Source of the DNA: a virus
Length of the DNA stretch: 28,349 nucleotides
IMG/VR virus record: IMGVR_UViG_3300033388_002791
Location: 1-28,349 of that record
Reading direction: 5' to 3' (one strand)
Part shown: positions 1-28,349 of the stretch, piece by piece
How the letters are laid out: each line of letters begins with the position of its first letter
How positions within the stretch are numbered: the first letter of the stretch is position 1
Translations under genes and position numbers: made by a program
The notes under the pieces: model-generated
Databases searched by the model: none
Seen by the model: only the letters and a program-made list of their open reading frames with translations
What the model was told of the DNA's origin: nothing

Positions 1-93
1 ATGCAGCAAAAAATTGGTTCCATGAATCATGGAGCACAAGCAGATATGTCTCAAATGTTAGTTAATGGTGGTCAAACACTGCCAAGTTTATAA
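1..93 (+). CDS. C-terminal end of upstream gene (portal protein by position)
   Basis: Frame 1 is open from the first base to a TAA at 91-93 and encodes about 30 residues ending in LPSL. The window cuts off the rest, and no domain can be seen. It lies directly upstream of a scaffold-like and a capsid gene, where tailed phages usually carry the portal gene, so a portal C-terminus is the best guess. That guess rests on gene order only. The ATG at position 1 may be an internal Met codon. Confidence 0.5.
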   Translation: MQQKIGSMNHGAQADMSQMLVNGGQTLPSL

Positions 94-114
94 ACATTTT
101 TTAGGAGACATTTA

Positions 115-1161
115 ATGGAAAACTTAGAAGGGATTCAAGATCCAGATGCACAAGAACAAGAAGTTATCGAAGAGACACCAGCACAAGAAGAGCAAGTTGC
201 GGAGCCACAAGCAGGTGAAGAGCCAGGATCAGAAGATCCAGGAGCAGGAACAGAAGAGCCACCAGCCTACGAGCCAAACTTCAACTACAAGTACAAAGAT
301 GAAGAGTTCGAGTTCGACGAAAGACTTAGGGGGCTTGTTAAAGACAAGGATTCAGAGCAATTCGTTAGAGACCTCGTTACAGCACAAAAGGCAATTGGCG
401 AATATAAAGAAGTTGGCGGAATACGTGAAATCCAAGAAAAGCTAGGTATCCAAGAAAAGCTAGGTAATTACGAAAAATATGAGCAAGGATTTAATGAGCA
501 TCAAACTTTAAATCAAGAAATTGATCAATTAAGTGCAATGCTTGCAACAAACTCTACAGCAGGTGTTGAGTCTTTTAGAAAGCACCTTGGAATCGATAAG
601 AACTTGTTACTGAAGTGGGCAAGCGAAGAGGCTATGGCCATGAAAAATCCAGAGCAAGCTCAACAAATTTACGACCAGCGTCAAATTCAAGAGCAAAATT
701 TTAACTTGCAATATCAAAATCAAATGATGCATAATAATCAAGAGGCACAAATAATTCAGCAACGGACTGTAGAATTAGATAACTTACTGGGAAGTAGTGA
801 TGTGGCTCAAAAATTTGATAACCTCGTGGGGACACCAGGTTCGTTCAAGCAAGAAGTAATAAATCACGGTGCTGCTGTTTTTAACCAGTCAAATGGTCAA
901 ACAGTCTTAAGTGTTGCTGAAGCAGTTGCGGCTGTTCAAAACAAGTACCAAGGATTAGTTGCTAACCAAAATTCGGGGACGAACACTCAGGTAGCTCAAA
1001 ATCCAACACAACAACAAGCTAAGTCTGATCCGCAACAAACAGTTGTAGTTAGACAGGAAGGTAAAACTGTTATTCCTAATTTACAGAGTAACGGTGCAAG
1101 TCCTGCTAAGAAAAAGATCACTAACTTAGCTGCTATGAGAGAGCACGCAAAAAGTTTGTAG
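115..1161 (+). CDS. Putative capsid scaffolding protein
   Basis: A 348-residue protein preceded by a clear AGGAG about 7 bases before the ATG. Residues 1-60 are extremely acidic and Pro/Gly-rich. They are followed by a short segment with FNYKYKDEEFEF and then a long helical, Gln/Glu-rich region predicted by eye as coiled coil (about 65-210). The C-terminus is basic (PAKKKITNLAAMREHAKSL), as in scaffolds that contact coat protein through a positively charged tail. It lies between a portal-position gene and the major capsid gene, the standard scaffold position. Assignment rests on composition and synteny; no enzymatic motif is present. A six-residue unit (IQEKLG) is duplicated near residue 106. 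A minor capsid or head-fibre role is less likely. Confidence 0.72.
   Translation: MENLEGIQDPDAQEQEVIEETPAQEEQVAEPQAGEEPGSEDPGAGTEEPPAYEPNFNYKYKDEEFEFDERLRGLVKDKDSEQFVRDLVTAQKAIGEYKEVGGIREIQEKLGIQEKLGNYEKYEQGFNEHQTLNQEIDQLSAMLATNSTAGVESFRKHLGIDKNLLLKWASEEAMAMKNPEQAQQIYDQRQIQEQNFNLQYQNQMMHNNQEAQIIQQRTVELDNLLGSSDVAQKFDNLVGTPGSFKQEVINHGAAVFNQSNGQTVLSVAEAVAAVQNKYQGLVANQNSGTNTQVAQNPTQQQAKSDPQQTVVVRQEGKTVIPNLQSNGASPAKKKITNLAAMREHAKSL
430..465 (+). repeat. 18-bp perfect tandem duplication within the scaffold gene
   Basis: The 18-base unit starting ATCCAAGAAAAGC occurs twice back to back (430-447 and 448-465) with no mismatch. It adds one extra IQEKLG in frame within the helical region of the scaffold. 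Perfect identity suggests a recent slippage event. Confidence 0.9.
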
Positions 1162-1190
1162 TGCTAAACGGACTAACACGAGGATAAAAC

Positions 1191-2429
1191 ATGTCTACAA
1201 CAAGAACGTTTCAGGATATGTTAAATGAATATTTAACGTATGACCTGTTAAAAGAAGAATTTTTAAAAAGATCTTGGTTACTTCAAAATATTGAAATTGA
1301 CGAAGGTTGGAAAGGCGGAACGCTTCCAGTTCCATTTAAAGGTGCTCAAGCATCATCTCTTAAATTTGGTGGTTTAACTGCTGAAGGTGACATTGCAGAA
1401 GATAAATATGTTCGTGGTGAAGTTACTGACTATAGAGAGCTTTGGGGTACATTACTATTTAACCATAGAGATCTTTTAGAGCACGATGGTAAAGTAAAAG
1501 AGAAGTCATTCTTAAGAATCCTTCCAGATGTAATCGAAGATTATATGGAATGGATGAAAGAGCAAACTTCACTTAATATGTTAGTTGGTGCTGCAAAAGA
1601 TAAAGCTGCTGTAGATGGTACTGCTGGTGCAGGTATCCAGGTTACAAGACCAGATAGATTTAACATCAACGAGAAAGTAATCATCGATTCTGATACTCAA
1701 GCACAAGCAACTGCTTATGTTAGAACAATTGATATCAACTCTGGTGTGGTAGTATTCTACGATGCAAGAAGTGGTGGTTCGGTTTCAGATTTATCTCTTT
1801 ACACTGTTGCTGATAATACTAAATTCTACGTAGATGGTGCAATCTCTGATTCATTTACATCTCTTAAAGATTCTCTTTTAAGTGCTGCAAATGGTGGATC
1901 TGCTACTCTTTACGGACAATCTAAATTAGCTTACCCATACCTTCAATCAATCCAAGTTGATGGTTCTGCTGTAACGGCTGCCAACATTATCGAAAAGCTT
2001 TTCGATGGATTCACAAGAATTAAAACTCTTGGTAAAGGTATGCCTGATAGAATCGTAATGTCTTTCAAAAATCTTGGTTCAATTATGAAAGTTCTTGAGC
2101 AGGATAAAGGGCCTTACCATATCGATCAAAAGTCTACTAAAGTTAATGCTTATGGATGGACTGAGATCACTATTATCGGTGTTAAAGGTCAAGTTAGAGT
2201 TGTTGGTATCAATGAGATGGACGACGACTTTATCATGTACCTTGATATGAGAGCTATTAAGTTCCATTCAAATGGTATGTTCAGAAAAAGAACAGCACCA
2301 GATGGTAAGCAATACTACGAAGTAAGAACAACTGCTGGATATTTTTACCTACTAGACATGAGTCTTTATGGTGAATTGATTCTAAACAGACCATCTTACT
2401 GTGGTATCATGCACTCAATTTCTTACTAA
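1191..2429 (+). CDS. Major capsid protein (HK97-fold type)
   Basis: A 412-residue protein that follows the scaffold gene and is followed at once by a strong terminator, as is common for highly expressed capsid genes. The N-terminal 50 residues are helical. An E-loop-like region follows (around residues 40-80, with LPVPFKGAQASSLKFGGL). Residues about 85-135 look like a spine helix (HRDLLEHDG... IEDYMEWMKEQTSLNML). Residues about 145-255 form a beta-rich insert with the pattern FNINEKVIIDSD then a VVVF strand, which suggests an inserted barrel domain. The rest (260-412) resembles the A- and P-domain end of podovirus coat proteins. Family assignment is from overall pattern and position, not from a search. 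GAGG lies upstream of the ATG. Confidence 0.85.
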   Translation: MSTTRTFQDMLNEYLTYDLLKEEFLKRSWLLQNIEIDEGWKGGTLPVPFKGAQASSLKFGGLTAEGDIAEDKYVRGEVTDYRELWGTLLFNHRDLLEHDGKVKEKSFLRILPDVIEDYMEWMKEQTSLNMLVGAAKDKAAVDGTAGAGIQVTRPDRFNINEKVIIDSDTQAQATAYVRTIDINSGVVVFYDARSGGSVSDLSLYTVADNTKFYVDGAISDSFTSLKDSLLSAANGGSATLYGQSKLAYPYLQSIQVDGSAVTAANIIEKLFDGFTRIKTLGKGMPDRIVMSFKNLGSIMKVLEQDKGPYHIDQKSTKVNAYGWTEITIIGVKGQVRVVGINEMDDDFIMYLDMRAIKFHSNGMFRKRTAPDGKQYYEVRTTAGYFYLLDMSLYGELILNRPSYCGIMHSISY

Positions 2430-2443
2430 TAAGTAATTAATAT

Positions 2444-2475
2444 GGCTGGCTAGTGTAAACTAGCTGGCCTTTTTT
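2444..2475 (+). terminator. Intrinsic terminator after the capsid gene
   Basis: An 11-bp stem (2444-2454 with 2459-2469, two G-T pairs) closes a GTAA loop and is followed by six T residues (2470-2475). It lies 14 bases after the capsid stop codon and 11 bases before the next ATG. There is little room for a new promoter between them, so downstream genes probably depend on partial read-through. Confidence 0.9.
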
Positions 2476-2486
2476 ATGGAGAAAGA

Positions 2487-2792
2487 ATGAGTACATCTGA
2501 AAAAGAAAACGGACAAGCATTATTACTTGCAAATTTAAAAGGCTCTGTTAAGCAGAGACTTATCTATGATGCAATACCTAGAGTTATTGCTGCGTATGTT
2601 GCTCCTGTTAGTGCAAAACAAGGAGATCCATGTCATTTAACTAGATATGGATTTAGAAGTGCAACTTCATCTGATATCACCTATAGAAAAGAGTTTTCTA
2701 CCATTGAAGATGGTGCAATATGGGATCCAGATGATCAAGGATGGGATGATGATGCTACAAATTACGAAGCATTACCTAGTCCAATTAATTAA
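2487..2792 (+). CDS. Hypothetical protein, small virion-region gene
   Basis: A 101-residue protein of unknown function. GGAGAAAG lies just before the ATG. The first 45 residues look helical and mildly basic. The C-terminal third is acidic and aromatic (WDPDDQGWDDD). There is no signal peptide or membrane segment. It sits between the capsid terminator and a large fibre gene, so a minor structural or fibre-attachment role is plausible but unproven. Confidence 0.7.
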   Translation: MSTSEKENGQALLLANLKGSVKQRLIYDAIPRVIAAYVAPVSAKQGDPCHLTRYGFRSATSSDITYRKEFSTIEDGAIWDPDDQGWDDDATNYEALPSPIN

Positions 2793-2811
2793 GAACTAAG
2801 GTCGCAAAGAT

Positions 2812-4956
2812 ATGATATTTGAACATTCAAGATTTGAAATTTGGAATCAAAGTCAGCACATGTATAGACATTCGTTGTCTGATTTCTTGTATGCCAATGG
2901 TGCTTTGCCTGGAGTCTCAAATGTTGAAGAGGCTCTTAACTATATAACTGCTGTTATGTACCCAAATTATGTTGGGACAACTCCAACTCCAGGAGATCTA
3001 CCAACAGGTGTAGACACTCCAAATCCAGGTGATACAACTCCAAATATAAATGACTATAGAGTTGTTACTGATGATGGTGATGGAAAAGCTGCTGGTTATC
3101 GTTGGGAGCAAAGAGATGGTGATGTTTCACCAAAATGGTATAAAATATTTGATGTAGACTGGAGTACCGATGGTATTTTAGCTGCGTTGATGGATATTAC
3201 TCAAGATGTTTACGTTTACCAGAAAGGTAAAACGGATTTGGACGAAAACGGAGATCCAATAACTGGGATTTTCGCTGGCCAGAGAATTTGGGGTGGAAAC
3301 CTTACTGGTCAAAATTTAACCTTAGATGCGAATAGTGCAGATGGAACTGGCTATGTTCAAACAAACAACACATTTAGACCTGTTAGTGATGACAGCTATG
3401 ATCTTGGTACTGCAACTGAAAGGTTCAGGACAGGATACATTGCCACCTCACTTCTGGTTAACGATTTCACTATTTCTTCGGGTGTTATTGAAAATAGTTC
3501 AGGACAAATAAGTTTTGCAGATGAAAATCTGATTACAACTGGAAATATTACTGGAACAAATTTAATAGCAACTGGTGGAGTTGAGTCACTGACTCTTACT
3601 GAAGCAAGTATAACTTCAAGTACAGGTGCAATCTCATTTGATGATGAAAATTTAAACGGAACTGGTAATTTAAGTTTCGCAAATGGAACTTTCTCTGGAA
3701 CTGTGGGAATCAATGCAGATTTAAGTTTATCTGCTGGATTAATCACTTCTGCTTCAGGGCAAATTTCTTTTAATGATGAAAATCTTATTACAACAGGTAA
3801 TATTACTGGTGGTATTATTACAGGTTCTCGACTTGATATCGACAACCTAAGATTAGATGGTAATACACTTTCAGTAACAGACCTGAATGGAAATTTAATT
3901 CTGAACGCTAATGGTACTGGAGTTGTTGATATCAACTCGATAATGGAAACTATTGGCCAGAACATAATTGGAAATGTTGATATCACAGGACAGTTAGATA
4001 TCGATAATTTAAGCTTGGATGCAAATACGATTTCAAGTGTTGCTGGTGGCATCACATTGAATCCATTCTCTGGAAATGTAAATATCAATGGTAATTTAGC
4101 ACCAGATGCGGATGGAACAAGAAATCTTGGAAGTTCAAGTTTAAGATTTAACAATTTATTTTTAAGTAACTCTATCCAGGATGCTGCTGATACATTTTTA
4201 ATTTCAGAGCTAATGGATTTAAGAAGTGCAAACTATAGAGATTTTGCCAGAACACAACCTGCTCAAGCTGGTGATGCTCTATTTTACGATGCTGTAAATG
4301 GTGTATGGTTAGCCTCTAATCCTGATTCAGAGATAGCCCATTCAGAATTGAGTGGCTTAACTGTAGGTGATGCTGGCCATACGCAATTTGCTTTACTGGC
4401 TGGTAGATCAGGTGGTCAAAATTTAATTGGTGGTGTCTCAGCAAGTGAAAACTTAACTCTATCAAGTACAAGTAATGCAACTAAGGGAAATATAATTCTT
4501 GAAGATACATTAATTGGCTCTGTTGATAATGCAGTTGACTTAGGTAGTTCAAGTAGTTACTTCAAGGATCTTTACCTTAAAGGTCAAGCAATAAACTTGA
4601 GACTTGAAAATTTCACAAGTGGAACTTTACCAGCTTCAAATGCTGCGAATGTTGGTAGAGTAATGTACGCAACTGATAACCAAAAAGCTTATGTTGATAC
4701 TGGATCAACAATAAAAGTTTTAGGTGTATCGAAATATGTAAATGATGAAGCGTTTGATGGTATTCAAATTTTAAAAGATATTGATGTGTCAAGTGAGATC
4801 ACTGATGCACGCAATGCGATAATTCAATTATTGGACAATTCAAACGATTTTGAGAGAATAATAGCAACAATAAAAGCGACTAGCGCAAGTAACGTTAGAG
4901 TACAAACTAACGTGCCACTTCCTGCTGGTTCTTACAGATTAATAGTCATGGAGTAA
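2812..4956 (+). CDS. Tail fibre / appendage protein with repeated beta modules
   Basis: A 714-residue protein dominated by short beta-strand repeats rich in Gly, Thr, Asn and Ser. Three copies of a phage-fibre module with a DLGSSS...F...LYL pattern occur at about residues 196-214, 437-453 and 575-592. A second repeat with ISFxDENL occurs three times between residues 226 and 333. Residues about 510-565 match a pattern seen in many fibre proteins (HSELSGLTVGD, then GGQNLIGG and LTLSST). Residues 602-637 carry a small strand module (GRVMYATDNQKAYVDTG) that recurs in neighbouring genes. A Pro/Thr-rich linker lies near residues 55-80. Such proteins form trimeric beta-structured fibres for host binding. 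The stop codon overlaps the next gene's ATG (TAATG). Confidence 0.85.
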   Translation: MIFEHSRFEIWNQSQHMYRHSLSDFLYANGALPGVSNVEEALNYITAVMYPNYVGTTPTPGDLPTGVDTPNPGDTTPNINDYRVVTDDGDGKAAGYRWEQRDGDVSPKWYKIFDVDWSTDGILAALMDITQDVYVYQKGKTDLDENGDPITGIFAGQRIWGGNLTGQNLTLDANSADGTGYVQTNNTFRPVSDDSYDLGTATERFRTGYIATSLLVNDFTISSGVIENSSGQISFADENLITTGNITGTNLIATGGVESLTLTEASITSSTGAISFDDENLNGTGNLSFANGTFSGTVGINADLSLSAGLITSASGQISFNDENLITTGNITGGIITGSRLDIDNLRLDGNTLSVTDLNGNLILNANGTGVVDINSIMETIGQNIIGNVDITGQLDIDNLSLDANTISSVAGGITLNPFSGNVNINGNLAPDADGTRNLGSSSLRFNNLFLSNSIQDAADTFLISELMDLRSANYRDFARTQPAQAGDALFYDAVNGVWLASNPDSEIAHSELSGLTVGDAGHTQFALLAGRSGGQNLIGGVSASENLTLSSTSNATKGNIILEDTLIGSVDNAVDLGSSSSYFKDLYLKGQAINLRLENFTSGTLPASNAANVGRVMYATDNQKAYVDTGSTIKVLGVSKYVNDEAFDGIQILKDIDVSSEITDARNAIIQLLDNSNDFERIIATIKATSASNVRVQTNVPLPAGSYRLIVME
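3487..3810 (+). repeat. Triplicated ~42-residue beta repeat in the fibre gene
   Basis: Three copies of a unit with the core [AG]-I/Q-SFxDENLxxTGN start at about residues 226, 267 and 311 of the fibre protein, spaced 41 and 44 residues apart. Copies 1 and 3 are closest (SGQISFxDENLITTGNITG). The DNA has diverged, so this is an old protein repeat and not a fresh duplication. Confidence 0.8.
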
Positions 4957-5420
4957 TGGTGCTGAGAAGTAATATTAAATACGAAATTGATGAAAATGGA
5001 TGCCATAACTGCACGTCACACAAGACTGATAAGTTTGGATATCCTAGAATTAATTTTAAAAGAAAAAACATGACTATGCACAGGTATGTTTATACAGTTT
5101 TAAATGGTGAAATTAAAAAAGGTTTAGTGGTTAGGCATAAATGCGATAATCCACAATGTATTAATATAAATCATCTTGAACTTGGTACTATATTAGATAA
5201 TGTTATGGATAGAAATATTCGTGACAGGACTAGTAAAGCATCAAGAACTAAAGGTGAAGTAAATGGGATGCACAAATTAAAAGAGCATCAAGTTCTTGAA
5301 ATTTTAAAGTTAAAAGGAAAACTTTCTCAATCGAAAATTGCAAAAATGTTCGGTGTGAGTCAAGTTAATATTAGCTGTATCTTTACAGGAAAGAGCTGGT
5401 CTCACTTACAGGGGGTTTAA
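4956..5420 (+). CDS. Free-standing HNH homing endonuclease
   Basis: A 154-residue protein with a classic HNH core at residues 41-90: MHRYVY, then VVRHKCDNPQC, then INHLELGT. His61, Cys63, Cys68, Asn72 and His73 are candidate metal and catalytic residues. Residues about 111-146 form a helix-turn-helix with LSQSKIAKMFGVSQVNIS, typical of the DNA-recognition tail of mobile HNH endonucleases. Such enzymes nick or cut phage DNA and spread their own gene. It is wedged between two fibre genes: its ATG overlaps the upstream stop (TAATG) and it ends one base before the next start. By eye it is AT-richer than its neighbours, consistent with later insertion. It does not split a single fibre gene, since both neighbours have sensible ends. 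Confidence 0.92.
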   Translation: MVLRSNIKYEIDENGCHNCTSHKTDKFGYPRINFKRKNMTMHRYVYTVLNGEIKKGLVVRHKCDNPQCININHLELGTILDNVMDRNIRDRTSKASRTKGEVNGMHKLKEHQVLEILKLKGKLSQSKIAKMFGVSQVNISCIFTGKSWSHLQGV

Positions 5421-5421
5421 A

Positions 5422-7641
5422 TTGCAAGTTTACGGATTTTTAGAAAAAGCACAAATGGAAAATGTCTCAGCGGATTTATCAAATACGCTATTAGGACTTT
5501 TCTGGTACAACACCACAGACAACAAGATGAAAATCTACGATGGTGCTGTAAGGGCAATGGTTAGTGAAGATGGAGCTGCAACTTTAACTAACAAAATTTT
5601 CTCTGGTGGTACAATTACTGGAGCTGCAATTTCAGGTGGAACTTTATCTGGAATTGATATCAATCTTGGAGCTGCAACTGATGCAAATAAATTAGTTGTT
5701 TCAAGTGAAACAAGAGCAAATCTTGAAGCTTTAACGAGAGAAGCTGGTTCAGTTTATTACTCTTCTGATGAGCAAAAATATTTAGGTGATGATGGACTTA
5801 ACTTAGTTGAGTTTGGATCTGGATCTGGAACTGGGATTAACTATGTTGATAATCCTGATGCAGAATCAAATACTGATGGCCATGTTGCTTATAAAGATTC
5901 AGCAAACGAAGTTCCTGATGATGGAATTGGTGGAGCACCAACTTTAGCTGTTGCAAGAAGTACAGTTGCACCACTTGTTGGAAAAGCATCTTTTGTAATT
6001 ACAAAGCCAGCATCTAATGTTCAAGGTGAAGGTATTAAAGTTGCGAACGATGATTTTGCTGAAGCTGATAAAGGTAAAATTCAAATAATGAGCTTTGAAT
6101 ATGACCTATCTGATGCAAATGCAAACGATGGTGATTTCAGAGTTTACTTTAAAGATGAAACTAACTCAGTAATTTATAGAGTTAATGGTGAAGATGTTAA
6201 AGCTGGAAAAGGTACTCATTATGCAAGAGTTCAGATTCCAATTGATTGTGACAATGGATCACTAATCATTCACTGTGCTGCAACTCATGCTGATGGTTAT
6301 GATTTTAAATATGATAGAGTTTCTTTTGGGCCACAAAAATTGGCTTATGGAACAATTGTTGAGGATTGGAAAGAATACACTCCAACATTTGGAGCAGGTT
6401 TTGGATCGGTTTCAAATATATCTTTTAGACACAGAAGAGTTGGCGATAACTTAGAAATTATAGGGTATTTTTCCGCTGGAACTATTGCATCTTCTTTTGC
6501 ATCAGTATCACTTCCTAGTGGACTGTCTCTTGATACTGTTAAATTAACGATACCAAACAACACAAACACTTCAGAGGGTACATACGTTGGTGATTGGGAA
6601 ATAACTGAGGCAGTAGACAACTCTACTGGTAAGTTAGTAACTGCACCAGCCCTTGATGATAGCCTTATATACTTTGGCCAATCTTCAAGAAACTCAGCTA
6701 ATGGTTTACTTCCAGCTATAGGAACTTTAATTATGGCATCTAATGAAGATGTCGCAGTTAGAGTAATTGTTCCAATTGCTGGATGGTCAAGCCAATCTCA
6801 AACATCAGAAGATTTTGGTGGAAGAGATGTTATAGTAACTGGTAAAGGTAATGGTGGGGAATCAATTACTGCTAGTACTACAGATATTACGTTTAATGCA
6901 GTAAAGGATACTACAGCTAGTTGGAATGGAAATCAGTTTACAGCTCCAGAGAAAGGTTTTTATTCTGTAGCTGGACATATACAAGCAACTACTAATATTT
7001 CTGGATCTATAGATTTATATGTAAACAATGTTCGCCAGATTAGAATAGGTAGATGGGCTACAACTACCAGTAATGAAGAATTTAACGGTTATATATTCCT
7101 AGAAAAAGGGGATATAATGTCTGTTAGAATGGACGTTTCATTTACCTTGCAATCAGCTAATAGTTTTGTTCATTGGATAGCAATTAGTAAACTAGCTTCA
7201 TCTCAACAAATTCTTGAGACTGAATTAGTTGCTGCGAGATATACAAGTGATAGTGGTCAAAATATAAATAATGCAACACTAACAACACTTGTTTATGAGG
7301 ACTTAGTTGCAGATACTCATAATGCATACAACACATCAACTGGTGTTTATACTGTTCCTGTAATTGGCTGGTATGAAGTAAAAGGTAAAATAAGAATAAA
7401 CTCAATGACAACATCTTTTGGAACTGTTGCTATGTATGTAATAGTTGATAGCGTTCAAATTGATGTAGTAGATAGACCTGTAAACAGTCAAAACTCTTTT
7501 AGAAGCTATGATATTTCAACTAAGGTTTATCTTGAAAAAGGTCAAGAATTAGAGGTAGCTGTTAATCATACAAATGGTGGAAACAGAAGTTTAAATACAT
7601 CTTCTAACAGAAATGTATTCTCAATAGTGAGGTTAAAATAA
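5422..7641 (+). CDS. Tail fibre / receptor-binding protein with C-terminal jelly-roll domains
   Basis: A 739-residue protein. The start is a TTG with GGGGG six bases upstream; the next in-frame ATG (5455) would lose the conserved-looking VYGFLEKAQMENV segment. Residues 23-48 and 108-131 carry small strand modules (LFWYNTTDNKMKIYDGA; SVYYSSDEQKYLGDDG). Residues about 140-305 look like a carbohydrate-binding beta-sandwich (DFRVYFKDETNSVIYRV). Residues about 310-458 are another fibre module (RHRRVGDNLEIIGYFSAG). Residues about 480-590 and 600-739 look like two C1q/TNF-like jelly rolls, each with FTAPEKGFYSVAG- or YTVPVIGWYEVKG-type strands and an YIFLEKGD- or KVYLEKGQ-type strand. Terminal jelly rolls of this kind often bind receptors. 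The whole likely forms a trimeric adhesin. Confidence 0.85.
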   Translation: MQVYGFLEKAQMENVSADLSNTLLGLFWYNTTDNKMKIYDGAVRAMVSEDGAATLTNKIFSGGTITGAAISGGTLSGIDINLGAATDANKLVVSSETRANLEALTREAGSVYYSSDEQKYLGDDGLNLVEFGSGSGTGINYVDNPDAESNTDGHVAYKDSANEVPDDGIGGAPTLAVARSTVAPLVGKASFVITKPASNVQGEGIKVANDDFAEADKGKIQIMSFEYDLSDANANDGDFRVYFKDETNSVIYRVNGEDVKAGKGTHYARVQIPIDCDNGSLIIHCAATHADGYDFKYDRVSFGPQKLAYGTIVEDWKEYTPTFGAGFGSVSNISFRHRRVGDNLEIIGYFSAGTIASSFASVSLPSGLSLDTVKLTIPNNTNTSEGTYVGDWEITEAVDNSTGKLVTAPALDDSLIYFGQSSRNSANGLLPAIGTLIMASNEDVAVRVIVPIAGWSSQSQTSEDFGGRDVIVTGKGNGGESITASTTDITFNAVKDTTASWNGNQFTAPEKGFYSVAGHIQATTNISGSIDLYVNNVRQIRIGRWATTTSNEEFNGYIFLEKGDIMSVRMDVSFTLQSANSFVHWIAISKLASSQQILETELVAARYTSDSGQNINNATLTTLVYEDLVADTHNAYNTSTGVYTVPVIGWYEVKGKIRINSMTTSFGTVAMYVIVDSVQIDVVDRPVNSQNSFRSYDISTKVYLEKGQELEVAVNHTNGGNRSLNTSSNRNVFSIVRLK

Positions 7642-8252
7642 TGTATTTAGTAAAAGCACAAAACATTTTAAGTGGTCGTAAATTTTCTGGTGAATTTGAA
7701 TCAGAGCAAGAGGCCAATGATTGGCTACAGGCTCAATTAAACAAGGAGAATTGGGGTAAAAACGCAAGACAAGCAATTAAAGATCAAGATCAATACGATC
7801 CATCTTTAGTAATTTCAGAATTTGAAGATACTCAAGAATTACCAAGTGGCGAAACTGAGACTAGAACAATCGTATCATTAAAAGCTGAATACACTTTTGA
7901 AGGGCCAACACTAATTGATGGTTCAGGTGCAACTCCAGAAGATAAAAGTTTTAGAATGGAAAAAGCTCGTAAAAAAGCTGCTCAATTTAAAATCTTTAAA
8001 GAGTTTGGTGAAACAGTAGAATTATTTTTTACTGCATTAATTAACGAGCGTGGATATACTCAGGCTCAAAAAGATGCAATCCAATCTGATACTGATGTTT
8101 TAGCAATTCTTGCTGAATTAAAATTTGGTAGGATTGCAAAGTGTAAAGGCATGATCGATGCTAAAAATGCTGATGAAAATCTTTTTTACACTGCTGATCT
8201 AAATGAAGTATCTCAACTTATGGCTGACTTCTTAGAGGATTATCCACTATGA
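7641..8252 (+). CDS. Hypothetical protein, possible fibre-associated or assembly factor
   Basis: A 203-residue soluble protein coupled to the fibre gene by TAATG. It starts MYLVKAQNILSGRKFSGEF with mixed alpha/beta character, has an acidic middle, and ends in a helical half (residues about 100-203). There is no signal peptide or known motif. Genes directly after fibre genes often encode fibre chaperones or fibre-bound proteins, which is possible here from position only. I do not recognise the family. Confidence 0.7.
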   Translation: MYLVKAQNILSGRKFSGEFESEQEANDWLQAQLNKENWGKNARQAIKDQDQYDPSLVISEFEDTQELPSGETETRTIVSLKAEYTFEGPTLIDGSGATPEDKSFRMEKARKKAAQFKIFKEFGETVELFFTALINERGYTQAQKDAIQSDTDVLAILAELKFGRIAKCKGMIDAKNADENLFYTADLNEVSQLMADFLEDYPL

Positions 8253-8446
8253 ATAAAAGTGTAATTGAACTTTTATTGGCCGTATGTATTCCAATGGCTG
8301 GTGCTATGGGATATGTTCATGGAACATTTGCAACAATTGTTGATGTAAAAGAAAACACAACAAAAATTGAAAGAGTAGATAAATTAATTTGTAAAATGGC
8401 AATAAGCCAGAAAATACCAAACGCAGAATCAATCTGCACTGACTAA
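8249..8446 (+). CDS. Small single-pass membrane protein (holin-like candidate)
   Basis: A 65-residue protein with one hydrophobic N-terminal segment (residues about 5-30: VIELLLAVCIPMAGAMGYV) followed by a short hydrophilic helix with two Cys near the C-terminus. ATGA overlaps the upstream stop. It is the first of four small genes with membrane, amphipathic or lipoprotein character, an arrangement typical of phage lysis cassettes. A holin or spanin-partner role is possible but not proven by sequence. Confidence 0.6.
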   Translation: MNKSVIELLLAVCIPMAGAMGYVHGTFATIVDVKENTTKIERVDKLICKMAISQKIPNAESICTD

Positions 8447-8460
8447 CGAAGGGGTTAATC

Positions 8461-8691
8461 ATGGAAAAAGATCCAAAAAAAGTATTACTTAAGGAGCTAA
8501 AAAAAGCTGGTCTTAACATTGGTGAAGATGCAGTAAAAGGTGTTGTTGAAGCAGTATTCGTTGCACTTCCACAATTCTTTTTAGCTACTGAAAACAAAGT
8601 TGACGATGTTGCTGTTGCAATTTTACCTGTATTAAAACCACATGTAATGAAAGCACTAGACAAAATCGACGGTGAGGTTGATGAAGAATAA
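8461..8691 (+). CDS. Small conserved-looking phage protein of unknown function
   Basis: A 76-residue protein with AAGGGG before the ATG. It has a basic N-terminal helix (MEKDPKKVLLKELKKAG), a hydrophobic middle (VVEAVFVALPQFFLATENKVDD) and an acidic tail (DKIDGEVDEE). The hydrophobic part is amphipathic and not a clear membrane span. It lies between a membrane protein and another amphipathic protein in a possible lysis cluster. I recall similar small proteins near phage lysis genes but cannot give a function. Confidence 0.65.
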   Translation: MEKDPKKVLLKELKKAGLNIGEDAVKGVVEAVFVALPQFFLATENKVDDVAVAILPVLKPHVMKALDKIDGEVDEE

Positions 8692-8980
8692 AAATAATTT
8701 TATAGAAATCGTTTTAGATATTCTAAAAGGGCAAGCTGTGAAGCTTGCTCTTATAAAGCTAATTGGAACAACTGTTGGCTTTAAGGCTTGGCTAGTTAGA
8801 TTTGTTTTAGAAAACTTTATAGAAGAAATTGGAGAGCCAGTTGTTAGAGCTGGAATAGTTGAAATAAAATATTATTTTAACAAAAAGAATGGTGAGAAAG
8901 TTGCCATAAAAATTGAAAAAGCAAGGAGTGGTGATGATCAAGATGCTTATGACGATGCTGTTGATGATTTATACAACTAG
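8681..8980 (+). CDS. Small amphipathic protein in lysis-like cluster
   Basis: From the ATG at 8681 (GGTGAGG just upstream) this encodes 99 residues. A GTG three codons earlier (8672) is an alternative start. Residues about 10-50 are strongly hydrophobic to amphipathic (LALIKLIGTTVGFKAWLVRFVLENF), then an acidic C-terminal half ends in DQDAYDDAVDDLYN. It could be a membrane-associated or holin-like protein, but no clean transmembrane pattern is seen. It overlaps the upstream gene by 11 bases, and the next gene starts inside its 3' end. Confidence 0.62.
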   Translation: MKNKNNFIEIVLDILKGQAVKLALIKLIGTTVGFKAWLVRFVLENFIEEIGEPVVRAGIVEIKYYFNKKNGEKVAIKIEKARSGDDQDAYDDAVDDLYN

Positions 8981-9275
8981 TTGTACATCGGTTAACACTA
9001 ACATTGTTTGTTCACAATTAAGAAAATCAGATATTAAGGCCATGCCATGGCATGATATATCGATAAAATTTGATAGATGTAGAGTTAGGTGTTTGGATAT
9101 TGATAGCTTTAAACAAGTACCTGATGGAGAGTGTGGAGATGATTTTAGGTCTGGGAATTTTCCACTAGAAAAATGCGAGGGAGTCGCAGGTTTCAAACAA
9201 GTAAACTGGGCCAGAGAAGCAAAACCAAAAATTAAAAAAAGAAGAAACCTTTACGGTAATTTATGTGGGGAATAA
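8934..9275 (+). CDS. Cys-rich putative lipoprotein (outer-membrane spanin-like candidate)
   Basis: The ATG at 8934 has AAGGAG five bases upstream and gives 113 residues; a TTG at 8913 is less likely. The N-terminus MIKMLMTMLLMIYTTSC is a short basic then hydrophobic signal ending in a Cys with Ser before it, a weak but plausible lipobox. The mature part has several Cys (CSQL, CRVRC, GECGDD, EKCEG and near the C-terminus) and a basic stretch PKIKKRR. It starts 47 bases inside the preceding small gene in another frame, as Rz1-like o-spanins do. The Cys-rich body is unlike a typical Pro-rich Rz1, so the role stays open. Confidence 0.6.
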   Translation: MIKMLMTMLLMIYTTSCTSVNTNIVCSQLRKSDIKAMPWHDISIKFDRCRVRCLDIDSFKQVPDGECGDDFRSGNFPLEKCEGVAGFKQVNWAREAKPKIKKRRNLYGNLCGE

Positions 9276-9278
9276 TTT

Positions 9279-9650
9279 ATGCAAACATTAAGTAATGGAT
9301 ATTTATTACCAGAAACAGGAGATCGAGGATCAGTCTGGTTCCCTGCTTTAGAATCAAATATACAACAATTAAATGATCACAATCACAATGGTTCAAATTC
9401 AGAAAAACTTAACTCTGAAGCAATCGCTGGTCTAACTGATCAAATTCTTCCTGCTGCTTGGGCCGTACAGCCAAATGGATTGTATAGAGCTGCTTTAGTT
9501 ATGCCAGGATCACTTGAATTTGATACTAAATTAATACAACTTAGAGCAAACAATAAGTCACTTTTTGCTGAGATTGAGAGAGTGACTTCTAACTCTTTTT
9601 ATGTTTACGTTAATGATAACACTTTAACAGTTGATGTAATTTACGGATAA
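9279..9650 (+). CDS. Small virion/fibre-associated protein
   Basis: A 123-residue protein. The N-terminal half has the phage-fibre-like pattern GDRGSVWFPALESNIQQLNDHNHNGSN... (shown in part), with an HNHNGSNSEKL segment common in phage appendage proteins. The C-terminal half (residues 60-123) is beta-rich and ends in YVYVNDNTLTVDVIYG. It sits directly before the large nozzle-like protein and probably belongs to the tail structure. Confidence 0.65.
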   Translation: MQTLSNGYLLPETGDRGSVWFPALESNIQQLNDHNHNGSNSEKLNSEAIAGLTDQILPAAWAVQPNGLYRAALVMPGSLEFDTKLIQLRANNKSLFAEIERVTSNSFYVYVNDNTLTVDVIYG

Positions 9651-9653
9651 TTT

Positions 9654-11888
9654 ATGATGCAAATGCAGCCATTTGAAATTAACGATTTCTCTGGTGGAAT
9701 CACTGATGATTACATCGACGGTAAACCTAATCAATCTAGGTTTTTTGATAACTTTTTGCTGGAAACAAATAAAAGGCCATACTCAAGACCTGGATCTGAC
9801 TTCTTATTTGATACTGATCCACAAATTCCATCTGGGCAACAAAGAATTGGTGCTCTAATGAACTTTGATGTTGATACTCTTTTAATTAATGCTATCAGAA
9901 GAGTATTTTATTATGATGGTGGATCCCTTACAAGTTTAACAGGGCCATCAGGAAATGATGTTTTAACTGATGGAGATGCTTCAAACAATACGGCTCATGC
10001 ATACTGGAATGATCACACATTAATTACTAACGATGCTTTTTCAAAGCCAATGAAGATGTATAAAGATGCTGGTGGAAATCTTCAGGTTAGAAATGCTGGA
10101 TTGCCTGCACTAGCTTCAGCTCCAAATGTTTCAATTGGTGCTGCTGGAGCAAATGGCTATATTTATGCTTTTTATTATTCTTATGAATACACTTCAGGGC
10201 AACTGAATTTTATTGATGCTGGCCCAACAACTGAAGTTCAAATTACTAATTCAGAAAATCCAGGAGTTAGTGCAAATAACATTACTGGTATTCCAGTCTT
10301 GGCAAATGGTGCTATAGACAACTGGGACACAACAAATATTAAAGTTAAAATTTTTAGAACTGTTGCAGATGGTGATGTACTTTATGAGATTGGTGAAGTA
10401 ACTAATGGTACGACAACTTTTAACGATAATATTGACGATGCTAATATTGAAACTAATCCAACTATTTACACTACTTCTCAGCTTGATAATGATGAGCCAC
10501 CTAGATGTAAATACGTCCATGTAACAAATTCTATTGGGCTTTATGCTCATGTTAAAGATGGATCAGATACATTTAAAAACAGAGTGCTAATGTCAATTCG
10601 TGGTGATGTTGACTCTGTTCCAAATGGGAATATTGTTGATGTTGATGATGAGATTGTTGGAATAGGATCTTTTGAGCATATTCCAATAGTTTTTTGTAAA
10701 AGACATATCTATAGAATTGATGGATTCTACGCTGCTGATGGCACAGGTGATCCACTTCATCAAAGAATAAATGATACTGTAGGGTGCGCATCTCATAACT
10801 CAATTGTGGCAACACCTTATGGAACATTTTTTGCTGGAGTTGATGGTTTTTACTGGACTGACTCTTTTAAAGTAAAAAAGATTTCAAATGAATTTAACAA
10901 AAGATACAGAGATTTTCTTGCAAATTCAGACAGGATTTATGCAACTTATGATGAGCTTGAAAATCGTGTTTATTGGTCTGTAAAAGAAGATGCAGCAAGT
11001 GCTGATCTTGATAAGATGTATGTACTAGACTTAAGATTTGGTGTTAAACCAGATTCTTGTTTTACTACATGGTCTGGTGGTGACTCTTTTGCTCCAACAG
11101 CAATGACATTTTTTAAAAATGAATTAATACGTGGTGATCGTAGAGGTTATTTATTTAAACACAATACGAACCTTCTTACTGATCCATTAATCAATACATT
11201 AATATCTCCTGCGAACTGGGAAGTTCAAACTATTATTTGGGACTACACTTCTTGTGCGTTTAATTTTGGAACTACTTTCATGAGAAAGTGGATAACAAGA
11301 ATGAATATAATGTGCCAAAACGAAACTAACTTAAGTTTAGCAATGGTTTCGATAAATGATGATGGCCGTAAAATTGGTGAACTGAGACCTATTAGATTTA
11401 GAGCAAATCTAACTTGGGGAGATGAAGATGCAGTTTGGGGAGATGATTCTATAATTTGGAATTATGATGGATTTATTGATGAATTTAGACGTTTTCCAGC
11501 TCAAAACTTAAGATGTAATTACAAACAAATCAGACTGACTAACGCATTTATTATAACTCATAATTCTGATACTTATGGAATTTCTACTGTAGATAATGCA
11601 GCCAAAACAGCAACACTTGTAGATGCATGGCCAACAACTGCTGTTGGTTATCAGATCTTTTTTGAATCTGACAATTATACTCGTGGATATGACATTACTT
11701 CTATTAGTGGGAATCAATTAACTTATTCTGATACTAGCGATCTATCACCATCAGGACAATACAAATGGGTTATTAAAGGTTATCCTAAAGGTGAGGTTTT
11801 CAGACCAGTCTCATACTGTATTCATTATGCGATTGTTGGAAAAACTCAGCAAGGATTTAGAAGCTCTGGTACTGGTGCGAATGGATAG
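9654..11888 (+). CDS. Tail nozzle / DNA-stabilisation-like beta-propeller protein
   Basis: A 744-residue beta-rich protein. It starts with MQPFEINDFSGGITDDYIDG and shortly after has YSRPGSDFLF, the NxFxGG...RPG signature of short-tail nozzle and stabilisation proteins (P22 gp10-like, T7 gp12-like). Many short strands follow, with repeats such as YAFYYSYEYTSG, FEHIPIVFCKRHIYRIDGF and GTFFAGVDGFYWTD, which look like propeller blades. The C-terminal quarter adds NxRxxxIRLTN-type strands. These proteins extend the head-tail connector and gate DNA. The start may be any of the Mets at 9654, 9657 or 9666, as the ribosome site is weak. The family is inferred from pattern, so confidence in the exact homologue is moderate. 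Confidence 0.75.
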   Translation: MMQMQPFEINDFSGGITDDYIDGKPNQSRFFDNFLLETNKRPYSRPGSDFLFDTDPQIPSGQQRIGALMNFDVDTLLINAIRRVFYYDGGSLTSLTGPSGNDVLTDGDASNNTAHAYWNDHTLITNDAFSKPMKMYKDAGGNLQVRNAGLPALASAPNVSIGAAGANGYIYAFYYSYEYTSGQLNFIDAGPTTEVQITNSENPGVSANNITGIPVLANGAIDNWDTTNIKVKIFRTVADGDVLYEIGEVTNGTTTFNDNIDDANIETNPTIYTTSQLDNDEPPRCKYVHVTNSIGLYAHVKDGSDTFKNRVLMSIRGDVDSVPNGNIVDVDDEIVGIGSFEHIPIVFCKRHIYRIDGFYAADGTGDPLHQRINDTVGCASHNSIVATPYGTFFAGVDGFYWTDSFKVKKISNEFNKRYRDFLANSDRIYATYDELENRVYWSVKEDAASADLDKMYVLDLRFGVKPDSCFTTWSGGDSFAPTAMTFFKNELIRGDRRGYLFKHNTNLLTDPLINTLISPANWEVQTIIWDYTSCAFNFGTTFMRKWITRMNIMCQNETNLSLAMVSINDDGRKIGELRPIRFRANLTWGDEDAVWGDDSIIWNYDGFIDEFRRFPAQNLRCNYKQIRLTNAFIITHNSDTYGISTVDNAAKTATLVDAWPTTAVGYQIFFESDNYTRGYDITSISGNQLTYSDTSDLSPSGQYKWVIKGYPKGEVFRPVSYCIHYAIVGKTQQGFRSSGTGANG

Positions 11889-11891
11889 TAA

Positions 11892-12356
11892 ATGGTTAAA
11901 CAATATGAATTACTTGAATCAAAAATCCAGGATCAATATGTTAGGGAAGCTTTCCGTAGAGTTAGAGTTGCCCTTCAGGATCTCGATGGTAGAGCAGATT
12001 CAAGTACAGACAGTGGTGATGTTACAAATATTATTAACTCACTTTCTGTTTGGAAAAAAATTAATACAAATGCAGATGCGTCAACTACTACTATTGTTGA
12101 TCAAGTTGCAATCACAGATTTCTCAACATTGGAATATACAATTTCAATTAAAGATACTGTGAATAATAAAGTGAGATCGATGAAGATGATTATTAATAAT
12201 CAAAATGGCTCGCTTAAAGAGAATGTCTTTGGTAAAATTGGTGGTGGGATAGATTTCTCTATTTCTTCTGTTAATAACTCAGGGACGATGGAATTAACAA
12301 TTACGAATAACGAAGTTAATGGATTAGCAGTTAACATGGCAAGGTTAACGCTATAG
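11892..12356 (+). CDS. Virion protein with beta-sandwich domain shared with the next gene
   Basis: A 154-residue protein. Residues 1-35 are a helix with the phage-typical YELLESKIQDQYVREAFRR pattern. Residues about 50-154 are beta-rich, and this domain aligns by eye with the C-terminal 100 residues of the next gene's product: both have a VR-x-(M/I) strand, then LKENVFGKIGGG or SKENVVNKLKIGG, then a GTMELTIT or GNMRLLVT strand and a hydrophobic final strand. It lies after the nozzle-like gene and is probably a small tail or fibre component. Confidence 0.68.
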   Translation: MVKQYELLESKIQDQYVREAFRRVRVALQDLDGRADSSTDSGDVTNIINSLSVWKKINTNADASTTTIVDQVAITDFSTLEYTISIKDTVNNKVRSMKMIINNQNGSLKENVFGKIGGGIDFSISSVNNSGTMELTITNNEVNGLAVNMARLTL

Positions 12357-12371
12357 CAAGGAAGGTATAAA

Positions 12372-13823
12372 ATGAGTAGAGATCTATTTGAATTAGAATT
12401 AGGTGTCAAGATTACCGATGAAAATGGTGATAACGGCATTAGTTTACTGCAAGGAACGGCTGTTCCTGATGGTGTCAGTAACAAACAAGATGAAGCACTA
12501 ATTGGTTCTGCCTATTTTAGACAGGGTACTGCTGAGCTTTATTTAAAGAAAGCAAACGCTGGTGCTCCTGCTGACTGGGAATTACAAGGTGGAGCTACAA
12601 TCGGTACTTGGAGACCAGAGAAAGTTAGAGCTGTAACAGGTGATACAGGTGTAACTCCAGGTGTAGCAAGAAACTTAACAACAACTCCTTTTTCTGATGA
12701 TGAAGGTACGCAATTAACTGCTGCTGATTTTACAGTTGGTGAATTTGCGATAATTAATGAAGTTCTTTTAGAGGTAACAAACGTTGCAGCTCCAAACGTA
12801 ACTTTCAGCACTCCAGGATCAGCAGATCCACTAGCTGAAGGTGATACCTTTGTTGCGATTAATTACTTACCAGATAGCCCTGGTGATCAGGAAGGTCAAG
12901 CGATTGTAACTTTCAACGGTACTAATCACGTAAAGATTGCCGATGTTGATTGGAACTTTGCTGATGGTATTAATTTAGCTGCTGCATATACACCAGCTTC
13001 AGGTGATATTACTTCTGCTGATACTGTTCAGTCTGCGATTGAAAAACTAGATGGTAACAATGATGCTCAAGATTCTGTATTAGGTACTGCTCAAGGTGAT
13101 ACTGACTTAGGAACTTTTGCTGGTTCAACTATCTCTGACAACGTTTCAGTTAAAGTAGCTTTAGGTGAATTAGAAAGTGCCCATGAAGAAGTTGATGCAA
13201 ATGTTGATGACTTAATCACATTGTCTGGTATGCCAGAAAATTCAGTTGATCTAGGGACTTTCCCAGGATCAGTAATTTCTGATAACAACACTGTAAAAGG
13301 TGCTCTTACTGAATTAGAAGCAAAGGATGAAGCACAAGATGTTATCGTTACTGAGATTGATCAGAATGTTGATGATTTAATCACTTTATCAGGTGTTCCT
13401 GAAAACAGTACAAACTTAGGTGCATTTACTGGTTATGGCTCAATCTTTTTTACTGCGACCGAAACAGTAAAGTCTGCTTTTCAAAAAGTTGTAGATTTTA
13501 TCGGTGGTCTTAGAAATATTGAAGTTACTGGTATTACAACTCAAACAGCAGTTGACTCTGTTCCAGTTGCAAGCGTTGGTGCATGTAAGTGGATCATATA
13601 TGCTTTTGAAGAGGCAAGTCCATCTGATGTTAGAATGATTGAAGTAAACGCTCTTAATAACGGTGTAACTTCAAAAGAAAATGTTGTTAACAAGCTTAAG
13701 ATTGGTGGTTTTAACCTTCAAGTTGATACTGATGTATCTGGTGGTAACATGAGACTTTTAGTTACAAGTTCTACTGCTGGTGTAACAGTTAGAGTTAGAA
13801 GAGTTGAGGTAGTAGCTCCATAA
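12372..13823 (+). CDS. Modular fibre-like structural protein with repeats
   Basis: A 483-residue protein with AAGGAAGG upstream. Residues 1-75 form an N-terminal module (FELELGVKITDENGDNG, then GSAYFRQGTAELYLKK and DWEL) shared with the next gene. Residues about 212-373 hold several copies of a fibre repeat with core DLGTFxGSxISDNxxVKxAL, separated by a VDDLITLSGxPEN linker. Residues about 383-483 are the beta-sandwich shared with the preceding gene. This layout suggests a trimeric fibre or linker with an attachment head and a terminal adhesion domain. It ends TAATG into the next gene. Confidence 0.78.
   Translation: MSRDLFELELGVKITDENGDNGISLLQGTAVPDGVSNKQDEALIGSAYFRQGTAELYLKKANAGAPADWELQGGATIGTWRPEKVRAVTGDTGVTPGVARNLTTTPFSDDEGTQLTAADFTVGEFAIINEVLLEVTNVAAPNVTFSTPGSADPLAEGDTFVAINYLPDSPGDQEGQAIVTFNGTNHVKIADVDWNFADGINLAAAYTPASGDITSADTVQSAIEKLDGNNDAQDSVLGTAQGDTDLGTFAGSTISDNVSVKVALGELESAHEEVDANVDDLITLSGMPENSVDLGTFPGSVISDNNTVKGALTELEAKDEAQDVIVTEIDQNVDDLITLSGVPENSTNLGAFTGYGSIFFTATETVKSAFQKVVDFIGGLRNIEVTGITTQTAVDSVPVASVGACKWIIYAFEEASPSDVRMIEVNALNNGVTSKENVVNKLKIGGFNLQVDTDVSGGNMRLLVTSSTAGVTVRVRRVEVVAP
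13101..13490 (+). repeat. Fibre repeats with ~50-residue period
   Basis: Three copies of D/N-LG(T/A)F-x-G...TVKxAxxxxE begin at about residues 245, 294 and 349 of the fibre-like protein. Copies 1-2 share DLGTF, SDN and LGELE/LTELE; copy 3 is degenerate. Linkers NVDDLITLSGMPENS and NVDDLITLSGVPENS are almost identical. Confidence 0.8.
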
Positions 13824-14158
13824 TGCTTAACAAAGAAGAGTTACTAGAGATTCAAAATGGTTTAAAAGTAACCGATGATACTGATGGTGATTCAGGCCCT
13901 ATCTATACAGGTGGGCCTGATAAACCATTTGGACAAGATCTTCCAGTTGACTCTATTTATGCTCAAAACAGACCAGATGGGATTGTTGTCTGGAGAAAGT
14001 TTGGTGCAGATGTAAATGATTGGTTAGTCGATAAGAATACTCACAGAGTGGACTTTGTTGATTATGATATTAAAGTACCATCACAGAATGTTTATAATCT
14101 TAATGAGAGAGAGATAAACTGTGAACTGTATGTTGATGGTGAGGTGTATGTAATATGA
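13823..14158 (+). CDS. Small fibre-like protein sharing an N-terminal module with its neighbour
   Basis: A 111-residue protein, TAATG-coupled to the gene before it. Its first 75 residues align by eye with the N-terminus of the 12372-13823 product: LLEIQNGLKVTDDTDGDSG versus LFELELGVKITDENGDNG, then DSIYAQNRPDGIVVWRK versus GSAYFRQGTAELYLKK, each followed by a DW motif. The C-terminal 35 residues are beta-rich (YDIKVPSQNVYNLNEREI). It is probably a tail component that uses the same attachment site or fold as its neighbour. Confidence 0.68.
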   Translation: MLNKEELLEIQNGLKVTDDTDGDSGPIYTGGPDKPFGQDLPVDSIYAQNRPDGIVVWRKFGADVNDWLVDKNTHRVDFVDYDIKVPSQNVYNLNEREINCELYVDGEVYVI

Positions 14159-14751
14159 GTGATGCAACTATAAATTTACCTAAAAGAGCCACGGCTCCAG
14201 GTGCTCCAGCTTCAGGGAGATATAGAATATATGTTGACCAGAGCGATAATGAAGTTAAGTATATCGATGACCTTGGAGTGATTAGAACTTTCAAGGGTGA
14301 TCAAGGTGATCAAGGTATTCAAGGTGATCAAGGGATCCAAGGTATTCAAGGAATCCAAGGGCCTGTTGGCCCAATGAATGTTGAAGCTTTAGAAGTTCAA
14401 AATGCAAATGTTACGCTTCCAAACACAACTGCGAAAACTGTTATTTATAACACTCCTGTTAATCCATCTGCTGCTGGAAATGGTTTTTTAATTGTATCTC
14501 TTGCGTATAAGCCACATTCAGCAAACAATGATATGGAATTTGATATTAATTATAATGGATCAGTGTTAGATCCTGATTCGGCTGAAGAGGGTAAAGACTC
14601 AAATGCAGCTCAATCTCACTGGAGAACTTATGTTTTCCCAGTAACAATTCCTGCTGGTTCATTTAGTTTTGATTTAAGGTTTTCAAAAGAAATTACTGGT
14701 GGAACAGCACAACTTAAAGGTTATACGGCCATATTGGTGAGGTATTCATAA
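14155..14751 (+). CDS. Collagen-like fibre protein
   Basis: A 198-residue protein that starts on an ATGA overlap with GAGGTG upstream. Residues 10-45 hold a small strand module (GRYRIYVDQSDNEVKYIDDLG). Residues 48-74 are nine Gly-X-Y triplets (GDQ, GIQ, GPV, GPM types), a collagen-like triple-helix stalk common in phage fibres. Residues about 75-198 are a beta-sandwich head with VFPVTIPAGSFSFDLRFSKE. The design is anchor, stalk, head. It is very likely trimeric and exposed on the virion. Confidence 0.82.
   Translation: MSDATINLPKRATAPGAPASGRYRIYVDQSDNEVKYIDDLGVIRTFKGDQGDQGIQGDQGIQGIQGIQGPVGPMNVEALEVQNANVTLPNTTAKTVIYNTPVNPSAAGNGFLIVSLAYKPHSANNDMEFDINYNGSVLDPDSAEEGKDSNAAQSHWRTYVFPVTIPAGSFSFDLRFSKEITGGTAQLKGYTAILVRYS
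14296..14376 (+). repeat. Gly-X-Y collagen-like triplet repeat
   Basis: Nine consecutive nine-base units encode GDQ/GIQ/GPV/GPM, with GGTGATCAAG and GGTATTCAAG-type DNA repeats. Such tracts vary in length by slippage. Confidence 0.88.
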
Positions 14752-15632
14752 TGTTTATTCATAGAACTAGAGACATAAGTGATCTTAATAAATTTCAAGA
14801 AGATGCCAAGGCATTAAACAGTAAAATATTAAATGTTTTAAAGTTTGGTGCTGATGATCTTAGGTTTGAAATCACAGAAACTTTAACTACTGAAGAAAGC
14901 GAAGCACTGAACAGTCTTGTCGCAGATTTTGAAGATACTGATATGAGCCTTAAGGTTCCTAAGATATATGGAATATCTAATGAACAAGGAAAGCACTTCC
15001 ACGCTATAAACTATAAGCTAGGTCTTAAGCAATCTCTTATACCTGTTCGTAAAGTTGTTAAGGGTGAAGTTCAAGAGGTTGTTTGGTATAAGTCTATTGA
15101 TGAAAACAATATGCCAACTGAGCCAATACTGAAAACTGAAGTTGTATATAATAGGGATCCATCTGGATTTGCACTATTTAGAACAACAATTAGAACTTGG
15201 TATAATATTGATGGCAGTGAAAACGAAGATAAAAAACCAACTATTAAGTATTACTTTATTAACGAATCAGACATGATTGATGAAGGAATTAAAAGAAGAT
15301 CTTTATTGGTTAAGAGCCTACAGATACCAGTTATGAAAGGTATGACAGCAGCACTTATGCCTCAAGGATACTCTGAAACTTCTGCTCTATTAATGGGCCG
15401 TCACTTTATGGATGATTACAGAACAGCATTTGAAGATTTCAAGCAAAACAGCTCAACAATCACTGATGCAACTGATCCAAACTATGGCAGAAAAACAATT
15501 GTTGTTAAATTAGAGAATGAAGATCATGCTGATTACATTAAGTTTTTAGATCTTGCTCCTGTAGTGCCAAACACACCGTTTGATGGAACTAAAACAATTA
15601 GGAATTATCTAATTGAGGAGTTTTCTATATGA
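14751..15632 (+). CDS. Hypothetical virion-region protein
   Basis: A 293-residue soluble alpha/beta protein of unknown family, TAATG-coupled with GAGGT upstream. The N-terminal 60 residues are helical. The middle has beta-strand pairs (TTIRTWYNIDGSEN, PTIKYYFINES) and a helical segment with MKGMTAALMPQGYSET. There is no signal or membrane segment. It lies between a fibre gene and a cysteine-peptidase candidate. A tail or assembly role is possible from context only. Confidence 0.7.
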   Translation: MFIHRTRDISDLNKFQEDAKALNSKILNVLKFGADDLRFEITETLTTEESEALNSLVADFEDTDMSLKVPKIYGISNEQGKHFHAINYKLGLKQSLIPVRKVVKGEVQEVVWYKSIDENNMPTEPILKTEVVYNRDPSGFALFRTTIRTWYNIDGSENEDKKPTIKYYFINESDMIDEGIKRRSLLVKSLQIPVMKGMTAALMPQGYSETSALLMGRHFMDDYRTAFEDFKQNSSTITDATDPNYGRKTIVVKLENEDHADYIKFLDLAPVVPNTPFDGTKTIRNYLIEEFSI

Positions 15633-16111
15633 CACCTTATGCACATCAATGCAGAAACATTATTCACCCATTCCCAATTTTTGCATGGCTTATTATGATT
15701 TTCCAGGGGATGAATCCATTTAACAAAAACTCCTGGTCTCACATGGCCATATCAATTGGTGATAAGTTTTTTGATGTTACTGGAGCTGGCTGCAAAGAGT
15801 ACACAAGGGATGAATATTTAAAAAAATACAGATTAATTGAATCTCATCAGATAAAAGCTGATATAACCACAGTCGAATTTTACGAATTTTTTGATAAATT
15901 CAGGGGAAAAGAGTACGATAATCTACAAATAATCGGCTTACTATTAAAATCTCTTGGATTTATTAGCTTTAATATGATTGGAAATGACTTTAAAAAGCTT
16001 ATATGCAACGAGTTAATTATTGCGTATCTGGCTCATTTCCATGGATTTAAGTTTAAAGATTCAGATAATTTTGGTTTAATAGATACGTGGACTAAAGTCA
16101 AGGAATACTAA
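15629..16111 (+). CDS. Permuted NlpC/P60-like (YiiX-type) cysteine peptidase candidate
   Basis: A 160-residue protein with GAGGAG before an ATGA overlap. Order of motifs: PIFAWLIMIFQGMNPF, then WSHMAISIGD (His38), a GAG strand, then KLICNELIIAYLAHFHG (Cys126), and D146-D152 downstream. A His in an (Y/W)SHxAI strand placed before a (F/I)CxEL helix is the hallmark of circularly permuted papain-fold hydrolases of the NlpC/P60-YiiX-LRAT group, which cut peptide or lipid-amide bonds. Here it could be a cell-wall peptidase for entry or lysis. It lies next to the adaptor gene, which fits a virion-carried enzyme. Catalytic residues are assigned by pattern only. Confidence 0.68.
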   Translation: MTPYAHQCRNIIHPFPIFAWLIMIFQGMNPFNKNSWSHMAISIGDKFFDVTGAGCKEYTRDEYLKKYRLIESHQIKADITTVEFYEFFDKFRGKEYDNLQIIGLLLKSLGFISFNMIGNDFKKLICNELIIAYLAHFHGFKFKDSDNFGLIDTWTKVKEY

Positions 16112-16827
16112 TGGCAAAATATTGGACGCTTGCAGAGATTAGACAAAAGGTTCAGCAGGATTTAGATCTTGAGGGTGAAGTTTTTATTCAGCCAACTGAA
16201 TTAACTAATTATATTAATCAAGCAATTGATGAAGCTGAAGCGGAAATTCATACAATTTATGAAGATTACTTTTTAAGTGATTATTTTGTTCCGCTTGTTG
16301 AGGGTGAGAAAAGATATTCACTTCCTGAAGATATCTATGCTCACAAGATTAGAAAAATTATTTTCTCTGATGATCAGTCAAAAACTTATGAAGTGGCTCG
16401 TATTCCTGAGTCAGCAAAATTTGAAGATATTGCACTAACTGAAAGGTTCAGATCAACTGAGTTTTACAGATATTTAATTACAAATGAAACGATTGGAAAC
16501 CCAACGATGTATTTTGTTCCTGCTATCAGACAAAACGATACAGGGCCATCACAAGATGGTGTTTCAAAAATGCGAGTTTGGTATTTAAGGAATGCAAATA
16601 GATTACAACTAGATACTGACATTTGTGATATTCCTGAATTTGTTCATTTTGTAATTGCTTATACTAAATTAAGATGCCTGGAAAAAGAAATGCATCCAGG
16701 TACAGAATACTGGGCAAATCATACTGAAAGACAACGTAGACTTATGGTCGATACTCTTTCAAATATGGTTCCAGATGGCGAGACAAGAGTCGAGCCAGAT
16801 ATGTCAACTTACGAGGAGCTAAGCTAA
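16111..16827 (+). CDS. Head-to-tail adaptor protein
   Basis: A 238-residue protein, TAATG-coupled. It starts with a helical WTLAEIRQKVQQDLDLEG segment, then ELTNYINQAIDEAEAEIHTIYEDYF, then a beta hairpin (GEKRYSLPEDIYAHKIRKIIF), and ends with a helical part including ERQRRLMVDTLSNMVPD. This pattern (N-terminal helix bundle, Y/RYSLPxD strand, C-terminal helix) matches the adaptor family of short-tailed phages such as SU10-like and phiEco32-like ones. It binds the portal ring and connects it to the nozzle. Position before the internal virion genes agrees. Confidence 0.8.
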   Translation: MAKYWTLAEIRQKVQQDLDLEGEVFIQPTELTNYINQAIDEAEAEIHTIYEDYFLSDYFVPLVEGEKRYSLPEDIYAHKIRKIIFSDDQSKTYEVARIPESAKFEDIALTERFRSTEFYRYLITNETIGNPTMYFVPAIRQNDTGPSQDGVSKMRVWYLRNANRLQLDTDICDIPEFVHFVIAYTKLRCLEKEMHPGTEYWANHTERQRRLMVDTLSNMVPDGETRVEPDMSTYEELS

Positions 16828-17717
16828 TGGGCGGCGGTGGCGGAATTAAAATCGGTGGAAAGAACAGTATCTTTGATAAACCTTTAGGTACTGGATCTGG
16901 ATCAGTAGCAAGTAATCCATTAAACATTAGTCCACTTCACAGTGGAACTATTGGATTTGGAACTGGCAGTATTTATGGTGATGGTAAAAACTTGAGTCAG
17001 TTTGTATTTGGCGGTGGTGAGCCAGCAGGTATGAGATATTCTGGCCCTGCAATAAGTCCTGACTATAAACCAGGTGGAGACATAGAAAAGGCTCCAACTC
17101 CAGGTGGATACATGCAGGTATCTGGTGGTGTAAATAGATATGGTGAAGTTAGACCTGGGCAAATTCTTTTGAGAAATGCTGAAGGTGAATTGGATCCAAG
17201 ATTTAAAGCATCAATGGGTGAATCTTTTCAAGCTTTAAAAGATAAAGGTATGACTGTTGGTGATACCAAGGCAGCAATGCTTGCACGTCAAGCTCAAGAA
17301 GCAATGAGACAGCAAGATGTCGATCGCTTAAGAGGTATGCAAGCAAGTGGTGTTACTCAAGGCATGAGAAACTTAGCTATGCGTGGTGGTGTTGCAACTG
17401 GATCTCGTGAGAGATTAATGAGAGATGCAACTAGATCTGGTATGCGTGGAATGCAAGGAATTGGACGTGAAAACAGAATGGCCAATCTTCAAATTTCTCA
17501 AGCTGATGAAGCAATGAAAAATCAACTACTGCAAGGAATTGGTGGTGTTGAGCAAGGTATTCAAAACCAAAATATTAAATTACTTGCTCAAGATATTGCA
17601 GCTCAAAACATGGCAGCTCAAAACATGTACTCTGAAGATATGCGTGCATTGGGTGCTATTGAAACTGGAAAGGCACAAGCTTCTGCTGGTCGATCTAGTG
17701 GGGGACTGTTCAAGTAA
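16827..17717 (+). CDS. Internal virion / ejection protein, Gly- and Gln-rich
   Basis: A 296-residue protein with GAGGAG and a TAATG start. The first 110 residues are Gly-rich and disordered. Residues about 130-296 are helical, with RGGVATGSRERLMRDATRSG, IGRENRMANLQIS and AAQNMAAQNMYSEDM, a pattern seen in internal proteins of podoviruses that are ejected with the DNA. No enzymatic motif. It is followed by other proteins of the same composition. Confidence 0.75.
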   Translation: MGGGGGIKIGGKNSIFDKPLGTGSGSVASNPLNISPLHSGTIGFGTGSIYGDGKNLSQFVFGGGEPAGMRYSGPAISPDYKPGGDIEKAPTPGGYMQVSGGVNRYGEVRPGQILLRNAEGELDPRFKASMGESFQALKDKGMTVGDTKAAMLARQAQEAMRQQDVDRLRGMQASGVTQGMRNLAMRGGVATGSRERLMRDATRSGMRGMQGIGRENRMANLQISQADEAMKNQLLQGIGGVEQGIQNQNIKLLAQDIAAQNMAAQNMYSEDMRALGAIETGKAQASAGRSSGGLFK

Positions 17718-18055
17718 TGAAAACGTTAGAGGTAATAGCAGATTACATGAAAGAGATTCAAGGTATGGATTCATACTTCTCTGATAATGGATTTGCTTTT
17801 TACCAAATAATTCCAGAAAATAAAGAGTTATATATTGAGGCCATGTCGATGGATCCTAAATGTGAAAAAAAAGAAACTAATGATTTTCTCGAAACTCTTT
17901 TTAATATGGCAAGAAAGCAAGGTTGCAATATTGTCACTGGTAATGTTGATATAACAAAAGAAAGAGCAACAACAAGAGTTTTGGCTCATATAAGACGTGG
18001 TTACAAAATAGTTGGAAGTAACGATAAATATATAAGCTTTTACAAGGAGATATAG
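17717..18055 (+). CDS. GNAT-like acetyltransferase-fold protein
   Basis: A 112-residue protein, TAATG-coupled. It shows a GNAT-like order: a strand with ELYIEAMSMDP, a helix FLETLFNMARKQG, a strand NIVTGNVDI, a helix ERATTRVLAHIRRGYKIVG, and a last strand KYISFYKEI. The RRGYKIVGS end is typical of the GNAT C-terminal part. The acetyl-CoA pyrophosphate loop (QxxGxG/A) is not obvious, so it may be inactive or divergent. Similar genes occur beside internal virion genes in other podoviruses. Function in the particle is unknown. Confidence 0.6.
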   Translation: MKTLEVIADYMKEIQGMDSYFSDNGFAFYQIIPENKELYIEAMSMDPKCEKKETNDFLETLFNMARKQGCNIVTGNVDITKERATTRVLAHIRRGYKIVGSNDKYISFYKEI

Positions 18056-18427
18056 ATGGCATTTTGGATACCTATGGCAATTGGTGCTGGTGTTGGACTT
18101 ATGAAAAACAAGAGTGATAAAGAGAGAGCAGATAGAATGAATCAAGCTGCTGCAACTCAAACAATGTACTCTCCACATACTGGTATGGGACCAGGACAAA
18201 TTACTCAAGCTCCATCTGGACTTGAGGCAGCTATGCAAGGTGCAATGGCTGGTGCTCAAATGGGAAGTGCATTTGGTGCAATGGGTGGCGGTGGAGCCGC
18301 TGCTGGTGGAGCTTCTGCTGTACCTGCTGGATCAGCTCAAGTCGCTGGAACACAAGGTTCACAAATATTTCAAAACCAACAATTTAATCCCTGGGCAATG
18401 AATCAGGGTGGTGGAATGTACGCATAA
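18056..18427 (+). CDS. Small Gly/Ala/Met-rich internal virion protein
   Basis: A 123-residue protein with AAGGAG before the ATG. The N-terminus has a short hydrophobic segment (WIPMAIGAGVGLM), then a basic patch, then a low-complexity Gly/Ala/Met/Gln region (residues 55-123). Such small proteins are typical of podovirus cores that are ejected into the envelope. It lies between the GNAT-like and the Gln-rich genes. Confidence 0.7.
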   Translation: MAFWIPMAIGAGVGLMKNKSDKERADRMNQAAATQTMYSPHTGMGPGQITQAPSGLEAAMQGAMAGAQMGSAFGAMGGGGAAAGGASAVPAGSAQVAGTQGSQIFQNQQFNPWAMNQGGGMYA

Positions 18428-18436
18428 GGAACTGTT

Positions 18437-19309
18437 ATGAATGAAAATTTGCAACAAAAAATTCAGCAAAGAATGCAAATGCAGCAATCAAACATTGATT
18501 CTCAAAGAGCTAATTTGCAGCAAATTCAAAATGCTCCACAGCAAATTGATTTGACTCCACTTATGGCACTTACTGATACATGGACTGGATCCAACTTTGC
18601 AAGAAGTTACAAAAGACCTGAGACTCAACAAGAGAGAGCTTATAAAACAGCTCAGCTTGAGCAAGGTTTACAACGTCAAGAAATGGGACTTTTAGACAGT
18701 GAGATTCAAATGCTTGCTATGCTTGATAAGAGACAGCAAAAACAATCTCAAGGTAAATTAAACCTAACTCCTCTTGAAGAAAAAAGAGATAAAGAGTTTG
18801 GTAAAACTTTTCAAGAATTTTCTGATCAAGGTGGATATGCAAACGTTGCTGGTAACCTTGATTTGCTGAGAAATATAAGCACAAGACTTGGAACTAAAGA
18901 GGGTGATGATTTAGTTAATACTGTTCAGCCAAAAATGCTTAGAGATTTATTTAATCCTGAATCTGCTGCTGCTCAAGAAGATGTTGAGACAGTTGTTCAG
19001 CAATCACTTAAGCAAATCTTAGGTGGTCAATTCAGTGAGAAAGAAGCTAAGCAATTAATTGAAAGAGCTTATAATCCTCGATTACCTGCTGCTACAAATA
19101 AAGCCAAGCTTGACTCTCTTATTAAGAAAATTGAAGCTGGTGCAAAAGCTAAGCAAGCATCTATTGACTATGCTTCTAAGCACGGAACACTTAAAGGCTT
19201 TAAAGGTAAGTCAACTTTTAGTTTGAGTGATTTTGAGCCTGAAGGCGCTGCAAGTGACAAAAAGAAAAGTAGACTTGAAGAATTAAGAGCAAAAATGGGG
19301 AAAAAATAA
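18437..19309 (+). CDS. Internal virion protein, Gln-rich coiled coil
   Basis: A 290-residue protein with AAGGAA upstream. Residues 1-110 are a Gln/Met-rich coiled coil. Residues about 110-250 are helical and hold a stretch common in phage internal proteins (GGQFSEKEAKQLIERAYNP followed by LPAATNKAKLDSLIKK). The C-terminus is basic (KKKSRLEELRAKMGKK). Probably packed in the head and ejected with DNA. Confidence 0.72.
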   Translation: MNENLQQKIQQRMQMQQSNIDSQRANLQQIQNAPQQIDLTPLMALTDTWTGSNFARSYKRPETQQERAYKTAQLEQGLQRQEMGLLDSEIQMLAMLDKRQQKQSQGKLNLTPLEEKRDKEFGKTFQEFSDQGGYANVAGNLDLLRNISTRLGTKEGDDLVNTVQPKMLRDLFNPESAAAQEDVETVVQQSLKQILGGQFSEKEAKQLIERAYNPRLPAATNKAKLDSLIKKIEAGAKAKQASIDYASKHGTLKGFKGKSTFSLSDFEPEGAASDKKKSRLEELRAKMGKK

Positions 19310-20682
19310 TGGCACTTACTCCTGAAGAGCAAAAAGAATTAGAAATTCTTGAAGCTGTAGAAGCTGGTAAACTCACTCAAGAAGAGGGTAATGAGCTATT
19401 AGAGCTTGAAGGTTTTGCTGTTTCACAAGCTGCTCCTGAAGAGCCACAAGCTGAAGAGCCTGGACTTGGATCAAAAGCACTTGACTATGGCCTTAGAGGT
19501 CTTGATTATCTTGCTGGTGCTGGTAGATTTGCAGCTTCAGGCTATGCTGATTTATATAATTTAGCTACTGATCAGCCACTTTTGAACAAGCCTGACACTG
19601 GACTAGATGTTCTTAAAGGTAAGGCTCCAACAACTGAAGATTATCTTGAAAAATCTGGAATGGAAGATTCTATTGGTAGATCTGCTTTAGGATTTGTTGG
19701 TGATGTTGCACTTGATCCTACAACTTATTTAAGTGGTGGTGCTAGTGCTGTTGGAAAAGCTGGTAAATTAAAATCGCTATTTAATCCAGCAAAAAAAGCT
19801 GCTGATGTAGTTGGTGACAAAATGATTAGATCTGGTGTTTCAAAAATTGATGAAACACTTGAACTTGCTGGAAAAGGTAAGTTATCAGACATAATGATCA
19901 AGGAAAATATTGTTGGCACAAATAAGCAGATCAGAAAAAAGATTGATAAGCTAAGTAATAGATTTGCTAAAGATAGAAAGACAATGTATTCCGCTGTTGA
20001 TGAAGTAGGGGGTAAGGTAAATGTTGAAGATATTCTATCTCAATTTGGTGATTACACTAGCGGAATTAGATCCAAAACTGGAAATGAGATTGGTGATCAA
20101 GTTGCTAATCAAATGGAAGATCAATTGATGAAAGCACTTCCAAAAGACAAGGCTGGAGATTTTGTTTCTGAAATTTCACTCCAGCAAGCATCAAACATTA
20201 AGAGCCAGGTTAGAAAGAATCTTCCTGATAATTTCTATAATCCTTTTGGCCAGGTAAAAGATCAGTATAAACAAGGTGTAGATAAAATTGGTAATCTATT
20301 CCAAAAGAATATTGAAAATGCTGCTGATAGAGCTGTTCCAGGACTAGGGCAAGACATTGCTCAAAAGAATAAGGACTGGTCAATTCTTCTTGATGCTGAT
20401 TCTCCACTTGGTAGAGAAGCAAGAAGTGCAGCAGGAAAGAATTATATTACTTCAGTAGATGCAATGGTAGGTGCAGGATCATTTGTTGGTGCTGGACGTG
20501 AAGGTGCAGCTCAAATGCTAGTTGCTAAAAAGCTTGCAGATGCAGCAAAAACTACTGTAGTAAGAACTAGAGGTGGAAAAGAAATTAAGAATATTGGTAA
20601 GGCCTTAGATCCAATGATGAGAAGAGGTGTTATTAATTACAATAAAGAAAATGAAGGAAACGAATTAATATGGAGACCGTAG
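19309..20682 (+). CDS. Internal virion / ejection protein
   Basis: A 457-residue protein, TAATG-coupled. Residues 1-50 are acidic and helical (PEEQKELEILEAVEAGK). Residues about 50-140 are Gly/Ala-rich with amphipathic segments (LDYLAGAGRFAASGYADLY; SALGFVGDVALDPTTYLSGG), typical of proteins that contact or cross membranes during DNA ejection. The rest is helical and charged, without a lytic transglycosylase motif. It is the last large late gene. Confidence 0.72.
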   Translation: MALTPEEQKELEILEAVEAGKLTQEEGNELLELEGFAVSQAAPEEPQAEEPGLGSKALDYGLRGLDYLAGAGRFAASGYADLYNLATDQPLLNKPDTGLDVLKGKAPTTEDYLEKSGMEDSIGRSALGFVGDVALDPTTYLSGGASAVGKAGKLKSLFNPAKKAADVVGDKMIRSGVSKIDETLELAGKGKLSDIMIKENIVGTNKQIRKKIDKLSNRFAKDRKTMYSAVDEVGGKVNVEDILSQFGDYTSGIRSKTGNEIGDQVANQMEDQLMKALPKDKAGDFVSEISLQQASNIKSQVRKNLPDNFYNPFGQVKDQYKQGVDKIGNLFQKNIENAADRAVPGLGQDIAQKNKDWSILLDADSPLGREARSAAGKNYITSVDAMVGAGSFVGAGREGAAQMLVAKKLADAAKTTVVRTRGGKEIKNIGKALDPMMRRGVINYNKENEGNELIWRP

Positions 20683-20906
20683 CAATGAAAGAAGAAAAGA
20701 AAAAATCTAAATATGGTAAATTTGACGAATGGGAAATTGAATCACTTGCTGATAAAATGATCGCAATCGAAGAGTGCAAAAAAGACAAAAAGAAAATGGA
20801 GATGGTTTTAAAGTGCCTAAAAGAAAAAGAAGAGGGTGCTGAAAAAGCTATTACATCTATTGCTGATATCAGAAAAGCAGCAAACAAATACGACGACGAA
20901 GAATAA
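20670..20906 (+). CDS. Small charged coiled-coil protein
   Basis: A 78-residue highly charged helical protein of unknown function. It overlaps the end of the ejection gene by 13 bases. A second ATG at 20685 has a better-spaced GGAG (20672-20675), so the true product may be 73 residues. It is the last gene of the late operon and ends at the convergent terminator. Confidence 0.62.
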   Translation: METVAMKEEKKKSKYGKFDEWEIESLADKMIAIEECKKDKKKMEMVLKCLKEKEEGAEKAITSIADIRKAANKYDDEE

Positions 20907-20928
20907 AAAAAAGGACTCTTTCGAGTCC
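20905..20928 (-). terminator. Intrinsic terminator for the minus-strand operon
   Basis: On the minus strand, a perfect 6-bp stem GGACTC/GAGTCC closes a GAAA loop and is followed by eight T residues (plus-strand A run 20905-20912). It lies 9 bases after the stop of the last minus gene. On the plus strand the same stem lacks a T run, so it acts mainly on minus transcripts and separates convergent operons. Confidence 0.88.
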
Positions 20929-20937
20929 CCAATCTAA

Positions 20938-21375
20938 TTAGTCCTCAAGGCCGCAAAGCAGTGGTTCCAATACAGATATGTCATTAGCTGATAACATAAA
21001 TCCCTGTTGAGATAATACATTAACATCTAATTTTCTTTTTCTAATTTCAGTATCAATTTCGTGAATTGAATCAAGGTCTGACTTATAAAGCTTTTGATTT
21101 TCTTCATTAACGATAACTTGTTTGTTTTCGTCTAATTTAAGCTGACCAGCTTCATCTTTTTCAGCATATTTATCAAGAAGTTTTCCATGCTCCATCATAA
21201 TATCTTTAGTTAAGCTTTGAACTTTTTTAGAGATATAACCAATGTTATAAGCAAGTTTTGGATCAGCAAATTGGTGCTGACATAATCTATTAAAAGTCAT
21301 ATTGAAAAGTCTATTATCAACATCTTTTCCAGACAATTTGATTGTTTCGTTACTTAGTTGTGTTACTGCTTCCAT
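20938..21375 (-). CDS. Hypothetical phage protein, DUF1617-like pattern
   Basis: A 145-residue helical protein, last of the three minus-strand genes, with AAGGAAGC before the ATG. The segment LLDKYAEKDEAGQLKLDENK, then a helix with ID/EIxxRKL, and the end LSANDISVLEPLL resemble phage proteins of the DUF1617 type as I remember them; I could not check this. There is no catalytic motif. Co-transcription with a recombination nuclease suggests an accessory role in DNA metabolism, but this is inference. Confidence 0.65.
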   Translation of the reverse strand: MEAVTQLSNETIKLSGKDVDNRLFNMTFNRLCQHQFADPKLAYNIGYISKKVQSLTKDIMMEHGKLLDKYAEKDEAGQLKLDENKQVIVNEENQKLYKSDLDSIHEIDTEIRKRKLDVNVLSQQGFMLSANDISVLEPLLCGLED

Positions 21376-21565
21376 TCTTAGCTTCCTTTTTGTTTAAAAA
21401 TTTTGATAGTTCTTTTTTAGTTTCTTTTCCTAGATAGATTCCACAAACATCTTGCCCATTTGAAAAAGATAAATAATCAAGCATTTGACCGCTTGTGTGA
21501 TGCTTTACCTTACTTTCAGTGACAATAAGTTTACCATCAAGAGTTTTGATTTCTTCCTTACTCAT
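21350..21565 (-). CDS. Small hypothetical protein between exonuclease and DUF1617-like gene
   Basis: A 71-residue basic protein. The start overlaps the exonuclease stop (ATGA) and has AGGAG nine bases upstream; its end overlaps the next gene by 26 bases. A beta-rich first half (LDGKLIVTESKVKHHTSG) is followed by a Lys-rich helix. No family recognised. Tight coupling suggests it works with the exonuclease. Confidence 0.62.
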   Translation of the reverse strand: MSKEEIKTLDGKLIVTESKVKHHTSGQMLDYLSFSNGQDVCGIYLGKETKKELSKFLNKKEAKNGSSNTTK

Positions 21566-22449
21566 AGCTTAATGCTCCTATATGTTGTCGATGCCTTAAC
21601 ATAGCCAGAAGTATCAAGCTCTGGCAACTTTTCAGCAACTATTTTTTTATAATCCACTGATCCTTTACGTGTAATTTCTTGAATTTTAACTCCACGACAA
21701 ATAGATCTTGGGTGATTTATGGCCTCGTGAGTTTTAATTTCATCTTCAAGAGATTTTATAGAAATAAGATCTTCAGCAATTTTTTCCTTTAAAGATTTTA
21801 GTTTGTCTATTTTGTCACCAAGATCCTTACTGCGAACATTCTTCCAATCTCTATCAGTTAGAGGTGGCTCTTTTTTTGTCTGAACAAGCTTCCAAAATTT
21901 TGTAACCTCTTTAAGCATTCCTTTTATAAACTCAATATCAGGATCAACTTTTATTATAATGATTTTATTTTCTTTTTCATTATAAGCAACATAGTCAGCA
22001 TACTGATCACCAGTTACATACAGTTGCCACTGAACTTGAGCATAATAATAATCTGGAAGTTTTCCATCTTTCGCTAGCTCCCACTTTTCACCAGCACCAA
22101 CAAACTTCATCTCAACACAAATTCTTTTTTCTGGATCACGACCATCAAGACTTGCTCTGTGCTCTGGCTTATCTTCTCTCATAACTAAACATGGAGCGGC
22201 TGTATTGCCAGACTGTATTTCATACATTGCTCTTATTTTAGGTTCAAGCCTGTGACCTTTGTCAGTAATAAAATTACTAGCATTATCAGTATTTCTTTTT
22301 CCAAGTTTTTGCTCCCATAACTCATATGCTGTTTTCCATGGTGAGATACCCATGATGATAGCGACTTCAGATCCACCAATACCTTCAGCTCTCCATTCGT
22401 GCCAGGCAGATGATCCTTGTTCTAAATCAGATTCGTTTATTGATTTCAT
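21562..22449 (-). CDS. YqaJ-type viral recombinase exonuclease (lambda Exo fold)
   Basis: The ATG at 22449 is chosen because AAGGAG lies eight bases upstream (22464-22459); a longer start at 22473 lacks a ribosome site. The 295-residue protein has the YqaJ signature near the N-terminus (SSAWHEWRAEGIGGSEVAII, then MGISPWKTAYELW) and nuclease residues in order: Glu69 in HRLEP, Asp102 in SLDG, Glu113-x-Lys115 in VEMK, and Gln138/Gln141 in YAQVQWQLY. This is the PD-(D/E)XK arrangement of lambda-type 5'-3' exonucleases that make 3' single-stranded tails for an annealase. The C-terminal 90 residues are a helical extension. Its likely partner, a Sak4-like protein, is encoded divergently nearby. Confidence 0.9.
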   Translation of the reverse strand: MKSINESDLEQGSSAWHEWRAEGIGGSEVAIIMGISPWKTAYELWEQKLGKRNTDNASNFITDKGHRLEPKIRAMYEIQSGNTAAPCLVMREDKPEHRASLDGRDPEKRICVEMKFVGAGEKWELAKDGKLPDYYYAQVQWQLYVTGDQYADYVAYNEKENKIIIIKVDPDIEFIKGMLKEVTKFWKLVQTKKEPPLTDRDWKNVRSKDLGDKIDKLKSLKEKIAEDLISIKSLEDEIKTHEAINHPRSICRGVKIQEITRKGSVDYKKIVAEKLPELDTSGYVKASTTYRSIKL

Positions 22450-22458
22450 ATTGAATTT

Positions 22459-22500
22459 CTCCTTGACGAACATAATTGAACTTTGTTACTCATTTGTCAA
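22459..22500 (-). promoter_or_regulatory. Candidate sigma70 promoter and operator for the minus operon
   Basis: On the minus strand TTGACA (22500-22495) is followed after 17 bases by AATTAT (22477-22472, 4/6 match to TATAAT), just ahead of the exonuclease ribosome site. On the plus strand TTGACG (22463-22468) with a poor GTTACT 16 bases on could drive the HTH gene. The two -35 boxes are arms of an imperfect inverted repeat (TTGACgAA / TTtGTCAA), a possible operator for the adjacent HTH protein. Confidence 0.55.
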
Positions 22501-22519
22501 ACAGAAAAAAGGAAAACTT

Positions 22520-22711
22520 ATGTTACGAAAATTAGAACGCTACGTTAAAAACGAGCAGCAAGGATTCCTAAAGGTCGCAGCTTATTGTGGTTACGATGAT
22601 GTAGCTCCAGTAAAAAATTGGATTAGAAGAAAATCTATTCCAAAACACATGGAAACGAGGTTGAAACCTCTATTAACAGGAGAGATTAATGTCACAATTT
22701 CAATTAAGTAA
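22520..22711 (+). CDS. Small Cro-like HTH regulator
   Basis: The ATG at 22520 has AAGGA six bases upstream and gives 63 residues. An open frame reaches back to 22259 but crosses the divergent promoter region and the exonuclease gene, so that extension is rejected. Residues about 15-42 read as a helix-turn-helix: FLKVAAYCGYDDVAPVKNWI followed by RRKSIPKHMETRL, like short Cro-type or YdaS-like proteins that have a W-I-R-x-x-x-IP end. It is the first gene of the early operon and probably binds the divergent promoter just upstream. Confidence 0.72.
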   Translation: MLRKLERYVKNEQQGFLKVAAYCGYDDVAPVKNWIRRKSIPKHMETRLKPLLTGEINVTISIK

Positions 22712-23579
22712 GGGTAAAAAACAAGAGCCAGAATTTATGGTTATTTACGGTGTTGAAGGAATTGGTAAAACTACATTTGCTACTGATTCAGGAAGCCCAG
22801 TAATAATCGATGTTGAAGGTGGTTCTGCTGAGATTGACACAACAAGGATTGAAGCAAAGGATTTAAAAACTCTTGATTCAGTGATTGCAGCAATCAAGCA
22901 AGTTCAAGCAGAAGAAAGCTTTGAAACAATTGTAATTGATTCTTTATCTAAGGTTGAAGAATTAATTTGGAATGCAACATGCAAAAGAAAATCAGTAAAT
23001 GGAAAAACTTATAAGTCGATTGAAGATTTTGGTTACAAGCAAGGGTATATCTTTTGTTTAGATGAATGGGATTTATTTCTAAAAGCATGTGAAGAGGCAA
23101 GGGAGAATGGTAAAAATGTAATTCTTATTGGCCATAGTAAAACAAAAAGATTTGATGATCCAACTCTTGTTGAAGGATACACAAGATATGAAATTGATAT
23201 CCATGAAAAAGCTTCAGCAAGAATAAGAAAGTATGTTAAAGCAATTCTTTTTGCTAACTACAAGACTCACGTTAAAGATGGAAAAGGTTTAGATTCTGGT
23301 GAAAGATTTATCTATACCGAAAGACGACCAGGGCATGATGCTAAAAATAGATATGATCTTCCATATAGCATCATTCTTAACTGGAAAGCCTACCAAGAAA
23401 CTAAGAAAAATTCTGTTGTTACTGCTGAGTCTCTGATTAGACAAATTAACGGAATGATAACTGAGGTTGCTGATGAGACTACAAGATTAAAAATTGAAGA
23501 GTTGATTCAAACTGAAACTAATATTGGAAAGCTTAGATCTTACCTTAGTAGGGTTGAGGAAATAATAACAAACCAATAA
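22689..23579 (+). CDS. Sak4-like RecA-fold recombinase / AAA ATPase (PF13479 type)
   Basis: A 296-residue protein with AGGAGA before the ATG and a 23-base overlap with the HTH gene. Walker A is GVEGIGKTT (residues 21-29) and Walker B is ETIVIDS (about 79-85). It has NVILIGHSK (about 143-151) and a strand with KAILFANY, in the order typical of Sak4 / AAA_24 proteins. Sak4 proteins are short RecA/Rad51-core ATPases that anneal single strands, often helped by a phage SSB, which is encoded two genes downstream here. The C-terminal 55 residues are a helical tail. With the divergent YqaJ nuclease this makes a two-part recombination system. Confidence 0.85.
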   Translation: MSQFQLSKGKKQEPEFMVIYGVEGIGKTTFATDSGSPVIIDVEGGSAEIDTTRIEAKDLKTLDSVIAAIKQVQAEESFETIVIDSLSKVEELIWNATCKRKSVNGKTYKSIEDFGYKQGYIFCLDEWDLFLKACEEARENGKNVILIGHSKTKRFDDPTLVEGYTRYEIDIHEKASARIRKYVKAILFANYKTHVKDGKGLDSGERFIYTERRPGHDAKNRYDLPYSIILNWKAYQETKKNSVVTAESLIRQINGMITEVADETTRLKIEELIQTETNIGKLRSYLSRVEEIITNQ

Positions 23580-23595
23580 TCTTAAAGGAGAAATT

Positions 23596-23799
23596 ATGGT
23601 TACTTTAACAATGAAACAAGCTGAGACTTTTAAAGCACTTTTAACTAAGGCAAACAAAGGAACTCACTGGTTAGACAAGAAAATGGAAAAGGCATCAAAA
23701 GTTACTGTTGCTGCTGCTCCAAAAAAAGTAGTTAAGAAAAAAGTTGCTAAAGCAGCTAAGAAAGTTGTTGCTAAGAAAGCGACTAAAGGTAAAAAATAA
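23596..23799 (+). CDS. Lysine/alanine-rich histone-tail-like small protein
   Basis: A 67-residue protein with AAAGGAG upstream. Residues 1-38 form a soluble helix (MKQAETFKALLTKANKG). Residues 39-67 are Lys/Ala/Val repeats (PKKVVKKKVAKAAKKVV) resembling the tails of histone H1-like and AlgP/H1-type bacterial DNA-binding proteins. The charge suggests nucleic-acid binding. It lies between the Sak4-like gene and the SSB gene in one operon with a TAATG link to the SSB, so a role in DNA recombination or DNA compaction is plausible. The low-complexity tail makes homology hard to judge. Confidence 0.72.
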   Translation: MVTLTMKQAETFKALLTKANKGTHWLDKKMEKASKVTVAAAPKKVVKKKVAKAAKKVVAKKATKGKK

Positions 23800-24341
23800 T
23801 GAGCATCGAGCCAGGTCGTTATAAGGCGACAATCGAAGATTACGGTATTAAAACTGTTGGAGATAAAAAAACTCCACAAATGAATATTAAATTTAAAACA
23901 GTTGAGAGTGGGTTGGCAGTTTATTTTCAAAACTTTCTAACGGCTGGAACTACTGGATCTGAGTATTTCACAAATCTAATGAATACACTTGTTGAAACTG
24001 GAGCATTAAGAACAAAAAAGTTTACTGATATTGCAAAAGGTGTTCAGGGTGGAGCTTTTGATACAAGCGTTGAATTAGAAGTAGTTTGTGACTACGAGAA
24101 AAATGATGATGGATCTATTAAGACTGATGCTAATGGTAAGTCTTATGTAAAGGTAAACTTCATTAACAATCCAGACAAATCTGGCATGAAAGGTGTTCTT
24201 GCAGAAGAAGAGGCTATAACTGTATTAGGCGGTTTAAATCTTGATGCTCATATCCTTCAAGCAGAACAAAGAACTGGTGCAAGCATAGATAGCAAGCCAG
24301 CCCATACTGGTAATTTTTCAGACGATAACATTCCGTTTTGA
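23799..24341 (+). CDS. Phage single-stranded DNA-binding protein with SSB tip
   Basis: A 180-residue protein. The N-terminal part (IEPGRYKATIEDYGIKT, then PQMNIKFKTVESG) matches the strand pattern of phage OB-fold-like SSB proteins of the DUF669 type. The protein ends in an acidic tip, SDDNIPF, almost identical to the DDDIPF tip by which bacterial SSBs recruit partners. The region between is long and partly disordered. It is TAATG-coupled to the lysine-rich gene. It should bind ssDNA and help the Sak4-like protein. Confidence 0.85.
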   Translation: MSIEPGRYKATIEDYGIKTVGDKKTPQMNIKFKTVESGLAVYFQNFLTAGTTGSEYFTNLMNTLVETGALRTKKFTDIAKGVQGGAFDTSVELEVVCDYEKNDDGSIKTDANGKSYVKVNFINNPDKSGMKGVLAEEEAITVLGGLNLDAHILQAEQRTGASIDSKPAHTGNFSDDNIPF

Positions 24342-24344
24342 TCT

Positions 24345-24797
24345 ATGAAAAAATGTAAAAGATGTAAATCTTCCCTGCCATTAAGTGAGTTTCATAGAAA
24401 CAAAAACAAACCTGATGGCAGGTTTTCTATATGTAAAAAATGTAGAGCTGTAGATACTGCTAAGTACAGAGATGAAAACAGAGCAAAACTAAGAGCTAAG
24501 GATAGAGAGCGTGGAAAGCTTGAAAAGAGAAAAGCAGACTTAAAAATTTCTGCTAGTAAAATAGATAGAAAGTCAGCGGCAATTAGGTATAGAGAGAAAA
24601 ACCCTAAAAAACACGCTGCTCATCAAGCTGTTGCATGTGCAAAACATAGGGGTAAATTAATACCAATGCCTTGTGAGGTTTGTGGAAATAAAGAGGTTGA
24701 GGCTCATCATGATGATTATAATAAGAAACTTGATGTTAGATGGCTATGTAGAGAGCACCACCTAGAATGGCATGTTAACAATGAACCGATCTTATAA
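24345..24797 (+). CDS. HNH endonuclease with N-terminal zinc finger
   Basis: A 150-residue protein. Residues 1-35 hold a CxxC...CxxC zinc site (C4, C7, C30, C33). A long basic helical linker follows (40-90). Residues 108-145 carry the HNH-like end: MPCEVCGNKEVEAHHDDYNK then LDVRWLCREHHLEWH, with C110/C113, H121-H122, C135 and H138/H139/H143. Such proteins are common mobile or accessory phage nucleases. No ribosome site precedes the ATG (GTTTTGATCT), and the DnaQ gene starts inside its 3' end. It may be an insertion in the operon. Confidence 0.85.
   Translation: MKKCKRCKSSLPLSEFHRNKNKPDGRFSICKKCRAVDTAKYRDENRAKLRAKDRERGKLEKRKADLKISASKIDRKSAAIRYREKNPKKHAAHQAVACAKHRGKLIPMPCEVCGNKEVEAHHDDYNKKLDVRWLCREHHLEWHVNNEPIL
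24374..24426 (+). promoter_or_regulatory. Two mutually exclusive hairpins in the HNH coding start region
   Basis: Stem 1 pairs 24374-24383 (CCTGCCATTA) with 24413-24422 (TGATGGCAGG), 10 bp with one G-T. Stem 2 pairs 24408-24414 (AAACCTG) with 24419-24425 (CAGGTTT), 7 bp, followed by a short T-rich run. The two share bases 24413-24414 and 24419-24422, so only one can form. This resembles an attenuator but could be chance within coding sequence. Confidence 0.35.
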
Positions 24798-25419
24798 AGA
24801 TGAAATACTTTCATATTTACCAGAAAGTTCTGAGTTATCAGGCAATGAGCATATTATGATTTGTGATTGTGAAACCACTGGATTTAGTGAGAAACAACAC
24901 GATATGATTACTTTTTCAGCCATGATAGTAGATTTCAATTTAGATATAAAGGATAAGGTGACTGTATATGCTAGACCTAAAAAAGAAAGATGGACAATCG
25001 GAGCGCAAAAAGTGCACAAATTCTCACTTGCAGAAGCACTTACTTTCCCAGATCCTAGAAAAACAGCAATCCAGCTCTTACATTTTCTCAAGCCATTCAA
25101 AACTGATGATAATCGCCCAATACTCTTCGTATCTCACGATACTTCTGGTTTTGATTCTAGGTTTTTTAAAAGCTTTTTTATGAATAACATGCTTATTGAA
25201 AGCTACTGGAAAGTCTTTAAAGATGAGTACAAATTATCAACAATCTCTATGGCCAGAAGAATGGGAATTGAAGATAACAAACTAGATACATGGGCCAATA
25301 GACTTAATTTAGAACTTAATCACCACGAGGCTGAGTCAGATAGAAATGCTTGCTTTGAGGTATTTAAACATATACTGGAGAATACAAGTGTCCAATCCGA
25401 ACTGGAAATTGAAAAGTAG
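24772..25419 (+). CDS. DnaQ-like 3'-5' exonuclease (DEDDh)
   Basis: A 215-residue protein (206-212 if the ATG at 24781 is used; neither has a good ribosome site, and coupling to the overlapping HNH gene is likely). DEDDh motifs: Exo I MICDCETTGF (D32, E34), Exo II SHDTSGFDSRFF (D128 or D123), Exo III HHEAESDRNACFEVF (H185, D190). These are the metal-binding and general-base residues of DnaQ-type proofreading and repair exonucleases. No polymerase is attached. The enzyme could trim recombination ends. Confidence 0.9.
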   Translation: MLTMNRSYKDEILSYLPESSELSGNEHIMICDCETTGFSEKQHDMITFSAMIVDFNLDIKDKVTVYARPKKERWTIGAQKVHKFSLAEALTFPDPRKTAIQLLHFLKPFKTDDNRPILFVSHDTSGFDSRFFKSFFMNNMLIESYWKVFKDEYKLSTISMARRMGIEDNKLDTWANRLNLELNHHEAESDRNACFEVFKHILENTSVQSELEIEK

Positions 25420-25639
25420 AAAAGATATCAAAACACGAGTTGGTAGAAGGTGTCATGATTGCGACAGCGCAATTTTACCAGGATCTTTTGCAAGAGTATT
25501 TACATATAACAAAACAGAATTTGATGAAAATGAAACTGAAGATGATGGAACAGTAATGGTTAAAGATATGTTTCATAAAGTTCATATCTGTGAAGAATGT
25601 GAAAAATACTACAGGGGTGAAAATGAGCCGAGAATGTAA
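25388..25639 (+). CDS. Small zinc-ribbon protein
   Basis: A GTG at 25388 has GGAG seven bases upstream (25377-25380) and gives 83 residues; an ATG at 25346 lies deeper in the exonuclease gene without a site. Cys pairs CHDC (22, 25) and CEEC (68, 71) make a zinc-ribbon scaffold. A central acidic segment FDENETEDDG lies between them. Similar zinc-ribbon proteins occur in phage early operons, role unknown. The next gene overlaps its end by 17 bases. Confidence 0.72.
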   Translation: MSNPNWKLKSRKDIKTRVGRRCHDCDSAILPGSFARVFTYNKTEFDENETEDDGTVMVKDMFHKVHICEECEKYYRGENEPRM

Positions 25640-26225
25640 AAATATATTAGTTGGATGCGAGTATTCTGGAAAAGTAAGAGATGCCTTTAAAAAGCTTGGG
25701 CACAATGCTGTTTCTTGCGATTTGTTACCATCAGATACTCCAGGAGAGCACTATCAAGGGGATATATTTGATATAGCAAACGATCCCAAATGGGACATTA
25801 TAATACTTCATCCACCATGCACTTATCTTTGCAACAGCGGTGTTAGATGGCTCTACAGTAAAAAGACTGGTCAGTTTAATATGGAAAGATATAACAATAT
25901 GATAGAGGCTGGTATATTTTTTAGAAAATTAAAAGAATTGAATTGTGAAAAAATATGCATTGAAAATCCAATTCCACATAAATATGCAAAGGCCTTTATG
26001 GGTGATTACACTCAAATAGTGCAACCGTGGCAATATGGACATGGAGAAACAAAGGCGACATGTCTATACTTGAAGGGTCTCCCGCCTTTGGAACCAACAA
26101 AAATAGTAGATGGAAGGTTTGGTAGAATGCACAAGTTAGGGCCATCAGAAGATAGGTGGAAGATTAGATCAACAACGTATCAGGGAATAGCTGATGCAAT
26201 GGCTGAACAGTGGGGATCGTTATGA
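25623..26225 (+). CDS. Compact cytosine-methyltransferase-like phage protein
   Basis: The ATG at 25623 follows AGGGGTGA. The 200-residue protein has NILVGCEYSGKVRDAFKKLG and SCDLLPS at the N-terminus (SAM-site-like motif I region), HPPCTYL (residues 63-69) where C5-MTases have the catalytic PPC of motif IV, and ICIENPIPH (112-119) where they have the ENV of motif VI. A target-recognition domain is absent and the length is about half that of a usual C5-MTase. A C-terminal YQGIADAMAEQW segment resembles motif X. Proteins of this kind are frequent in phages and are often called DNA methyltransferases, but I know of no firm biochemical proof. Whether it methylates DNA is open. Confidence 0.72.
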   Translation: MSRECKNILVGCEYSGKVRDAFKKLGHNAVSCDLLPSDTPGEHYQGDIFDIANDPKWDIIILHPPCTYLCNSGVRWLYSKKTGQFNMERYNNMIEAGIFFRKLKELNCEKICIENPIPHKYAKAFMGDYTQIVQPWQYGHGETKATCLYLKGLPPLEPTKIVDGRFGRMHKLGPSEDRWKIRSTTYQGIADAMAEQWGSL

Positions 26226-26437
26226 GAGAATGTAAATTAAAACCTGGTGATGATACAGCAGAATTTATCATAAAGTTTAATGAAATGAATTTCGATGTTA
26301 TGGCTGGACTAGATCTTGATCATAAGACTGGAATATATGGGATGGTGTTTTTTGAAAGACTAGAAAAGAAGCGTGAAAAAGAGATGAGTTGGTTTAGAAA
26401 GCAATTGAGGAGATTCATATTATGGCTAGAGAGCTAG
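26222..26437 (+). CDS. Small hypothetical protein
   Basis: The ATG at 26222 overlaps the upstream stop (ATGA) with GGGGA upstream; this gives 71 residues. Acidic first half, then a Lys/Arg-rich amphipathic helix ending SWFRKQLRRFILWLES. No family recognised. Confidence 0.6.
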   Translation: MRECKLKPGDDTAEFIIKFNEMNFDVMAGLDLDHKTGIYGMVFFERLEKKREKEMSWFRKQLRRFILWLES

Positions 26438-26652
26438 AGTATAAACAGTTAATTTATGCAGATGATCCTGCTGGTGAAATAGTTTTGGAAAGGGCATTGA
26501 AAGCTTATTTTCCATATATTCAAAAAGCTTATATCCCAAGTGCTGAATACATGAAATATCTAAATGAAAACTTAAAAGGCACAAGATGGGAACATGTTAG
26601 CGATCAAGTCTATTCTTTAACTTTAAAATTAATTAACGATGTTAACTCTTAG
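26422..26652 (+). CDS. Small hypothetical protein upstream of the helicase
   Basis: A 76-residue helical, Tyr-rich protein with GAGGAG nine bases before the ATG. It overlaps its neighbours on both sides (16 and 14 bases). No motif is recognised. Position suggests an accessory role in DNA metabolism. Confidence 0.6.
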   Translation: MARELEYKQLIYADDPAGEIVLERALKAYFPYIQKAYIPSAEYMKYLNENLKGTRWEHVSDQVYSLTLKLINDVNS

Positions 26653-28222
26653 GCCGTACCAGGAAAAAGGAGTTCAGCTTCTTAGAAATTCTTTTGCTCG
26701 TGGTAATAGTAAAGTAATTTTCTATCTTGCCACTGGTGGTGGAAAAACTGCAACTTTTACACAAATATCACACTCCATATTTAAAAATGGACTTAAAGTT
26801 CTTATCGTTATTCGTAGACGTGAACTAATATTTCAAACTCAAAAATCAATAGAGAAATTTACTGGACATAAAGCCAGTATCATAATGGGAAATTCAAAAG
26901 GATTTGATCCATCTAATGATATGCAGATTTGTTCAATCGATACAATTACAAGAAGAATGGATAAACCAGAATATCAATTTCTACTGGATTACGACTATGT
27001 GATTGTTGATGAGTGTCACGATGCTACAAGCCCAAAATATAGAAACTTTTTAGAAATGTTTCCAGAGAAAAAATGGATTGGATTTACTGCGACTCCTTTC
27101 AATACTGGTAACAAATATTTAGAAGAGTGGGAAGATGTTATCAAGCCCATTGAAACAGCAGATTTAAGAGACCAGGGTTTTCTGGTAAAGGATATAGTTT
27201 ATGCACCAGCTAAAATTGACGTTACAGGAATCAAAACTAGAGCAGGCGATTATGATCAAAAATCACTTGCTGAAAAAGCTTCAGAATCTAAAGTCATTGG
27301 TGACATTGTGGAAACCTGGAAAAAGTATGGTGAAAACAGAGCAACTATCCTTTTTGCAGTAAACAAAGAACATGCTCGTATTTGTGCTGAAGCATTTAGA
27401 CAGGCTGGCATTCCAGCAGTAGCACAAGACGAATCACACTCAACAGAGGAGAGACAAAATGCTATCGAACAACTTAAATCAGGACACATCAAAATCCTAT
27501 GCAACGTTAACATCTTTTCGACAGGAGTTGACATACCGCAAGCTGCATGTGGAATTTTTGCGAGACCTACTAAATCTGAAATCCTCTATGTCCAACAAGT
27601 TGGCAGAGTGCTTAGGCCATATAAAAAGTGCGGAAGATGTGGAGCAGATTGCGGAGCTGAACAAACTTGTTTCAGATGTGGATCGGATCATTTTGAAAAC
27701 ATCAAAGAGGATGCAATCATTCTCGATCACGCAAACAATTCGGAACGCTTCGGACTTGCCTTCGATCCCAGACCTGCCAGGATTAGGCCAGTAAAGAAAA
27801 AGAAAAAAGTAGATCCAATTGAAGATATGCCTAAAACCAAAACGTGTTCAGCTTGCTTCGCTGTATTCAGTATGAATGAACTTAGTTGTCCTTACTGTGG
27901 ACACACTAACGAAGTTAAAAAGCGAATGATCGAACATGAAGAGGGTGAATTAAAAAGGATCACAGCAAACACATTAAATATTTCAAGATTCAAAAAAACG
28001 CTGGATAAGTATAAGCAAAAAGAATTGCGATATAACTTAAAACCAGCTTTCAAATTTTTTAAACTATACGAAGAACATGGAGAAATGATCTTTGATTATT
28101 CTAAGGAACTGGAGTTACCAAAATGGCTGAAAGGTGTAATAGCAAAACAAAGAGTAGAGCAACTAAAAAAGGAAGCACAGGAGAGCATCAAAAAGTCGTC
28201 AAACTTTGTTTACTCAAAATGA
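26639..28222 (+). CDS. SF2 DEAD/DEAH-box helicase with zinc clusters
   Basis: A 527-residue protein with LRPYQEKGV, Walker A ATGGGKT (31-37), DECH (124-127), motif III TAT (150-152) and motif VI QQVGRVLRP (319-327). Between the core and the C-terminus lie two Cys clusters: C331, C334, C338, C344, C347 and C403, C406, C417, C420, each in CxxC pairs. A Lys patch KKKKK lies at 386-390. This is a common phage SSL2/RadD-like helicase. It should unwind branched DNA or forks and works near the recombinases of this operon. The C-terminal 100 residues are basic and helical. The following VRR-NUC gene starts inside its end. Confidence 0.9.
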   Translation: MLTLRPYQEKGVQLLRNSFARGNSKVIFYLATGGGKTATFTQISHSIFKNGLKVLIVIRRRELIFQTQKSIEKFTGHKASIIMGNSKGFDPSNDMQICSIDTITRRMDKPEYQFLLDYDYVIVDECHDATSPKYRNFLEMFPEKKWIGFTATPFNTGNKYLEEWEDVIKPIETADLRDQGFLVKDIVYAPAKIDVTGIKTRAGDYDQKSLAEKASESKVIGDIVETWKKYGENRATILFAVNKEHARICAEAFRQAGIPAVAQDESHSTEERQNAIEQLKSGHIKILCNVNIFSTGVDIPQAACGIFARPTKSEILYVQQVGRVLRPYKKCGRCGADCGAEQTCFRCGSDHFENIKEDAIILDHANNSERFGLAFDPRPARIRPVKKKKKVDPIEDMPKTKTCSACFAVFSMNELSCPYCGHTNEVKKRMIEHEEGELKRITANTLNISRFKKTLDKYKQKELRYNLKPAFKFFKLYEEHGEMIFDYSKELELPKWLKGVIAKQRVEQLKKEAQESIKKSSNFVYSK

Positions 28223-28349
28223 CAAGTGAACACTGTAGAGTATGGCCTAATAATACTGGTGTGGGGCGTGCATTAGATAGCGATAGAATTGTTAGATTTG
28301 GCTTAAAAGGCTCTCCAGATATCATAGGAATATACAAGGGTATGTTTTT
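28123..28349 (+). CDS. VRR-NUC domain nuclease (partial, continues past window)
   Basis: The ATG at 28123 has GGAG eight bases upstream (28111-28114) and lies 100 bases inside the helicase gene in another frame. The product starts MAERCNSKTKSRATKKG, then GEHQKVVKLCLLKM, RVWPNNTGVGRALDSD and FGLKGSPDIIGIYKG. The order E-x-x-V helix, (V/I)xxNNTG, then GSPDIIG fits VRR-NUC nucleases, where the Asp of GxxD is catalytic. The gene is cut by the window end, so the second half (with the catalytic E-x-K) is not visible. A shorter start at 28219 (ATGA overlap) would lose the first helix. Such enzymes cut branched DNA. Confidence 0.8.
   Translation, partial: MAERCNSKTKSRATKKGSTGEHQKVVKLCLLKMTSEHCRVWPNNTGVGRALDSDRIVRFGLKGSPDIIGIYKGMF

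Follow-up and report, generated by a model that had tools for sequence, protein, structure and literature searches.

A small lysine- and alanine-rich orphan protein encoded between the Sak4-like and SSB-like genes of a phage

In the IMG/VR virus record IMGVR_UViG_3300033388_002791, a small gene for a highly basic protein separates the gene for a Sak4-like annealing ATPase from that for a single-strand DNA-binding (SSB)-like protein. This raises the question of whether the basic protein belongs to the recombination machinery of the phage or is an unrelated gene that lies among its components. We analysed the whole stretch of 28,349 nucleotides (the window) and compared it with related and distant loci. 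The features of the locus are listed below.

21562-22473, minus strand: YqaJ/RecE-like exonuclease gene, divergent from the Sak4 operon (PF09588, E 5.9e-24; phrog_434, E 8e-57)
22520-22711, plus strand: small open reading frame (ORF) that overlaps the start of the Sak4 gene and corresponds in position to gp11 (HTH) of Bdellovibrio phage phi1422 and to 4805-5023 in L002, a locus of the nearest relative; no significant family match in Pfam or PHROGs
22689-23579, plus strand: Sak4-like single-strand annealing ATPase (phrog_124, E 2e-45; Pfam AAA_24, E 8e-44)
23583-23595, plus strand: likely ribosome-binding site of the 67-residue ORF (AAAGGAG and spacer), read directly from the sequence
23596-23799, plus strand: lysine/alanine-rich ORFan of 67 residues, net charge +18 (ORF and translation; no family or homologue)
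23701-23796, plus strand: its basic tail by composition, codons 36-67 (32 residues), charge +13, no Asp or Glu
23799-24341, plus strand: SSB-like protein with C-terminus NFSDDNIPF (SSB-labelled aligned set, structural model, weak OB-fold matches)
24345-24797, plus strand: HNH-type endonuclease (phrog_2340, E 3.5e-35)
24772-25419, plus strand: exonuclease of the RNase_T family (PF00929, E 7.8e-10)

The 67-residue gene and its neighbors

The earlier note had described a 67-residue protein with a lysine/alanine-rich tail at 23596-23799 of the plus strand, placed between the Sak4-like and SSB-like genes and coupled to the latter through TAATG. The coordinates, length, sequence, gene order and overlap are all as it described. 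The product of the ORF is MVTLTMKQAETFKALLTKANKGTHWLDKKMEKASKVTVAAAPKKVVKKKVAKAAKKVVAKKATKGKK. The ORF starts 16 nt after the end of the Sak4-like gene and its stop codon overlaps the start of the SSB-like gene in the motif TAATG, while an AAAGG sequence lies about 10 nt 5' of the SSB-like start, within the 67-residue ORF. Lysine makes up 31% of the protein, compared with 6.5% in 18 larger genes of the window, and the ORF has the highest lysine content of the 73 that are 60 aa or longer in the six frames of the window. Among 3220 ORFs of this size obtained from 100 first-order Markov simulations, none reached 28% lysine. The possibility that the ORF is a split or read-through tail of Sak4 or SSB was ruled out for the window, as its frame differs from those of both neighbors.

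Charge is unevenly distributed in the protein, with +5 in residues 1-35 and +13 in the tail formed by residues 36-67, VTVAAAPKKVVKKKVAKAAKKVVAKKATKGKK. The codons of the tail are mixed (AAA 10 and AAG 3; GCT 6, GCA 1 and GCG 1; GTT 6 and GTA 1) and their choice is close to the usual usage of the phage. The only direct repeats in it are two imperfect ones, each in two copies (24 nt at 79% and 19 nt at 74%), and it is thus not a simple product of recent slippage. A single-sequence AlphaFold model of low confidence (mean pLDDT 64.1, pTM 0.28) predicts a helix at residues 43-64; the N-terminal 35 or so residues form a short part that is perhaps helical. On the basis of the ribosome-binding site, the TAATG overlap, the mixed codons and a lysine content unmatched in simulation, we take the ORF as a real gene, with its translation predicted.

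The Sak4-family identity of the upstream gene is secure on its profile matches. The SSB-like gene itself matched no family in PHROGs or NCBIfam, and its Pfam matches were weak and off-target. Among the 29 SSB-like proteins aligned with it, 15 match phrog_6015 and the other 14 phrog_378, two families that carry the label single strand DNA binding protein. A structural model based on this 29-sequence alignment (mean pLDDT 82.9) had no match in the PDB at E <=0.001; among the weaker matches (best E 0.015) were OB-fold chains of SSB, RPA and PriB, together with ribosomal proteins. The protein would represent a divergent SSB branch that is unrecognised by family libraries and whose aligned set carries SSB labels. 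Its tip, DDNIPF, is of the acidic ...PF type by direct reading. Genes for a DNA methyltransferase and a helicase were also detected in the neighborhood of the Sak4 and SSB genes by Pfam and PHROGs profile searches.

Homologues and the Sak4-SSB junction in other phages

Searches for homologues of the 67-residue protein were negative throughout. In viral contigs and genome contigs, 106 and 566 stretches respectively matched the search pattern and none was confirmed. No homologue was found by tblastn in phages (with the whole protein and with residues 1-35) or in plasmids, nor among PDB sequences, nor in 77 distinct records searched whole (sets of 50 and 30), a search that recovered the window's own record as positive control at E 2.4e-35. 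Curated family models, including those of H1-like and Hc1/Hc2 proteins, gave no match in Pfam (E up to 1) or NCBIfam (E up to 10), in searches whose bias filters penalise low-complexity matches. The sole PHROGs match, phrog_353 (labelled ‘toxin’, E 0.36), was judged to reflect composition. A loose motif, HW(L/F)(D/E)xKM(E/K), occurred at 15 loci in viral contigs, and none of the 15 translations resembled the protein beyond the motif. As a result of the viral, genome, phage, plasmid and PDB searches, the protein is classed as an ORFan, with the caution that distant relatives may be missed given that low-complexity filtering limits tail matches and residues 1-35 are short. The roles proposed in the earlier note, namely coating DNA, bridging SSB to DNA or marking recombination sites, consequently gain no comparative support. 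A search of genome contigs with an alignment of the Sak4 pair returned no relative and hence no host.

The nearest relative found is IMGVR 3300002231_000545 (38,350 bases; loci L002 and L091). Identity between the two phages is 59% for Sak4, 59% for the helicase, 39-44% for the SSB-like protein and 87% for a protein termed capsid-like from the place and size of its gene. In the relative, the SSB gene starts within 2 nt of the Sak4 stop and the exonuclease gene follows directly after SSB. The 67-residue protein has no match in this whole record at E up to 1. Likewise, the HNH gene at 24345-24797 has no match in L002 or L091 and is missing from the SSB-exonuclease junction of the relative. Compared with its nearest relative, the SSB gene of the window is therefore flanked by two additions, the 67-residue ORF and the HNH gene.

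The capsid-like protein of the window (1191-2429) is the one that is 87% identical to its counterpart in L091; for most recombination genes and the remaining structural genes, identity is 26-66% or no match exists in the stretches compared, an uneven divergence suggesting mosaicism. A 154-aa ORF at 4956-5420, between two large structural genes, resembles by eye a free-standing HNH homing-type endonuclease and has no match in L091 or L002. A 198-aa protein at 14155-14751 carries what appears by eye to be a collagen-like GDQGDQGIQG repeat.

Sak4 and SSB are also adjacent in most of the more distant loci with a recognised SSB. In Bdellovibrio phage phi1422, the SSB gene starts 7 nt past the Sak4 stop, with no gene of the 67-residue type between. 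Sak4 junctions were counted in 89 loci including the window; SSB was recognised in 65 and not in 22, and in two Sak4 runs off the contig. The gap between Sak4 and SSB is at most 92 nt in 59 of the 65 loci with a recognised SSB, most of them distant, with the qualification that the SSB model was refined by iteration over these same loci, some of which are near-duplicates. Larger gaps occur in six loci (L066, L064, L056, the window, L005 and L083), and the window is the only one of these with a lysine-rich ORF in the junction. Small ORFs that are not lysine-rich fill the junctions of L064, L056 and L066, and two larger genes lie within those of L005 and L083.

Conservation of the gene in the same slot in close relatives, the check that the earlier note had set, is thus contradicted by its absence from the nearest relative and by the tight junctions in 59 of 65 loci. 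Since relatives lack the gene, the 67-residue protein is not, as judged from gene content, part of the core recombination machinery or a conserved component of the Sak4-SSB module. The earlier description of composition, slot and coupling stands; the suggestion of membership in a recombination unit is weakened by the relatives without the gene.

Basic tails and Sak4-SSB modules in known systems

Bacterial histone H1-like proteins, such as Hc1 and Hc2 of Chlamydia and AlgP of Pseudomonas, have very basic tails rich in Lys, Ala and Val (Pro). The tail of the 67-residue protein is similarly rich in Lys, Ala and Val, with a charge of +13 over 32 residues that include no acidic residue. In contrast to these proteins, it belongs to a short, phage-encoded protein, has no pentamer repeat array and lacks a Pfam or NCBIfam match. 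The H1-type tail makes nucleic-acid binding plausible. In a full-text literature search with most subscription journals outside its coverage, no title or displayed abstract among the papers listed described a protein with a Lys/Ala tail encoded in an annealase/SSB operon of a phage; the earlier description of such an arrangement as unusual is fair.

A second basic protein lies beside an SSB-like gene in phi1422. This protein, gp08 (L003 6538-6828), has 96 aa and a Lys/Ala/Pro tail, and tblastn matches to it are confined to two phi1422 records. The operons of the two phages are of the same kind, with a divergent RecE-like gene, an HTH ORF (in the window, its positional counterpart), Sak4, SSB and a basic-tailed protein beside SSB. 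However, gp08 is encoded directly after SSB rather than before it and has a different N-terminal part. Common descent of the two proteins was rejected, as they do not align and 142 of 500 shuffles reach their local score; the resemblance, at the level of sequence, is compositional only. Lys/Ala-rich tails are rare: in 156 loci with 13213 ORFs of 30 aa or longer, with ORFs of up to 200 aa scored and a threshold chosen after seeing the sequence, four distinct proteins have them (those of the window, phi1422 gp08, L100 and L107). Two of the four are beside SSB, a clustering that is suggestive but weak; the window was the starting point of the count. The protein of L107 (8093-8488, 131 aa) has a Lys/Ala/Val-rich tail at its N-terminus (MAKVAKKVTKKVAKKATAK...) and comes from a record with a related capsid-like protein.

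The closest functional comparison is with phage HK620. There, Sak4 annealing is stimulated by the phage SSB via a six-residue acidic tip, which is needed for most of the stimulation, and the two proteins are described as working without a cationic small protein (PMC5928155). As in HK620, the gene after Sak4 in the window encodes an SSB-like protein whose last residues read as an acidic ...PF tip; in the window, exonuclease genes are close by. The HK620 module is given as sak4, ssb, abc2 and hkaM (PMC5928155), whereas the window has a gene for a cationic protein between Sak4 and SSB.

Candidate roles and rival explanations

On balance, and with modest confidence, we favor a real, translated, phage-specific accessory gene at the Sak4/SSB junction that this lineage either acquired or alone retained and that encodes a cationic nucleic-acid-binding, optional modifier. 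The protein is probably a DNA- or RNA-binding accessory protein, as judged from its composition. Its charge would allow the tail to bind the backbone of nucleic acids irrespective of their sequence. The TAATG overlap points to translation matched with that of SSB, and a protein made together with SSB may sit near SSB-coated phage DNA, where neutralisation of charge could help compaction or strand annealing. Alternatively, the protein may touch the acidic SSB tip used by Sak4-type annealases: SSB ends in DDNIPF and the HK620 tip is similar, so a basic neighbor would have an obvious acidic partner. We infer DNA binding, help with annealing and contact with the SSB tip as candidate activities. 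The protein would be an optional modifier and not a required component, given the absence of the gene from L002 and L091, from the Sak4-SSB junction of phi1422 and from the 59 tight junctions. Against an accessory role, the protein has no homologue, conserved slot, domain match or confident structure, and RNA, polyphosphate or membranes would be no less likely ligands of its tail than DNA. The Sak4 and SSB of HK620, moreover, worked in the absence of any such protein (PMC5928155). A more specific proposal, which we regard as unlikely, is a lineage-specific annealing cofactor: a free-standing H1-like peptide co-translated with SSB would dock on the SSB tip, condense SSB-coated strands, or both, thereby tuning Sak4 annealing, and phages of this kind would repeatedly and independently gain cationic helpers beside SSB, with phi1422 gp08 as a second, unrelated case.

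The main rival to an accessory role is that an unrelated small insertion (a ‘moron’) landed in the junction, encoding an early protein that acts on host RNA, the ribosome, the nucleoid or a defence target and has no role in recombination. We consider this possible, though tentatively so. The two additions that flank SSB, one of them an HNH endonuclease gene, are in line with it, as are the other small ORFs in L064, L056 and L066, which indicate that small unrelated genes land at this site; the tight coupling to SSB and a basic charge suited to a nucleic-acid setting speak against it without being decisive. It is quite improbable that the main role of the ORF is translational coupling that sets the level of SSB, with a dispensable peptide. 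The overlap and the internal AAAGG speak for such a function, but coupling does not call for a peptide of 67 residues with varied codons and an extreme positive charge, and SSB directly follows Sak4 in most other loci. Even the low-complexity tail and the lack of homologues leave a spurious or low-complexity artefact very improbable, since no simulated ORF was as lysine-rich, codon choice is mixed, and both the ribosome-binding site and the overlap are consistent with a gene.

If the protein does not help Sak4 and SSB, its gene joins the other accessory orphans known from gene junctions and is a warning about assigning function from composition and neighborhood alone. If it does, it would serve as an example of H1-like tails in phage recombination, and as a small add-on that could raise the efficiency of annealing or recombineering.
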